Source of the DNA: Aequorivita echinoideorum
GTDB lineage: Bacteria; Bacteroidota; Bacteroidia; Flavobacteriales; Flavobacteriaceae
NCBI RefSeq assembly: GCF_018476645.1
Contig: NZ_JAHCTB010000003.1
Span: 434,001 to 498,000, forward strand
Length of the DNA stretch: 64,000 bases
Reading direction: 5' to 3'
Made by a program: the position numbers and the translations under genes. Below, one piece after another: positions 1-64,000 of this stretch. The notes under the pieces were generated by a model, which was not told the origin of the DNA, did not search any database, and was given only the letters and a program-made list of their open reading frames with translations. Within the stretch, counting starts at the first letter, position 1. Each line of letters starts with the position of its first letter.

Positions 1-35
1 CAGTTGGGGCATTTTATTTGTGTCTCTTTTTTCAT
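1..35 (-). CDS. 5' end of an unidentified gene leaving the window
   Basis: A minus-strand reading frame starts with ATG at position 35 and runs off the left edge as MKKETQIKCPN. A -7 box (TATATTTG) lies 18 bp upstream. The CPN at the edge would fit the start of a zinc ribbon (CPNC), as in DUF2130-type proteins, but only eleven codons are visible, so the identity is a guess. A second ATG at position 12, in another frame, is the alternative start. Confidence 0.35.
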   Translation of the reverse strand, partial: MKKETQIKCPN

Positions 36-52
36 TTTATTTTCAAATTATT

Positions 53-60
53 CAAATATA
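53..60 (-). promoter_or_regulatory. -7 promoter box, TATATTTG
   Basis: Exact match to the Bacteroidota TAnnTTTG element, 18 bp before the ATG at 35 on the minus strand. No clear -33 TTTG was seen at 19-21 bp. Confidence 0.4.
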
Positions 61-141
61 AATATTTTATGGAAGATGGTTTTGGAACTGGGAACGGTTA
101 TAATTTGTGAATTCCAAAATTCATAACTAGCTTCGAAATCA

Positions 142-177
142 CATTCAAAATTCAAAATTTAAAATTCAACATTAGAA
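142..177. repeat. 7-bp tandem array before the alkB-like gene
   Basis: Five degenerate heptamers in register: CATTCAA, AATTCAA, AATTTAA, AATTCAA, CATTAGA. They end one base before the ATG at 179. A looser AATT series with 8-bp spacing precedes it (about 102-124). The composition matches the AATTNNN arrays upstream of bshC and guaA. Confidence 0.65.
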
Positions 178-178
178 T

Positions 179-757
179 ATGGTAAACCTGCTCCCAAAAG
201 ATGGAATCGTACATTACTACGGAAAGATTTTTTCTGAAGAAGAAGCCGCATATTATTTTGAGGCCCTGCTTCAATCTATTACCTGGAAAAATGATGAGGT
301 TTTTATGTTCGGGAAAAAAATTGTCACCAAACGGAAAGTGGCGTGGTATGGCGACAGTGAATTTGAATATACCTATTCCAAAGTCACTAAAAAAGCAAAT
401 CTATGGACTCCCCAGCTGTTGGAAATCAAAAATAAAGTGGAGGCCACCACCGGCGAAACCTTTAACAGTTGCCTATTGAATCTTTACCACACCGGCGCCG
501 AAGGAATGGGCTGGCACACGGACGCCGAAAAGGATTTACAGAAAAATGGCGCCATTGCCTCGGTAAGTTTTGGCGCGGAACGCAAATTTGCCTTTAAACA
601 TAAAATTACAAAGGAAACCGTCAACCAAAATTTGGAAAACGGTAGCGTCTTAATTATGAAAGGCACTACCCAAAGCCATTGGCTGCATCGCCTTCCACCA
701 ACCAAAACGGTTAACGCGCCGCGTATCAATCTTACGTTTAGGACAGTTGTTTTTTGA
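179..757 (+). CDS. AlkB-family Fe(II)/2-oxoglutarate-dependent dioxygenase
   Basis: Predicted cytoplasmic DNA or RNA repair enzyme that removes alkyl lesions oxidatively. The 192 residues carry the full iron and cosubstrate set: H113 and D115 in WHTD, H170 in HWLHRLP, and R182 and R188 in the RINLTFR tail that binds 2-oxoglutarate. The motif pattern is closest to the ALKBH2-like branch common in Bacteroidota, and the length is normal for a catalytic domain alone. The start is the ATG directly after an AT-rich heptamer array. It is followed at 75 bp by a lipoprotein gene on the same strand. The family assignment is firm; the preferred substrate is not readable. Confidence 0.93.
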   Translation: MVNLLPKDGIVHYYGKIFSEEEAAYYFEALLQSITWKNDEVFMFGKKIVTKRKVAWYGDSEFEYTYSKVTKKANLWTPQLLEIKNKVEATTGETFNSCLLNLYHTGAEGMGWHTDAEKDLQKNGAIASVSFGAERKFAFKHKITKETVNQNLENGSVLIMKGTTQSHWLHRLPPTKTVNAPRINLTFRTVVF

Positions 758-831
758 AAGAAAGATTTTTAAATATGATGTTTAATTAAATCCAACTTTC
801 CCATTTTGTACCTTTACAGAAAACCAAATAA

Positions 832-1578
832 ATGCAATCCCTAAAAGCCATAATACTTCTTCTGTTGTTCGTTTCTTGCGATCAAAAAGAAGAAAACCTC
901 ACCGCGCAGCAAATCGTGGATAAGGCCATTGAAAATGCTGGCGGCAACATTTATGAGAATGCAACAATCAATTTCACTTTTCGAGACACGCAATACTCGA
1001 GCCTAAGAAAAAATGGCAATTTTGAATACCGCCGTGTGGCAAAAGATTCCATCGGAGAGATTACCGATGTACTTACAAATAACGGTTTTGAGCGTTTTGT
1101 AAACAATCAAAAAATCAATTTGGCAGATACCACAGCTGCAAAATATGCCAATTCATTAAATTCGGTGAATTATTTTGTGCAATTGCCCTTCGGATTAAAT
1201 GATCCCGCCGTCCAAAAGGAATTAATTGGCACAGCCGAAATCAATAAGGAAAAATATTACGAAATAGAGGTCACTTTCAAGGCCGAAGGCGGAGGCAAGG
1301 ATCACGAAGACATTTATATGTACTGGATACATCAGAAAAACTTTACCGTAGATTATTTGGCATATAAATTTTACACCAATGAAGGCGGGATTCGCTTTCG
1401 AGAGGCTTTCAATGAACGAACCAACAACGGGATTCGATTTGTGGACTATAAAAACTACAAACTAGAACCGTGGAAAAATGTACCTTTACAACAACTGGAT
1501 AGTCTTTTTACAGCGGGAAAACTCGAACTGCTCTCAGAAATAAAAACCGAAAATATCTCCGTAACGGTAAGCCAATAA
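832..1578 (+). CDS. DUF6503-like lipoprotein
   Basis: A 248-residue predicted lipoprotein: a hydrophobic leader ends in a lipobox (LFVSC) with the lipidated cysteine at residue 16, so the mature protein should sit in the outer or inner membrane facing the periplasm. The body, with its QIVDKAIENAGG opening and WIHQKNFTVDYLAY stretch, resembles the flavobacterial DUF6503 family, for which no activity is established. The predicted fold is beta-rich, like LolA/outer-membrane lipoprotein-sorting proteins, by inference only. A -7-like TACCTTTA lies at 809-816. The gene ends about 105 bp from the convergent M14 peptidase, with a heptamer array between them. Confidence 0.75.
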   Translation: MQSLKAIILLLLFVSCDQKEENLTAQQIVDKAIENAGGNIYENATINFTFRDTQYSSLRKNGNFEYRRVAKDSIGEITDVLTNNGFERFVNNQKINLADTTAAKYANSLNSVNYFVQLPFGLNDPAVQKELIGTAEINKEKYYEIEVTFKAEGGGKDHEDIYMYWIHQKNFTVDYLAYKFYTNEGGIRFREAFNERTNNGIRFVDYKNYKLEPWKNVPLQQLDSLFTAGKLELLSEIKTENISVTVSQ

Positions 1579-1629
1579 TTTTTTTCAATTAAAACTTGTT
1601 CATAATTCACTATCAATTAAAATTTCAGA

Positions 1630-1689
1630 ACTGATAACTGATAACCGACAACTGATAATTGTTTATTGTTTATTGTTTATTGTTTATTG
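1630..1689. repeat. 7-bp tandem array with a motif switch
   Basis: Eight and a half heptamers in unbroken register: ACTGATA, ACTGATA, ACCGACA, ACTGATA, then ATTGTTT four times and ATTG. The motif changes but the 7-bp period does not. It lies between two convergent genes and its last bases overlap the final codons of the M14 peptidase (stop at 1684-1686). Confidence 0.85.
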
Positions 1690-4146
1690 AAAAAAGACCG
1701 CATTTGCCAAAAACAATTTTCCATTGTGCCAAAAGGACCTGAACGAAACATCGTCCACCATATAAATCACGCTACCCCTACCCTTTTTCGCTTCCGCAAA
1801 TACTATGGAATTTGCCAATCCTGCTTTCGCATTTTCACCAGAAAAACCAGAGACACTTTCTGGCTCTCCCTTAATATAGCCCACATTATAGCCCTCCGTG
1901 ATCAAACCATAACTGTCGCTGCCTAATTTCAAACTATAATAAGCATCGCCATACCCAAAAGCCAGCGGATGTGTGCTGTCCAGCGTAACTTTGTAAATGC
2001 TTCCGGTAATAAAATCCTTCGTGCTTTCCAGTTCGCGCTGTGCGTAAGGAGTTAAATTTGGGATGGAATCCTTTTCCGCATTATCGGCACCACTTTCATT
2101 CTTATTTAAATCAAAGCCCTCTTTTCCTTCAAAAATACCCACCGCGCTTCCCAAGGCAATTACCCTTCCGCCAGCGCTTATAAAATCTTCCAATTTCTTA
2201 AATAAATCTTCCGTAATAATGGAATTATAATTTCCCTCGGGAATAATTAGCACATCGTATTTGCTCCATTCCACATCATTGAAACTATCGGTATTTATTG
2301 AAGTTATTGGATATTTTAGCTGCGTTTCAAAAAAATGCCAAAGCGCCCCATAATTTAACGAATTTGTTCCTTCGCCTTGCAGCATCGCCACGCGCTTTTT
2401 CTTGATTAAATGCACATACTGCGACCCAAAATCGGTCAATTTATCAGCAAAACTTGTGGACGAGACATATAATTCTCGGCCGTGGCGATTTGCGATTTCA
2501 ATTACATTTTTATCGAAATTTTCATTTGAGTTGTTGCCGCTTCGAGTAATAATAAGACTCCCCCTTCCAAAGGTATTTCCGCCAAAGGCAAGCTCATTTT
2601 CAGAAAAACGAACCTTTATGTCATTTTTCAATAATTCTGAAAGGAAAGCCGCATCCTGCAAGCTGTTCCATTTTGCGATGTATCCAGCCGCATTGGGTGC
2701 GGGCACATTCGCAATTTCATTGTTCGAAGGATTTTCGGAAGCCGCAACTATTGCTGAAGTCGCCACGGTTTCAAGTCCGTAGGCATAGGGAAGGCTCCAC
2801 GCGGTAATATCATACGTAATTGGCGTACTAAGTGCGGCATTGGGTTCAAAAAGCACCTGCACCATTTTGCCCTTGGGTTGATTGGTGCTTACCACTAAGG
2901 CGCCCGTGGCATCCATCGACCCCTTTTTGTTTTCGGAATAACTAAACCCTTTTACGTTACCACTTTTGGCAAATCCATATTTTATTTCGTGTTTGTCCAA
3001 AAGCTCCGCAAGAGCTTTCATGTTATCGGGATTTCCTTTCATCACAAAACTTTTATATTTCAAATTGTCATTTTGAAAGAATTTTTTGAATTCAGCATTG
3101 AGCGAAGCCACATTCTTTGAAGCTACTTCAACAGTTGACAACCCAGTCGTGGTGTGGTGTGCAATTCTATCTTTCAAGGTAAGCTCGAAATCTTCATCAG
3201 TATCAACACCCAAACCTGCAAAGCCGTGACCGGCCTGTTCATAGGTCATCCCGATGGCGCCCATATACAGCGGATAGGTATCCCCATAGCTGGGATACAG
3301 CAGGTCAAAACTTTCACGCGTGAAAAAAAGCCATCCATTTTCATCAAAATAGCGTGCATTATTTTTTCCTATTTTATCCTGAAATTCCCGTTGCCACGGC
3401 GTAATTATTTCGTGAAAAGGCTCCGCCGCTGGCGCGAAATAATACGGGTTATTGATGTATTGCTCGTGAAAATCCACATGGATATGCGGCATCCACTGAT
3501 TGTAAACTTTCAGTCGCTGCTGGGTTTCCACTTGGCTGGCCCACATCCAGTCCCTATTTAAATCAAAAAGATAATGGTTTGGTCTACCTCCGGGCCACGG
3601 CTCGTGATGCTCTGTGGCATCGTGCGATGGATTGTGCGGTTTGGCTTTTAATTGATTGTACCAATTTACATACCTATCACGGCCATCCGGATTCATTCCC
3701 GGATCAATTATAACAACCACATTTTCCAGATATTCTGAACGTTCCGTAATCAATTTATAAACAGTATTCATCGCTGCCTCGCTGCTACTGGCTTCATTGC
3801 CGTGTACGTTGTAGCTCATCCAGACAATGGTTTTCTGCGGATTCGCTTCGCCTGGAACAATACCGATATTCTTTAAATTATCCATTCGTATTTGTTCCAA
3901 ATTTGCCAAATTTTCTTCGGAAGAAATCACCGCGTACGTAAGCCTTCTGCGTTCGTTGGTTTTTCCGTAGTTGAAATAATCCACCATGTTGCTGTTCGCC
4001 GCCACGTGTTCAAAATAGGAAACAACATCTGCATGGCGCGAGAATTCCGTACCCAATTCATACCCCAAAAATTGGGACGGAGATTGTAACTGTGCAAAAA
4101 TGAAAAGGGGGAAAAACAGAAATACGGAAAGAAAATAACGCGTCAT
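1684..4146 (-). CDS. secreted M14-family zinc carboxypeptidase
   Basis: An 820-residue exported peptidase with a signal peptide of about 18 residues ending in IFAQ. The M14 zinc site is visible as HGNE (H115, E118), followed by the NPDG signature near 152 and the third ligand in VDFHEQ (H227). The likely catalytic glutamate is E303 in TYEQAGH. Residues from about 580 on look like the class I glutamine amidotransferase-like fold often appended to Bacteroidota M14 proteins (VAMLQGEG, DVLIIPEG). It should trim peptides in the periplasm or outside the cell. The C-terminus lacks a typical T9SS sorting domain. The gene is monocistronic and divergent from bshC, and its stop falls inside a heptamer repeat. 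Confidence 0.9.
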   Translation of the reverse strand: MTRYFLSVFLFFPLFIFAQLQSPSQFLGYELGTEFSRHADVVSYFEHVAANSNMVDYFNYGKTNERRRLTYAVISSEENLANLEQIRMDNLKNIGIVPGEANPQKTIVWMSYNVHGNEASSSEAAMNTVYKLITERSEYLENVVVIIDPGMNPDGRDRYVNWYNQLKAKPHNPSHDATEHHEPWPGGRPNHYLFDLNRDWMWASQVETQQRLKVYNQWMPHIHVDFHEQYINNPYYFAPAAEPFHEIITPWQREFQDKIGKNNARYFDENGWLFFTRESFDLLYPSYGDTYPLYMGAIGMTYEQAGHGFAGLGVDTDEDFELTLKDRIAHHTTTGLSTVEVASKNVASLNAEFKKFFQNDNLKYKSFVMKGNPDNMKALAELLDKHEIKYGFAKSGNVKGFSYSENKKGSMDATGALVVSTNQPKGKMVQVLFEPNAALSTPITYDITAWSLPYAYGLETVATSAIVAASENPSNNEIANVPAPNAAGYIAKWNSLQDAAFLSELLKNDIKVRFSENELAFGGNTFGRGSLIITRSGNNSNENFDKNVIEIANRHGRELYVSSTSFADKLTDFGSQYVHLIKKKRVAMLQGEGTNSLNYGALWHFFETQLKYPITSINTDSFNDVEWSKYDVLIIPEGNYNSIITEDLFKKLEDFISAGGRVIALGSAVGIFEGKEGFDLNKNESGADNAEKDSIPNLTPYAQRELESTKDFITGSIYKVTLDSTHPLAFGYGDAYYSLKLGSDSYGLITEGYNVGYIKGEPESVSGFSGENAKAGLANSIVFAEAKKGRGSVIYMVDDVSFRSFWHNGKLFLANAVFFQ

Positions 4147-4191
4147 TTTTCGAATTTTAAAAAGGTGGACTAAACTACTAAAGTTTTACCA

Positions 4192-4226
4192 AATTCAGAA
4201 TTGCGAATTCTGAATTCTGAATTATA
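4192..4226. repeat. AATTNNN heptamer array upstream of bshC
   Basis: Five units in register: AATTCAG, AATTGCG, AATTCTG, AATTCTG, AATTATA. The array stops 3 bp before the -7 box at 4230. The guaA upstream region has the same arrangement. Confidence 0.7.
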
Positions 4227-4229
4227 CTG

Positions 4230-4237
4230 TATTTTTG
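4230..4237 (+). promoter_or_regulatory. -7 promoter box of bshC, TATTTTTG
   Basis: Exact TAnnTTTG match 22 bp before the bshC ATG. The place where a -33 element would lie is occupied by the AATTNNN heptamer array. Confidence 0.55.
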
Positions 4238-4259
4238 TTTGAATCTTTCCTAAAAACCT

Positions 4260-5855
4260 ATGCCAAAACATTCCCTCCCGTATTCCGAAACTGGATATTT
4301 TTCAAATCTAATTTGTGATTATTTGGATGAAAATGAAACACTAAAAAACTTCTACCACAGGTTTCCGAAGCTGGAAAACTTCAAAGCGCAAATGGAAGAA
4401 AAGCAACGTGCTTTTTCAGATGAAAAAAGGCATTTGCTCGCGGAGCGCATCTTATTTCAATATGGCGACAATTCCATTTCGCAGCATACCTTGAGCAACA
4501 TCGATCTATTGCGCGAGTCGAACACTTTTACCATAACCACCGGGCACCAGCTCAATCTTTTTACGGGTCCGCTTTATTTTCTGTATAAAATTTTCTCAGT
4601 CATCAATCTTTGTGAGCAGCTTCACGAGGCCTATCCCAAAAATCATTTTGTACCTATATATTGGATGGCGACGGAGGACCACGATTTTGACGAAATCAAT
4701 TATTTTAATCTCTTCGGAAAAAAAATAAGTTGGAATAGAAATGCCAGCGGCGCGGTGGGCGAACTTTCTACGGAAGGATTAAAGGAATTGAAGAATTTAC
4801 TGAAAAAGGAATTTGGCGAAAGCGAAAACGCCAAAAAACTCATCGATTGTTTTCGCGATGCCTATTTAAAACATAACAACCTTGCCGATGCCACGCGCTT
4901 TTTGGCGAACACTCTTTTTTACCATCACGGATTGGTGATTGTAGACGGCAATGATAAGCGCTTAAAAGAAGTCTTTATCCCATATGTCGAAAAGGAAATT
5001 ACCGAAAACCTAAGCTACAAAAAAGTTACTGAGACCACCGAAAAGTTGATGGATTTGGGCTATGCCGAACAGGTGCACCCACGGGAAATAAATTTATTTT
5101 ATTTAAAAGAAAACCTTCGGGAACGCATCATTGAAAAAGAAGGCAGATTTTATGTAAATGAAACGGAAATCTCTTTTTCAAAAGAAGAAATTTTAAAGGA
5201 ACTGAATGAAAATCCACAGCGGTTTTCGCCCAACGCGCTGCTTCGCCCACTATACCAGGAATTAATCTTGCCAAATTTATGTTATATAGGCGGTGGCGGC
5301 GAACTCGCCTATTGGTTTCAGTTGAAGGATTATTTTAAAACGGTGGATGTTCCATTTCCCATTTTACTGCTTCGGAATTCGGTTTTGCTGGTTCCCGGGA
5401 CTCTTTCAGAAAAACTTAAAAGATTGAATATTCCCCTTAAAGATTTATTTCTTCCGAAACACGAATTGATGACCAAGCATACCAAGGAAATTTCCAAAAT
5501 TGAAATTGATTTTTCGCAACAAAAGAAATTTTTGAGACAACAGTTTTCAGATTTATACGAAGTGGCAAAACAAACCGACGCCTCCTTTTTGGGAGCCGTG
5601 GGCGCGCAGGAACGAAAACAGATTAAAGGTCTTGAAAATCTGGAAAAACGCCTTTTGAAAGCACAAAAAAGAAACTTGGCTGATGAGCTAAAGCGCTTGC
5701 AAAATATTCAGGACCAACTTTTCCCGAAGCAAAGTCTACAGGAACGCCAGCTAAATTTTTCTGAATTCTACCTGGAATACGGCGAGGATCTATTGGATTC
5801 ATTGAAAGAAAACCTAGATCCGCTGGATGCTACTTTTACTGTTTTGGAGCTATAA
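4260..5855 (+). CDS. bshC: bacillithiol biosynthesis cysteine ligase BshC
   Basis: Last step of bacillithiol synthesis: addition of cysteine to glucosaminyl-malate. The 531 residues are the usual length. Family marks are the Rossmann-like nucleotide motif TTGHQLNLFTGPLYF (about 97-111), the block YWMATEDHDFDEINYF near 139-154, and a C-terminal coiled coil (about 440-500). Cytoplasmic. Its presence implies that this organism uses bacillithiol as its low-molecular-weight thiol, as many Bacteroidota do. It is transcribed alone from a -7 box 22 bp upstream, divergent from the M14 peptidase. The assignment by sequence pattern is strong. Confidence 0.94.
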   Translation: MPKHSLPYSETGYFSNLICDYLDENETLKNFYHRFPKLENFKAQMEEKQRAFSDEKRHLLAERILFQYGDNSISQHTLSNIDLLRESNTFTITTGHQLNLFTGPLYFLYKIFSVINLCEQLHEAYPKNHFVPIYWMATEDHDFDEINYFNLFGKKISWNRNASGAVGELSTEGLKELKNLLKKEFGESENAKKLIDCFRDAYLKHNNLADATRFLANTLFYHHGLVIVDGNDKRLKEVFIPYVEKEITENLSYKKVTETTEKLMDLGYAEQVHPREINLFYLKENLRERIIEKEGRFYVNETEISFSKEEILKELNENPQRFSPNALLRPLYQELILPNLCYIGGGGELAYWFQLKDYFKTVDVPFPILLLRNSVLLVPGTLSEKLKRLNIPLKDLFLPKHELMTKHTKEISKIEIDFSQQKKFLRQQFSDLYEVAKQTDASFLGAVGAQERKQIKGLENLEKRLLKAQKRNLADELKRLQNIQDQLFPKQSLQERQLNFSEFYLEYGEDLLDSLKENLDPLDATFTVLEL

Positions 5856-5908
5856 AAATATAGTAAATTGACAATTTGAGATCAATAAACCGAATAGAAT
5901 AAATTATT

Positions 5909-5926
5909 TATTCGTGAATTCGTGGT
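5909..5926. repeat. half copy of a dispersed palindromic element
   Basis: TATTCGTGAATTCGTGGT, matching 17 of 18 bases with the right arm (41271-41288) of the 72-bp composite palindrome near ftsY. No left arm was found here. Confidence 0.6.
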
Positions 5927-5944
5927 TAAAAAACCAGAACATAA

Positions 5945-5979
5945 AATTCCCAATTTTGAATTCCTAATTCGTAATTAAA
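5945..5979. repeat. AATTNNN heptamer array upstream of guaA
   Basis: Five units in register: AATTCCC, AATTTTG, AATTCCT, AATTCGT, AATTAAA. The array ends 4 bp before the -7 box of guaA. A shorter pair (AATTGAC, AATTTGA) lies near 5867. Confidence 0.75.
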
Positions 5980-5983
5980 AAAG

Positions 5984-5991
5984 TATTTTTG
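5984..5991 (+). promoter_or_regulatory. -7 promoter box of guaA, TATTTTTG
   Basis: Exact TAnnTTTG match ending only 3 bp before the guaA ATG at 5995. If used, transcription would begin at or within the start codon, giving a leaderless message. Confidence 0.45.
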
Positions 5992-5994
5992 CCT

Positions 5995-7524
5995 ATGCAA
6001 AACAACGTCCTCATTTTAGATTTTGGTTCGCAGTACACCCAATTAATCGCTAGGCGCGTGCGGGAACTGAACATTTACTGCGAAATTCATCCTTACCACC
6101 ATATTCCAGAAAATCTTGAGCCATTTAAGGCCGTAATTCTTTCGGGCAGTCCTTTTTCGGTGCGTGCCGAGGATGCACCACATCCAGATTTATCACAACT
6201 ACGTGGGCACAAACCTATGCTGGCTGTTTGTTATGGGGCGCAATATTTGGCACATTTCAATGGCGGGAGCGTAGAACCATCCAATATTAGGGAATACGGT
6301 CGTGCAAAACTTTCTATGATAAAATCTGGAGAAGTTTTTTTCAATGGCATTCCTGAAAACACACAAGTATGGATGAGCCACAGCGATACCATTGCCCAAC
6401 TCCCGAAGAATGGGGTTCGGCTCGCCAGTACCGCAGATGTTTTGAACGCAGCGTATAGAATTGATGGCGAGGAAACGTACGCAATACAATTTCACCCAGA
6501 AGTGTATCATTCCACGCACGGAAAGCAATTGCTTGAAAATTTTCTGGTAACTATCGCAGGAGTTCAGCAAACTTGGACACCCACAGCATTCGTTGATACC
6601 ACGGTTGCGGTTTTGCAGGAACAGTTAGGAAATGACAAGGTTGTGCTTGGCCTAAGCGGTGGGGTAGATTCTACCGTAGCTGCAATTCTTCTCAATAAAG
6701 CTATTGGCAACAATCTCTATTGCATCTTTGTGAATAACGGACTGCTGCGTAAAAATGAATTTGAGAGCGTACTGCACCAGTATAAGGATATGGGCCTTAA
6801 CGTAAAAGGCGTGGACGCTTCGGAACGCTTTTTGGAAGCGCTTAAAAATGAAAGCGACCCCGAGAGAAAGCGTAAGGCTATCGGGAAAGCTTTTATCGAG
6901 GTCTTTGATGATGAAGCACACCAAGTAAAAGACGTTGATTGGTTAGCGCAAGGAACAATATATCCCGATGTTATTGAAAGCGTCTCGGTTAATGGTCCTT
7001 CGGTGACCATTAAAAGTCACCATAACGTTGGTGGCCTTCCTGATTTTATGAAATTGAAAATTGTGGAGCCATTACGCATGCTTTTCAAGGATGAAGTACG
7101 AAGAGTTGGAAAGGAAATGGGCATAGATCCAGAATTACTGGGCAGGCACCCCTTCCCCGGCCCAGGATTGGCGATTCGCATTCTTGGCGATATTACTGCA
7201 GAAAAAGTTCGTATTTTACAGGAAGTGGATGCCATTTTCATTAACGGACTCAAAAAATGGAACCTGTACGATAAAGTGTGGCAAGCGGGCGCCATCTTGC
7301 TTCCGGTAAACAGCGTGGGCGTTATGGGCGATGAAAGAACCTATGAAAAGGTTGTGGCACTTAGAGCAGTTGAATCTACCGACGGCATGACCGCAGACTG
7401 GGTAAACCTTCCCTATGAATTTTTACAGGAGGTGAGCAACCACATAATAAACCGCGTGAAAGGCGTTAATAGAGTAGTCTATGATATAAGCTCAAAACCG
7501 CCCGCAACTATTGAGTGGGAATAA
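5995..7524 (+). CDS. guaA: GMP synthase (glutamine-hydrolysing)
   Basis: Converts XMP to GMP using glutamine and ATP; cytoplasmic, last step of guanine nucleotide synthesis. The class I amidotransferase domain (1-190) has C79 in AVCYGAQ and H167 and E169 in FHPE. The ATP pyrophosphatase domain has the P-loop SGGVDS at 221-226, and the C-terminal dimerisation domain ends in KPPATIEWE. The length of 509 residues is normal. A TTG two codons upstream (5989) also opens the frame, but it overlaps the -7 box and the ATG at 5995 gives the conventional N-terminus, so ATG was chosen. It is followed 18 bp later by the LysM lipoprotein gene, probably cotranscribed. Confidence 0.97.
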
Positions 7525-7542
7525 TTTTGAAACCGAAGTATT

Positions 7543-9474
7543 ATGACCAAAAAATCTAAATTCCGAATAATTTTTATGTTGAAGTTTTTAACATTCGCTT
7601 CTGTAATTTTTCTATTTACCATCAGTTGTGGTTCCGTGGCACAACAGCAATACAAAAGTTACGCGGTAAAACAGGGTGAGACAGTTTATAGCATTGCAAA
7701 GGACAATAATATTTCAGAAGAAATAATCTACAATCTAAACCCTGATGCCCGCAATGAGCTTAAAACCAACAGCATCCTCATACTTCCAGCAAAAAGTGGA
7801 AGCGGCAATAATTCTTCAGCTCAAAATTACAAAGAGCATAAAGTGAAGCGCAAGGAAACTATTTTCGGCATTGCGCAAATGTATAATATAAGCGTTGATG
7901 ACCTTAAAAAGGCAAATAAGGAACTGTATTCGCGCGGTCTGAAAAATGGAGAGAAAATATTGATTCCTATAAATTCTGAACCAAACAATCCTGTTTCATC
8001 TACGCAGGAGACACTTCCGGGAACTGAAAAATATAAAGTTCAGGCCAAGGAAACCAAATTTGGAATTGCCAGAAAATATGGAATAAGCATCGCAGAGCTT
8101 GAAGATTTAAATCCAGAAATGGGAACGAATTTAAAGGTAGGCGAAACCATTATCGTTCCCAGTAAAGTTGTAATTGAAACCTCTGCTGCCGAAGAAGAAG
8201 GTTTTCAATATTATGAGGTGAAGCCAAAGGAAGGTTTTTTCAGAATAAAACAGAAACTTGGTTTTTCCGAAGAAGAAATTTTGGCATTAAATCCATATGC
8301 CAAGGATGGCCTAAAGGAGGGTATGATTTTAAAACTCCCGAAGCCCACTGATACTATTTCCACTGAAGATATTTCAACCTTAAATCTGGAAAGAAAAATC
8401 GATAATAAAAAAATGAAGACGGTGGCATTGATGCTGCCTTTTCGGCTAACACAGTCGCAAACCGATTCTACCCAAAATAATGAGGACTGGCTGAAAAAAG
8501 ACCCCACGCTTCGGGTTGCTTTGGATTTTTACAGCGGCGCACTGATGGCTGCGGAATTTGCAAAGGATAAAGGAATTTCCGTAACGCTGGATGTGTATGA
8601 TACCGAAAAAAACGAATCCAAAGTGACATCCATAATCTCGGGGAAAAATTTCAAAAAAGTAGATGCGGTAATTGGACCGTTAATGCAAAAAAATGTTGAA
8701 AAAGCTTCAGAGTTATTGAAGGATGACAACATTCCGGTTTTTTCACCCTTAAGCAACCGGGAAATGAATATGAATTCCAATTTTTTCCAAACGCTTCCTA
8801 CCCAAGAAGTATTGAATCGAGCGATGCTGGAATACATTAAAAAGAATGAGTCTGGAAAAAATTTGATAGTAATTGCGGACAGCAAGATGCAAAAGGAAAA
8901 GCAAATGATTACCTCAGCCTTTCCAAATGCAAAAACGGTCTCTGCACGTGGCGGAGGGTATATTCAGGCCAGCGATGTAAATAGTGTATTGGCCGATGGC
9001 TTGGAAAATTGGGTCATTCTTGAATCAACAAACCCAGTGTTGGTGAGTAGCACCGTAAATGTGCTTAGCGCTATTGCGCCCAATTATAAGGTCCGGCTTT
9101 TCACGCTGGAAAAAAACGAAGCGTATGAGTGGCACGAAGTTTCCAGCACCCGCCTCGCAAAATTGAATTTCACGTTTCCTTCCGTGAATAGAAATAGCAA
9201 CGAGGAAGATCGCGAACCTTTTATCATCAGTTATAAAAATAAATATGGCGTATTGCCCAATCGCTATGCCATCCGCGGGTTCGATGTTACTTACGATGTT
9301 CTGTTACGCTTGGCTGCCGGGGACGATATTTTTGAAAATATAATGCCAGAATCTGAAACAGTTTACATTGAAAATAAATTTAGATACCAGCAAATCGATT
9401 CAAAAGGGTACAGCAATCAGGCGGCTTATATTTTAAAGTACAATAAGGATTTGAAATTTGAAGAAGTAAAATGA
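7543..9474 (+). CDS. lipoprotein with four LysM domains and a periplasmic-binding-protein-like domain
   Basis: A 643-residue envelope protein. A leader ends in a lipobox (FTISC, cysteine 29), so it is probably lipid-anchored. Four LysM modules, each opening like YxVKxxET, lie at about 38-82, 96-142, 164-210 and 222-268 and should bind peptidoglycan. The C-terminal half (about 290-640) looks like a type 1 periplasmic binding protein of the branched-chain amino acid receptor kind. No transporter is adjacent, so a ligand-sensing or cell-wall-tethering role is inference, comparable to LpoA-type PBP activators. An internal ATG at 7576 would give a shorter, more typical signal peptide. The downstream osmC gene overlaps its end by 4 bp. 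Confidence 0.88.
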   Translation: MTKKSKFRIIFMLKFLTFASVIFLFTISCGSVAQQQYKSYAVKQGETVYSIAKDNNISEEIIYNLNPDARNELKTNSILILPAKSGSGNNSSAQNYKEHKVKRKETIFGIAQMYNISVDDLKKANKELYSRGLKNGEKILIPINSEPNNPVSSTQETLPGTEKYKVQAKETKFGIARKYGISIAELEDLNPEMGTNLKVGETIIVPSKVVIETSAAEEEGFQYYEVKPKEGFFRIKQKLGFSEEEILALNPYAKDGLKEGMILKLPKPTDTISTEDISTLNLERKIDNKKMKTVALMLPFRLTQSQTDSTQNNEDWLKKDPTLRVALDFYSGALMAAEFAKDKGISVTLDVYDTEKNESKVTSIISGKNFKKVDAVIGPLMQKNVEKASELLKDDNIPVFSPLSNREMNMNSNFFQTLPTQEVLNRAMLEYIKKNESGKNLIVIADSKMQKEKQMITSAFPNAKTVSARGGGYIQASDVNSVLADGLENWVILESTNPVLVSSTVNVLSAIAPNYKVRLFTLEKNEAYEWHEVSSTRLAKLNFTFPSVNRNSNEEDREPFIISYKNKYGVLPNRYAIRGFDVTYDVLLRLAAGDDIFENIMPESETVYIENKFRYQQIDSKGYSNQAAYILKYNKDLKFEEVK

Positions 9475-9875
9475 GCACGGCAAAGGTTACATACTTAGGA
9501 AATTTGCGCACCGAAAATGAACACTTAAAATCGGGAAACAAATTTATTACCGATGCCCCAACCGATAACAATGGCAAGGGTGAAGCATTTTCGCCCACAG
9601 ATACCGTTGCTACCGGTTTGGCCAATTGTATGCTGACTATTATGGGAATAAAAGCGCTCGATTTACAGGTAAATATTGATGGAGCCACCGCAGTGGTGAC
9701 CAAAACGATGGCGGCGGACCCAAGACGCATATCCAAAATAGAAATTGAACTTTCCTTTCCGGAGAAATTGGATGAAAAATCCACAAAAATTATTGAAAGA
9801 ATTAGCACCTCCTGCCCTGTTTATTACAGCCTACACCCAGATATAGAAAAAATCATCACTTTCAATTGGGGATAA
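9471..9875 (+). CDS. OsmC/Ohr family peroxide-reducing protein
   Basis: Small cytoplasmic thiol protein that reduces organic or inorganic peroxides. The 134 residues contain both redox cysteines of the family: C53 in LANCMLTIMG and C115 in TSCPVYYSLHP. The start overlaps the stop of the LysM lipoprotein gene in an ATGA, indicating translational coupling. The guaA-LysM-osmC run looks like one transcription unit. The sequence does not separate OsmC from Ohr or YhfA-like subgroups with certainty. Confidence 0.9.
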   Translation: MSTAKVTYLGNLRTENEHLKSGNKFITDAPTDNNGKGEAFSPTDTVATGLANCMLTIMGIKALDLQVNIDGATAVVTKTMAADPRRISKIEIELSFPEKLDEKSTKIIERISTSCPVYYSLHPDIEKIITFNWG

Positions 9876-9905
9876 AAAGGCATTGTTTTTGATTTTCAAA
9901 AAACT

Positions 9906-10436
9906 ATGAAAATACTATTCGCTTTTTTATTCCTATTTATTTATTCGCCGCAGGACAATTCAGAAAAAATGCCTTGGGACAAAGACCGCAAACTCACTTG
10001 GGAGGATTTCAAAGGAAAAGCGCAACCCAATGCAAGTTTTGTGGCGAGCACAAATTCCGGTATCAGTTTTTCATATTCCTATTCGCAGCAAAATGGAGCG
10101 GTAGATGTTACTTATACAGTACAGAGCAACTTTTACCCTGAAAAGTCTTGGTTTCAACCCGGCCGTGTGACGCAGCATATTTTAAATCACGAACAATTGC
10201 ATTTTGACATTTCAGAATTGCATGCGCGCATACTTCGAAAACGACTTTCAGAAAAAACATTTACAACCCGAGTGAAAAGCGAAGTAGAGAAATTATACAA
10301 CGATACCGAGCGTGAGCGCCGCGCCATGCAATCTAAATTTGATGCAGAAACAGATCATTCCAGAAATATTGAAAAAGAAATATTTTGGGAAAAATATGTA
10401 GCCCAAAAACTTGAGGAATATGAGCAATGGCAGTAA
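9906..10436 (+). CDS. DUF922 family predicted secreted zinc-dependent protein
   Basis: A 176-residue protein with a short hydrophobic leader (residues 1-14) and an HExxH motif, HEQLH at 95-99, followed by a further histidine at 106, as in DUF922, a family predicted to be Zn-dependent proteases. No activity is established for the family. The opening PWDKDRKLTWEDFKG is typical of it. It starts 31 bp after osmC and its end lies next to the DUF3820 gene, so it may belong to the same operon. The leader has no good cleavage site, so a membrane-anchored form is possible. Confidence 0.8.
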   Translation: MKILFAFLFLFIYSPQDNSEKMPWDKDRKLTWEDFKGKAQPNASFVASTNSGISFSYSYSQQNGAVDVTYTVQSNFYPEKSWFQPGRVTQHILNHEQLHFDISELHARILRKRLSEKTFTTRVKSEVEKLYNDTERERRAMQSKFDAETDHSRNIEKEIFWEKYVAQKLEEYEQWQ

Positions 10437-10446
10437 AAATTCTGAA

Positions 10447-10671
10447 ATGGAAACCGAACCAAATCCCGAACATTTAGTAGCGCTCGCCAATTATAAAATG
10501 CCTTTCGGAAAATATGAAGGGTATTATCTGGCAAATATCCCAGAATATTATTTTGTATGGTTCAAGCAAAAAGGTTTCCCCGAAGGGAAATTGGGCCGAA
10601 TGATGCAGGAAATGTACGAGCTAAAACTCAATGGCTTGGAAGGTTTGTTGCAACGGCTTATCAAGAAATAA
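10447..10671 (+). CDS. DUF3820 family small protein
   Basis: A small cytoplasmic protein of 74 residues with the family core MPFGKYEGYYLANIPEYY, then FPEGKLG and the YELKLNGLE helix. DUF3820 has no settled biochemical role, although it is sometimes labelled a putative quorum-sensing-regulated virulence factor. The ATG at 10447 was chosen because it lies 11 bp after the previous stop and gives the usual short N-terminus. In-frame ATG 10420 and TTG 10411 would overlap the DUF922 gene. Confidence 0.85.
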   Translation: METEPNPEHLVALANYKMPFGKYEGYYLANIPEYYFVWFKQKGFPEGKLGRMMQEMYELKLNGLEGLLQRLIKK

Positions 10672-10797
10672 GTTTTTTCACCGAATTCGGAAAACCTTTT
10701 GGTTTATAATTCATTTCCAAAGCTTCAGGTTTAGGCGATAAAAAACTACTCTTGCTTAATTTCATTTTTGAATTTTAGACTTTACCATCCGCAATAA

Positions 10798-12462
<1,665 letters not shown>

Positions 12463-12561
12463 GACAATTTGGCGGATTACAAAAAGAGGCGTTATTGTTG
12501 CTAAAATGGCTTCAAGGATTTAATGCATTTTAGCTTTAGAATTTAAATTTGAAAAAATAAC

Positions 12562-12580
12562 ATTCCGAATTTTTCGGAAT
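12562..12580. other. short perfect palindrome upstream of yidC
   Basis: ATTCCGAA, a TTT centre, TTCGGAAT: 8-bp arms about 38 bp before the yidC ATG. There is no T tract after it on the plus strand, so it is not an obvious pyrG terminator. It may be an operator or a leader hairpin. Confidence 0.4.
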
Positions 12581-12617
12581 CATTAAAATCGATTGCGGAA
12601 CAAGTTCGCAACCACAT

Positions 12618-14495
12618 ATGGAAGAAAAGAAATTCGACGTAAATTCACTTATAGGATTTTTATTGATTGGTGGAATTTTGGTATGGATGCTATATCTAAA
12701 CAAACCCACCGAAGAAGAATTACAGGCGGAAAAAGCCAAAACTGAAGCTGCACGACAGGAAAAAACCTCAAAGCAAAAAGAGAGTGATGTCACCTTTGCC
12801 CAAGCTGCTAATGATAGTACCAAAAGGCAAGGAGATTCTCTGGCCTATGAGGAAATGAAGAACAAACTCGGTTCTTTCGCCTATTCCACTACCCTTTCCT
12901 CTGCAAATGATGAAACCACGACACTCGAAAATGAGGTACTTGCATTGAAAATTAGCAATAAGGGTGGTTATATTACGGAAGCGCATCTTAAAAATTTCAG
13001 AAGATTTGATTCGGTTCCGGTAAATCTTATCAAAGATGGCAATGCTTCACTAAACCTTCAATTTTCAGCGGAAAACAGAATGTTGAATTCGCAGGAAATG
13101 TATTTTGAACCCACACTTTCAAAACAAGGTGAGGATCAAATTCTTTCCATGAAATTGAAAACTTCAGAAAACGGTTTTATTGAATACAGATATGTGCTGC
13201 ACCCGGGTGAATATATGCTTGATTTCAGCATCAATTCACAAGGGCTCGATGGCGTTTTAAATACCTCGCAACCCGTTTATTTAGATTGGAAATTGAAGGG
13301 ATACCGAAATGCCAAAAGCATTTCCTATGAAAACCGCTACTCCCGTTTAACTTATGAATATGATGACGAGAAACATTCCAAGCTTTCACCTTCTGGAGAA
13401 GATGATGAACTGGAAGTAGATGTTACTTGGATGAATTTCCGCCAGCATTTCTTCAGTTCGATGCTTTTAACGGATACGCCTTTCAAGGAAGTTGCTCTTA
13501 CCTCAGTAGATTTGGTGGAAGACGAAGAAGTAGATACTATATATACCAAACAATACGGCGCAAAAATGCTGCTCGAGCCAAAAGGTGGCGCACTGGCTTA
13601 CAATATGAATATGTATTACGGCCCGTCTGACTATCAAATTTTCAAAAAATATGATAGAAATCTGGATGAGGCAATGCCACTGGGCTGGGGAATTTTTGGC
13701 GTAATCAACAAATACATAATCATTCCACTTTTCGGGTTTTTGATTGATCTGCTACCTGCCGGAATTGCCATTATCGTCTTAACAATATTGATCAAATTAT
13801 TACTATCTCCCGTTCAGTATAAACAGTATTTGGCACAAGCCAAAATGAAGGTATTAAAACCCGAAATGGACGAGATTAAAAAGAAATATGAAGGGAATCA
13901 ATTAAAAATCCAGCAGGAAACAATGAAACTGCAAAATTCTGCCGGCGCCAGTCCCCTCAAGGGATGCTTGCCAGCGTTGCTGCAGATTCCTGTGTTTTAT
14001 GCACTGTTTACATTTTTCCCGTCGGCGTTTGACCTTCGCCAAAAAAGTTTCCTTTGGGCGGATGATCTTTCCAGTTATGATACCATTGCAGAACTCCCTT
14101 TCCACATTCCATTTTATGGTGATCACGTAAGTTTGTTCCCAATTTTGGCTTCCATCGCAATCTTCGTTTATATGATGATGACAACGGGCCAAAACATGCA
14201 ACAAAACCAGCAACCCGGAATGCCAAACATGAAATTCCTGATGTACCTTTCGCCATTGTTCATGTTAGTATTCTTCAACAACTACGCGAGCGGACTTTCA
14301 CTTTATTATTTCGTTTCAAACTTAATTACCATCGGGATTATGTTGGTCATCAAAAATTTCATTATTGATGAAGAAAAAATCCACGCAAAAATTCAGGTGA
14401 AGAAAGCGCAGCCGAGAAAACAGAACCGCTTTCAAAAGAAAATGGCCGAAATGATGGAACAAGCCGAACAACAGAAAAAAGCGGGAAGAAGATAA
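12618..14495 (+). CDS. yidC: membrane protein insertase YidC
   Basis: Inner-membrane insertase and chaperone that works with or without SecYEG. The N-terminal membrane segment (IGFLLIGGILVWMLYL, about 11-26) is followed by a large periplasmic beta-domain (about 90-350). The conserved C-terminal five-helix core begins near PLGWGIFGVINKYIIIP and includes LLLSPVQYKQYLAQAKM and GCLPALLQIPVFYALF. The cytoplasmic tail is basic. The length of 625 residues is normal for Bacteroidota. Where E. coli has the groove arginine, this sequence shows lysine (IKLLLSP), by visual alignment only. Confidence 0.97.
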   Translation: MEEKKFDVNSLIGFLLIGGILVWMLYLNKPTEEELQAEKAKTEAARQEKTSKQKESDVTFAQAANDSTKRQGDSLAYEEMKNKLGSFAYSTTLSSANDETTTLENEVLALKISNKGGYITEAHLKNFRRFDSVPVNLIKDGNASLNLQFSAENRMLNSQEMYFEPTLSKQGEDQILSMKLKTSENGFIEYRYVLHPGEYMLDFSINSQGLDGVLNTSQPVYLDWKLKGYRNAKSISYENRYSRLTYEYDDEKHSKLSPSGEDDELEVDVTWMNFRQHFFSSMLLTDTPFKEVALTSVDLVEDEEVDTIYTKQYGAKMLLEPKGGALAYNMNMYYGPSDYQIFKKYDRNLDEAMPLGWGIFGVINKYIIIPLFGFLIDLLPAGIAIIVLTILIKLLLSPVQYKQYLAQAKMKVLKPEMDEIKKKYEGNQLKIQQETMKLQNSAGASPLKGCLPALLQIPVFYALFTFFPSAFDLRQKSFLWADDLSSYDTIAELPFHIPFYGDHVSLFPILASIAIFVYMMMTTGQNMQQNQQPGMPNMKFLMYLSPLFMLVFFNNYASGLSLYYFVSNLITIGIMLVIKNFIIDEEKIHAKIQVKKAQPRKQNRFQKKMAEMMEQAEQQKKAGRR

Positions 14496-14589
14496 TTTCT
14501 TCAATATATGGCATTTTTTTTGGAAACTAATGGTATAAAAATTCAATAGAAATCCTATTGAAACGTTTACCGTTTTAAATCCCCATAGT

Positions 14590-15282
14590 ATGCAAAAAAA
14601 TCTGTTTTTAATTTTCTTCGGAATATATTTAAGTACAACATTTTCTTTCGCGCAAAGCGAAATTAACCAGAAAGATTCTGAAGGAAGAAACCACGGTGTG
14701 TGGAAGAAAACTTTTCCCGGAACTAAACAGCTTCGGTATGAAGGTACCTTTGAGCACGGGACCGAAGTGGGTGAATTCAAATTTTATTGTGAAGATTGCA
14801 AGGACAAACCCATGGTTGTCAAAAATTTTTCTGGTAAGGATGGAATGGCGAAAGTGCAGTATTTCACCAAAACTGGAAAATTAGTTAGCGAAGGAACTAT
14901 GATGGGGAAAAATCGTGTGGGCGAGTGGATTTACTATCAGGAAAAATCCAAGAATATAATGACCAAAGAGCATTATGTTGATGGAAAGTTGAATGGCACC
15001 AAAATTACGTATTACCCAAACGGCAAAGTTACCGAGGAGGAAAATTATAGAAATGGTTTGAAGGAAGGGGAAAATAATTACTATTCGCCAGAGGGAGTGC
15101 TCATCAAAAAATTACTTTATAAAAATGATGTTCTGGATGGTCCCGCTATGTATTATGATGCGAATGGCCAAGTTGTGATTGAAGGATTTTATAAGAACGA
15201 TAAAAAACACGGGGTTTGGAAATATTATAAAGACGGGAAGGTCACACTGGAAGAAACATACCCAAAACCAGAAAAAAACTAA
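14590..15282 (+). CDS. secreted MORN-like repeat protein (YwqK family)
   Basis: A 230-residue protein with a cleavable signal peptide (about 1-21, ending SFAQ). It contains at least five imperfect copies of a 22-24 residue repeat of the form GxWxYYxxxGKxxxExxYxxGxxxG. This is the toxin-antitoxin-like YwqK/MORN-2 architecture common in Bacteroidota, where the antitoxin label comes from a distant Bacillus homologue and is probably not meaningful for a secreted protein. The function is unknown; a beta-rich surface or periplasmic scaffold is plausible. It lies between yidC and mnmA, monocistronic by spacing. Confidence 0.8.
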   Translation: MQKNLFLIFFGIYLSTTFSFAQSEINQKDSEGRNHGVWKKTFPGTKQLRYEGTFEHGTEVGEFKFYCEDCKDKPMVVKNFSGKDGMAKVQYFTKTGKLVSEGTMMGKNRVGEWIYYQEKSKNIMTKEHYVDGKLNGTKITYYPNGKVTEEENYRNGLKEGENNYYSPEGVLIKKLLYKNDVLDGPAMYYDANGQVVIEGFYKNDKKHGVWKYYKDGKVTLEETYPKPEKN

Positions 15283-15331
15283 GAACTTTCGGGTAAGCAT
15301 TTTCTAGGTCTACCGACCAAAAATTAGTTTT

Positions 15332-15339
15332 TATCTTTG
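15332..15339 (+). promoter_or_regulatory. -7 promoter box of mnmA, TATCTTTG
   Basis: Exact TAnnTTTG match 17 bp before the mnmA ATG. It probably drives mnmA, the S8 protease and the nitronate monooxygenase together. Confidence 0.6.
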
Positions 15340-15356
15340 CACAGTACTAAATTTTC

Positions 15357-16547
15357 ATGAAAAAACGAGTCGTTGTTGGACTAAGTGGTGGAGTAGATTC
15401 CAGCGTTGCAGCCTATTTGCTGAAGGAAGCTGGCTATGATGTTATTGGGCTTTTTATGAAAAACTGGCACGATGATTCCGTTACCATTTCCAACGAATGT
15501 CCGTGGCTTGAAGATAGCAACGATGCAATGCTTGTTGCTGAAAAGCTGGGAATTCCCTTTCAGACGGTAGATTTAAGTGAAGAATACAAAGAGCGAATTG
15601 TAGATTATATGTTTCGCGAATACCAAATGGGACGCACGCCAAACCCGGATGTGCTCTGCAATCGTGAAATCAAGTTTGATGTTTTTATGAAAATTGCGCT
15701 CGGTTTGGGTGCAGATTTTGTAGCGACTGGCCATTATTGCAGAAAAGGTATTTCCAAGAAAAACGGGAAAGAAGTTTATCATTTATTATCGGGAAAGGAC
15801 CCAAATAAGGATCAATCCTACTTTTTATGCCAACTTTCGCAGGAGCAACTTTCAAAAACGCTTTTTCCCATAGGTGAATTATTAAAACCGGAAGTTAGGA
15901 AAATAGCAGCAGAGCAAAATTTAATCACAGCTGAAAAACGTGATTCACAGGGCCTTTGCTTCATCGGCAAAGTGAGGCTTCCTGAATTTCTTCAGCAAAA
16001 ATTAGCGCCAAAGGATGGGGAAATCGTTGAAGTGCCGGCAACCTTTTCAGAATATAAGAGAATTAAAACAGAATTTTCTACCGAAGAAGAGCGATTAAAA
16101 TATTATTCCACCAAACGGAATTATTCAAAAGTTGACGGAAAAACAATTGGCACGCACCACGGCGCGCATTATTTTACTAAAGGTCAGCGTAAAGGCTTAG
16201 CAGTAGGAGGTACCGCCGAACCGCTTTTCGTTATTGATACAGATGTTGAAGAAAACATAATTTATACAGGGCAAGGCAAAGACCATCCCGGCCTTTTTCG
16301 CCGCGGAATTTTTGTGAAACCAGAGGAAACCCATTGGATCCGGGAAGATTTAAAACTTTCGGAGGATCAACAGTTGGAGGTCATGGCTCGCATACGTTAC
16401 AGACAACCGTTGGAAAAGGCCGTGCTTTACCAAACATTGTCAGGACTTTATATTATATTTGAAAATCCTCAATCTGCCGTTACTGAAGGTCAGTTTGTCG
16501 CTTGGTACAGAGGCGAGGAATTGTTGGGAAGCGGTGTTATTTCTTAA
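15357..16547 (+). CDS. mnmA: tRNA-specific 2-thiouridylase MnmA
   Basis: Thiolates uridine 34 of Lys, Glu and Gln tRNAs; cytoplasmic. The PP-loop SGGVDSS is at 10-16. The two catalytic cysteines are C101 ([11 protein letters not shown]) and C201 (SQGLCFIG), and the GHY block lies near 125. The length of 396 residues is normal. It heads a tight run: the next gene, a secreted S8 protease, begins 11 bp after its stop. Confidence 0.97.
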
Positions 16548-16558
16548 AAAATTATATT

Positions 16559-18169
16559 ATGAAAAAAATACTTTTACTATTTGCGATTTTTATTTCAGGT
16601 TTGGGTTTTTCGCAGGAAGACGCCATGGTTTTCTTTGCTGATAAAGAAAACGTTGCGGCTTCAATTGCTAATCCAATTTCAATTTTAACGCAAGCAGCTA
16701 TTGACAGAAAAACTGCACAGGGTATCGTGATTGATGAGCGCGATGTTCCTTTAAATGAAACCTATAAAAGTCAAGTGGAAAATGCTACGGGAATTACCGT
16801 ATTGGCAAAATCGAAGTGGATGAACGCTGTTTACGTCCGCGGAAGCCAGGCCAATATCAATAATCTTTCAAACCTTCCATTTGTAACAGAGATTGAATTT
16901 GCTGATAGCAGTTTGAATAGACCTGCATTTCCAAATATTCCGACGGATAAATTTGAAGTTGAAGACACACAGGTAAATTATAATTATGGTGATGCAACAA
17001 ACCAGACAGAAATGCTTTCAGTTGACTATTTGCACCAGCAAGATTACACTGGTGATGGAATCCTCGTTGCTTTTATGGATAATGGATATCCTGGTGTTAT
17101 GACAAATCCAGCCTACCAAACCTTACGCAATGAAGGAAGATTATTAGGTTCTTATGATTTTGTTGCTCGAGTTGAAAGTCCAAATGGCACCGGTAGTCAC
17201 GGCGCCGCTACATTTAGTGACGCTGCGGGATTACTTGACGGTCAATTTGTGGGAACTGCTCCAGGTGCTTCCTATTATTTATTTGTTACAGAAGATGACG
17301 ACAGCGAGACTCCCGCAGAGGAAGCATATTGGGTTGAAGCTTTAGAAAGAGCGGACAGCCTAGGGGTTTATGTCACCAATACTTCTTTAGGATATCAGGA
17401 TTTTGATAATTCAGCCTACGATCATCAATATGAGGATCTTGACGGTCAAACGACTATTGGAGCGCGCGGCGCAAACCATGCTTTTGATAAAGGTATGATT
17501 ACGGTAACCTCAGCCGGAAATGATCGATTTGGTTTTACGTATGTTGGCACGCCAGCCGACGCTCCCGGAGCATTCACAGTGGGAGCCGTAGATGCCGGGG
17601 AATTTATTGCTTCTTTCAGCTCGATCGGTCCAACTGTTGATGGAAGAGTAAAGCCTGATGTAATGGCGCAAGGTGAAAGTGCGGCGGTCGTTTCCCCGAA
17701 TGGAGATGTGAACTTCTCAAATGGCACGTCCTTTAGCTCGCCCATTATGGCAGGTGCAGTGGCTTCTCTATGGCAAGCAGTACCGAATTTGAAAAATGAT
17801 GTTGTTATGCAGGCGATTCGTGAATCTGCTGATAGATTCAATAATCCTTCTGATGAATACGGTTACGGTATTCCAAATTTTGAAAATGCCCTGAATGCTT
17901 TGTTACAATTAGGTTACGAAGATCATTTGAAGGATTCTCAGTTTGCACTGTTTCCAAATCCAGTTTCAAATGAACTGAATATTTCATTTCCAAAATCTTC
18001 AGAAAATGCGCAACTTTCATTATATAATGTTTTGGGTGAAAGAATTCTGCAAACTGAAATTTCACTTAACAAAAACCGAATTGATGTTTCTTACTTGAAA
18101 TCGGGGATGTACATAGCCTCCATTACTTCAAACAACAAAACTACAAGCTACAAAATCATCAAGGAATAG
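16559..18169 (+). CDS. S8-family serine peptidase with T9SS type A sorting domain
   Basis: Secreted subtilisin-like protease of 536 residues. The signal peptide (about 1-18) ends SGLGFSQ. The catalytic residues are D174 in AFMDNGYPG, H214 in GSHGAATFS, N321 in TSAGND and S391 in NGTSFSSP. The Asp and His motifs differ from the usual D(T/S)G and HGT. The last 80 residues (from LFPNPVSNEL) are a type A C-terminal sorting domain for export by the T9SS. The start at 16559 was chosen because it opens a classical signal peptide. An upstream in-frame TTG at 16502 would overlap mnmA. The downstream gene starts with GTG overlapping this stop (TAGTG). Confidence 0.92.
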   Translation: MKKILLLFAIFISGLGFSQEDAMVFFADKENVAASIANPISILTQAAIDRKTAQGIVIDERDVPLNETYKSQVENATGITVLAKSKWMNAVYVRGSQANINNLSNLPFVTEIEFADSSLNRPAFPNIPTDKFEVEDTQVNYNYGDATNQTEMLSVDYLHQQDYTGDGILVAFMDNGYPGVMTNPAYQTLRNEGRLLGSYDFVARVESPNGTGSHGAATFSDAAGLLDGQFVGTAPGASYYLFVTEDDDSETPAEEAYWVEALERADSLGVYVTNTSLGYQDFDNSAYDHQYEDLDGQTTIGARGANHAFDKGMITVTSAGNDRFGFTYVGTPADAPGAFTVGAVDAGEFIASFSSIGPTVDGRVKPDVMAQGESAAVVSPNGDVNFSNGTSFSSPIMAGAVASLWQAVPNLKNDVVMQAIRESADRFNNPSDEYGYGIPNFENALNALLQLGYEDHLKDSQFALFPNPVSNELNISFPKSSENAQLSLYNVLGERILQTEISLNKNRIDVSYLKSGMYIASITSNNKTTSYKIIKE

Positions 18170-19119
18170 TGAAAAATCGGGTCACCGAACTTTTTAAAAT
18201 AGATTATCCCATTATACAGGCCGGAATGATCTGGAACAGCGGTTGGCGCTTGGCCAGTGCTGTAAGTAACTCTGGCGCGCTTGGTCTTCTGGGCGCTGGT
18301 TCAATGTATCCGGAAATTCTCCGGGAACATATTCAGAAATGCAAGAAAGCGACAGATAAACCATTCGGTGTAAATGTGCCTATGCTTTACCCAGATATCG
18401 ATAAAATTATGGATATCATTATGGAAGAAGGGGTAAAAATTGTTTTTACTTCCGCAGGAAATCCAAAAACGTATACTTCGAAATTAAAGGAAAACGGTAT
18501 TACTGTTGTCCACGTGGTAAGCAGTGTAAAATTTGCTTTAAAAGCCCAAGAAGCAGGTGTGGATGCCGTAGTTGCAGAGGGTTTTGAGGCCGGTGGACAT
18601 AACGGCCGTGAAGAAACCACAACTTTTACTCTAATCCCGATGGTGAAAGAACAATTGGATATTCCATTGATTGCCGCTGGTGGAATTGCAAGTGGCAGAG
18701 GGATGCTTGCCGCGATGGTGCTTGGCGCGGATGCCGTGCAAGTGGGCAGCAGGTTTGTTGCTTCAAATGAAGCATCTTCCCACCAATCCTTTAAACAAAT
18801 GGTTGTTGATGCCAAAGAAGGCGATACGCATCTTACTTTAAAGGAATTGGCTCCCGTGCGAATGCTGAAAAACAAATTTTTTGAGAGTGTAGTCCAACTT
18901 TATACAACCAATCCTTCCAAAGAGGATTTGATTTCACATTTGGGAAGAGCGCGTGCAAAACGAGGCATGTTTGAGGGCGATCTCGAGGAAGGTGAATTGG
19001 AGATTGGCCAAATTGCAGGATTAATTCACGATATAAAACCGGCGGCAGAAATTGTAAAAAATATGATTTCTGAATTTGAAATCGCAAAGGCTGAAATAGC
19101 TAAAATTCAATTGCAGTAA
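18169..19119 (+). CDS. nitronate monooxygenase family flavoprotein
   Basis: FMN-dependent TIM-barrel enzyme of the NMO/2-nitropropane dioxygenase family, which also includes the enoyl-ACP reductase FabK. Marks are PIIQAGM near the N-terminus, AEGFEAGGHNG (about 134-144), IPLIAAGGIASG and GADAVQVGSRF. The 316 residues are cytoplasmic. The start codon is GTG and overlaps the S8 protease stop by one base. FabK-like activity cannot be excluded from sequence alone, but the GGHNGREETTT variant is typical of proteins annotated as NMO in Bacteroidota. The 3' end overlaps the convergent GH114-like gene by 13 bp. Confidence 0.88.
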   Translation: MKNRVTELFKIDYPIIQAGMIWNSGWRLASAVSNSGALGLLGAGSMYPEILREHIQKCKKATDKPFGVNVPMLYPDIDKIMDIIMEEGVKIVFTSAGNPKTYTSKLKENGITVVHVVSSVKFALKAQEAGVDAVVAEGFEAGGHNGREETTTFTLIPMVKEQLDIPLIAAGGIASGRGMLAAMVLGADAVQVGSRFVASNEASSHQSFKQMVVDAKEGDTHLTLKELAPVRMLKNKFFESVVQLYTTNPSKEDLISHLGRARAKRGMFEGDLEEGELEIGQIAGLIHDIKPAAEIVKNMISEFEIAKAEIAKIQLQ

Positions 19120-19937
19120 TACGTTACATCCGTAAGCTCCCTATTTTTTAGAACAGCTGAAAATTCATTCTGAAAGGAAATGGGACAAACTTCACTTTGA
19201 AAATTTCCACCCGAAATCCGGTCTGTATATTCAACCAAAAAAACGGCTTTATTTATTGAAATATATGGAGTTAAAGATTGATAGAAATCATCAACAAATG
19301 CATCTTCGGTTAAAATCCAATCAAACTCATCGTACATTTCTGGAATAAGTTCTTCGGCATTTTTTTGGCCAATGGAAAGACCTCGCTCGTGTGCTTTTGC
19401 AATCAACCACCTGGAATAATTTATGGTGTCCTCTTCAGAAATATCAAATCCTGTGTTATTTTGGTAACCATTCATATTGTCGGGTTCAATTCCGTCAAAT
19501 CCTTTTTTCTTTATCATATCGAACCGCGCCTCTATAATTGGAGCCAAAATTTCAATTTGCCGAATGTCCAACCATTTTTCATCGGGATATTCATCATATA
19601 AATTTCCTATAATATTTTCAGGAAAATTTTGGGCATCGGGTCTATAGTTTTCAACACTTCCCACTGAAAGATAAGCGATTACTGTTTTGCCTTGGGACTT
19701 TAAATTTTCCACCAATTGTGCACTGGAGGTAAATGCATCAATATCAATTACATCTGCATTGGATTGATAGGAATTTGGAATTTCATCCAATCTCCATTCA
19801 AATTTTTTTTCCTTCGGAATCACATAATCCGAATTAGGAACCTCAATTAAATTTTCTCGAGGAATTTCTTCATCAGTGTTTGAGCATCCCAATGAAATTG
19901 CAAAAATGATAATAACGAAAGTGATTTTTAGAAGCAT
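19107..19937 (-). CDS. GH114-like (endo-alpha-1,4-polygalactosaminidase family) lipoprotein
   Basis: A 276-residue predicted lipoprotein: the leader ends in a lipobox with cysteine 18 (ISLGCS). The body has the GH114/TM1410 barrel pattern: FEWRLDE near 46, VIDIDAF at about 63, VIAYLSVGSVE at 86-96, KWLDIR at 121 and GFDGIEPDN with E151 and D153 as likely active-site acids. The family hydrolyses alpha-1,4-linked galactosamine polymers in the characterised members; the target here is unknown. It may act on exopolysaccharide at the cell surface. It stands alone on the minus strand, convergent with the NMO gene. Confidence 0.82.
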   Translation of the reverse strand: MLLKITFVIIIFAISLGCSNTDEEIPRENLIEVPNSDYVIPKEKKFEWRLDEIPNSYQSNADVIDIDAFTSSAQLVENLKSQGKTVIAYLSVGSVENYRPDAQNFPENIIGNLYDEYPDEKWLDIRQIEILAPIIEARFDMIKKKGFDGIEPDNMNGYQNNTGFDISEEDTINYSRWLIAKAHERGLSIGQKNAEELIPEMYDEFDWILTEDAFVDDFYQSLTPYISINKAVFLVEYTDRISGGNFQSEVCPISFQNEFSAVLKNRELTDVTYYCN

Positions 19938-20064
19938 AATTTTTAAAACTGAATTAACGCGCAGTAACTAAAATTATTTCAGAAAGCTTTAACAATAAAT
20001 AAGTGACTGTGTTAATCCCTCGTTAAATGGCTATTTTTTAAAAACCAATCGATTCGCATTGGCG

Positions 20065-20072
20065 TATGTTTG
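20065..20072 (+). promoter_or_regulatory. -7 promoter box, TATGTTTG
   Basis: Exact TAnnTTTG match 38 bp before the start of the beta-helix surface protein gene. Confidence 0.5.
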
Positions 20073-20110
20073 GCAGAAAGAAATATTTTTAAATTAATAA
20101 TCAAAATTCT

Positions 20111-22618
20111 ATGAAAAACAATTTTACTTTTATGATTGCAGCTTTTTTTGCAATTATTACCGGAACAACTGTGTCTGCACAAGTTGTGAACAGCACAGCA
20201 GACGACGGAACTGAAGGAACACTACGAAGAGAAATTGCCGATGCAACCGCAGGCGACGAAATTACATTTGCAATAGGAGTTGGAACAATAACTCTGGACA
20301 GCGAAATTATTATTGACAAAGAATTGACTATTTCCGGAGGTTTAATCGGGATAGGAACCAACACAATTGATGGTGGTGCCAATGGAAGAATCTTCAATAT
20401 TACAGCAGGACCTGTAACGTTGAATAATCTTGTAATAACCAATGGACTTGAAGAAGATGGTGGCGGTATCTACATTGACGGCGCTACGGTGGAAATAAAT
20501 GACTCTGAAATTTCGGATAATATCGCCAACGGAGCTTCTGGTTCTGGAGGTGGAATATTTATGGATGAAGGAGGCAGTCTTACAATTAATGATTCTTCAA
20601 TAACCGGAAACCGTGCTAATCGCGCCGGTGGTGGTATCGAAAGAGCTGCGAACGGCGGCATGATTACACTTAACAGCGTAAATTTAGACGATAATAATGC
20701 TGGAGTAAGCCCAGCAACTGCCGCACCTGGAAATGGTGGTGGTCTTCATATTACCGGTGGCGGTATGGTGGAAATTAACGGCGGAACTGCAAATAATAAT
20801 GTAGCTGCTCTTGAAGGCGGTGGATTATGGAACGGTTCTGGAACTATGGTTGTAGACGGAACTACCATTGATGGAAATGTTGCTTCTGGCGATGGAGCCG
20901 ATGAAGGTGGCGGTGGATTATTCAATAACGAAGGTACACTTACTGTATTGAACTCTACAATTACAAATAATATAGCTGATGGAACGTCAGGTTCTGGAGG
21001 TGGAATCCTAAATAATTTGGGAGTACTTACCGTTGAAGATTCAGATATTGATGGTAATTCTGCCGTTCGTGCAGGAGGCGGGATTGAAGATAATTCCGTT
21101 GCCGGAAATATGCTCATTTTAAATAATGTAAATTTTGATGGAAATGATGCTTCAGGAAATCCTGGAAATGGTGGTGCTTTACATATCACTGGTCCGGGTG
21201 ATGCCACGATTACTGGTGGTACTGTAACAAATAATAACGCTAGCCGTGAAGGTGGTGGACTTTGGAACAGCGTAGGAATTATGATAATCGACGGAGTGTC
21301 CATTACAGCAAATACTGCAGAAGGCGATGCCGCAGATGATGGTGGAGCTGGAGTATTTAATAATGGAGGAACTTTGACGATACAAAATGGTACTGAAATA
21401 AATAACAATATTGCCAACGGAACTTCTTCCAGTGGTGGTGGTATCTTAAGCGTTAGCGGAAATGTTTCTATTGCGGAATCTACAATCAATGGAAATTCTG
21501 CAAACAGGGCTGGTGGTGCTATTGAAATAATTGATGGTAATCTTTCAGTTTTTGTTTCCGAAATGGATGGAAATGATGTAAATGGAACTGCCGGTACTGC
21601 AAATCCAGGAAATGGTGGAGCTGTCCACATTACAGGTATGAGCGGCACAATGCTTATTTCAAAAAGTGATATTACAAACAATGAAGCAGCCAACGAAGGT
21701 GGTGGTCTTTGGAACCAATCCGGAACTACATTCAATGTTGATAGAACTACAATCGATGGAAATTTTGCCGACGGCGGTGGAGGTCTATACAACAACGGAG
21801 GTACTTTCAATGTTGTAACTTCTACGGTTTCAAACAATGCTGCTACCACGCAAGGTGGTGGGATTTTAAATGATACTGGTTCATTTAACTTGATGACTAG
21901 CACAATTTCAACCAATACTGCCGAAGACGGCGCAGGTATCTATAACAATGCTACAATGGATATTAATGCCGTAACCATTTCACTTAACAATGCAACTGGC
22001 AATGGTGGTGGAATTAATTCTGAAACAACTACTTCAGTGAAAAATACAATTGTAGCTGGAAATATCGCAGTCAATGGTGCAGATCTTAGCGGAACTGGTA
22101 CATTTACTTCAAATGATTATAACTTGATAGGGAATGATGATGATAACGTTTTCCCAGAACAAGCGAATGATCAAGAAAATGTTCTACCTCTATTAGGCCC
22201 ATTGCAGGATAATGGCGGATTTACGTTTACCCACGAATTGCTTGCGGGAAGTGACGGTATAGATGATGGAGATCCAGCAGATCTTTTCACTGACCAAAGA
22301 AATTTCACACTTGTAGGAACAAGAGACGTAGGAGCATACGAGCGTGATGGTGTTTTGGGTATTAATGATGGTGAGCAAATTACAACTAGTGTAATTTACC
22401 CCAACCCTACTTCAGGTAATTTCAATATTGAAATTGCAAATACCATTAATGGAAGAGTAACTGTGGAAGTAATTTCAATGACTGGGCAAGTAGTACAAGG
22501 AGCTGTTTTGACAACTGGTGTTAACCAGATGGACATCAACGGTCTATCTTCTGGAATGTATATTGTTAAAGTATATACCCAAAACAATACTTCAACACAC
22601 AGATTGATACTTCAATAA
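20111..22618 (+). CDS. large T9SS-secreted right-handed beta-helix protein
   Basis: An 835-residue secreted protein. The signal peptide (about 1-24) ends TVSAQ. The body is a run of beta-helix turns with recurring GGGI/GGGLWN, TIxGN and NNxA motifs, as in the choice-of-anchor Q / pectate-lyase-like superfamily. Three modules of about 146-150 residues (starting near 141, 291 and 437) repeat the same sub-motif order. The last 80 residues, from VIYPNPTSGNFNIEI, are a type A T9SS sorting domain. It is asparagine-, glycine- and aspartate-rich with few lysines, fitting a calcium-tolerant adhesin or surface protein; no catalytic site is evident. A strong terminator follows. Confidence 0.88.
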   Translation: MKNNFTFMIAAFFAIITGTTVSAQVVNSTADDGTEGTLRREIADATAGDEITFAIGVGTITLDSEIIIDKELTISGGLIGIGTNTIDGGANGRIFNITAGPVTLNNLVITNGLEEDGGGIYIDGATVEINDSEISDNIANGASGSGGGIFMDEGGSLTINDSSITGNRANRAGGGIERAANGGMITLNSVNLDDNNAGVSPATAAPGNGGGLHITGGGMVEINGGTANNNVAALEGGGLWNGSGTMVVDGTTIDGNVASGDGADEGGGGLFNNEGTLTVLNSTITNNIADGTSGSGGGILNNLGVLTVEDSDIDGNSAVRAGGGIEDNSVAGNMLILNNVNFDGNDASGNPGNGGALHITGPGDATITGGTVTNNNASREGGGLWNSVGIMIIDGVSITANTAEGDAADDGGAGVFNNGGTLTIQNGTEINNNIANGTSSSGGGILSVSGNVSIAESTINGNSANRAGGAIEIIDGNLSVFVSEMDGNDVNGTAGTANPGNGGAVHITGMSGTMLISKSDITNNEAANEGGGLWNQSGTTFNVDRTTIDGNFADGGGGLYNNGGTFNVVTSTVSNNAATTQGGGILNDTGSFNLMTSTISTNTAEDGAGIYNNATMDINAVTISLNNATGNGGGINSETTTSVKNTIVAGNIAVNGADLSGTGTFTSNDYNLIGNDDDNVFPEQANDQENVLPLLGPLQDNGGFTFTHELLAGSDGIDDGDPADLFTDQRNFTLVGTRDVGAYERDGVLGINDGEQITTSVIYPNPTSGNFNIEIANTINGRVTVEVISMTGQVVQGAVLTTGVNQMDINGLSSGMYIVKVYTQNNTSTHRLILQ
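20531..21840 (+). repeat. three tandem 420-450 bp modules within the beta-helix gene
   Basis: Module starts at 20531, 20981 and 21419, each opening with a GxSxSGGGI-coding block and containing NPGNGGxxHITG and EGGGLWN in the same order. Spacings are 450, 438 and about 420 bp, so identity has decayed but the order is kept. Confidence 0.75.
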
Positions 22619-22636
22619 TCTTGAAATAATAGAAAG

Positions 22637-22664
22637 AAAAAGCCGCCCAAAAGGCGGCTTTTTT
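22637..22664 (+). terminator. intrinsic terminator after the beta-helix gene
   Basis: AGCCGCC, loop CAAAA, GGCGGCT, flanked by A and T runs that extend the stem, followed by TTTTT. Confidence 0.9.
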
Positions 22665-22686
22665 ACTTTTATAAAATATATTTTAA

Positions 22687-22712
22687 TAAAAAACCTCTCT
22701 AAATGAGAGGTT
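22687..22712 (-). terminator. intrinsic terminator of the cold-shock gene
   Basis: On the minus strand AACCTCTC, loop ATTTA, GAGAGGTT, then a T tract, 32 bp past the cold-shock stop codon. Confidence 0.85.
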
Positions 22713-22743
22713 CGTGCTTTTAAAAAAAAGTTTTGTGTATGTA

Positions 22744-22935
22744 TTAAAGTACTTTTACGTTAACTGCATTCAAACCTTTTTTACCTTCTTTAAGATCAAA
22801 TTCAACCTCATCTCCCTCACGAACTTCGTCGATAAGACCTGAGATGTGTACAAAATGCTCTTTGTTGGTTCCTTCTTCAGTAATAAAACCAAAACCTTTG
22901 GTATCATTGAAGAATTTTACTGTTCCTTTGTTCAT
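22744..22935 (-). CDS. cold-shock domain protein (CspA family)
   Basis: Single-domain RNA chaperone of 63 residues. Both RNA-binding motifs are present: KGFGFI (RNP1, 13-18) and HFVHI (RNP2, 27-31). It starts with MNKGTVKFFNDTKGFGF, typical of flavobacterial CspA proteins. It is monocistronic, with its own -7 box (22966-22973) and terminator. The 30-bp leader is too short for the long thermosensing 5' region of E. coli cspA. Confidence 0.96.
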   Translation of the reverse strand: MNKGTVKFFNDTKGFGFITEEGTNKEHFVHISGLIDEVREGDEVEFDLKEGKKGLNAVNVKVL

Positions 22936-22965
22936 TGTAATAATTTAAAATATTTATATAAGTGG

Positions 22966-22973
22966 CAAAGATA
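22966..22973 (-). promoter_or_regulatory. -7 promoter box of the cold-shock gene, TATCTTTG
   Basis: Exact TAnnTTTG match on the minus strand, 30 bp before the ATG at 22935. Confidence 0.6.
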
Positions 22974-23095
22974 ATGTTATAATCGAGATCTTTTCATTTT
23001 AAAGAACTTTTTTTTGAATTCAACCAAATGTTATTGGTTGTTTAATAATTTAACAATATTCGTGAAACATAAATCAAAAATGCAATTATTAAATT

Positions 23096-24787
23096 TCATT
23101 TTTCACTTCGGGATTGGGTGCGTTTCTGTTTTACTTCCATTTTATCAAGCATCCATTTCGGGTATTTTGAAGAATCCTCAGCTTCATAAATTGCAATTTT
23201 TTGCGACGGGTTGGGTTTTAAGACATCCTTTTGCAGTTTTCCCAAAATTGTTGCAGCAGTCTGCACACCAGAATATCCTGCCCCAGCGACACCGTGACTC
23301 GTGATACTGGCGCCACATAAGTACAAATTTGCTATTTCACTTTTTGCTTTGTACGCAAAAGGTCCTATTTGAGACAGTTTTTTTTCAGTACCATAAACGC
23401 AACCATTGGTAGCATTTACGTAAAATTTATTGGTTATGGGAGTGCCCAGATCTTTATGAATTATATGCCCACTTATTCCTGGAATCACATTTTCCAAGGT
23501 GTTGACCATCCGTTGCATTAATTTTTCCTTGAAGGCAAGATACTGAGGCGACCTTGATTCTTCTTCATCCTCAAATTTTTTGAAAGATCCGTAATTAATG
23601 TAAGTTATAGCTTCGATAGTGTGGTGCTTTCCATCAAAACTGGCTGGATCTTTCAACGTGGTACAACTCACAAACATGCAAGGAAAATCACCGTCTTCAT
23701 TCAAATCTGAACTCATCATTCGCTGGTGAACTGTATCAAAATTTTCATTTGGCATCATCCAAATGTTGCCGGAATCCATACCCGCTTGCCTCAAATCCAT
23801 ATCCACTGTCACAAAAAGCATCAGCGATGTGCAGGAATACTTCGTTTTAGCCAATTTTTTTTTGAGTGAAACACTTAAATTATCCTCTCCAACGAGCCTA
23901 TTGTAGGTAATTCCGGGATCGGCGTTTGATATTATTTTTTCCGAATAAATTTTCTCGCCATTTTCCAGCTCTACCCCTACTGCACGTTTTTTTCTTTTTC
24001 CTTCAATTAAAATTCTTGAAACTTTTTTACTGGTTTTGATTTCTCCTCCATTCCTTTTTAGCGCATTGGTCATTGCCTTTACAAGCGCTCCCCCACCTCC
24101 ATAGGGATAATATCCGCCATGGAAATAGTGATCCATTACCGCGCAATGAAGTGGAAAACTAGCTTTTGAAGGTGGCAAGCCGTGATCTCCATATTGAATA
24201 TTCAAAATCTTTTTCAGCAACGGATCTTTAATAAATCGATTGATGACTGCTTCCAGACTAAATAATCCATATTTTCCTAAATTTTTTGTTCGAAATGGAA
24301 TAGTCAAGTGCTCCCAAAACCCTGAAATATTTGGCATTAATTGAAGCTCGGCGCTCACTTTTTTAACGGTTGCCAAATATGCTTCTATGTTTTTCTTTTC
24401 GTGTGGGAATCTTTCGGAAAGTTTTGAAACAAATTCATTGTAATCCGCGGGAATATCAAAACGTTCCTCGCCAATATATGCGTGCTCGTAACCCTTTGGA
24501 TTCATTTTGAAAAAGGTGAGATCGTTTGCAATCCCCAATGCCTCGTACAATTGTGACGTGGAACCTCCTTCCTGCAATAGCCCAACATAATGAAGACCGG
24601 GCGTAAAACGGAAACCATTTAAATAAAAACTATGGCACCAGCCACCCGGCACATCGTGCTGCTCCAGCACCAAAACTTTTTTACCGGCTTGGGAGAGTAT
24701 GATTGCCGCGCAGAGACCTCCCATTCCGGAACCGATGACAGTAACGTCATAATCATTTTTAGGCTGTTGGGATGGGACGTTTCTCAC
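23096..24787 (-). CDS. FAD-dependent phytoene desaturase / retinol saturase-like oxidoreductase
   Basis: A 563-residue flavoprotein. The Rossmann FAD-binding motif VIGSGMGGLCAA lies at about 17-28, followed by the VLEQHDVPGGWCHSF block. The C-terminal FAD contact is LCGASITSHGVAGAGYSG. This pattern fits the CrtI/CrtISO/RetSat group acting on polyenes or carotenoids. No carotenoid genes lie next to it, so the substrate is not known. The next gene downstream on the minus strand is the cold-shock gene, 160 bp away; upstream lysA ends 56 bp before the start, so the two may be cotranscribed. Confidence 0.85.
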   Translation of the reverse strand: MRNVPSQQPKNDYDVTVIGSGMGGLCAAIILSQAGKKVLVLEQHDVPGGWCHSFYLNGFRFTPGLHYVGLLQEGGSTSQLYEALGIANDLTFFKMNPKGYEHAYIGEERFDIPADYNEFVSKLSERFPHEKKNIEAYLATVKKVSAELQLMPNISGFWEHLTIPFRTKNLGKYGLFSLEAVINRFIKDPLLKKILNIQYGDHGLPPSKASFPLHCAVMDHYFHGGYYPYGGGGALVKAMTNALKRNGGEIKTSKKVSRILIEGKRKKRAVGVELENGEKIYSEKIISNADPGITYNRLVGEDNLSVSLKKKLAKTKYSCTSLMLFVTVDMDLRQAGMDSGNIWMMPNENFDTVHQRMMSSDLNEDGDFPCMFVSCTTLKDPASFDGKHHTIEAITYINYGSFKKFEDEEESRSPQYLAFKEKLMQRMVNTLENVIPGISGHIIHKDLGTPITNKFYVNATNGCVYGTEKKLSQIGPFAYKAKSEIANLYLCGASITSHGVAGAGYSGVQTAATILGKLQKDVLKPNPSQKIAIYEAEDSSKYPKWMLDKMEVKQKRTQSRSEK

Positions 24788-24843
24788 AGTTGGCTTTTTT
24801 TTGAATAATTAGTGGAGGAAATTTTCGTATCCAACTATTGAAT

Positions 24844-26049
24844 TTAAATCTCCATAACTACTTGATTTCTAATAATATCATCAAAATTTTCCCGCTTTCT
24901 TATTAAATGCGCCTTACCTTTGTACCAGAGTACTTCCGCAGGGCGATATCGAGAATTGTAGTTGCTCGCCATCGTAAAACAGTAAGCTCCCGCATTATGG
25001 AATGCCAGGACGTCACCTTCGTGTACCTCAGGAATGCGGCGGTTATTTGCAAATGTATCTGTTTCGCAAATATAACCGGTAACGGTATAAAAACGATCGC
25101 GGCCGTGGGGACGTGAAATATTTGAAATCTCGTGTTGTGATCCGTAAAGCATCGGCCTTATTAAATGGTTGAATCCACTATCTACTTGGGCAAAAACGGT
25201 TGAAGTAGTTTGCTTGATTACATTTACTTTTACGAGAAATTTTCCCGCCTCACTGACCAAAAATTTTCCGGGCTCAAATGCCAAGGTCAATTTTTTTCCG
25301 TAGTTTTTACAAAAATCATTAAAACGCTTGCCGAGCTTTTTCCCTAATTCTTCCACATTCGTTTCAATGTCACCTTCTTTATAGGGCACTTTAAAACCGC
25401 TTCCGAAGTCTATAAATTCAAGATTTTCAAAATTTTCGGCAGCATTGAAAAGTATTTCCGAAGCGTAAAGAAAAACATCAACATCAAGGATATCACTTCC
25501 GGTGTGCATATGTATTCCGTTGATATTCATACCTGTATTTTCCACGATTCTTTTCAGCAAAGGCATTTGGTGAATTGAAATTCCAAATTTACTATCAATG
25601 TGCCCCACCGAAATATTGGTATTTCCGCCAGCCATAACGTGCGGATTTATGCGAATGCATACGGGAGTATTGGGATGTTTAGTTCCAAATTGTTCCAATA
25701 TGGAAAGATTGTCAATATTTATTTGAACACCCAGTTTTGAAGCTTCTTCAATTTCTTCCATTGAGATTCCGTTGGGCGTAAAAATTATATCCTCAGGCTT
25801 TGCGCCGGCCTCAAGGCCCAATTTCACTTCCTGTATTGAAACGGTGTCGAGGCCGCTGCCCATTTTCACAAGCAATTTTAGCACTGAAATATTTGAAAGC
25901 GCCTTTACCGCATAGTTGATCTTTAAATTTTCGACCTTTTCAAAAGCACCCTTCAATCGTTTATATTGTTTTTCAATTTTAGCGGCATCATAAACATAAA
26001 CTGGACTTCCAAATTCCTGTGCAATTGCAAGAAGATCTTGATTTTTCAT
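24844..26049 (-). CDS. lysA: diaminopimelate decarboxylase
   Basis: PLP enzyme converting meso-diaminopimelate to lysine; cytoplasmic. The 401 residues have the PLP lysine K49 in INYAVKALSN, the HxHTGSD block (HMHTGSDI), the glycine-rich FGSGFKVPY, and GYICETDTFANNR carrying the substrate-contacting cysteine and glutamate. Length and motifs are normal for an alanine-racemase-fold decarboxylase. A -7 box lies 32 bp upstream. Confidence 0.94.
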   Translation of the reverse strand: MKNQDLLAIAQEFGSPVYVYDAAKIEKQYKRLKGAFEKVENLKINYAVKALSNISVLKLLVKMGSGLDTVSIQEVKLGLEAGAKPEDIIFTPNGISMEEIEEASKLGVQINIDNLSILEQFGTKHPNTPVCIRINPHVMAGGNTNISVGHIDSKFGISIHQMPLLKRIVENTGMNINGIHMHTGSDILDVDVFLYASEILFNAAENFENLEFIDFGSGFKVPYKEGDIETNVEELGKKLGKRFNDFCKNYGKKLTLAFEPGKFLVSEAGKFLVKVNVIKQTTSTVFAQVDSGFNHLIRPMLYGSQHEISNISRPHGRDRFYTVTGYICETDTFANNRRIPEVHEGDVLAFHNAGAYCFTMASNYNSRYRPAEVLWYKGKAHLIRKRENFDDIIRNQVVMEI

Positions 26050-26081
26050 TTTTGAAGATTATTATTTTTAGTTATAACTGG

Positions 26082-26089
26082 CAAAAATA
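26082..26089 (-). promoter_or_regulatory. -7 promoter box of lysA, TATTTTTG
   Basis: Exact TAnnTTTG match on the minus strand, 32 bp before the lysA ATG at 26049. Confidence 0.55.
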
Positions 26090-26215
26090 GGCAGGAACAA
26101 ATAACATTAAATACTATTTCCCTTTTTTTTAATGGTTTTATAATTTATGCCTCTTAAGAAGATTATTAAAATGGAATGCCCACAGAAATAATTAGCCAAT
26201 TCCTATAACATTTAT

Positions 26216-26223
26216 TATTTTTG
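26216..26223 (+). promoter_or_regulatory. -7 promoter box of sucC, TATTTTTG
   Basis: Exact TAnnTTTG match 51 bp before the sucC ATG at 26275. Confidence 0.5.
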
Positions 26224-26274
26224 TTCTCCATAAACAAGTCGGCCTTTTGAATAGGAAGGTTTAAAATAGCTACT

Positions 26275-27465
26275 ATGAATTTACACGAATATCAGGGAAA
26301 AGAAATATTAAACAGTTTTGGCGTTGAGATACAACGCGGTATCGTTGCAACTACGCCAGAAGAGGCAGTTGAGGCCGCAAAAAAATTGACTGAACAAACC
26401 GGTACAAGCTGGCACGTAATAAAAGCACAAGTTCACGCCGGTGGTCGCGGTAAAGGCGGTGGTGTAAAACTGGCAAAAAACATAAAGGAGGTCGAGGAAA
26501 TTTCTGGGAATATAATTGGAATGAACCTTGTTACCCCACAAACTTCAAAAGAAGGAAAAAAAGTACACCAAGTATTGATCGCTGAGGACGTTTACTACCC
26601 TGGCGATAGCGAGCCGGAAGAATATTACATGAGTGTTCTTTTAAACAGAAGTACAGGTAGAAACATGATTATGTATTCTACCGAAGGTGGCATGGATATT
26701 GAAACTGTTGCTGAAGAAACTCCACATTTAATTTTTACCGAAGAAGTTGATCCAGCTACAGGATTATTGGGTTTTCAAGCCAGAAGAATTGCTTTCAACC
26801 TTGGCCTAAGCGGAAAAGCTTTTAAGGAAATGACCAAATTTGTCACCGCGCTTTATAAGGCATACTCAGAATCTGATTCTTCTTTATTCGAAATTAATCC
26901 AGTTCTTAAAACAAGTGATGATAAGATAATTGCGGTTGACGCAAAAGTATCCTTGGACGACAATGCACTATATCGCCATAAAGATTATGCTGAAATGCGC
27001 GATAAGCGCGAAGAAAATCCAGTAGAGGTTGAAGCAAAGGAAAAAGGTCTTAATTATGTAGATCTTGATGGAAATGTAGGCTGTATGGTAAATGGTGCCG
27101 GACTTGCTATGGCAACCATGGATTTGATCAAGCAAGCTGGCGGTGAACCTGCCAATTTCCTTGATGTGGGCGGTACGGCAGATGCCGAGCGCGTTGAAGC
27201 TGCATTCAAATTGATTTTGAAAGATCCAAACGTAAAAGCAATATTGGTTAATATTTTTGGCGGAATCGTTCGTTGTGATCGTGTAGCCCAAGGTATTGTG
27301 GATGCGTACAAAAATATGGGTACTGTAAATGTTCCAATCATAGTTCGTTTGCAAGGTACCAATGCAGATATTGCAAAAAAATTAATTGATGATAGTGGAC
27401 TGGACGTTCAGAGCGCTATTGAATTTCAGGAAGCGGCAGATAAAGTGCAGCAAGTATTGAAATAA
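26275..27465 (+). CDS. sucC: succinate-CoA ligase, beta subunit
   Basis: ADP-forming subunit of the TCA-cycle enzyme that interconverts succinyl-CoA and succinate. The 396 residues begin MNLHEYQGKEIL, have the ATP-grasp nucleotide loop GGRGKGGGVKLA near 60-71, and the C-terminal CoA-ligase fold with DVGGTADAERVE and NIFGGIVRCD. The partner sucD is not adjacent, so the two subunits are encoded apart, as is common in Bacteroidota. A clear terminator follows. Confidence 0.97.
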   Translation: MNLHEYQGKEILNSFGVEIQRGIVATTPEEAVEAAKKLTEQTGTSWHVIKAQVHAGGRGKGGGVKLAKNIKEVEEISGNIIGMNLVTPQTSKEGKKVHQVLIAEDVYYPGDSEPEEYYMSVLLNRSTGRNMIMYSTEGGMDIETVAEETPHLIFTEEVDPATGLLGFQARRIAFNLGLSGKAFKEMTKFVTALYKAYSESDSSLFEINPVLKTSDDKIIAVDAKVSLDDNALYRHKDYAEMRDKREENPVEVEAKEKGLNYVDLDGNVGCMVNGAGLAMATMDLIKQAGGEPANFLDVGGTADAERVEAAFKLILKDPNVKAILVNIFGGIVRCDRVAQGIVDAYKNMGTVNVPIIVRLQGTNADIAKKLIDDSGLDVQSAIEFQEAADKVQQVLK

Positions 27466-27482
27466 ATACGTCAAACTTTTAT

Positions 27483-27518
27483 AAAAAAGCCATTTGAAAA
27501 TATCAAATGGCTTTTTTT
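27483..27518 (+). terminator. intrinsic terminator of sucC
   Basis: AGCCATTTGA, loop AAATA, TCAAATGGCT, followed by a run of seven T. Confidence 0.92.
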
Positions 27519-27556
27519 ATAATTGAAATTTTGTAGGAAAAATCTTTTTTTAGGAA

Positions 27557-27616
27557 GGATTTTCCCTCTAAAAAAAAGGGGTTTTTCCCCTCAAAGAAAG
27601 GGGGTTTTTCCGAAGG
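27557..27616. repeat. 21-22 bp tandem repeat of the form GGGGTTTTTCCCC
   Basis: Nearly three units of about 21-22 bp start at 27557, 27578 and 27600. Each begins G-rich, runs through T4-5 and C3-4 and then A-rich spacer; the middle unit alone is the palindrome GGGGTTTTTCCCC. It lies in the 381-bp gap between sucC and the TerB-like gene, which otherwise holds only the terminator and a micro-ORF. Confidence 0.6.
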
Positions 27617-27636
27617 ACTTATTTGGAACGATTTTA

Positions 27637-27644
27637 TACATTTG
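27637..27644 (+). promoter_or_regulatory. -7 promoter box before a micro-ORF, TACATTTG
   Basis: Exact TAnnTTTG match 18 bp before an ATG at 27663. Confidence 0.4.
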
Positions 27645-27662
27645 GAATCTAACCAATTAGTT

Positions 27663-27728
27663 ATGAAACTTTTAAAATTTGCCGTATTGTTTTTGATTTT
27701 ACTGGCATATGCAATTGCCAACATTTAA
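27663..27728 (+). CDS. 21-residue hydrophobic micro-ORF
   Basis: Starts MKLLKFAVLFLILLAYAIAN and ends one residue later with a stop. Two lysines followed by a 15-residue hydrophobic segment make it look like a single-span membrane peptide or a signal peptide without a body. A -7 box 18 bp upstream supports expression. No family is recognised. It could instead be a decayed gene start, but no continuation was seen in other frames downstream. Confidence 0.4.
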   Translation: MKLLKFAVLFLILLAYAIANI

Positions 27729-27846
27729 AAATTATTTTTTCAAATTCTCTTTAAAATATCGTAGCCCCCTCCTCCTTTATTTCTACCTTACTATTTCTTT
27801 GTTATTACCATTTTTTCTGTTGGCCATTTTTTTCTAAAATTGCATT

Positions 27847-28245
27847 ATGAACAAAACAAACCACCTTAATCTGTTAAGTGATTTGATTCAAATGGCGAAT
27901 GCTGATGGAAAAATCACCAGTGCAGAATACGATTTCCTGAAAAAAATCGCAAAAAGACTTTTTATTCCAGAAATAGAAATGGATAAGCTATTTATAAGTC
28001 CACATCCTTCCTCCATTCCAAAAAACGAACTAGAGCGTATAACACACTTTTATAAATTGGTTCTCGTGATGAATGTTGATTTGGAAACACACGAAAATGA
28101 AGTACAATTGCTTCGTAATTTCGGACTAAAAATGGGAATCAGACCAACTGTAATTGACCGAATTCTTATTGAAATGGTGAAGCACGAAAACTATATTATT
28201 CCATCAGAAACATTAGTACAAATTTTTAAAACCTATTATAACTAA
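27847..28245 (+). CDS. TerB-like all-helical protein
   Basis: A 132-residue cytoplasmic protein with the acidic helical pattern of the TerB fold: MANADGKITSAEYDFLKKIAK at the N-terminus is the DGxIxxxE signature near 19-27. TerB proteins are metal-binding or scaffold modules first found in tellurite resistance; nothing here links it to tellurium. Its stop overlaps the end of the convergent DUF2254 gene by 4 bp. The function is not assignable. Confidence 0.65.
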   Translation: MNKTNHLNLLSDLIQMANADGKITSAEYDFLKKIAKRLFIPEIEMDKLFISPHPSSIPKNELERITHFYKLVLVMNVDLETHENEVQLLRNFGLKMGIRPTVIDRILIEMVKHENYIIPSETLVQIFKTYYN

Positions 28246-29516
28246 CTTTCAAGCCCAAGGTTCTTTATCTTCTTTTCATCCGCTTCGGTGTCAAATTCCA
28301 TGGTATCTAGAAGCGTTTTCAATTCTCTTTTAACGGAGTCTTTATATGTTTCATTTTTACAAGTGATTTCCATTAAATAGTTGAGCATCCATAAAAGTTT
28401 CTGAACCACAATTGGGTCGTGCTTACAGTAAGTCCGCAGGGAAGCCATTGAATTGTAGATTAATTCATCAAAATGAATGACCGCCAATTTAATATAGGCA
28501 GTACCATCAAAAGCAATGATTCCCGAATCGGATTTTTCCATCCGTAATGCAAATAATTCTGTCAAATAATCTATAGCATTGATTGCCGTTCCCGGATCAT
28601 TGATTCCTGGCGACATTGCTTTTACCGCGATTTCAGTAATCTGTTTAAAGGCTAACACATAATTATCGCCAATATATTCCCCGCGAGCAAAATTCATATT
28701 TGAAAAAATATCTTCCAAAACTTCATCACTCAGGGGTTTTTCAGATTTTAAAATATGTTTTCGCTTAAGCACAAAAAGTCCTTTCGGTATTGTTATGTAA
28801 AGCTTCGTGTTGTGTTCTTTACATATTTTAGAAATATTGTCCAGCGAAATATTTTGAAAATATCCTCCTTCTTTGGGCGCATAGCCTACCCAATCTGTTG
28901 TATCGGGAAAACTGATAGCTTTTGTCTCCTTTTCTGAATCGATTACAGATTGAAGTCTATCGATAGCTTTATGGTAAATTACATCCATAATATTGTTAAT
29001 CTGGATACTCTGCGAAATATTATGAATAAAGAATATAAATGCTGAAAGACAAACGATGGTAAATATCACCGCCAAAAGCACCGATAAACCCGGTAGTGTG
29101 TATTTTTCTTGGCTGGGTTCAATAGAGAAAAGTGTAAAAATATTGTAAACTATGGTCGCTAAATATAAACCAAGAATTATTTGATGCCGCTTGTTTGAAA
29201 TCAATCCTGGTAAAAGTCTTGGTGAAAAATTGCTGGAGGCCTGACTTAAAAGCAGCATAACCATAGAAAAACTGAAAACCATCATCGATATCAGTCCACC
29301 AATGCACGCACTCAAAACATTAAGAGCTGTATCGCCATCTTGAATAAGCATGAGCGGAAAAAATTCAATTAAATATCTGGAAATGCCCGATTTCTCCCAA
29401 ATAATCATCACGAGCGCCAAGGCGAAGCCCACCAGCGTCATCAAAGCGGGATAAAAAGCAATCTTATTTTTGATTATGGTGAAAAAGGTTGAAAACCTGA
29501 GAAAAATTTTTTTCAT
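28242..29516 (-). CDS. DUF2254 family integral membrane protein
   Basis: A 424-residue protein with four predicted membrane helices in its first half (about 22-42, 65-90, 113-135 and 140-165). A conserved soluble C-terminal region includes MSPGINDPGTAINAIDYL, the signature of DUF2254. The family is widespread and uncharacterised; a channel or transporter-like role is only suggested by topology. Monocistronic, with the Hsp20 gene divergent 129 bp away. Confidence 0.88.
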   Translation of the reverse strand: MKKIFLRFSTFFTIIKNKIAFYPALMTLVGFALALVMIIWEKSGISRYLIEFFPLMLIQDGDTALNVLSACIGGLISMMVFSFSMVMLLLSQASSNFSPRLLPGLISNKRHQIILGLYLATIVYNIFTLFSIEPSQEKYTLPGLSVLLAVIFTIVCLSAFIFFIHNISQSIQINNIMDVIYHKAIDRLQSVIDSEKETKAISFPDTTDWVGYAPKEGGYFQNISLDNISKICKEHNTKLYITIPKGLFVLKRKHILKSEKPLSDEVLEDIFSNMNFARGEYIGDNYVLAFKQITEIAVKAMSPGINDPGTAINAIDYLTELFALRMEKSDSGIIAFDGTAYIKLAVIHFDELIYNSMASLRTYCKHDPIVVQKLLWMLNYLMEITCKNETYKDSVKRELKTLLDTMEFDTEADEKKIKNLGLES

Positions 29517-29645
29517 AAATTATCTTTTACCGTCAAAATGACTATAAATTTTGTGAATTTAGTGACAAAAAGTCTGATTATTTCGATTGGAATTGTAATT
29601 GCCAATAAATTAGAAAATAAATAAAACTTTAAAAAATATAAATAT

Positions 29646-30083
29646 ATGAAGACGCTAAACAACATGCACTGGTTGCCAAATATATTTGACAATCTTTATT
29701 TTGAAAATAGGCTGGATGCGCCTAAGAATTATGAAACATTTAGCACTCCGAAAGTAAATATTTTTGAGAATTTGGCGAATTTTGTATTACAAATTGCAAT
29801 TCCGGGATTTGAAAAAAATATGTTTTCAATTGAAGTTGAAGAAGATACACTGAAAATTTCAACTAAACTGAAAAATGAAAATTCGGAAACCGAAAATAAC
29901 AATGGAAAAGAAAAATTCCTGAGAAAAGAATTTTCTTGCGGAGATTTCAAGAGATCTTTTAAATTGCCCGAGAACGTGAACGGCGAAAATATCACAGCAG
30001 ATTATGTAAATGGTATTTTGAAAATCACGCTTCCAAAAAAAGAAGAGAAAAAAGAATTTAAGAAAATGGTTGAGATTTCATAA
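29646..30083 (+). CDS. small heat-shock protein (Hsp20/alpha-crystallin family)
   Basis: ATP-independent holdase of 145 residues. The alpha-crystallin domain runs from about 35 to 135 and includes LQIAIPGFEKNMFSIEVE, then FKRSFKLPENVNGENITA and the YVNGILKITLPK strand. The C-terminal extension lacks a clear IxI motif (it ends KKMVEIS, VEI being the nearest). Usually induced by heat or dehydration; no heat-shock operator is evident. A strong terminator follows. Confidence 0.93.
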   Translation: MKTLNNMHWLPNIFDNLYFENRLDAPKNYETFSTPKVNIFENLANFVLQIAIPGFEKNMFSIEVEEDTLKISTKLKNENSETENNNGKEKFLRKEFSCGDFKRSFKLPENVNGENITADYVNGILKITLPKKEEKKEFKKMVEIS

Positions 30084-30117
30084 TTGAAATTTAATTTGGT
30101 TAGTTAGTTGAAAATGG

Positions 30118-30150
30118 CCGCGTACTACTCAATCGGTACGCGGTTTTTTT
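30118..30150 (+). terminator. intrinsic terminator of the Hsp20 gene
   Basis: CCGCGTAC, 10-nt loop, GTACGCGG, then seven T. Its T tract touches the stop codon of the convergent rluF-like gene. Confidence 0.9.
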
Positions 30151-30988
30151 ATTCCCTTCCCCTTCTTCTTTTTCCCTCAGTCTTTCTTAGTGTATTATTT
30201 TTTAAATCAGTTCTTTTTTCAGTTCGTTTAACCTCTGTGGATTTCTCGAATTTCTGATATGTCTTTGGCTGATTATCGCTGTCCGCAACGGATGCTTTTA
30301 AAATTTTTAATTCATTTTCCGTAAGATTGCGCCATTCTCCCACTGGTAAATTTCCCAGCTCCAGATTCATAATTCGTATTCGCTTAAGCGCTACTACCTC
30401 ATAACCCAAATATTCGCACATCCTCCTAATTTGCCTATTCAACCCTTGGACCAATACGATTCGAAATTCAAATCGGCTTATTCTTTCTACCTCGCAACGT
30501 TTGGTTATTGTATCGAGGATTGGGATGCCGGACCCCATACGTTTTACAAAGTCGTCCGTCACGTGCCGGTCAACTTTCACAATATATTCTTTTTCGTGTT
30601 TATTCCCAGCACGTAAAATTTTGTTCACAATATCGCCTTCATTTGTAAGCAACAGTAGGCCTTCACTGGGTTTATCCAACCTGCCAATGGGGAAAATCCG
30701 CTCAGGATGGTTTACAAAATCAATAACATTGTCATCAAATCGAGTATCGGTAGTACAGGTAATTCCCACAGGCTTATTCAACATAATGTACACCTGTGTA
30801 TCATTTTCGGTTATCAGTTTTCCATCAACCCGCACCTCATCCCCGGGCATAACCCTATCGCCCAGACCACTTTTGTTTCCGTTCACCGTAACCCGGCCTT
30901 TTTCAATTAAAGAATCTGCCTCGCGACGCGAACAATAACCGCTATCGCTTATCGCCTTATTCAACCGTGTGGAATCTGGATGGTTCAT
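30149..30988 (-). CDS. rluF: 23S rRNA pseudouridine synthase, RluF-like
   Basis: RsuA/RluB family pseudouridylase. From the ATG at 30988 the protein begins MNHPDSTRLNKAISDSGYCS, matching the usual RluF N-terminus, with an S4 RNA-binding domain (about 9-55), the catalytic GRLDKPSEGLLLLTNEGD (aspartate of RLD) and the NRQIRRMCEYLG block. The basic C-terminal tail (about 230-279) is rich in K, R and E and disordered. An ATG 11 codons upstream (31021) is possible, but a -7-like TATCTTTA lies between the two, favouring the shorter form. The subfamily is RluF rather than RluB/E on overall resemblance. Confidence 0.88.
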   Translation of the reverse strand: MNHPDSTRLNKAISDSGYCSRREADSLIEKGRVTVNGNKSGLGDRVMPGDEVRVDGKLITENDTQVYIMLNKPVGITCTTDTRFDDNVIDFVNHPERIFPIGRLDKPSEGLLLLTNEGDIVNKILRAGNKHEKEYIVKVDRHVTDDFVKRMGSGIPILDTITKRCEVERISRFEFRIVLVQGLNRQIRRMCEYLGYEVVALKRIRIMNLELGNLPVGEWRNLTENELKILKASVADSDNQPKTYQKFEKSTEVKRTEKRTDLKNNTLRKTEGKRRRGRE

Positions 30989-31097
30989 TTTTCTTGTAAA
31001 GATACTTCTACCTATTGACATATGAAAAAGGTTAAATTTCCACTAAACCTTTTCTGCAAATTTTCTAAAAGTAGTAGATTGAAAAAAAATTCTGAAA

Positions 31098-32627
31098 ATG
31101 GCAATCTTAGGCTCAATTATTAAAACTGCAATCGATTTGAGAGGTGCGCTCGTTCCTGAAAAATCCCCAATAGAATCTCAAAAGGAAGTTTTGAAAATGC
31201 TACTGGAAAAGGCTAAAAAAACCTCCTTCGGAAAATATTACGGTTTTGAAAATATTCTGAAAGCCGAAAACATCGAAAAATCCTTCGCCGAAAATGTTCC
31301 GTATTTTGATTACCACGAAATGGATATGGAATGGTGGAGCCAGGTGCAACTAGGAATGGAAGATATTACTTGGCCCGGAAAACCAACTTATTTTGCGCGA
31401 AGCAGCGGCACAACGGGTAAATCCTCCAAAAAAATACCCGTGACTGATGAAATGATTGATGCCATTAGAAACACAGGAATCAAGCAAGTAGGAGCTTTGG
31501 CGAATTTTGAGGTGCCTTCAGATTTTTACGAAAAAGAAATTTTGATGCTGGGAAGCTCCACACACTTAGTCGAGGAAAACGAATTTTTGGAAGGTGAAAT
31601 TAGTGGAATTAGCGCGAGCAATATTCCCTTTTGGTTTCGAGGTTATTACAAACCGGGCGAGGAAATTGCCCTAATGGAAGATTGGGATGAAAAAGTTGAA
31701 ACCATTGCAAAACGCGCAAAAGAATGGGATATCGGTGCGCTTAGCGGCATTCCTTCCTGGATGGAATTGATGTTGAAAAAAGTGATTGAACACCATAATA
31801 TTGAAAACATCCACGAAATATGGCCAAACCTAAAAGTATATACTTCAGGTGGCGTTGCATTTCAGCCCTATGAAAAAAGTTTCAATCAATTGCTGGCTGA
31901 GCCTATAACTGTGATTGACACATACTTGGCCTCAGAAGGTTTTTTAGCATTTCAGGAACGGCCAGAAACCACATCCATGAAATTGGTTACCGATACGGGA
32001 ATTTACTTCGAATTTGTCCCCTTTTTGCCAGAATATATTAACAAGGATGGTTCGCTATCGCAAGATGCACCCGCACTCACATTGTCTGAAGTTGAAAAGG
32101 ATACAGATTATGTTCTAATTATAAGCACCGTTTCTGGCGCGTGGCGGTATTTAATAGGTGATACAATTGCTTTTACAGATGTAGAAAAAGCAGAAATTAA
32201 GATTACCGGACGCACAAAATTCTTTTTAAACGTGGTGGGCTCTCAGCTTTCAGTCAATAAAATGGAAGTTGCGCTTTGCGAAATGGAAGAAAAATTCGAT
32301 ATAAAAATTCCAGAATTTACCCTTGCAGCAGTTAAAATTGATGACGAATTTTACCACCATTGGTATCTGGGGACGGAAACTTCAATTGATAGAAATGAAA
32401 TTGCAGAAGCATTAGATTCTGCTTTAAAAGAGGCCAATAATAATTATAAGGTAGCACGCTCAAAAGCACTGAAAGGTGTAAAGGTAACAACAATCAATCC
32501 CAATATCTTTCACGAATGGAATGCAAAAAACAAGAAAAAAGGTGGGCAGGTAAAAATGGAAAAGGTAATGGATGAAGAAAAATTTGCTACTTGGGAGGCC
32601 TTCGTAAAAGAACAGCAATCAAAATAA
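31098..32627 (+). CDS. GH3 auxin-responsive-promoter family acyl-adenylating enzyme
   Basis: A 509-residue member of the ANL-like GH3 family, which in plants joins amino acids to jasmonate or auxin through an acyl-adenylate. Motif 1 is ARSSGTTGKSSKKIPVT (about 99-115), and the later blocks YLASEGFLAFQ and ITGRTKFFLNVVGSQLS are typical. In Bacteroidota these genes are common and their substrates unknown. It ends one base before the stop of the convergent protease gene, with no terminator between. Confidence 0.85.
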   Translation: MAILGSIIKTAIDLRGALVPEKSPIESQKEVLKMLLEKAKKTSFGKYYGFENILKAENIEKSFAENVPYFDYHEMDMEWWSQVQLGMEDITWPGKPTYFARSSGTTGKSSKKIPVTDEMIDAIRNTGIKQVGALANFEVPSDFYEKEILMLGSSTHLVEENEFLEGEISGISASNIPFWFRGYYKPGEEIALMEDWDEKVETIAKRAKEWDIGALSGIPSWMELMLKKVIEHHNIENIHEIWPNLKVYTSGGVAFQPYEKSFNQLLAEPITVIDTYLASEGFLAFQERPETTSMKLVTDTGIYFEFVPFLPEYINKDGSLSQDAPALTLSEVEKDTDYVLIISTVSGAWRYLIGDTIAFTDVEKAEIKITGRTKFFLNVVGSQLSVNKMEVALCEMEEKFDIKIPEFTLAAVKIDDEFYHHWYLGTETSIDRNEIAEALDSALKEANNNYKVARSKALKGVKVTTINPNIFHEWNAKNKKKGGQVKMEKVMDEEKFATWEAFVKEQQSK

Positions 32628-33278
32628 TCATTTTTGCATTTCGGTAATTTCTGGCTCTTCTTCAACCTTTCCTTTGTTGATGAGCTCCATAACTTCTTCT
32701 GGTGAAATATACAATCGGCGGATTCTTCGCTTATATTTTTCTGAAAGATTTGCGTTTTCGAGAATGAAATTTTTAGTTTTAAGAATGTATGCCCCCATAC
32801 CGTGGGCAATCGCAAACGTATCAGCTGCACGTTCCACTTCTTTTATATGCATCGAGGAAAATAGATACTTAAGACCAAAAATTATCATTCCAAAATTTGT
32901 CCTTTCGCTGTAATCCATAAGGTGGCCCAGCTCGTGCCCAATCCAACCAATTTTCACATCAGAAGGAATGTCAGCCATTGTAAATTGCTCTCCTTCAATC
33001 TGAATTTTTCTGCTGATTAAAATGATATAATCTCTATTTTCCTTTCGCTTAAAAAAACTCGTGAATTTAGGTTGTGCCTGCATCGTGGACTTTTTGATGT
33101 TATCCTTGAATTTAAATTCAATAGAAGTGTCGTAAAGTTCAGGGAAAAATGCCAAAGCCTCCAAAACCTCAGTTTTGATGCTTTCGGGAATTATTTTATT
33201 GTCCAGATTTATGCTTTGTGTAGAGATCATTGAAAAAGAAAAATACAAAATAGGTTTTATGATGGAAGTTAAAAGCAT
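32628..33278 (-). CDS. HELGH-motif zinc metalloprotease-like protein
   Basis: A 216-residue protein with a hydrophobic N-terminal segment (about 1-19) and a gluzincin-like zinc site: HELGH at 115-119, with E149 in EVERAADTFAIAHG as the likely third ligand. The layout resembles M48-like or ImmA/IrrE-like small peptidases but no family is recognised with confidence. It is probably membrane-anchored or exported. It lies directly downstream of uvrB on the minus strand (86 bp) and abuts the GH3 gene tail to tail. Confidence 0.7.
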   Translation of the reverse strand: MLLTSIIKPILYFSFSMISTQSINLDNKIIPESIKTEVLEALAFFPELYDTSIEFKFKDNIKKSTMQAQPKFTSFFKRKENRDYIILISRKIQIEGEQFTMADIPSDVKIGWIGHELGHLMDYSERTNFGMIIFGLKYLFSSMHIKEVERAADTFAIAHGMGAYILKTKNFILENANLSEKYKRRIRRLYISPEEVMELINKGKVEEEPEITEMQK

Positions 33279-33364
33279 TGTAAAATTTAAATTAGGAATT
33301 AGCCAAAAGCGATGAGAATATAGTAATAAAACTATCCATAGTACAATAATTATTGTTAATTGTA

Positions 33365-35362
33365 CTACGCGTCCTCCAGTTGCTTTTGGAATGTTTTTAT
33401 TTTATCCCGAAGTTTTGCCGCCATCATAAAATCCAGATCCTTAGCAGCTTTTTCCATGGCCTTTCGCGTATCACGAATTTTCTTTTCTATTTGGGGTTTT
33501 GTTAGATATTCCGTTTCGGATTCTGCTGCCAATGTTTCAGCTGTCTCAAAGGTATAAGCCTCTTGTTTTGCTTTGGTTAACGCATTATGAAACGATTTTT
33601 TGATCGCCATGGGCGTAATTCCGTTCGCTTCGTTATAAGCGATTTGCTTTTCTCTTCTGTATTGCGTTCCGTCAATGGTTTCCTGCATGCTTCGGGTAAT
33701 TTTATCTGCATACATAATTGCTTTTCCATTCAAATTACGGGCAGCGCGACCCACGGTTTGGGTCAATGATCTATTGCTTCTTAAAAATCCTTCTTTATCA
33801 GCATCAAGTATAGCCACCAATGAAACCTCCGGTAAATCCAGCCCTTCACGAAGAAGGTTCACTCCCACCAAAACATCAAATAATCCCAATCGAAGATCCT
33901 GCATAATTTCCACACGTTCCAGCGTATCCACATCGCTATGGATATATCTACATCGTATCTGGACGCGCGTCATATACTTCACCAGCTCTTCGGCCATTCT
34001 CTTGGTCAATGTCGTTACAAGTACGCGTTCATCCTTTTCAACCCGTAATTGTATTTCCTCGAGCAAATCATCAATTTGGTTTAAACTTGGGCGGACTTCA
34101 ATGGGTGGGTCGAGCAAGCCTGTGGGTCTGATAATTTGTTCAACATACACACCACCACTCTTCTCCATCTCGTAGTCTGCTGGAGTGGCACTCACATAAA
34201 TTACTTGATTTTGAAGCGCTTCAAATTCTTCAAATTTCAAAGGCCTGTTGTCCATCGCTGCTGGCAAACGGAATCCATATTCCACCAGGTTTTCCTTTCG
34301 GGAACGGTCACCGCCGTACATTGCACCAACTTGCGGAATAGTTACGTGGCTCTCATCCACAACCATTAAATAGTCCTTCGGAAAATAATCGAGCAAACAG
34401 AAAGGCCGAGTTCCCGGAAGTCGCTGATCCAAGTAACGCGAATAATTTTCAATACCGCTGCAGTACCCCAACTCACGTATCATTTCGAGGTCAAAATTGG
34501 TTCGTTCCTCAAGTCTTTTTGCTTCCAAGTGTTTGCCAATTTCCTGAAAATAGGCTATCTGTTTCACCAAGTCATCCTGAATTGCACGAATTGCGCCCTG
34601 CAAAACATCGGGTGAGGTTACAAACATATTTGCCGGATAGATATTCAAGCGATCGTACTTGGCTTTAATGTTATTATTGAGCGGATCAAAAATTTCAATT
34701 TCCTCGATTTCGTCTCCAAAAAAATGAATTCTAAAAGCATCATCAGCATAACCCGGAAAAATATCTACCGTATCCCCCTTTATTCTAAAACGGCCGTGAT
34801 TGAATTCGACTTCGGTTCTGGAATATAGGCTTTGCACCAACATATGAAGCAATTTGGTACGGGAAATTGTTTGCCCTTTTTGAAGACTGATTACGTTCTT
34901 CTGAAATTCCACGGGATTACCAATACCATAGAGGCACGACACCGAGGAAACCACCAAGACATCGCGACGTCCGGAAAGTAGCGAAGAGGTTGTGCTTAAC
35001 CGCATCTTCTCAATTTCCTCATTGATGGAAAGATCTTTTTCAATGTAAGTTCCGCTGCTTGGAATAAAAGACTCTGGCTGATAATAATCGTAATACGAAA
35101 CGAAATACTCCACCGCATTATCCGGAAATAGATTTTTGAATTCTGTATAAAGTTGTGCTGCCAGTGTTTTGTTATGTGCCAAAACAAGCGTGGGTTTTTG
35201 AACACTTTCAACCACGTTTGCAACGGTAAAGGTTTTTCCGGAGCCGGTTACACCTAGTAAAGTTTGGTATTTTTCTTCAGAATTTAAGCCAGATGCCAAT
35301 GCTTTTATGGCTTGTGGTTGGTCTCCGGTAGGTTGAAATTCTGAAGCTATTTTAAAATTCAT
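33365..35362 (-). CDS. uvrB: excinuclease ABC subunit UvrB
   Basis: DNA-damage verification helicase of nucleotide excision repair. The 665 residues from ATG 35362 begin MNFKIASEFQPTGDQPQAI, the standard start. Walker A is GVTGSGKT at 37-44, the beta-hairpin region YYDYYQPESFIPSSGTY lies near 90-110, the helicase motif VDESHV follows, and the C-terminal UVR domain (about 620-660) would contact UvrC. A frame extension to ATG 35386 crosses the -7 box and is rejected. Confidence 0.97.
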   Translation of the reverse strand: MNFKIASEFQPTGDQPQAIKALASGLNSEEKYQTLLGVTGSGKTFTVANVVESVQKPTLVLAHNKTLAAQLYTEFKNLFPDNAVEYFVSYYDYYQPESFIPSSGTYIEKDLSINEEIEKMRLSTTSSLLSGRRDVLVVSSVSCLYGIGNPVEFQKNVISLQKGQTISRTKLLHMLVQSLYSRTEVEFNHGRFRIKGDTVDIFPGYADDAFRIHFFGDEIEEIEIFDPLNNNIKAKYDRLNIYPANMFVTSPDVLQGAIRAIQDDLVKQIAYFQEIGKHLEAKRLEERTNFDLEMIRELGYCSGIENYSRYLDQRLPGTRPFCLLDYFPKDYLMVVDESHVTIPQVGAMYGGDRSRKENLVEYGFRLPAAMDNRPLKFEEFEALQNQVIYVSATPADYEMEKSGGVYVEQIIRPTGLLDPPIEVRPSLNQIDDLLEEIQLRVEKDERVLVTTLTKRMAEELVKYMTRVQIRCRYIHSDVDTLERVEIMQDLRLGLFDVLVGVNLLREGLDLPEVSLVAILDADKEGFLRSNRSLTQTVGRAARNLNGKAIMYADKITRSMQETIDGTQYRREKQIAYNEANGITPMAIKKSFHNALTKAKQEAYTFETAETLAAESETEYLTKPQIEKKIRDTRKAMEKAAKDLDFMMAAKLRDKIKTFQKQLEDA

Positions 35363-35383
35363 ATATTCTTTTTCGATGCAAAA

Positions 35384-35391
35384 CAAAATTA
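35384..35391 (-). promoter_or_regulatory. -7 promoter box of uvrB, TAATTTTG
   Basis: Exact TAnnTTTG match on the minus strand, 21 bp before the uvrB ATG. No LexA-like operator was recognised nearby. Confidence 0.5.
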
Positions 35392-35483
35392 CCTAAAAAT
35401 AGTCGAAAACGTTTGAATTCGCTTACAATAGCGAAAACAAAGACAACTGTTTTTAGGTAGTTTTAGTAAATTATAATTACAGC

Positions 35484-35777
35484 TTACTTCGCAGCAAGTA
35501 CATCAATTTTTTGGATTTTTGGATCTTCAGAAAGTAATTCTGAAGCGTTTTCCATCAAAGCTTTTGCAATTTCTCCGTTTAAATGTGCCTCCCGACCTTC
35601 CTCATTTTCAAAAGTGTCGAAAATGCCGAAGGTGTTATTATCAATTTTAAAGCTGTACCACGTAATGGTTTTTTCTTCTTGGCGTGCGAGTTCAATTGCA
35701 CCTTTGATGAACGATTCCACTTCGGCTTCCTTGCCAGATTTCGCCTTTAACGTTGCCAATAATCCTAACTTTTTCAT
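35484..35777 (-). CDS. putative antibiotic biosynthesis monooxygenase (ABM) domain protein
   Basis: A 97-residue single ABM-fold protein, beginning MKKLGLLATLKAKSGKEAEVE and containing ITWYSFKIDNNTFGIFDTFENEEGREAHL. Relatives include the quinol monooxygenase YgiN and other cofactor-free enzymes that usually act as dimers. The substrate is unknown; a small-molecule detoxifying role is plausible. Monocistronic; uvrB is downstream on the same strand. Confidence 0.82.
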   Translation of the reverse strand: MKKLGLLATLKAKSGKEAEVESFIKGAIELARQEEKTITWYSFKIDNNTFGIFDTFENEEGREAHLNGEIAKALMENASELLSEDPKIQKIDVLAAK

Positions 35778-35862
35778 TATTTATAAATTTTATGGTTTTT
35801 GATTCATAAATATAACCTGCTGATATTTAAATGGAGTGAAGCTTTTGTTAAGGTTAACGGGA

Positions 35863-35998
35863 TATGGGATTTGGGATTTGAGATTTGAGATTTAGACAAC
35901 ATTATTCATTATTCATTATTCATTATTCATTATTCATTATTCATTATTCATTATTCATTATTCATTATTCATTATTTATTATTCATTATTCATTATTA
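35863..35998. repeat. long 7-bp tandem array, ATTTGRG then ATTCATT
   Basis: Two heptamer blocks follow each other: about five units of the ATTTGGG/ATTTGAG type (35863-35897), then about fourteen near-perfect copies of ATTATTC from 35901 to 35998 with one variant (ATTATTT). The right end overlaps the last codons and stop (35986) of the minus-strand glycosyltransferase. Confidence 0.92.
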
Positions 35999-37221
35999 AT
36001 TGCTCTATTTTTCTCCTCTATCCATTTGCTCAAATATTTGGTACTCTGCAATGTGTGATGCTGAAGTACTTGCCCTAAAAAATTTTGATTTCGGTAAAGT
36101 TTTAAATTTTTTTGAAGCCATTTGATTTTTACGCTAAAATTTTCAGAGTAATTTTCTTTCAAAAATTTCTTCTGAATAATGTCAAAACCCATTGCCTGTG
36201 AAGAATTCCAAAGATTTTCGTTAGAATAAAGTTGGACTGCAGATTCGATAAAATCTTCTTTTAATTCTGCAACAATTCCGCCAAAACTGGAATTCAAGGT
36301 CATTCCTTCCGCCCCAATCTCTGTGGTTACGGATGGCAATCCAAGCCGCATGGCATCAAAAAATTTGCCCTTCAATCCTGCGCCAAACCGCAACGGCGCC
36401 AATTGCACTCGATAGGTTTTCATCACATCCGAGACATTTTCCGCCCACCCTTTTATATAAAATCCCTCTTTACTATTTTGAAGTTGAAGGATTTTTTGCG
36501 GTGCGTAGGTGCCATAGATATGAAGTTCCGCCGTAGGAAGCGCTTTTTTTATTGCTGGCCAAATTTCTTTGAGTTGCATTACTGCATCCACGTTGGGCGC
36601 GTGTAGCAAATTGCCGATTGCCATAAAATTTTTACGCTCGCCAAATGTAGGGAGCGCCATTTTTTCTGAAACATTTTCCGCTAAAAAGGGCAAGTAATGA
36701 AGTATTTCTGAAGAAATTTTAAAGGTATTTTGAAGCAAATGCATTTCAACCTCTGAAATAATTAGCGAGAGATCGCAACGCAAAATACTCGCAATTTCAC
36801 GCTTTGCATTTTCAGAAAAAATATTGGCATTTTCAACGGGAATATTATTTTTTACCGCTTCTTCCCTAGCCTTTCGCAGAAAATGCAGATCTTCAGTATC
36901 CAGAATTTTGACAGCATCAGGACAAATTTCAGAAACACGCCAACCGAATTGTTCTTCGGTAATATAACGGTCAAAAATGACTGTCTTTGGTTTTAATTCT
37001 TTCAAAAAATCATCAAAAGAAGCATCGTTGAGCAAAATGTTTTTCAACGAAATGTTTTTCAGATTTAAATCTGCAGTTCTTTCAGAAATTGTTGCTGTGC
37101 TTGCAAAGGTTATTTCGAAATTTTCCGCTAGAAACAAATCAATTAGCTGCATCATCCTGCTTCCAGCCGCTGTGGTTGCCGGCTCTGGATATGTGTGGCC
37201 TATTATTAAAAGTTGTTTCAG
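35986..37221 (-). CDS. GT4/GT1-like glycosyltransferase, apparently starting at CTG
   Basis: A GT-B fold glycosyltransferase, about 411 residues if begun at the CTG at 37221. The first ATG (37155) would delete the N-terminal strand LLIIGHTYPEPATTAAGSR, which is exactly where such enzymes normally begin and which is intact in frame. Between that CTG and the upstream in-frame stop (37243-37245) there is no ATG, GTG or TTG. The C-terminal half has FMAIGNLLHAPNVDAV, the APLRFGAGLKGKFFDAM donor-site block and GLPSVTTEIGAEGM. It probably acts in polysaccharide or glycan assembly. The C-terminal NNE and stop are read from the heptamer array. It lies 14 bp after the toxin gene. Confidence 0.78.
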   Translation of the reverse strand: MKQLLIIGHTYPEPATTAAGSRMMQLIDLFLAENFEITFASTATISERTADLNLKNISLKNILLNDASFDDFLKELKPKTVIFDRYITEEQFGWRVSEICPDAVKILDTEDLHFLRKAREEAVKNNIPVENANIFSENAKREIASILRCDLSLIISEVEMHLLQNTFKISSEILHYLPFLAENVSEKMALPTFGERKNFMAIGNLLHAPNVDAVMQLKEIWPAIKKALPTAELHIYGTYAPQKILQLQNSKEGFYIKGWAENVSDVMKTYRVQLAPLRFGAGLKGKFFDAMRLGLPSVTTEIGAEGMTLNSSFGGIVAELKEDFIESAVQLYSNENLWNSSQAMGFDIIQKKFLKENYSENFSVKIKWLQKNLKLYRNQNFLGQVLQHHTLQSTKYLSKWIEEKNRAINNE

Positions 37222-37235
37222 ATTTTTTAAATGAT

Positions 37236-37529
37236 TTAAATTCTATCCAACCAATTTTCTGGATTGCGACTGGTATGGAAAACGGCAATGACCTTTATTA
37301 CTTTATTCTCCAAAATATAATGAATTGCGTATGGGAAAGATTTACAATAACAAATGTGGACATTCAAATATTTCTTTTGAAATGCCAGTGGGTTTTTCTG
37401 TATTAAAACATAAACCTCTTTTATTTCAGCGCGTAAACGACTTGATAAAATTTTGTTTCTTTTTTTATAACATTTAAGAGCATCCAGCGTATCTAAAATA
37501 GCAACATCGGAAATTTGAAGTGTAAACAT
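37236..37529 (-). CDS. RelE/ParE-type toxin
   Basis: A 97-residue protein with the ParE-like pattern: helical N-terminus, then YKSFPYAIHYILENKVIKV-like strands (here CKSFPYAIHYILENKVIK) and the C-terminal VFHTSRNPENWLDRI. The family either cleaves ribosome-bound mRNA or inhibits gyrase; this sequence looks more ParE-like. Its ATG overlaps the last base of the antitoxin stop, the classic toxin-antitoxin layout with the antitoxin first. It is followed closely by the glycosyltransferase, so read-through is likely. Confidence 0.85.
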   Translation of the reverse strand: MFTLQISDVAILDTLDALKCYKKRNKILSSRLRAEIKEVYVLIQKNPLAFQKKYLNVHICYCKSFPYAIHYILENKVIKVIAVFHTSRNPENWLDRI

Positions 37530-37759
37530 TATTCAGGTTCATTGAGACGATTTTCATATTCGTCTATTGAATAGAAATTCAATTTTCCTTCGTTATTTGC
37601 TTTTAATCTATTGTCAAGTTCTTTTTTATGTGCTTGAGAAATTTCGTGGTTTTGATTCCCTGTGAGTAATTGTTTAATCTGCTCTAATACATTTTTATTA
37701 TCAGAATTCAGCAACATCTGTATTAATTCAATTTTTTCAGCCTCTAATTTCATAATCAA
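37529..37759 (-). CDS. antitoxin of a ParE-type pair
   Basis: A 76-residue, helical, charged protein (MIMKLEAEKIELIQMLLNSD...). It ends with an ENRLNEPE tail typical of Bacteroidota antitoxins paired with ParE-like toxins. The N-terminal part is probably a dimerising segment and the C-terminal part wraps the toxin; no clear HTH or RHH was seen. A second ATG two codons in (37753) is an equally good start. It overlaps the toxin gene by one base and lies 29 bp downstream of rimO on the same strand? No: rimO stops at 37789, so the pair follows rimO directly. Confidence 0.78.
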   Translation of the reverse strand: MIMKLEAEKIELIQMLLNSDNKNVLEQIKQLLTGNQNHEISQAHKKELDNRLKANNEGKLNFYSIDEYENRLNEPE

Positions 37760-37788
37760 TTCTATATTGAACTAAGATAGCAAATTAA

Positions 37789-39093
37789 TTAATTTGCTAT
37801 TTCCGCATAAAGATCAAAATCTTCGGCGGCGGTTATTTTCACGTTAAAGAATTCTCCTGTACGCAAATAGCCATCTTCGGCATTTATCAAAACTTCGTTA
37901 TCAACATCTGGACTGTCAAACTCCGTTCTTCCCACAAAATATCCGCCTTCTTTCCTATCAATCACAACACGAAAAGTTTTTCCAATTTTTTCTTGATTCA
38001 ATTCCCAAGAAATTTGGGACTGTATTTCCATAATCTCATTGGCACGATCCATTTTTACGTCTTCCGGCACATTGTCCTCAAGGTTGTATGCGTGCGTATT
38101 TTCTTCGTGGCTGTATGTAAAACAGCCCAAACGCTCAAAACGCATATCCTTCACCCATTGTTTTAAGGTCTGGTAATCTTCTTCTGTTTCGCCGGGATAA
38201 CCCACAATCAATGTCGTGCGGATTGCCATTCCGGGAACGGCGGCACGAAATTCTTCCAGCAATTTTGTAGTCTTCGCTTTTGTAGTCCCGCGACGCATCG
38301 ATTTCAAGATGGGATCTGCAATGTGCTGCAGCGGAATATCAATATAACTACAGATTTTAGGCTCGTTACGCATAATTTCCAAAACATCCATCGGGAAACC
38401 GGTGGGAAATGCGTAGTGAAGTCGAATCCATTCAATGCCCTTAACCTTTACCAAATTCTGAAGAAGTTCAGCAAGGTTTCTTTTTTTGTACAGATCAAGG
38501 CCATAATAAGTCAAGTCCTGAGCAATAAGTATCAACTCCTTCACACCAGTGGCAGCAAGTTTTTCCGCTTCGGTTACTAAATCTTCAATGGGAGTACTGC
38601 GGTGCTTTCCGCGCATAATGGGTATTGCGCAAAATGAACACGGGCGATCGCAACCTTCTGCAATTTTTAGATAAGCATAGTTTTTTGGGGTCGTCGTAAT
38701 CCGCTCCCCTATCAATTCGTGCCTGTAATCTGCACCCAGTGCCTTTAGCAGACCGGGAAGTTCCGTTGTTCCAAAGTATTGATCCACATTGGGAATTTCC
38801 TTCTGTAAATCTGGTTTGTATCTTTCAGAAAGGCAGCCTGTTACAAAAACTTTATCAACCAAGCCATCTTCCTTTTTTTGAACGTATTCTAAAATGGTAT
38901 TTACGCTTTCTTCCTTCGCATTCGCAATAAAACCACACGTATTAATTACTACAATATTTCCTTCCTCTTCGTGCACAACTTCTTTGTTGCTCGCGCGCAA
39001 CTGGCCCATAAGTACTTCACTGTCGTACACATTTTTGGAACAGCCCAAGGTTACAACGTTGATTTTATTTTTCTTTAAAGTTTTGGTACGCAT
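37789..39093 (-). CDS. rimO: ribosomal protein S12 methylthiotransferase RimO
   Basis: Radical-SAM enzyme that methylthiolates aspartate 88 (E. coli numbering) of ribosomal protein S12. It binds two iron-sulfur clusters: the N-terminal auxiliary cluster uses C18, C53 and C87, and the radical-SAM triad is C148, C152 and C155 in GCDRPCSFC. A C-terminal TRAM domain (about 370-434) binds the substrate. The 434 residues are normal. A well-spaced promoter lies upstream. The S9 peptidase gene separates it from ftsY, which is adjacent to rimO in many flavobacteria. Confidence 0.96.
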   Translation of the reverse strand: MRTKTLKKNKINVVTLGCSKNVYDSEVLMGQLRASNKEVVHEEEGNIVVINTCGFIANAKEESVNTILEYVQKKEDGLVDKVFVTGCLSERYKPDLQKEIPNVDQYFGTTELPGLLKALGADYRHELIGERITTTPKNYAYLKIAEGCDRPCSFCAIPIMRGKHRSTPIEDLVTEAEKLAATGVKELILIAQDLTYYGLDLYKKRNLAELLQNLVKVKGIEWIRLHYAFPTGFPMDVLEIMRNEPKICSYIDIPLQHIADPILKSMRRGTTKAKTTKLLEEFRAAVPGMAIRTTLIVGYPGETEEDYQTLKQWVKDMRFERLGCFTYSHEENTHAYNLEDNVPEDVKMDRANEIMEIQSQISWELNQEKIGKTFRVVIDRKEGGYFVGRTEFDSPDVDNEVLINAEDGYLRTGEFFNVKITAAEDFDLYAEIAN

Positions 39094-39155
39094 AACTGAT
39101 TTTTCGGTTGTCGATTAACGATTTACGAATTTTCTTTTGAATTTTCAAAAGTGCG

Positions 39156-39191
39156 CAAAGATACCATTAAATTGAATATAGAAATCAAAAA
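39156..39191 (-). promoter_or_regulatory. promoter of rimO with -33 and -7 elements
   Basis: On the minus strand TTTTTG (39186-39191), a 22-bp spacer, and TATCTTTG (39156-39163), 62 bp before the rimO ATG. One of the few places here where both elements are visible. Confidence 0.65.
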
Positions 39192-39216
39192 CCCAATCCC
39201 AATTGCTGCCGGGACT

Positions 39217-39261
39217 AATTCCCAATTACTGCCAACTGTAACTGAAGACTGCAAACTATTT
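39217..39261. repeat. degenerate 7-bp array upstream of the S9 peptidase gene
   Basis: Units AATTCCC and AATTACT, running into ACTGCCA, ACTGTA (6 bp), ACTGAAG, ACTGCAA, ACTATTT. Register holds except for the 6-bp unit. A motif switch from AATT to ACTG is visible. Confidence 0.6.
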
Positions 39262-39297
39262 TAAGTAACTTTACAATTCCTATAAATAAATTCAAAA

Positions 39298-41196
39298 ATG
39301 AAAAAAATAACGATTCTGCTGGTTCTTTTGTGCAGCGGATTTTTGTACGCACAAAAAGTGATGACGCCAGAACTTTTATGGCAGGTTAAAAAAGTAAGCC
39401 CTATTGGGATTTCGGATGACGGAAAAAAACTTTTCTACAGAGTTTCCATTCCGAATATGGAAGCAAATTCATTCGATTCAAAATATTATGAAATGCCCGT
39501 AGATGGGGGGAATTTCAGGGAAATTTCTAAAGACGAAGCGAATGTAGCCAATAAAAACCTCTCGCCTGACGGAAAATTTATGTTAATGGACAAAGCTGTT
39601 CCGGTAAATAAAATTTTGGGAAAAGATATTTACAGCGACCTTCCAAAATCTGATACATATATATTTACATCTTTAGATTACAGGCATTGGGACAAATGGA
39701 ATGACGGAAGCTATAACCACGTTTTCTATAAAGACGTAAATTCTGGACAGGAAATAGATATTACGCCCGCCCAACCATATTATACTCCGCAGGCTCCTTT
39801 TGGCGGAGATGAGGATTATATCTGGGGACCAAAAGGCGAGAACATATATTATGTGAGCAAGAAAAATGCGGGAACCGAATACGCAACCAGCACAAATACA
39901 GATATATTTCAATATAATTTAAAAACAAAGAAAACCGAAAATCTTACTTCGGAAAATAAAGGATATGACACCCAGCCAGCTTTTTCAGAAACGGGTGCAA
40001 TGGCCTACCTTCAAATGAAAACGGAAGGTTATGAAGCTGATAAAAATGATATTATTGTTTTAGAAAATGGTGTGAAGCAAAATTTAACGGCACAATGGGA
40101 TGGAACCGTGAATGGTTTTTCCTGGGCTTCAAATAATAAGCATATATATTTTACAGCGCCAGTTGACGGAACTATTCAAATTTTTAAAGTTGATTATCCG
40201 GGAAAAACGAAAAAGATGCCGGTGGTTGAACAATTATCAAGAGGCCAGTTTGATGTAACAGGAATTGTTGCAGAACAAAATGGAAAATTGATTGTTACCA
40301 GGACCGATATGAACCACGCTTCAGAAATTTTTTCATTTGATCTGGATAAGAAAACATTCAAGCAGCTTACGCAGGTAAATACTCAAATGTACAGCAATCT
40401 TGATTTGCCACAGATTGAAAAAAGAATGGTCACTACAAAGGACAATAAACAAATGTTGGTTTGGGTAATCCTTCCTCCCAATTTTGACAAAAACAAAAAG
40501 TACCCTACTTTGCTTTACGCCCAAGGTGGACCACAATCTGCATTATCTCAATTCTATTCTACGCGATGGAATTTTCAATTGATGGCGTCACAAGGATATA
40601 TTGTCGTTGCACCCAATAGACGTGGAATGCCAGGGCACGGCGTGGAATGGAATGCTGAAATAAGCGGCGATTGGGGTGGCGGTGCTATGCAGGATTATCT
40701 TGATGCAATCGATGATATTTCAAAGGAAAGTTATGTGGACAAAGAAAAAATGGGTGCTGTTGGCGCCAGTTTTGGCGGATATTCTGTTTTTTGGCTTGCC
40801 GGAAATCACGAGGGTCGTTTTAAAACGTTTATTGCGCACGATGGCGTTTTTGATACCCGAAGTATGTACGGTACAACTGAAGAACTCTTTTTCGTGAATC
40901 ACGATTTTGGTGGTCCATATTGGGAAAAAAATAATGCCAAAGCCCAAAAAGCTTACAATGAATTCAACCCCATCACTTATGTGAATAAATGGGATACTCC
41001 AATTATGATCGTGCAGGGCGGAAAAGATTACAGAGTTCCTATTGAGCAAGGGTTACAAGCATTTCAAGCTGCAAAATTACAGGGAATAAAAAGCAAACTG
41101 CTCTATTTACCGGAGGAAAATCATTGGGTTCTCCAGCCACAAAACGCACTCGTTTGGCAACGGGAATTTTTTAGCTGGTTGAAAGAAACGCTTTAG
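39298..41196 (+). CDS. secreted S9-family prolyl oligopeptidase-like peptidase
   Basis: A 632-residue exported serine peptidase. The signal peptide (about 1-18) ends SGFLYAQ. The N-terminal beta-propeller (about 25-380) has repeated strands, and the alpha/beta-hydrolase domain follows. The catalytic triad is S491 in GASFGGYS, D577 in GGKDYRVP and H609 in EENHWV. It resembles the S9C/DPP-like acylaminoacyl peptidases that trim peptides in the periplasm of Bacteroidota. It is transcribed alone between two minus-strand blocks. A -7-like TAACTTTA lies about 30 bp upstream. Confidence 0.92.
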   Translation: MKKITILLVLLCSGFLYAQKVMTPELLWQVKKVSPIGISDDGKKLFYRVSIPNMEANSFDSKYYEMPVDGGNFREISKDEANVANKNLSPDGKFMLMDKAVPVNKILGKDIYSDLPKSDTYIFTSLDYRHWDKWNDGSYNHVFYKDVNSGQEIDITPAQPYYTPQAPFGGDEDYIWGPKGENIYYVSKKNAGTEYATSTNTDIFQYNLKTKKTENLTSENKGYDTQPAFSETGAMAYLQMKTEGYEADKNDIIVLENGVKQNLTAQWDGTVNGFSWASNNKHIYFTAPVDGTIQIFKVDYPGKTKKMPVVEQLSRGQFDVTGIVAEQNGKLIVTRTDMNHASEIFSFDLDKKTFKQLTQVNTQMYSNLDLPQIEKRMVTTKDNKQMLVWVILPPNFDKNKKYPTLLYAQGGPQSALSQFYSTRWNFQLMASQGYIVVAPNRRGMPGHGVEWNAEISGDWGGGAMQDYLDAIDDISKESYVDKEKMGAVGASFGGYSVFWLAGNHEGRFKTFIAHDGVFDTRSMYGTTEELFFVNHDFGGPYWEKNNAKAQKAYNEFNPITYVNKWDTPIMIVQGGKDYRVPIEQGLQAFQAAKLQGIKSKLLYLPEENHWVLQPQNALVWQREFFSWLKETL

Positions 41197-41216
41197 CTTT
41201 TAGCAAAACTAAAATC

Positions 41217-41288
41217 ACCACGGATTTACGAATAATAAGAACCTCCAAGGTTTTAAAAACCTTGTAGGAATATTCGTGGATTCGTGGT
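41217..41288. repeat. 72-bp composite palindromic element
   Basis: Outer arms of 18 bp (41217-41234 and 41271-41288) pair at 16 of 18 positions; between them a near-perfect inner palindrome CAAGGTTTT / AAAACCTTG (41247-41265) forms a second stem. It sits between the convergent ends of the S9 peptidase and ftsY genes, where it could also end transcription on both strands. The right arm recurs at 5909-5926. Confidence 0.75.
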
Positions 41289-41306
41289 TTGTTTTTTCTG
41301 AAGAAA

Positions 41307-42260
41307 TTATTTAAAAAATGAATCAACAAATTCAAATTTATTGAAAACCTGAAGATCTTCCATTCCTTCGCCCACTCCTATATATTTCACGGGAATTTGA
41401 AATTGATCGCTAATTCCAATAACGACACCACCTTTGGCGGTTCCATCAAGTTTTGTGACGGCAAGTGAGGTAACCTCAGTCGCAGCGGTAAATTGTTTGG
41501 CTTGTTCAAAAGCGTTTTGTCCGGTTGAACCGTCCAATACCAAAAGCACTTCGTGTGGAGCATCAGGGACTACTTTCTTCATAACTCGCTTCACTTTTGT
41601 GAGCTCATTCATCAGGTTTATTTTATTGTGAAGTCTTCCGGCAGTATCAATAATCACCACATCAGCATCTTGATTGGCGGCACTTTTAAGCGTATCAAAA
41701 GCAACACTGGCAGGGTCGCTGCCCATACTTTGTTTTACGATAGGCACATTTGTGCGGTCTGCCCAGATTTGAAGTTGGTCAATAGCTGCCGCCCGAAACG
41801 TATCCGCAGCGCCTAACACCACTTTTTTGCCAGCCTTTTTAAACTGATAGGCCAATTTGCCTATAGTGGTAGTTTTTCCAACGCCATTTACGCCCACGAC
41901 CATAATCACATACGGTTTTTTGTTTTGGGGAATTTCAAATTCGGTAGCATTTCCAGAATCAATTTCGCTTAGCAGCCCCGCAATCTCTTCCCGAAGGATT
42001 TTATTAAGCTCATCCGTTCCCAGATATTTATCTTTTGAAACGCGATCCTCAATTCTATCAATAATTTTCAATGTGGTATTTACACCCACATCACTTGAAA
42101 CAAGAATTTCTTCAAGATTGTCAAGTACATCATCATCAACCTTGTTCTTTCCCGCTACAGCCTTGCTCAACTTATCAAAAAAGGAAGTTTTTGATTTTTC
42201 CAGACCCTTGTCCAGGGTCTCCTTTTTTTCTTTGGAGAATATTTTTTTAAAAAAACTCAT
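41307..42260 (-). CDS. ftsY: signal recognition particle receptor FtsY
   Basis: GTPase that docks SRP-ribosome complexes at the membrane. The 317 residues have a short acidic/basic N-terminus, the N domain (about 25-100), then the G domain with GVNGVGKT at 123-130, the DTAGR loop and TKLDGTAKGG. The length is typical of Bacteroidota FtsY, which lack the long A domain of E. coli. It lies next to the DUF4295-rpmG-rpmB operon, as in many flavobacteria, but a terminator at 42337-42369 separates them here. Confidence 0.97.
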   Translation of the reverse strand: MSFFKKIFSKEKKETLDKGLEKSKTSFFDKLSKAVAGKNKVDDDVLDNLEEILVSSDVGVNTTLKIIDRIEDRVSKDKYLGTDELNKILREEIAGLLSEIDSGNATEFEIPQNKKPYVIMVVGVNGVGKTTTIGKLAYQFKKAGKKVVLGAADTFRAAAIDQLQIWADRTNVPIVKQSMGSDPASVAFDTLKSAANQDADVVIIDTAGRLHNKINLMNELTKVKRVMKKVVPDAPHEVLLVLDGSTGQNAFEQAKQFTAATEVTSLAVTKLDGTAKGGVVIGISDQFQIPVKYIGVGEGMEDLQVFNKFEFVDSFFK

Positions 42261-42336
42261 CTTTCAATCATCGATTACAGAATTCAAATTAGTTCAAATT
42301 CAAATTCTTGGGAAATTTTCTGAAATTCAAAAATAC

Positions 42337-42369
42337 GAAAAGCCACTTTCGTAAAAAAGTGGCTTTTCA
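42337..42369 (-). terminator. intrinsic terminator of the rpmB-rpmG-DUF4295 operon
   Basis: On the minus strand GAAAAGCCACTT pairs with AAGTGGCTTTTC across an 8-nt loop, followed by a T-rich tail. It lies 20 bp past the DUF4295 stop and before ftsY, so ftsY may need its own promoter or read-through. Confidence 0.8.
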
Positions 42370-42388
42370 TCAATATTATCTAAGCTGG

Positions 42389-42541
42389 TTATTTTTTGTT
42401 CAACCAGTCGTTTACCATTTCTGGAGCCATGATAGCTTCAGTAAAAGTGTAAGCTCCCGTTTTTGGCGATTTAACCATTTTAATCGCTTTGCTTAAACGT
42501 TTTGAACCTGTTTGTAAGGATGCTACTGATTTTTTTGCCAT
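42389..42541 (-). CDS. DUF4295 family small protein
   Basis: A 50-residue basic protein starting MAKKSVASLQTGSKRLSKAI and ending MVNDWLNKK. DUF4295 is a Bacteroidota-specific family encoded next to rpmG and rpmB; it is probably a ribosome-associated or ribosome-assembly protein, by location only. It starts 9 bp after rpmG. The conserved position and high K/R content make the call secure despite the length. Confidence 0.9.
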   Translation of the reverse strand: MAKKSVASLQTGSKRLSKAIKMVKSPKTGAYTFTEAIMAPEMVNDWLNKK

Positions 42542-42550
42542 GACTCTTAA

Positions 42551-42733
42551 TTATTTTATTTCTTTGTGAACCGTCATTTTCTTAAGAATAGGATTGAATT
42601 TTTTCAACTCCATTCTATCCGGTGTATTTTTTTTATTTTTCGTAGTAATATAACGAGAAGTTCCTGGCTTACCAGACTCCTTATGCTCTGTACACTCTAA
42701 AATAACCTGTACTCTATTCCCTTTTTTAGCCAT
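42551..42733 (-). CDS. rpmG: 50S ribosomal protein L33
   Basis: A 60-residue protein starting [18 protein letters not shown] and including [21 protein letters not shown]. It lacks the CxxC pairs of zinc-binding L33 variants (one lone cysteine), so it belongs to the zinc-independent type. It is the middle gene of the rpmB-rpmG-DUF4295 operon, 26 bp after rpmB. Confidence 0.97.
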
Positions 42734-42759
42734 TGTAAAAGACTTTATTTATTATGCAA

Positions 42760-42999
42760 TTATTTGTTCAAGAAGCCTTTTTCACGAGCTTCTTTGATAA
42801 CTGCGGATATTCCTTTTTTGTTAATGTTTTTTATTGCTGAAGCTGATACTCTTAGTGTGATCCATTTGTCTTCTTCAGGGATGTAAAAACGCTTTTTGAG
42901 CAAGTTTACATCAAACTTACGTTTGGTTTTATTCATTGCGTGCGACACGTTGTTTCCAACCATCGCTTTCTTTCCGGTAAGCTCACAAACTCTTGACAT
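42760..42999 (-). CDS. rpmB: 50S ribosomal protein L28
   Basis: A 79-residue protein starting MSRVCELTGKKAMVGNNVSH, with KRKFDVNLLKKRFYIPEE and ISAVIKEAREKGFL. Typical bacterial L28. First gene of the operon, behind the best-formed promoter in the window. Confidence 0.98.
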   Translation of the reverse strand: MSRVCELTGKKAMVGNNVSHAMNKTKRKFDVNLLKKRFYIPEEDKWITLRVSASAIKNINKKGISAVIKEAREKGFLNK

Positions 43000-43035
43000 T
43001 TCCTTAACTTTTTTAAGTTATTTTAAAACAGGGTG

Positions 43036-43066
43036 CAAATTTAAGTAAATAAAATTTGATGTACAA
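43036..43066 (-). promoter_or_regulatory. promoter of the rpmB operon, -33 TTG and -7 TAAATTTG
   Basis: Minus strand: TTTGTTG (TTG at 43064-43066), a 20-bp spacer, TAAATTTG (43036-43043), 36 bp before the rpmB ATG. Both elements and the spacer match the Bacteroidota primary-sigma consensus, as expected for a ribosomal protein operon. Confidence 0.8.
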
Positions 43067-43077
43067 CAAAAAGGAAT

Positions 43078-44325
43078 TCAGTTTTTTGAAATTTCTTTCA
43101 GAAGCATTTCCAAGGCTTTATTTGTAGCTTTATCAATTACACGGTACCGGTCATTCCCGAAATTGAACATCCCCGATTCCACTCCTTTCGGCGATGCAAC
43201 TGCAATACAAACCGTACCAACCTCCGCATCAGAGTCGCCTTTTGTAGGTCCGGCAATTCCGGTCGTGGCGATTGCATAATCTGACCCAAATAGTTTATTT
43301 GCGTTTTCTGCCATACTCTCGGCAACTTCAACACTTACCACGGAAAATTTATCGATCAAAAACTGAGGAACGCCCAAAATTTTTGATTTTAAAGCAGTTT
43401 CATAGGGGATAATGCTTCCTTTTAAAAATGAGGAAACCCCAGCTTCAGAAGTTATTTGGCTTACAATAGCACCTCCAGTACAACTCTCAGCTAAACTTAA
43501 TGATTGATTTTTATTTTTCAGAAGAACGGAAATTTTCCCCACAATGCTGGTCTCATCTTCGTAACCCACGGCAATATCATCAAGCATTTTATGAAGTGTC
43601 TCCATTTGTTTCGCCACTTTACCTTCCAATATTTCTTTGTCCCAACCAGTGGAGGAAAGCCGCAGCCGCACACGCCCAAGCGAAGGCAAATAGGCAAGCT
43701 TAATATCCTTCGGTAATGCATTTTCCCACTTTTCAATCCTATCGGCAATTGCACTCTCGCCCAAACCATAGGTTAATAGCGTTTTGTGGAATATGAAGGG
43801 GCGATTGAATCGTTTCAAAACACGAGGTAAAACTTCGGTCTGTAAAAGACTCTTCATTTCGTAAGGGACGCCGGGAAGCGAAACAAAAACCGTATTGTCC
43901 TCATCCATCCACATTCCTGGCGCGGTACCGTGCAGGTTTTTAAGCACAATAGCTTTGGAAGGAACCATAGCTTGCTGAAAATTGGCCGGCAAGGGTTTCT
44001 GTAATTGGTATTTTTGAAAAAGCTCTTTAATATTCTCGATAACCTCAGAATTTTCAACCAAAACATCGTTAAAGAAATCGCAAAAAGTCTGTTTGGTGAT
44101 ATCATCTCGCGTGGGGCCCAATCCCCCAGTGACAATAACTAAGTCCGCGTGTTTTTTTGCTTCGTTAAATGCTTGAAGAATATGATCCCTATCATCCTGA
44201 ATTGAAGTAATTTGGTATACTTTTACCCCAACTTTGTTTAATTCCTTGGAAATGTAGGCTGAATTGGTATCAACAATTTGCCCTATAAGAATTTCATCTC
44301 CTATGGTAATTATTTCGGCAAGCAT
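43078..44325 (-). CDS. cinA: CinA family nicotinamide-nucleotide amidohydrolase
   Basis: A 415-residue two-domain protein: an N-terminal molybdopterin-binding-like (COG1058) domain, beginning MLAEIITIGDEILIGQIVDTNSAY with GGLGPTRDD at about 67-75, and a C-terminal amidohydrolase domain with AESCTGG (about 275-281) and ATTGIAGPTKGD. It recycles NMN and may also hydrolyse ADP-ribose. The stop lies close to the rpmB promoter. The ATG overlaps the Hpt gene stop by one base. Confidence 0.93.
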   Translation of the reverse strand: MLAEIITIGDEILIGQIVDTNSAYISKELNKVGVKVYQITSIQDDRDHILQAFNEAKKHADLVIVTGGLGPTRDDITKQTFCDFFNDVLVENSEVIENIKELFQKYQLQKPLPANFQQAMVPSKAIVLKNLHGTAPGMWMDEDNTVFVSLPGVPYEMKSLLQTEVLPRVLKRFNRPFIFHKTLLTYGLGESAIADRIEKWENALPKDIKLAYLPSLGRVRLRLSSTGWDKEILEGKVAKQMETLHKMLDDIAVGYEDETSIVGKISVLLKNKNQSLSLAESCTGGAIVSQITSEAGVSSFLKGSIIPYETALKSKILGVPQFLIDKFSVVSVEVAESMAENANKLFGSDYAIATTGIAGPTKGDSDAEVGTVCIAVASPKGVESGMFNFGNDRYRVIDKATNKALEMLLKEISKN

Positions 44326-44666
44326 TACAGTTGAAAATCTTCTTTCAGCTCAGTAAAGACGTGCTTCAATGTTGTAACTATGTTCTCAACGTTGGGTATA
44401 ATGGTAGCCTTATTTTTTGAAGTTTTTGACCAAGCTTCAATGCTTGTAATATCCTTCAAGCAATCGATACCGAACATTTCAATATTAGGCTTCATTTTGT
44501 GGGCAAATTGGTAGGCAAGCTCTCGATTGTCATTTTCCACGGCCTCTTCCAGTGAATTAAGGTCTGGCGGAATTTCATCCAAGAATGTTTGTGCCAGAAT
44601 TTCTAAAAAATCTTCATCGCCATCAGCGATTTCAGTAAGATTTTGTTTTGCATAATGTCTTGCCAT
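44325..44666 (-). CDS. Hpt domain protein (histidine phosphotransfer)
   Basis: A 113-residue stand-alone four-helix HPt module. The phospho-accepting histidine is H56 in YQFAHKMKPNIEMFG. It should relay phosphate between a hybrid histidine kinase and a response regulator, but neither lies in the window. It overlaps cinA by one base and abuts the FAH gene with no gap, so it is likely cotranscribed and translationally coupled. Confidence 0.85.
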   Translation of the reverse strand: MARHYAKQNLTEIADGDEDFLEILAQTFLDEIPPDLNSLEEAVENDNRELAYQFAHKMKPNIEMFGIDCLKDITSIEAWSKTSKNKATIIPNVENIVTTLKHVFTELKEDFQL

Positions 44667-45278
44667 CTATTTAACTTTTATTGAAAACATCTCGGTTTCC
44701 TCGATAAACCCTTTTAATTGGTCTTCGGCCGCTACCCTACCTACACCTGCGGGCGTGCCTGTAAAGATAATATCGCCAATTTTTAGTGTAAAATATTTTG
44801 AAATATATTCGATTAAAGCATCAATTTTCCACATCATTAGCTTAGAACTGCCACTCTGGACAATCTTTCCGTTACGCTCTAGCCTAAAATTAATATTGTC
44901 AATATCTTGAAACGTTTCCTTCGGCAAAAAATTACCTACCACTGCCGCGCCATCAAAACTTTTCGCCTTTTCCCAAGGCAAACCTTTTTCTTTTAAATTG
45001 GCTTGGACATCCCTTGCCGTGAAGTCTATTCCAAGACCAATTTCGTCGTAATATTTATGCGCAAATTTTGCATCTATATGTTTACCTATTTTATTGATAC
45101 GTACCAAAAGCTCTACTTCGTGATGGACATCATTTGAAAAATCTGGGATAAAAAATGGTTGCTTTTTCAAAAGAACTGCAGTGTCCGGTTTCATGAAAAT
45201 GACCGGTTCCGTGGGAGTTGCGCTTTTTAATTCTGAAATATGGTCAGCATAATTGCGGCCTATGCATATTATTTTCAC
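44667..45278 (-). CDS. fumarylacetoacetate hydrolase family protein
   Basis: A 203-residue FAH-fold enzyme: starts MKIICIGRNYADHISELK, and has HHEVELLVRI with the metal-binding glutamates, DFTARDVQ, GKSFDGAAVVG-like (KSFDGAAVVG) and IIFTGTPAGVGRV. It belongs to the short FAHD1-like group, often acylpyruvate hydrolase or oxaloacetate decarboxylase; the substrate is not certain. Magnesium-dependent, cytoplasmic. Confidence 0.9.
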   Translation of the reverse strand: MKIICIGRNYADHISELKSATPTEPVIFMKPDTAVLLKKQPFFIPDFSNDVHHEVELLVRINKIGKHIDAKFAHKYYDEIGLGIDFTARDVQANLKEKGLPWEKAKSFDGAAVVGNFLPKETFQDIDNINFRLERNGKIVQSGSSKLMMWKIDALIEYISKYFTLKIGDIIFTGTPAGVGRVAAEDQLKGFIEETEMFSIKVK

Positions 45279-45289
45279 TTAACTGAAAT

Positions 45290-46063
45290 TTAAATTTTTG
45301 TATTCAATTTTTGAAGTCGAATCCTGGTCAACACTTTTTTTGTATAAAGTGGAAAATCTGCATTCAAGAGCCAACCGAAATATCCCGAATCCGTATCCAT
45401 GATATCACTTACAAGGCTTCCCTTGTATTTTCCGAAAGCAAAAACCTCAGCACCGTCCTTATTAAAGCCAATAAATCCGGCAAAGTCTGCAAAATCCCGG
45501 TGGGAGCTAAATTCAGAAAGGAAAGCAATATCATTTTCCAAATCTTCATAAGTATCCAATTGCGACTTTAAAACTTCGTAGGTCGCGTTTGTATCGGCTG
45601 CGGCGCTGTGTGCATCTTTTAATTCTTTTCCGCAGTAGAATTTATAGGCAGCTTCCAGTGTCCTTTTTTCTTTTTTATGAAAAATGGTCTGCACATCTAC
45701 AGCAAGTGCTTTTTTTAGATCAAAGTCAATATCGGCGCGCAAAAGTTCTTCGGCCAAAAGTGGAATATCAAATCTATTTGAATTAAAACCTGCCAAATCT
45801 GAATCTTTTATCAAGGCATAAACTTTTGGTGCCAATTCCTTAAAGGTGGGTTCGTTAGCTACCATCTCATTAGTGATTCCGTGGATTTCAGAAACCGCTT
45901 TTGGAATATCCATTTCCGGATTTACGCGCCAGGTATAACTTTCTTTATTTCCGTTGGGAAAAACTTTAAGAATAGCTATTTCAACAATTCTATCTTTTGA
46001 AACATTGGTGCCCGTGGTTTCCAGGTCAAAAAAAGCGATTGGTTTTTTTAATTTGAGTTCCAT
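45290..46063 (-). CDS. DEDD-type 3'-5' exonuclease
   Basis: A 257-residue exonuclease of the DnaQ/RNase T kind. From ATG 46063 it begins MELKLKKPIAFFDLETTGTN with D13 and E15 as the first metal ligands; the later ExoII block is GFNSNRFDIPLL and the ExoIII block HSAAADTNAT. A longer start at 46081 adds six residues. The C-terminal part (about 190-257) with FGKYKGSLV resembles the DUF3820-like module often appended in this group. It is likely to act in DNA repair or RNA processing. It lies 12 bp upstream of the FAH gene. Confidence 0.9.
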   Translation of the reverse strand: MELKLKKPIAFFDLETTGTNVSKDRIVEIAILKVFPNGNKESYTWRVNPEMDIPKAVSEIHGITNEMVANEPTFKELAPKVYALIKDSDLAGFNSNRFDIPLLAEELLRADIDFDLKKALAVDVQTIFHKKEKRTLEAAYKFYCGKELKDAHSAAADTNATYEVLKSQLDTYEDLENDIAFLSEFSSHRDFADFAGFIGFNKDGAEVFAFGKYKGSLVSDIMDTDSGYFGWLLNADFPLYTKKVLTRIRLQKLNTKI

Positions 46064-46082
46064 TTTTAATTTTTGAATCACG

Positions 46083-46100
46083 GCTGTTTACATAAACAGC
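46083..46100. other. perfect 18-bp palindrome before the exonuclease gene
   Basis: GCTGTTTA, CA centre, TAAACAGC. It lies 20 bp before the ATG at 46063 and is followed on the plus strand by six T. No plus-strand gene ends here, so it may be an operator or the leader hairpin of the exonuclease-FAH-Hpt-cinA run. Confidence 0.5.
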
Positions 46101-46118
46101 TTTTTTCATTTAAAATAT

Positions 46119-46147
46119 AAAGGGGACTTGATTGCTCAATCCCCTTT
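46119..46147 (-). terminator. hairpin after the E2 gene
   Basis: On the minus strand AAAGGGGA pairs with TCCCCTTT across a 13-nt loop, then ATATTTTA. It lies 17 bp past the stop of the 2-oxoacid dehydrogenase E2 gene; the T tract is weak. Confidence 0.6.
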
Positions 46148-46163
46148 TGCATTTTGCGAGTTT

Positions 46164-47483
46164 TTAATATTCCCTGTTTACATCCCAGGCTTCAAGATAA
46201 TCTGCCACTCTTTTTACAAATTGCCCACCGAGCGCTCCATTTACGACTCTGTGATCATAACTGTGGGAAAGAAACATTCTGTAGCGAATACCAATGAAGT
46301 CTCCCTCGGGAGTCTCAATAACCGCGGGCACTTTCCTAATAGCACCGAGGGCCAAAATACCAACTTGCGGCTGGTTGATGATGGGCGTACCCATAATACT
46401 TCCGAAAGTACCCACGTTGGTAACCGTATAGGTTCCACCTTGGATTTCGTCTGGTTTCAACTTATTTTCTCGGGCGCGGTTCGCAAGATCGTTCACTGCT
46501 TTACTCATTCCCACAAGATTCAATTGGTCCGCATTTTTAATTACGGGAACAATTAAATTTCCATCGGGAAGTGCTGCCGCCATCCCCAGATTTATATTTT
46601 TTCTTTTAATAATTTTATCTCCATCTACAGAAATATTCATCATTGGAAAATCCTTCAGCGCTTTGGCCACGGCTTCCATAAAAATGGGCGTAAACGTGAG
46701 ATTTTCACCTTCACGCTTCGCGAAAGCAGCCTTTACTTTATTTCTCCAATTCCAAATATTGGTAACGTCGCATTCAACAAATGACTGTACGTGCGCAGAT
46801 GTTTGCGTACTATCCACCATGTGATGGGCTATAAGTTTGCCCATTCGAGTCATTTCAATTATTTCATCGCCACTGTTTACCGCAACTGGTGTTTTTGGTT
46901 TTTCCGGTTTCTGGGCTTGGGCTGAAGCTGGATTTTTCGCTTCAATTACAGTCTGTGGCTGCGCTTTTTGTGAGGAACGATTTTCAACGTATTCCAAAAT
47001 ATCATTTTTGGTAACACGGCCGTCTTTTCCTGTGCCCGATATGGCATCCAACTCTTGTTGGGAAATTTTTTCTTCCGCAGCAATATTTTTTACCAGTGGT
47101 GAATAAAAGCGATCTGCGGTACTTGCCACAGGTATAGCAGGTTGGGTAGTTTCTTTTGCCGTTTCAACTTGTTTTTTAACTTCCTTTAAAACTTCTTTTG
47201 GAGGCTGGTTTTTTTCTTCGGATTTTGGTGCATCCGATCCTCCTTCGGTTTCAATTATGGCAATGGTCTGGCCCACTTGCACTACATCATCTACATTGAA
47301 AAGTTTTTCAACCAAAACGCCATCCACCTCACTGGGCACCTCGCTATCAACTTTATCAGTAGCAATTTCGAGTACCGCTTCGTCGGCCTCAATTTTATCG
47401 CCAACTTCTTTAAGCCAATTGGTCAAAGTTGCCTCTGCCACGCTCTCGCCCATTTTTGGTAGTTTCAATTCAAATTTTGCCAT
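46164..47483 (-). CDS. 2-oxo acid dehydrogenase E2 (dihydrolipoamide acyltransferase)
   Basis: Core acyltransferase of a pyruvate, branched-chain or 2-oxoglutarate dehydrogenase complex. From ATG 47483 (439 residues) it has one lipoyl domain with the lipoylated lysine K44 in ATDKVDS, a Pro/Lys-rich linker, the E1/E3-binding domain (about 134-172), and the catalytic domain ending SYDHRVVNGALGG with H411. The usual HxxxDG motif reads HxxxNG (N415). The E1 and E3 genes are not adjacent, so the complex is uncertain; branched-chain type is likely. An upstream ATG at 47525 is rejected because the lipoyl domain begins MAKFELKLPKMGESV. Confidence 0.92.
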   Translation of the reverse strand: MAKFELKLPKMGESVAEATLTNWLKEVGDKIEADEAVLEIATDKVDSEVPSEVDGVLVEKLFNVDDVVQVGQTIAIIETEGGSDAPKSEEKNQPPKEVLKEVKKQVETAKETTQPAIPVASTADRFYSPLVKNIAAEEKISQQELDAISGTGKDGRVTKNDILEYVENRSSQKAQPQTVIEAKNPASAQAQKPEKPKTPVAVNSGDEIIEMTRMGKLIAHHMVDSTQTSAHVQSFVECDVTNIWNWRNKVKAAFAKREGENLTFTPIFMEAVAKALKDFPMMNISVDGDKIIKRKNINLGMAAALPDGNLIVPVIKNADQLNLVGMSKAVNDLANRARENKLKPDEIQGGTYTVTNVGTFGSIMGTPIINQPQVGILALGAIRKVPAVIETPEGDFIGIRYRMFLSHSYDHRVVNGALGGQFVKRVADYLEAWDVNREY

Positions 47484-47522
47484 AACAATATTTAGGTGTG
47501 CTTTTTTATTTTTAAAGTGATG

Positions 47523-47530
47523 CAAAATTA
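47523..47530 (-). promoter_or_regulatory. -7 promoter box of the E2 gene, TAATTTTG
   Basis: Exact TAnnTTTG match on the minus strand, 39 bp before ATG 47483. It also supports the shorter start over the one at 47525. Confidence 0.5.
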
Positions 47531-47563
47531 GTTAAAATTTGTTCGCCAAAGGTTTCAAAAATC

Positions 47564-48685
47564 TTAAAAAACCAATACACCGCCCTTTTCATCACTTTTA
47601 TCGCTACCAATTATGAAGTTGCACCCAAAGGGCTTTATTCTGAAGATATTTCCTTTATTTTTTAGTTGTTTCATAAGCGAAAATATCTCGGAATAACCCA
47701 TATAATCTGAATCAAAAATGAGCAAACTATTTTGCATTGAAACCAGCGGATGCACATTTTTTGAAGCCATTTGCAAAGGAACCGCGAGCGCGTCCATCAA
47801 TTTTTCGACCAAGTCTATATTTTCAGTGAATATGTAATGCTTATTGATGGATGAAGCCGATTTTTTCTTCTTATTCTCTTTAAAAATTCTTGTTTTTTTT
47901 GCCAATGAAACGCCTGTAGCCACAGATTTATCGAAGAGAATATTGGTGTCAAAATGCTTTCTGTAAAAAATTTGCATTGCCCCATAAAATCTATCGAAAT
48001 ACGCATCGTCCCTTTGGGTACTTTCGCCCTTGTAGTGGAGGATAGTTTCGCTTCCCAAATAATAATTCTTGTAACCCGCACGCGTTATTTTGTAAGATAA
48101 ATCTATATCCTCTCCATACATAAAATAATCTTCGTCAAAACCACCAACTTCATTATAAACCTTGCGTTTCATAAGCATAAATGCACCCACCAACACATCG
48201 ATAGCTCCGTTCGCGGTCTCGAAGACCTGCGTAGCGTAATATTTTTGCGTAAAACCCGTAAGTTTTAAAAGGGATACCGCGGGAGTTGGTAAATTCCTCT
48301 TGCTTTCGGGAAGAAAATTTCCTGTGCCATCCATAAGATAAACGCCCAAAGCGCCCAGGTTTTTTTTTGCATCGACAAAATTCAATGTTTCAGAAAAAAT
48401 ATCTTTTCCTACTGCGGTATCTGGGTTCAAAATGCAGACATATTCACCGCTTGCCACTTTTACTGCCTGATTGTTGGCTTTGCTGAAACCAACGTTTTCC
48501 TTGTTTTCAATTAAAATAACATCAGGGAAATGCTTTTTGACCATTTTGCAACTTTCATCGGAAGAATTATTGTCAACGACAATAATTTCGGCATCCAAAT
48601 TTTCTATTGCTTTTTGAACAGAAAGAATGCATTGATGCAAAAAATAGCAAACGTTGTAATTAAGAATTATTACCGAAAGTTTCAA
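47564..48685 (-). CDS. family 2 glycosyltransferase
   Basis: A 373-residue GT-A enzyme related to rhamnosyltransferases. It starts MKLSVIILNYNVCYFLHQCI with the nucleotide-sugar pocket IIVVDNNSSDES; the DxD-like site is CILNPDTA, and the acceptor-side block is FMYGEDIDLSYKITRAGY. It lacks a long membrane segment and so is likely membrane-peripheral. It acts in surface glycan or lipid-linked sugar synthesis; the product is unknown. It lies 3 bp downstream of recR on the minus strand, so the two are cotranscribed. Confidence 0.88.
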   Translation of the reverse strand: MKLSVIILNYNVCYFLHQCILSVQKAIENLDAEIIVVDNNSSDESCKMVKKHFPDVILIENKENVGFSKANNQAVKVASGEYVCILNPDTAVGKDIFSETLNFVDAKKNLGALGVYLMDGTGNFLPESKRNLPTPAVSLLKLTGFTQKYYATQVFETANGAIDVLVGAFMLMKRKVYNEVGGFDEDYFMYGEDIDLSYKITRAGYKNYYLGSETILHYKGESTQRDDAYFDRFYGAMQIFYRKHFDTNILFDKSVATGVSLAKKTRIFKENKKKKSASSINKHYIFTENIDLVEKLMDALAVPLQMASKNVHPLVSMQNSLLIFDSDYMGYSEIFSLMKQLKNKGNIFRIKPFGCNFIIGSDKSDEKGGVLVF

Positions 48686-48688
48686 AAG

Positions 48689-49306
48689 CTAGCTCTTAAG
48701 GGAAGTTTCAAAAGGAATACGGTGCAGGATGCTTCGGCCCAACGTAACCTCATCTGCATATTCCAGCTCGTCGCCCACCGAAATTCCACGCGCAATGGTA
48801 GTAGTAACCACGTTGAAGTTTTCAATCTGCCTATAAATGTAAAAATTGGTTGTATCACCTTCCATCGTTGAGCTTAGCGCAAATATTATTTCATTGATTT
48901 TTCCATCTTTTACTTTCTCAACAAGTGATGTGATGTTCAAATCGCTGGGACCAACGCCATCCATCGGTGAAATTTTTCCGCCCAAGACGTGGTAATGGCC
49001 ACGGTACTGACTGGTATTTTCAATGGCCATAACATCACGAATATCCTCAACCACACAAACAATTTGTGAATCGCGCCGAGGGTTCGCACAAATTTCACAA
49101 AGTTGTGAATCACTAATATTGTGGCAATTTGTACAGAAATTGATAGTTTCTCGCATTTTGAGAAGACTGGAACTTAATTTTTGCGTTTGTTCTTCGGGTC
49201 TTTTCAATAAATGAAGAACTAACCGAAGTGCTGTTCGCTTACCGATTCCGGGAAGCTGGGACATTTCATTTACTGCGTTTTCAAGAAGTTTTGAAGAGAA
49301 TTCCAT
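48689..49306 (-). CDS. recR: recombination protein RecR
   Basis: Acts with RecF and RecO in gap repair and RecA loading. The 205 residues have the helix-hairpin-helix [12 protein letters not shown] (about 18-29), the zinc-finger C4 motif [19 protein letters not shown] (about 57-75), and a Toprim domain with CVVEDIRDV. The length is standard. Confidence 0.97.
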
Positions 49307-49327
49307 GGTGTTTTTCTGGGGCGAAAG

Positions 49328-49369
49328 ATAAAAAAAATGCTTCAGAAAAAATACATTTTCCGAAGCATT
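49328..49369 (-). terminator. intrinsic terminator of the BNR-like surface protein gene
   Basis: On the minus strand AATGCTTC pairs with GAAGCATT across a 17-nt loop, followed by a T8-rich tail. It lies 23 bp past the stop at 49392. Confidence 0.85.
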
Positions 49370-49391
49370 AAGAATTCTTAAAATTCTAAAA

Positions 49392-51884
49392 TTATCCTTT
49401 TATGAGTTTTTTTGTTACCATACCGTTTTCAGTATTCAAGCGCACAAAATAAGTACCTGGATTTAAAGAAGATACGTCCATAGTATAGCTTTTTGATGAA
49501 AAAGCATCTGCTTCATAAATAAGAAGTTTACCCGTAATATCAAAAACCCTTACATCTGCCAGCATATTTTGCGGCAAAGATATGGTTACTTCAGATTTTG
49601 CTGGATTTGGATATAGGGCCACGCTATTTTCTGTTACCCTATCTGCTGTACTTAAAGTGCTCTCAACAAGTGGTGAAGCCCAAAGGCCACGACCATAGGT
49701 TCCGGCATATAGCATATTTGTTTCGTTGTTAATTTCAAGCTCATTGATGATTACGTTTGGAATCATATTGCTGTACGGTTGCCAATTCTCAAAAGTATTA
49801 TCGATGTAATAAATACCGTAATCCATACCCAAATAAAGCCCATCTTTCCCATTGTTGTCCCATACCAACGCCAAAGAACTGAATTCTGGTAAGTTTTTCT
49901 TGTAATTGATCCAAGTATCGCCACCATCTTCTGATACCATAACCCTATTCCCGCTTGTAATTGCCACTGCAACTTTATTGGGATTTGTGGGATGAATCGC
50001 AATTGAGTTTATACTTCCACCGGGAAATGTTGTTTGAACCCAATCCGTAGCTCCGCCATCCGTGGTTCTGAACAAAAATGGACCACGGCTTGCATATATC
50101 ACTTGATTATTGGAAGGTGCAATTTTTAAATTGTCCAAATTCACTTGAAAATTTTGGGAGATAGAAGTCCAAGTATTTCCTGAATTTACAGATTTATAAA
50201 CCATATTATACCCCAAATAAAGGGTATTTGTTTGAACAGGATCTTGCTCGAAAGGCGTTACCCAATTCCCGGAACCATTTCCGGGTTCATTTATATCAAG
50301 GTATGAATTACCGCCGTTTAATGATCTATACAATTGCCCAAATTGTGATGTACCATAATAGATATTTGAATTTGTTTTATCGATAAACGTTTCCATACCA
50401 TCTGCACCAAGCCAATCTCTCCAGCCACCAGCCTGCGTATAAAAGGAAGTTCCATTGTCTTGGGAACCTCCAGAAACTATAACATCCTGTGTTTGGGAAA
50501 CACCAATTTTATAAAACTGACGAATTCCCATTCCAGATGTCAAATCTTCATAATAGTTTGCGTTTACGGTATTTGTAGTTTCAGCTTTAAAAATTCCTCC
50601 GTCCGTAATAGCAAATAATGTTGACCCATTAAAAAGAAGATCATCCACATCTGCGTGGCAATAGCCTATATTTTGTCCAGCAGCACTTCCAGGTATCCAA
50701 TCTGAGGTTATTGAAAAATTTACACCAGCATTTGAAGATTTCCAAGTAAGAATTCCCGCAATGTGAACTTCATCCGCATCAGCAGGATTTACAGCAATTG
50801 CCATATCTCGGGGAGCTTGTCCAGAATTATCGTTACCTGTGGTACTGTAACCAAAAAAGTTAAGACCTCCATGATTGAGTAGTGTGAACGAGTCTCCACT
50901 GTTTGTTGAACTATAAAAGCCACCAAAAACATTATTGTTTGCTTGAAGTACATACACTCTATTGGGATCATCTGCGGAAACACCAATCATTTTTGGACCG
51001 TTTCCAAAGCCACTTATAGTAGTAAAAGTTGCACCACCGTCTGTAGATTTATGGAAGCCGCTTCCTGAAACATATACCGTATTAAGATTACCGGGTTTAA
51101 ATTCAATATCATATCCTCTATTGTCCGTAACTGCTTGGGTCCAAGTTGTACCGCCATTTGTGGACCTATAAATGCCTGCATTTTCAGCGGTTGCAAACAT
51201 AGTATTGACGTTTGTTGGATTGATAACAATTTTATTCACAATACTATTGCCAATAGTTCCCAACAAATTCCAAGTTGCTCCCGCATCGGTTGATTTAAAG
51301 ATTCTTCCGTTTGTAGATCCGAAGAAATATGTATCATCATCCGTAGGATCAATTGCAACTGAATAAACTGAAAGGTTTGAGAAATAATCGCTTAATGGAG
51401 TCCAGGTTTGGGCACCATCAGTTGTTCTCCAGACTCCACCCGTATTGGCACCGGCAATCATATGATTACTGTTATTTTCGTCAATTGCTAAGCCTGTGAT
51501 TCTTCCAACGCCGGGATTCCAGCCAGAAGTGGCATTCCATTGCGTTGGCCCTAGCTCTTGCCAATTGTCAGGAAGTACCATTCGGCTTTCTGCGGTATTA
51601 TTCAAATAAGCATTCCAGTTTTGGAGCTCGATCAAGCGTTCTTTCGTTGTGGGCAAATAACCATTTTCCTTCACCATTCGCAGGGCATTGTATTCCCATC
51701 TTTTGAACTGTTTATATCCAGAACCCCTGCCTTTGTCCTTATCTGCAAAGTATGCTTCGGCGTTGTCAATAATTTGCTGGACGGTGTACGTACCATCATC
51801 AATCATCTGAAGATATTCTTGGGCTTGCGTATGTAAGGTTCCCAAAAATAACGTGGCAATAAATAAAATTTTGAATCGCATCAT
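49392..51884 (-). CDS. secreted BNR/sortilin-like beta-propeller protein with T9SS sorting domain
   Basis: An 830-residue exported protein. The signal peptide (about 1-21) ends LHTQAQ. The body is two beta-propellers of the VPS10/sialidase type, with many Asp-box-like repeats of the form SxDGGxTW ([28 protein letters not shown]). The C-terminal 80 residues (from [15 protein letters not shown]) are a type A T9SS sorting domain. Relatives include xyloglucanases, but no catalytic acids are clear, so it may be a surface adhesin or binding protein. Its own promoter (51925) and terminator are visible. Confidence 0.9.
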
Positions 51885-51924
51885 TTTAATTTCAAACTAG
51901 TTACAGTGAATTTTTTAAGAATTT

Positions 51925-51932
51925 CAAAAGTA
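51925..51932 (-). promoter_or_regulatory. -7 promoter box, TACTTTTG
   Basis: Exact TAnnTTTG match on the minus strand, 40 bp before the BNR-like gene ATG at 51884. Confidence 0.5.
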
Positions 51933-52013
51933 TTAAAAATTAAAATGTAAAAGTATCCAAACTTTGTATTTTTACCGAACACAGGAATTTCAACCAAATC
52001 CTTTAAACGCTTT

Positions 52014-53495
52014 ATGCAACCTATCCACATTTTGCTGTTGATTGCAGCATACTTCGCAATTCTTATTTTAATCTCATATTTTACAGGTAAAAATGATACC
52101 AATGATGCATTTTTTAAGGGCAATAACAATTCACCTTGGTATGTTGTAGCATTTGGTATGGTGGGCGCATCGCTTTCTGGCGTTACTTTTATTTCGGTAC
52201 CGGGGTGGGTTCGGGATTCGCAGTTTAGCTATATGCAGGTGGTTATCGGGTATTTAATTGGCTATCTGGTGATAACCTTCATTTTGCTACCTATATATTA
52301 TAGTCTCAATGTTACGTCCATTTACGAATATTTAAAACAGCGCTTTGGAAATGTGAGCTATAGAACCGGCGCTTTTTTCTTCTTTCTTTCCCGTGTTTTG
52401 GGCGCCTCCTTCCGTTTGTTTCTAGTTGCCGTCGTGCTTCAGTATTTTGTTTTTGAAGCGTGGAATGTACCGTTTGTTGTTACCGTGATTCTGTCCATTT
52501 TACTTATTTGGATTTATACTGCGCGCGGCGGAATTAAAACAATTGTTTGGACAGATACGCTGCAGACCTTCTTTATGCTTGGCTCCGTGGCAATCGCCAT
52601 TTATTTTGTGTCAACAGAACTCAATTGGGGTTTTACTGATTTATTTACCGCTGAAGAATTAAAACCCTACACAAAATTATTTTTCACCGATAGTTTTTTG
52701 GATAAAAATTATTTTTGGAAAGCCTTTTTCGGAGGTATGTTCATAACAATTTGCATGACAGGCCTTGACCAAGATATGATGCAGAAAAACTTGACTTGCA
52801 AAAATTTGAAGGATGCGCAAAAAAACGTTCTCTCGTACAGTTTGGTTTTCGTACCGGTAAATATTCTGTTTCTATTTTTGGGCGCTTTACTTTTTATTTA
52901 TGCCGAAAAAAACGGAATTTCCGTTCCTATGCTCGATGGAAAGGAAAAAACCGATTTACTTTTCCCTGAAATCGCACTTAACGGCGGAATGGGGATTGGG
53001 CTGGGAATCATTTTTATTTTGGGATTGATTGCCGCAGCGTATTCCAGCGCAGACAGTGCGCTTACTGCACTTACCACAAGTTTCTGTATCGACTTTCTAG
53101 ATATAAAAAAGAAAGAACTTTCCAAGCAAACGGGAATTCGCAAAAAAGTGCACGTAGGTATAAGCATACTTTTGGTAGTGGTAATTATCGCTTTCAAATA
53201 TTTATTGGACAGCAGCGTTATCGACCTCCTGCTAAAAGCGGCGAGCTACACATATGGACCACTTTTGGGACTTTTCAGCTTCGGGATTTTTACCAAAATT
53301 CAAATTAAGGATAAATGGGTAGGATTGGTCGCCATACTTTCTGTGGCAATTACCTATTTAATAGGAAGTATTCCCGCGGAATATCTGGGTGGTTATCAAT
53401 TTAATTATGAATTGTTGATCGTAAACGGCGCACTTACATTCTTAGGTTTAATATTGATTAGTACCAAGAAGGACCAGCGTACAAGCAACCTCTGA
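52014..53495 (+). CDS. sodium:solute symporter family transporter
   Basis: A 493-residue SSS-family (LeuT-fold) permease with about 13 membrane helices; the first starts [20 protein letters not shown]. The family block [20 protein letters not shown] (about 63-82) and [10 protein letters not shown]-like segment ([11 protein letters not shown]) are seen. The substrate (sugar, sialic acid, proline or other) is not readable. It is divergent from the BNR-like surface protein. Its 3' end overlaps the convergent CoA-binding gene by 48 bp. Confidence 0.92.
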
Positions 53496-53807
53496 TTCTA
53501 TATTTTTTTCACGAAGAATTTTATACAATTCGGGGTTTTCTGTACCGGGATTGAAAATTACGCGCTTCGGTTTCAGTGAAACTATATAATCATAATATTC
53601 ACCTTGTCTTTTTGGATTCATATAAAGCGTAACCGTATCTATGCCATCAAAATTTTCTTTGTCGGTTGAAATTTCCACTCCGGCCACCTCGCCCTTTTTG
53701 AGTCCGATGGCTTCCACTTCGTGACCGTACCGCACCAATCTATTGATCGCAATATTCGAATATCTGCCAGGATTAAGGCTTGCCCCTATTACCAATGTCT
53801 TTTTCAT
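53448..53807 (-). CDS. CoA-binding domain protein (YccU-like)
   Basis: A 119-residue Rossmann-fold protein. From ATG 53807 it starts [18 protein letters not shown], the nucleotide/CoA-binding loop, and continues with [16 protein letters not shown] and [14 protein letters not shown]. The family (COG1832) binds CoA in structures, but the function is unknown. Its 3' part overlaps 48 bp of the symporter gene. A longer start (53840) lacks support. Confidence 0.88.
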
Positions 53808-53892
53808 TTCAATGTTTTTCTTAAAATTACAATTCAACACGTATTTGGGCTCATAAAGCTACGTTAAAATGAAAATGCCGTGAAACATTCTA

Positions 53893-54018
53893 GTAATATT
53901 GTCGTCTTCTATTATGTGAATAAATTCTTTACCGTGACAATTTTTACGTTGATGGTTAGTGTTATTAATAGCGGTAAAGAGCCAAACCCGAAGCAGTTGC
54001 TCCGGGTTTGTTTTTTTT
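53893..54018 (+). ncRNA. candidate small RNA ending in a strong terminator
   Basis: In the 325-bp gap between the CoA-binding and fabH genes there is no plus-strand ORF, yet a strong plus-strand terminator lies at 53983-54018 (CAAACCCG / CGGGTTTG plus eight T). Before it a perfect 8-bp stem CTTTACCG (53927-53934) / CGGTAAAG (53972-53979) encloses 37 nt. A -7-like TAATATTG is at 53893. The nearest upstream plus-strand gene (the symporter) ends 490 bp earlier. A 13-bp repeat, GTGAAACATTCTA, flanks it (53880 and 54028). Confidence 0.35.
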
Positions 54019-54092
54019 ATAATGAATGTGAAACATTCTAAAATTTGCTTCGTCTATAGTGTAGAGAATTTCTTTGTATTGAATCAGCAATA

Positions 54093-54128
54093 AAGGCCTT
54101 TTCAGAATTTCATTTTTGAAGGGGCTTT
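54093..54128 (-). terminator. hairpin after fabH
   Basis: On the minus strand AAGCCCCTTC pairs with GAAAAGGCCTT (G-U pairs and a bulge), followed by TTTATTG, 5 bp past the fabH stop. Confidence 0.55.
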
Positions 54129-54132
54129 TTAT

Positions 54133-55140
54133 TTACCAGCGAATGATCGCGCTTCCCCAAGTGAAACCACTTCCAAAAGCTGCCAATACAACCAAATCAC
54201 CTTCTTTAATTTTTCCCTCCTCCCATGCTTCAGTTAGCGCAATAGGGATGGATGCTGCGGTAGTATTTCCATATTTCTGAATATTGTTGAAAACCTGCTC
54301 ATCACGTAGCTTCATTTTTTGCTGAATAAACTGTGAAATGCGAAGATTGGCTTGGTGCGGAATCAATAAATCGATGTCCGAAACTTTCAAATTATTCGCA
54401 TCAAGGCCTTCCTGAATAACTTCCGCAAAGCGCACAATGGCGTGTTTGAATACAAATTGCCCATTCATATACGGGTAATACGGAATATCTTCCTGTGGAT
54501 TTTCAGCAATTATCTGCGGCACCCAATATTCCGTACTTGGACCTTGCAGTGATAATTCGTCTTTATGTTTTCCTTCGCTATGAAGGTGGGTAGATAAAAT
54601 TCCGCCCTTGCCACTTTCATTTCTTGAAATTACGGCTGCGCCGGCGCCGTCTCCAAAAATAACCGACACACTTCTTCCGCGATCGCTGAAATCCAGACCT
54701 CCGCTATGATTCTCGCTTCCTATTACCAAAATATGCTTGTACATTCCAGTTTTTATAAACTGATCTGCCACAGAAATCGCATAAACAAATCCGCTGCATT
54801 GATTGCGCACATCCAGAGCTGGGATGGTTCGCATTCCCATCATTTCCTGCACCTCAACTCCACCACCGGGAAAATACATATCCGGACTCAAAGTGGCAAA
54901 AATGATCATATCGATAGCATCGGTGCCAAGGCCGGCACGCTCAAGCGCAATTGTTGCAGCTTTTACACCCATGATCGATGTGGAATTGCCATCGCCTTTC
55001 TTAATGTGCCTGCGTTCTTTAATTCCAGTTCTTTCTTGAATCCACGCATCGTTGGTATCCATTAATTTTGAAAGATCGTCATTGGTAACCACATTTTCGG
55101 GAACGTAATGACCCAATCCGGTAATTTTTGAAGTGTACAT
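54133..55140 (-). CDS. fabH: 3-oxoacyl-ACP synthase III
   Basis: Starts fatty-acid synthesis by condensing acetyl-CoA (or a branched acyl-CoA) with malonyl-ACP. The 335 residues have the triad C115 (VRNQCSGFVY), H262 (IPHQAN) and N292 (GNTTAASIP). Flavobacteria make iso-branched fatty acids, so a branched primer is likely, by inference. Monocistronic. It is flanked on both sides by candidate small RNAs. Confidence 0.95.
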   Translation of the reverse strand: MYTSKITGLGHYVPENVVTNDDLSKLMDTNDAWIQERTGIKERRHIKKGDGNSTSIMGVKAATIALERAGLGTDAIDMIIFATLSPDMYFPGGGVEVQEMMGMRTIPALDVRNQCSGFVYAISVADQFIKTGMYKHILVIGSENHSGGLDFSDRGRSVSVIFGDGAGAAVISRNESGKGGILSTHLHSEGKHKDELSLQGPSTEYWVPQIIAENPQEDIPYYPYMNGQFVFKHAIVRFAEVIQEGLDANNLKVSDIDLLIPHQANLRISQFIQQKMKLRDEQVFNNIQKYGNTTAASIPIALTEAWEEGKIKEGDLVVLAAFGSGFTWGSAIIRW

Positions 55141-55246
55141 TTAAGAAGATTTGAAATACGGGTGAAAGATAACTATATCGGGCATTACGTGGAAACTTTT
55201 ACACTTCAGATAATATGCGCGCATAGTTTTTTATCCTTTTATTCGC

Positions 55247-55276
55247 ATAAAAAAAGGGTGCGGAATCCGCACCCTT
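55247..55276 (-). terminator. intrinsic terminator between the UbiB-like kinase and fabH
   Basis: On the minus strand AAGGGTGCGG, loop ATT, CCGCACCCTT, then a run of T. It lies 135 bp past the kinase stop codon. Confidence 0.9.
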
Positions 55277-55349
55277 CTTAAACAACCTAACCAATTAAAT
55301 AATAGAATATTTTACTCTTTCATAGCAACTATTTCTATTATCAGTGGCA
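55247..55349 (-). ncRNA. candidate small RNA or structured 3' UTR upstream of fabH
   Basis: Minus-strand stretch between a -7-like TATCTTTA (55350-55357) and the terminator. It contains a perfect 7-bp stem AATAGAA (55333-55339) / TTCTATT (55301-55307) before the terminator hairpin. It may be the 3' UTR of the kinase gene or a separate transcript of about 100 nt. Only a 12-codon peptide (MPLIIEIVAMKE) is encoded. Confidence 0.3.
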
Positions 55350-55410
55350 TAAAGATACCACTCTTTGCTGCCGTAAACTGTTAAGGCGCTAACCAAAGTT
55401 TTGTTAAAGT

Positions 55411-56718
55411 TTAAATGTAGTTTTTATAGCTGTTTATTTGCACATTTGCGCCCAAATCATTCATTAAATTGTAGAGCCCAAAAAACGTTCGATTGATGTA
55501 TAAAAAATGTTTGGATCCTCTATTACCGTTCATTTTTCTGATTTCTGTGTCCTTTGAATATTTCGAACTTAGCTCTGCAATTTTCCCAAAGAAAACTTCA
55601 TCTGAAAAATCAAACGTTTCCCCGTGAAAAGGCTTGGTAAAGAGACTCAACATTTCGTGGAACAATTCTGAAAAAAACTTCACTTCTTCCGGAGAATCTG
55701 TGTCCTTCAAAATTTCAAGCGCATACATTTTCTCAAGAAAAATTTCAGGATCATCAATATTTTTTGGCTCTGCCAATTCAAAGTAAGGTTTATAAAATTC
55801 CTCAGGAACCGTTTTTACGCAGCCGAAGTCTATTGCAATTAAGTTAGAATCTGCATCAACCAAGAAATTACCGGGATGGGGATCTGCGTGGACGCGCTTT
55901 AAATGATGCATTTGGAACATGTAAAAATCCCACAGTGCCTGGCCAATTTTATTACCCTTTTCAGTATCGGTATTTGTTTTTGAAAATTCTGAAAGATGCT
56001 TGCCATCCATCCAATCCATTGTAATAATCCGTTCGCCGGAAAGTTCTTCGTAATATTTTGGAAATTTAAGGTTAGGGATATTTTTACAAGCTTTACTTAT
56101 CTCCTTGCTTTGCGCCACTTCCAAGACATAATTGGTTTCCTCCAGCAATTTACCTTCCATTTCCTGAAAATATTTATCGCTGTCCTTTCCCTTTATATTG
56201 AACATTTTCATCGCCACAGGTTTTACCAGAGCCAAATCGCTACTGATACTTTCCGCAACGCCGGGATATTGTATTTTCACGGCAAGTTTTTTCCCATTTT
56301 TTGTAGCTTGGTGCACTTGCCCGATACTAGCAGCAGCTACCGAATCTGCGTTGAAGGTATCATATAATTCCTCCGGATTTTTACCAAAATATTTTTTGAA
56401 TGTCTTACGTACCAACGGCGCGGACAACGGCGGGACCTGAAACTGCGCCAATGAAAATTTTTCAACATATGCCTTTGGCATAATGTTTTTCTCCATGCTC
56501 AGCATTTGGGCAACTTTCAGCGCACTTCCTTTCAAATCCTTTAAACTATCGTAAATATCCTCAGCATTATTTTTATTGAGTTCGTCCTTCGTGGTTTCAG
56601 GATTTACAAGCTTTTTGCCATAATATTTTAAATAATTTCCGCCCACTTTTACGCCCGTAGACATCAATTTTGAAGCACGTTGAATTTTATTCGTGGGAAT
56701 TTTATCGATTGATTTCAT
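55411..56718 (-). CDS. ABC1/UbiB (AarF) family protein-kinase-like ATPase
   Basis: A 435-residue atypical kinase related to UbiB/COQ8, linked to quinone metabolism. From ATG 56718 it has the KxGQ-like stretch KGSALKVAQMLS (about 63-74), the alanine-rich loop VAAASIGQVH (127-136), the ATP lysine K148 (LAVKIQYPG), HADPHPGNFL and the metal-binding IDFG. The ATG overlaps the stop of the TetR gene by one base (TAATG), indicating coupled translation. A longer start at 56739 would overlap TetR by 22 bp. The terminator is 135 bp downstream. Confidence 0.9.
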   Translation of the reverse strand: MKSIDKIPTNKIQRASKLMSTGVKVGGNYLKYYGKKLVNPETTKDELNKNNAEDIYDSLKDLKGSALKVAQMLSMEKNIMPKAYVEKFSLAQFQVPPLSAPLVRKTFKKYFGKNPEELYDTFNADSVAAASIGQVHQATKNGKKLAVKIQYPGVAESISSDLALVKPVAMKMFNIKGKDSDKYFQEMEGKLLEETNYVLEVAQSKEISKACKNIPNLKFPKYYEELSGERIITMDWMDGKHLSEFSKTNTDTEKGNKIGQALWDFYMFQMHHLKRVHADPHPGNFLVDADSNLIAIDFGCVKTVPEEFYKPYFELAEPKNIDDPEIFLEKMYALEILKDTDSPEEVKFFSELFHEMLSLFTKPFHGETFDFSDEVFFGKIAELSSKYSKDTEIRKMNGNRGSKHFLYINRTFFGLYNLMNDLGANVQINSYKNYI

Positions 56719-57392
56719 TAGGCCATTTTCTCCTTCCATAAAAATTTTCCGAAATCCAAAACACTTTCCAGCGGAGTGGTTTCAAAAACATCAAAAATTG
56801 CTCGAACGGATTTTTCGATAACCAAATCCGTATTTTCAAAACCAGCAGAATTATCGTCCATCCAGTATTTCAAAATGAAGAGCGTTTGTAGCCAAGCTCC
56901 CTCAGAAAAAACCGTCACGGAATGCTTCAATACTTTCACTTTTTTCTCATCATTTTTTTCGCGAATCAATTCTGAAGCAAAATCTTTCACGTTTTTACGG
57001 AGTCCTTTTAACTGTTCCAAATTTTTCAAAACATTTTTGTTCTCTTTTAAGGCAAAGAGCACGTAACTCCGATTCATTGTCAACAATTCAAAAAAGGTAT
57101 AGAAAAATGTGAGCATTTTTTCTTTATTCGTATAGGTTTCAAATGCCGCATCTTTATTGATTAAAAGAATTGTTTGCTGGTAAAATGAATTCCAAATTTC
57201 CTTTCGTAAACCATCAAACGAGCCAAAGAACTCATAAAATTCAGCTTCTGTAATATTGTTTTCCTTACAGAATTTATAGACACTCGTTGGTACGTGTTCG
57301 TGTTCCAAAACGCTTTCCATGTAAATGGAGATTATTTTTTCTGCGGTTATTTTAGATTGTTTTGCTTTATTTTCAACTTTTTTAGCTACCAT
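56718..57392 (-). CDS. TetR family transcriptional regulator
   Basis: A 224-residue predicted repressor. The N-terminal HTH (about 14-60, KITAEKIISIYMESVLEH ... TEAEFYEFFGSFDGL) is divergent, followed by an all-helical ligand-binding domain. It sits directly upstream of the ABC1 kinase gene in one coupled operon, so it probably regulates it and itself. No operator palindrome was recognised in the 257 bp between it and htpG, which holds no other feature I could see. Confidence 0.8.
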   Translation of the reverse strand: MVAKKVENKAKQSKITAEKIISIYMESVLEHEHVPTSVYKFCKENNITEAEFYEFFGSFDGLRKEIWNSFYQQTILLINKDAAFETYTNKEKMLTFFYTFFELLTMNRSYVLFALKENKNVLKNLEQLKGLRKNVKDFASELIREKNDEKKVKVLKHSVTVFSEGAWLQTLFILKYWMDDNSAGFENTDLVIEKSVRAIFDVFETTPLESVLDFGKFLWKEKMA

Positions 57393-57649
57393 AATTTATA
57401 TGTATTTAACAGACACTGTGCTGATTATTCTTTTTTAATTTTATCAAAGATACTTAATGTTTAATTTTTTTTGAATAACGTTAAACAGAAGGTTCTGTTA
57501 AAATTTTTTCTAAAAATTATGACATCGTGTCAGCAACTCCTGCGTGGTATTTTATTTGAATTGTTTTATCCCAGAAAAATTCAAATCATTTGTAACAAAT
57601 TTCCTGCCCAATTTTTTTTGAAGCTGGGAAATAATAAACCTAAAAAAAT

Positions 57650-59542
57650 ATGAGTAAAGGAACTATTAATGTATCTGTGGATAATATTTTTCCGCTGATT
57701 AAAAAATTTCTGTATAGCGACCACGAGATTTTTCTCCGTGAATTGATTTCAAATGCAACCGATGCCACCCTCAAATTGAAACATTTGGCAAATATTGGTG
57801 AAGCTGAAGGAGTGGAATACGGCGAACCAAAAATTGAGGTCAAATTGGACAAAAAGAAAAAGCAACTCCGCATTATTGACCAAGGAATTGGGATGACCGG
57901 CGAGGAGGTTGAAAAGTACATCAACCAGATTGCATTTTCTGGCGCGGAGGAATTTATTGAAAAATACAAAGACAAAAATGGCAAGGATGCCGGAATTATC
58001 GGCCACTTTGGGCTTGGTTTCTATTCGGCATTTATGGTGGCCGAAAAAGTTGAAATCATTACCAAAAGCTATAAAGAGGAGCCCGCGGTGCATTGGATTT
58101 GCGACGGTTCACCAGAATTTACTCTGGAGAAGTCGGACAAAAAGGAGCGCGGTACCGAGATTATACTTCACATCGCCGAAGATTCTACGGAATTTTTGGA
58201 AGAAAATAGAATCAAGGAACTTTTGGTTAAGTATAACAAGTTTATGCCAATTCCTATTAAATTCGGCACAAAAACAGAAACTCTACCAAAACCCGAAGGT
58301 GCAAAAGAGGACGAAAAGGCACCTACAAAAGAGGTTGATAATATAATAAACAACCCTAATCCAGCTTGGACAAAGCAACCAACTGAACTCGAGGATAAAG
58401 ACTACAATTCATTTTACAGAGAGTTGTATCCAATGCAATTTGAGGAACCGCTTTTCCATATCCATTTGAATGTTGATTATCCATTTAATCTTACGGGAAT
58501 CCTTTATTTTCCAAAGATGACGAATGATATGAGCATTCAAAAAGATAAAATCCAGCTCTACCAGAATCAGGTTTTTGTAACCGATAATGTAGAAGGGATT
58601 GTTCCCGAATTTTTGACGATGCTCCGCGGGGTTATTGACAGTCCGGACATTCCGCTGAATGTTTCAAGAAGCTATTTACAGGCAGATGGAGCAGTCAAGA
58701 AAATTTCGAGCTACATAACGCGCAAGGTTGCGGACAAACTGAAAAGTTTATTCAATAACGATCGAGAAAGTTTTGAGAAAAAATGGAACGACATAAAAAT
58801 TGTGATTGAATATGGAATGCTTACAGAAGATAAATTCTTTGAAAAGGCAAAGGATTTTGCGCTGTACCCCACTGTAAACAATCAATTTTTTACATTCTCT
58901 GAATTAAAAGAAAAAATAAAAGACAGTCAGACCGATAAGGATGGAAAATTGGTTGTGCTATACGCTTCAAATAAAGAAGAACAGCACTCATATCTTGCTT
59001 CCGCAAAGGAAAAAGGCTATGAAATCTTACTTTTGGATTCGCCGATTGTAACGCATTTACTTCAAAAAATTGAAAGCTCTGAGGAAAACATTTCATTCGT
59101 ACGCGTAGATAGTGATCATGTTGATAATTTAATCAAAAAGGACGACACACAAATTTCAAAGCTATCTGATGATGAAAAGGAAACATTGAAAACATTTTTG
59201 GATGAAATAATTCCAAAAGAAAAGTTCAGCGTTCAGTTAGAAGCTATGGACAGCACCGCAAATCCATTTATAATTACCGAACCAGAATTTATGCGTAGAA
59301 TGAAAGATATGCAAAAAACCGGCGGCGGCGGGATGTTCGGAATGGGAGGCTTTCCAGAGATGTATAATTTAATTGTGAATACCAATCACCCTTTAGTTGG
59401 CGAAATTCTTAATACGAAAACTGAAAAGAAAAAAGAACGGTTGGTAAACCAAGCGCTCGATCTCGCCAGATTGAGCAAAAACCTCCTAAAAGGTGAAGAA
59501 TTGACTGCGTTCATTAAGCGGAGTTATGAGATGATTAAATAG
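57650..59542 (+). CDS. htpG: molecular chaperone HtpG (Hsp90)
   Basis: ATP-dependent chaperone of 630 residues, cytoplasmic. The GHKL ATPase domain has E31 and N35 in RELISNATDA, the DQGIGM block near 80 and GHFGLGFYSAFMV near 116-128. The middle domain has the NVSRSYLQ block, and the C-terminal dimerisation domain follows, with a glycine- and methionine-rich linker (GGGGMFGMGGFPEM). The length is typical. A strong terminator follows. Confidence 0.97.
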   Translation: MSKGTINVSVDNIFPLIKKFLYSDHEIFLRELISNATDATLKLKHLANIGEAEGVEYGEPKIEVKLDKKKKQLRIIDQGIGMTGEEVEKYINQIAFSGAEEFIEKYKDKNGKDAGIIGHFGLGFYSAFMVAEKVEIITKSYKEEPAVHWICDGSPEFTLEKSDKKERGTEIILHIAEDSTEFLEENRIKELLVKYNKFMPIPIKFGTKTETLPKPEGAKEDEKAPTKEVDNIINNPNPAWTKQPTELEDKDYNSFYRELYPMQFEEPLFHIHLNVDYPFNLTGILYFPKMTNDMSIQKDKIQLYQNQVFVTDNVEGIVPEFLTMLRGVIDSPDIPLNVSRSYLQADGAVKKISSYITRKVADKLKSLFNNDRESFEKKWNDIKIVIEYGMLTEDKFFEKAKDFALYPTVNNQFFTFSELKEKIKDSQTDKDGKLVVLYASNKEEQHSYLASAKEKGYEILLLDSPIVTHLLQKIESSEENISFVRVDSDHVDNLIKKDDTQISKLSDDEKETLKTFLDEIIPKEKFSVQLEAMDSTANPFIITEPEFMRRMKDMQKTGGGGMFGMGGFPEMYNLIVNTNHPLVGEILNTKTEKKKERLVNQALDLARLSKNLLKGEELTAFIKRSYEMIK

Positions 59543-59544
59543 AT

Positions 59545-59578
59545 AAAATGCCCCCGCAAATTGCGGGGGCATTTATTT
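59545..59578 (+). terminator. intrinsic terminator of htpG
   Basis: AAATGCCCCCGC, loop AAATT, GCGGGGGCATTT, then a T-rich tail; the strongest GC stem in the window. Confidence 0.93.
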
Positions 59579-59635
59579 TAATTGGCATATCTTTCGTTTT
59601 TTAAACATATTTTTATAAACCTAAAAATTTTTATT

Positions 59636-60007
59636 ATGCTTCCTTGGCACCAATATCTATTTGGTATTATTTTTATCTTAGCTGGAATGAACCATTTCAG
59701 AAAACCTAAATTATATAAAAGAATTATGCCGCCCTATATTCCGGCGCACAGCACTATGGTTCTTGTAAGTGGAATTGCAGAAATGGCTCTGGGATTTATG
59801 ATCCTAAACCCTAAAACTCAAATCTTCGCGGCCTGGTCTATCATTTTAATGCTTGTTCTTTTTTTGCCAGTTCATCTATATATGTTACAAAATGAAAAAG
59901 CCGCAATGAAATTACCAAAATGGGCATTGATTGCAAGAATACCACTTCAGTTTGGTCTTATGTACTGGGCATATATATACGTAGCATTACCCATAAATAT
60001 TATTTAA
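59636..60007 (+). CDS. DoxX-like small membrane protein
   Basis: A 123-residue protein with four predicted membrane helices. It starts MLPWHQYLFGIIFILAGMNH and contains FRKPKLYKRIMPPYIP, a feature of the DoxX-like group. The family includes thiosulfate:quinone oxidoreductase subunits, but most members are uncharacterised. The ATG at 59636 was chosen; an upstream TTG at 59582 lies within the htpG terminator tail. Its end overlaps the convergent nuclease gene by 21 bp. Confidence 0.83.
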   Translation: MLPWHQYLFGIIFILAGMNHFRKPKLYKRIMPPYIPAHSTMVLVSGIAEMALGFMILNPKTQIFAAWSIILMLVLFLPVHLYMLQNEKAAMKLPKWALIARIPLQFGLMYWAYIYVALPINII

Positions 60008-60766
60008 GAGAGCAGCCAGACGTATGCCGCCTTTTTGAAGTTGTGACCGCAATACATTCATATATTTATACATGTACTCGTAACCCAACTTCTCTCCCAC
60101 TTTTGTGTTTTCATAAATATTTTCGCACAATTTCCGGCTATCATACATCCAGTCTAATGGCGTCCCCTTTTGTATTGCTTCTAATTGTCTTTCCGAAAGT
60201 ACGTCAGCATTTTTTGAAATTTCAGAATAAGACATCTGGTAACTTTCCAATATAGAAGAATCCCACACCGTATGCAGATTTGTCCCTTCCCCAAACCAGC
60301 GTACCTGAAAATCATTACCTCCCTTATCTTCAGCCAAGCCTATGTGAAGGGGTTGGTGCAAATCTCCCATGAAATGAACTAACATCTTAAGATAGAAAAC
60401 CTTGTCCTCGCGGCTACTCCTATCATCTTTCAAAATTGTAATACATTTATTTATGCCTATAATAATATCGCCTTTTTCACTTTTAGGAGAATCTTCATAA
60501 CGCGCACCAAATGGAAAATTCACATAATGCCACGGACCGAAATGATCAAATTTCGCATCGCTCTTTATATCATCACCAAAATTTGAAACAAAAGCCAAAG
60601 AATGCGCATCCAATAATTTTGAAATTTCTTTCTTGGCCTTTTTAGACAAATATTTTTCAGCTATCTCGCCCGTAACGCGGTGTCCTGTTTTTCCCCAATC
60701 ATCCGCAGCACGAAGGTTTGCAACAGAAATTATCAAAAAACTGAACGCAAAAATATATTTCTTCAT
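59987..60766 (-). CDS. S1/P1-family zinc nuclease
   Basis: A 259-residue secreted single-strand nuclease. From ATG 60766 there is a signal peptide (about 1-21), then DDWGKTGHR with W24 and H29 as zinc ligands, and the later HFMGDLHQPLHIG and GGNDFQVRW blocks supplying the trinuclear zinc site. The usual HxxxD arrangement is intact. It probably degrades DNA or RNA outside the cell. A -7 box lies 16 bp upstream. A longer start at 60823 is unsupported. Confidence 0.92.
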   Translation of the reverse strand: MKKYIFAFSFLIISVANLRAADDWGKTGHRVTGEIAEKYLSKKAKKEISKLLDAHSLAFVSNFGDDIKSDAKFDHFGPWHYVNFPFGARYEDSPKSEKGDIIIGINKCITILKDDRSSREDKVFYLKMLVHFMGDLHQPLHIGLAEDKGGNDFQVRWFGEGTNLHTVWDSSILESYQMSYSEISKNADVLSERQLEAIQKGTPLDWMYDSRKLCENIYENTKVGEKLGYEYMYKYMNVLRSQLQKGGIRLAALLNNIYG

Positions 60767-60782
60767 AAGTGTATTTTTATTG

Positions 60783-60790
60783 CAAAGATA
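60783..60790 (-). promoter_or_regulatory. -7 promoter box of the S1/P1 nuclease gene, TATCTTTG
   Basis: Exact TAnnTTTG match on the minus strand, 16 bp before ATG 60766. Confidence 0.6.
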
Positions 60791-60973
60791 ATGGGATCGC
60801 ATTTTTATCTTCAGTAAAATCATTTTCTATTAAAAATTTAATGATTTCATAATTAAAGCTAATTTGGACAAATCTATTTTCAGAAGAATTTCATATCTTT
60901 TTTGAAACATTAGTTTTCATATTAAATTTTCCCGCACGGAATCATTTCTGCATCAATTTAAATATTTTCAATT

Positions 60974-61911
60974 ATGAAATATATTCTATCATTTCTACTA
61001 CTTTGCTTCGGAATTACAACCGCTCAAAAAGGAAATTTTAATTCCGAAGACCTAAAAATTACGCCACTTATAGATGGAACGCTCATAATTCCCGAACAAC
61101 CGGCAAAAATGCCCTTAGCAATCATTATTGGCGGAAGTGGCCCCACAGACAGGAACGGTAACCAGATGATGATGGTCAACAATTCCCTTAAATTTCTGGC
61201 CGAAGGTCTTTATGCCGAAAACATTGCTTCTTTTAGATACGATAAGCGCATCGTTAAACAAATGAAAAGCAATAGTTTGAATGAAGAAAATATAGATTTT
61301 TCACAATTTATTGCTGATGCCGAAGCAGTGATTTCGTATTTAAAAAAGACAACAGATTTTCAAAAATTTACATCATAGGCCATAGTCAAGGTTCACTCGT
61401 TGGGATGGTTGCCGCACAAAAAGGTGCTGATGGATTTATTTCCATAGCCGGAGCCGGTCAAGAAATTGATGACGTTATTGTAGATCAAATTGAAAAACAA
61501 TCACCTGGGTTGAAAGAAAATGCGCGTCAGGCTTTTGATGATTTGCGCGTTAACGGTTTCACGGAAAGCTATAATCCACTTATAGCTTCTATTTTTCGAA
61601 AGTCACTACAACCGTTTCTATTTACTTGGATCCAATACAATCCTCAAGAGGAAATAAAAAAACTGAAAATTCCTGTACTCATTTTAAATGGTGATCAGGA
61701 TATTCAAGTGCAAGTTTCTGAGGCAGAAAAATTAAAGGCCGCAAAGCCAGATGCAGAATATAAAATCATTGAAAATATGAATCATATTTTTAAAGAAATA
61801 AAAAATGATGAAAATAATCTGGAAAACAGCAAATCCTACAATCAGTTTGATCTTCCGGTTATGCCTGAATTGATCGAGACTATCAGTAATTTTATCAAAA
61901 AGCATAATTGA
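60974..61911 (+). CDS. secreted alpha/beta hydrolase, split by a -1 frameshift
   Basis: A predicted exported hydrolase. The first part (60974-61378) has a signal peptide ending GITTAQ and the oxyanion block IIIGGSGPTDRNGNQ. It ends at a TAG (61376-61378). The remainder is in the -1 frame: the nucleophile elbow GHSQGS, the acid in NGDQDIQV and the histidine in ENMNHIFKE. Reading AAG at 61346-61348 and slipping back one base joins the halves into one 312-residue protein (125 + 187). The junction is the heptamer A AAA AAG in the correct phase. It could be programmed frameshifting, a one-base loss in a poly-A run, or a sequencing error. If not rescued, this is a pseudogene. Confidence 0.75.
61342..61348 (+). 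other. slippery heptamer A AAA AAG
   Basis: Codons TTA AAA AAG of the zero frame; a -1 slip gives GAC AAC AGA, the frame of the downstream half. It is the same sequence as the E. coli dnaX slippery site. No strong downstream hairpin was seen within 40 bases. Confidence 0.6.
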
Positions 61912-61949
61912 TCCCGTCGCTTTATTCAAATTATACTTTTACGCCTATT

Positions 61950-61957
61950 TATTTTTG
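61950..61957 (+). promoter_or_regulatory. -7 promoter box of the DUF819 gene, TATTTTTG
   Basis: Exact TAnnTTTG match 35 bp before the ATG at 61993. Confidence 0.5.
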
Positions 61958-61992
61958 AATGAAAAAATGTATTTTGCAGCAAAACCAATCCA

Positions 61993-63330
61993 ATGCAAGA
62001 AAATACTTCAGAAATAGTTAGGGACACCACTCCATTTTTCACGGATGATACCATTGTATTCGGAATTTTAATGGTCCTCATCGGATTCATTTTTTATACT
62101 TCAAATAAAAAAACTGGATTTTGGAATAAATTTTACGCTATTGTTCCCTCGCTTTTCATGGCCTATTTTCTTCCGGCACTCCTTACAACTGCCGGAATTA
62201 TTTCACCAGAATGGATTTCCATAGCTGAAACTGGCGAACCGGTAGCCGGAACCTCAGACCTATATTTTATGTCCAGCCGTTACCTGTTACCGGCCGCGCT
62301 TGTTTTGATGACACTTAGCATAGATTTGAAGGGAGTCTTTAATCTTGGGCCAAAGGCATTGATCATGTTTATTACAGGTACTTTTGGAATAATCATCGGC
62401 GGGCCCATTGCCGTTTTATTGATTGGAACATTTTTTCCCGAAGCCGTGGGCGGTGCTGGGGCAGATGCGGTATGGCGCGGACTTTCCACTCTAGCGGGCA
62501 GCTGGATAGGCGGCGGCGCAAACCAGACGGCTATGTTAGAAATTTACGGCTATAATCCCAGACTTTACGGGGGAATGGTATTTGTTGATATTGTTGTCGC
62601 AAATATCTGGATGGCCGTAATTTTATTTGGCATAGGGAAAACCGATAAAATTGATAAGTGGCTGAAAGCTGATACTTCTGCAATTGAAAGTTTAAAAGAA
62701 AAAGTTTCCACATACGCCAAAAAGGTTGATAGAAACCCAACACTTACAGATTTGATGATCCTCTCGGCAATCGCATTTGGAACGGTAAGTTTTGCACATT
62801 TTGGAGCAGAATACATCAGTGCATTTTTCAGCTCAATTGTGGCCGAAATTCCCAAAGGAATAACGCGCAATATTTTTACGTTTTTGGATTCAAGCTTCTT
62901 TTGGATGATTACCATCACAACAATCATTGGAGTGGCGCTTTCTTTTACAAAAGCGAAAAGTTATGAGGGTGCGGGCGCGAGCAAATTTGGCAGTGTGTTT
63001 ATTTATATTCTGGTAGCTACAATTGGAATGAAAATGGACTTAACCCTTATTTTCGAAAACAAAATGCTTATTCTCATTGGTTTGGTTTGGATGGCAATAC
63101 ACGCTGGACTTATGATTTTGGTCGCCAAAATGATTCGGGCGCCATATTTCTTTCTCGCCGTGGGAAGTCAAGCAAACGTGGGCGGTGCAGCTTCAGCACC
63201 TATCGTAGCCTCGGCATTTCATCCCTCACTCGCCACAGTGGGCGTATTATTGGCCGTATTTGGCTACGCCATTGGCACGGTAGGAGCAATTCTGTGTACT
63301 GTGTTGATGCAGTTGGCATCGGTTTCGTAA
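61993..63330 (+). CDS. DUF819 family membrane protein
   Basis: A 445-residue polytopic membrane protein (about 12 helices) of the YjcL/DUF819 family, with glycine-rich re-entrant-like segments GSWIGGGANQTAM (near 168-180) and GSQANVGGAASAP (near 391-403). These paired motifs resemble those of gluconate/anion-type transporters, so an anion or organic acid carrier is inferred. No substrate is known. It is transcribed alone. Confidence 0.88.
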   Translation: MQENTSEIVRDTTPFFTDDTIVFGILMVLIGFIFYTSNKKTGFWNKFYAIVPSLFMAYFLPALLTTAGIISPEWISIAETGEPVAGTSDLYFMSSRYLLPAALVLMTLSIDLKGVFNLGPKALIMFITGTFGIIIGGPIAVLLIGTFFPEAVGGAGADAVWRGLSTLAGSWIGGGANQTAMLEIYGYNPRLYGGMVFVDIVVANIWMAVILFGIGKTDKIDKWLKADTSAIESLKEKVSTYAKKVDRNPTLTDLMILSAIAFGTVSFAHFGAEYISAFFSSIVAEIPKGITRNIFTFLDSSFFWMITITTIIGVALSFTKAKSYEGAGASKFGSVFIYILVATIGMKMDLTLIFENKMLILIGLVWMAIHAGLMILVAKMIRAPYFFLAVGSQANVGGAASAPIVASAFHPSLATVGVLLAVFGYAIGTVGAILCTVLMQLASVS

Positions 63331-63411
63331 TGTGTCAAAATTTAAACGAAGCTGAAAATAGTTTCAAATAGTATTTATTTTTTCATCTTTGCAATCGCAA
63401 ATTTTTTCAGA

Positions 63412-64000
63412 ATGAAATATTCTTTTTTCGCAATAACGGTTATACTTTTTTTGATTGGATGCGCTTCAGAAAATAATTCCATGAATCTCACTGGTAATGT
63501 GAAGGGCCTCAAAAAAGGAACACTATTACTTCAAAAAATTGAAGATACCGCTTTAATAACCGTGGATTCAATTGTAATTAATGGCGATTCCAATTTTTCC
63601 TTTTCTGAAAAAATTGAAAGCCCGGAAATCTATTACCTATATGTAAGGTTGAAAGATGGAACTTTGATGGATGACCGCATTACTTTTTTTGCTGAAAATA
63701 AACCCATTAACATCAATACCAAACTTGAAAGATTTGGTAGCTCTGCGGTAGTTACTGGTTCCGTGAATGACAGTATTTTAAAGGAATACAATAAATTGAT
63801 GCAACGCTACATAGATAAAAACTTGGAAATTATTCAAAACAGGCTCACCAAGACCGAAGGCAACGACTCACTATCTGCGATTTACGAAAAACAACAAAAT
63901 TCTCTGCTTTCAAGTAAATATTTCGCGACCATCAATTTCGCAATGAATAAAAAGGAATATGAGGTTGCACCTTACGTCATATTGAGTGAAGCCTATAATG
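63412..64000 (+). CDS. DUF4369 domain lipoprotein, cut by the window end
   Basis: The first 196 codons of an open frame. The leader ends in a lipobox (LIGCA, cysteine 17), then the DUF4369 core: NLTGNVKGLKKGTLLLQKIE, VDSIVINGDSNFSF and a helical linker from about 120. In this group a thioredoxin-like (TlpA/ResA) domain normally follows, so the complete protein is likely a thiol-disulfide lipoprotein; that part lies outside the window. A -7-like CATCTTTG is at 63384-63391. Confidence 0.82.
   Translation, partial: MKYSFFAITVILFLIGCASENNSMNLTGNVKGLKKGTLLLQKIEDTALITVDSIVINGDSNFSFSEKIESPEIYYLYVRLKDGTLMDDRITFFAENKPININTKLERFGSSAVVTGSVNDSILKEYNKLMQRYIDKNLEIIQNRLTKTEGNDSLSAIYEKQQNSLLSSKYFATINFAMNKKEYEVAPYVILSEAYN

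Follow-up and report, generated by a model that had tools for sequence, protein, structure and literature searches.

An EstD-like hydrolase gene of Aequorivita echinoideorum, probably split by a one-base frameshift beside a slippery heptamer

THE SPLIT GENE

The window, by which we mean the whole stretch of 64,000 nucleotides that was analysed, comes from the genome of Aequorivita echinoideorum (G000 where a label is needed). An alpha/beta hydrolase is split at positions 60974-61911 of its + strand, as read from the letters and the translated frames:

60974..61378, + strand: N-terminal hydrolase piece; zero frame, 134 aa, without the catalytic serine
61318..61911, + strand: C-terminal hydrolase piece; -1 frame open, GHSQG at 61378-61392
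61340..61342, + strand: TTA (Leu) codon; a Phe codon in 25/25 congeners and the most economical site for a one-base loss
61342..61348, + strand: A_AAA_AAG heptamer; in -1 slippery phase here, in phase at this site in 0/25 congeners

The zero frame opens with ATG at 60974, passes through TTA (61340-42), AAA (61343-45), AAG (61346-48) and ACA (61349-51), and ends at the TAG of 61376-61378; the run of six A occupies 61342-61347. The -1 frame, translated from GAC at 61348, reads DNRFSKIYIIGHSQGS and then the remainder of the protein, to a TGA at 61909-61911. Its nucleophile serine codon is 61384-61386, and its first ATG, GTG or TTG is the ATG at 61405, past that codon; from 61318 to the serine codon all three are absent. 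Reading through the break gives a product of 312 aa, and no second frame break was found in the remainder of the hydrolase gene. By eye, the 134-aa piece appears to begin with a signal peptide.

This arrangement had been described in a sequence-only reading, and its description of the letters holds: the zero frame of TTA AAA AAG ACA followed by a stop, the -1 frame from GAC carrying GHSQG and the rest of a hydrolase, and the heptamer in exactly the -1 slippery phase. That the short product would lack the catalytic serine is also right, and the first start codon of the -1 frame lies beyond the serine as well.

FAMILY ASSIGNMENT

The read-through protein passes Pfam PF12146 (Hydrolase_4) with 42.7 bits against a gathering cut-off of 27, and its residues 18-311 match the NCBIfam profile NF041096 (esterase EstD) with E 1.3e-37. 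These matches and the GHSQG nucleophile motif are what it shares with the alpha/beta hydrolases; it differs from EstD proper in scoring 129.9 bits, far under the curated cut-off of 600, and in leaving the first 130 profile positions unmatched. Among solved structures it matches cinnamoyl esterases (best E 3.8e-08). Taken separately, the zero-frame piece aligns with NF041096 positions 131-241 and the part that starts at ATG 61405 with positions 262-420; as these stretches follow one another in a single profile, the two pieces are one gene split in two. No intact second copy was found in this genome, where the other match at E<=0.001 was weak (E 7.8e-4).

ORTHOLOGUES AND THE BREAK SITE

The genus search covered 28 genomes, our own included. 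An orthologue is present in 25 of the 27 congeners. Identity is 66-73%, and all 25 are single-frame, with products of 307-309 aa when read to the stop. The other two genomes gave a weak match alone: G017, 69% complete (E 2.8e-4), and G018, which is 99% complete and has no orthologue (E 6.0e-5). Because so complete a genome as G018 does without it, the hydrolase seems dispensable and its loss tolerated in the genus. Larger regions were fetched for 20 of the 25 orthologue-bearing congeners. The downstream neighbour, presumably a DUF819-like gene, is kept in 20/20 of these, and the two upstream neighbours, which we take to be nuclease and DoxX-like genes, in 18/20; with the neighbours conserved, the congener loci are orthologues in place.

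A longer hydrolase, with an open frame of about 580-630 aa, occurs in six congeners (at locus L030 and at comparable places in G002, G005, G008, G011 and G026); two stretches of it resemble the hydrolase studied here, with about 30-36% identity. Among the matches listed, none to this longer protein comes from G000.

At the break, the codon aligned with the window's TTA is Phe in 25/25 congeners (TTT in 16, TTC in 9), followed by a K or R codon and then by a K or N codon, so that the departure from the relatives begins one codon before the A run. Eleven of the 25 read TTY AAA AAA G here, 14 lack an uninterrupted AAA AAA, and an in-phase A_AAA_AAG is found at the site in none; congener L008 does carry an in-phase heptamer at another place in the gene, with the frame intact.

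Outside this set we compared 75 further loci, 48 from one search and 27 from a family-wide search, of which 74 are distinct (L031 repeats congener L024, with an identical gene sequence over codons 40-299). They are the best matches returned, not drawn at random, and one-piece matches are favoured by both searches. All 75 cross the site in one frame, and none of the 74 distinct loci is split; in L127 the frame does meet a stop, but not before alignment position 306 of 308, where the gene naturally ends. The residue at the site is Phe in 61 of the 74, Leu in 10 and something else in 3. In the family-wide draw 150 of 299 genomes matched at E<=1e-40, and among the family matches listed only G000 was split over two frames; that of G067 was cut by a contig end.

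ORIGIN OF THE BREAK

We give a probability of about 0.92 to the following reading, taken as a whole: the locus would be an ordinary, apparently secreted EstD-like esterase gene, disrupted by a single one-base frameshift that is unique to G000 among the genomes compared. Most likely the lesion itself produced the slippery sequence as a by-product.

The cheapest history, judging by the aligned codons, would be that the Phe codon beside the six-A run lost one base. The run itself would be unchanged by this; its phase alone would have moved, making A_AAA_AAG slippery. Loss in the Phe codon is preferred because losing an A or G also needs a Phe-to-Leu change. The sequence-only reading had allowed for a one-base deletion within the six-A run; a deletion is supported, and the relatives suggest moving it to the codon before. 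It had also taken seven A as the mark of an intact allele, which after a loss in the Phe codon an intact allele need not show.

Two observations count against a plain lesion. One is the exact -1 phase. Across 264 kb of this genome, made up of the window plus another 200 kb from its contig, one-base deletions were simulated in the 207 ORFs that reach 100 aa or more; 3821 of 214503 (1.8%) left an in-phase A_AAA_AAG in the usable overlap, as did 293 of the 10627 deletions (2.8%) that fell in runs of five or more. At a gene and position picked at random the exact phase is thus uncommon, a random deletion giving it in about 2-3%. The coincidence is partly built in here, since 11/25 congeners read TTY AAA AAA G, and losing a base from the TTY codon of that sequence would produce the slippery phase unaided. 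The other observation is the good conservation of both halves, to be expected of a functional recoded gene as well.

AGE OF THE BREAK

Three comparisons that bear on relaxed selection (invariant columns, codon positions and relative rates) gave nothing clear either way. In the N part, G000 keeps 36 of 38 columns that are invariant among the congeners, the second lowest of 26, one of its two losses being the TTA codon itself; in the C part it keeps 59 of 64, the lowest of 26, the next being L025 with 64 of 69. These losses could hint at slight decay or merely at a long branch. For G000, the mean protein distance to 20 congeners, relative to the mean of the others, comes to 1.16 for the N part and 1.35 for the C part, compared with 1.25-1.55 for four neighbouring genes. 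Third codon positions hold a share of 0.604 of the differences between G000 and its congeners in the C part (0.677 among congeners) and 0.546 in the N part (0.578 among congeners); the distances behind these shares are unmatched, and either slight relaxation or a longer branch would account for them.

As the hydrolase has diverged much as its neighbours have and no decay is visible, the lesion would be young or an error. The third option, a break tolerated through full-length protein that is still made, appears unlikely from the comparison with relatives. Within the one-base-frameshift reading we lean towards a real recent mutation.

A POSSIBLE SEQUENCING OR ASSEMBLY ERROR

The same one-base frameshift could also have arisen in the data, with the gene itself intact and the sequencing or assembly at fault. 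We consider this possible and clearly the less probable of the two origins. It would account for a single lesion adjoining a homopolymer with both halves conserved, and it agrees with the expectation in PMC3711429 that frameshifts validated by BLASTp and occurring as singletons are sequencing errors and not indel mutations. The gene resembles the GeneTack singleton frameshift genes and pseudogenes described there in being confined to a single genome, with validation from homologues and no conservation at the site; it differs in that an in-phase A_AAA_AAG happens to be present.

Against an error stands the fact that other split genes were not seen in a limited screen of 264 kb (the 64 kb window and 200 kb of contig). 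More of them would be expected in an indel-prone assembly. The screen gave 67 ORF pairs, the hydrolase included. Four were translated, namely one small pair and the three whose ATG lies over 300 bases beyond the upstream stop; by eye they encode different proteins. It is an insensitive screen, individual inspection having covered those four pairs of the 67, so the failure to find a further split gene is a weak argument against an indel-prone assembly.

POSSIBLE RECODING AT THE HEPTAMER

Barring such an error, the allele would be null or near-null. It should be inactive save for slippage, because the 134-aa piece and a restart at ATG 61405 both miss the serine. Internal restart or translational coupling at an ATG, GTG or TTG could not give active enzyme, there being none of these in the -1 frame before the serine codon.

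Slippage might relieve this in part: spontaneous -1 slippage at the heptamer would then yield some full-length esterase, at a guess perhaps a few per cent. We think such a partial rescue improbable. If the gene were rescued in this way, its loss could be slowed and programmed frameshifting could start from such a locus, which would then be a snapshot of a recoding site in the making.

Much less probable still is programmed -1 ribosomal frameshifting, newly gained at A_AAA_AAG, with a 134-aa fragment and a 312-aa enzyme as its products. The sequence-only reading had left this standing beside an indel; the indel is upheld, while the programmed shift is rejected by conservation, structure and heptamer counts. 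In its favour are the heptamer, in exact -1 phase before the zero-frame stop, and the conservation of both halves, the frame being unbroken elsewhere out to both ends of the gene. Recoding as such could occur in this group, since PMC8710568 reports programmed +1 frameshifting in prfB of Bacteroidia (523 of 726). Heptamer and phase are also the likeness to -1 frameshifting in dnaX and transposases, which are named with A_AAA_AAG in PMC3711429. Here, unlike there, the site is unconserved, stimulators were not found and the truncated product has no active serine.

Conservation speaks most directly. The earlier reading had named, as evidence against a programmed shift, relatives whose single frame is intact and which have no heptamer; once aligned, all 25 orthologues (of 27 congeners) are single-frame and have no in-phase heptamer at the site. 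Programmed frameshift genes in PMC3711429, as given in its Table 1, form clusters of five or more homologues with a conserved site; among the loci compared here, 0/25 congeners and 0/74 further loci are split. A distant relative, L032 (an Altibacter MAG, 63% identical, match 2001-2921), reads TTA AAA AAG GAC in phase and stays in one frame.

No stimulatory element was detected. Four stretches following or surrounding the heptamer were folded as RNA, without pseudoknots, and compared with shuffles; z was 0.10, -0.30, -0.30 and 1.02, so no downstream structure goes beyond the shuffles. AGGA, GGAG and GAGG were looked for in the 30 bases before the heptamer and none was found. A scan for Shine-Dalgarno patterns gave 325 matches against 317 expected, with the matches listed ending before the heptamer site.

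That the heptamer is not avoided in this genome also counts against a programmed site. In-phase A_AAA_AAG occurs 35 times (this site included) in the 207 ORFs, spread over 30 of them, against 28.1 expected from codon shuffles (sd 4.6), and is neither avoided nor rare here. PMC9307594 similarly counts A AAA AAG in 68 E. coli genes, with spontaneous frameshifting in vivo as low as 10^-4 to 10^-5. The window has four other in-phase heptamers, and the ORFs stay open past them; one of the four lies at codon 3 of a stop-to-stop stretch, perhaps before the start.

Reversible phase variation through a change in tract length is the least credible alternative, since the tract, six A beside two T, is short and the 14/25 congeners without an uninterrupted AAA AAA argue that no tract is maintained.

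A one-base disruption, the reading that we prefer, carries a caution for the annotation of recoding sites. A perfectly phased slippery heptamer can result from an indel next to a run of A that encodes lysine, and in an AT-rich genome the phase of a heptamer alone is weak evidence of recoding. Among the titles and abstract openings found in the literature, none dealt with a frameshift in this gene. The Altibacter locus, in which the heptamer lies in phase within an unbroken frame, offers a natural control on whether slippage follows from the heptamer by itself.
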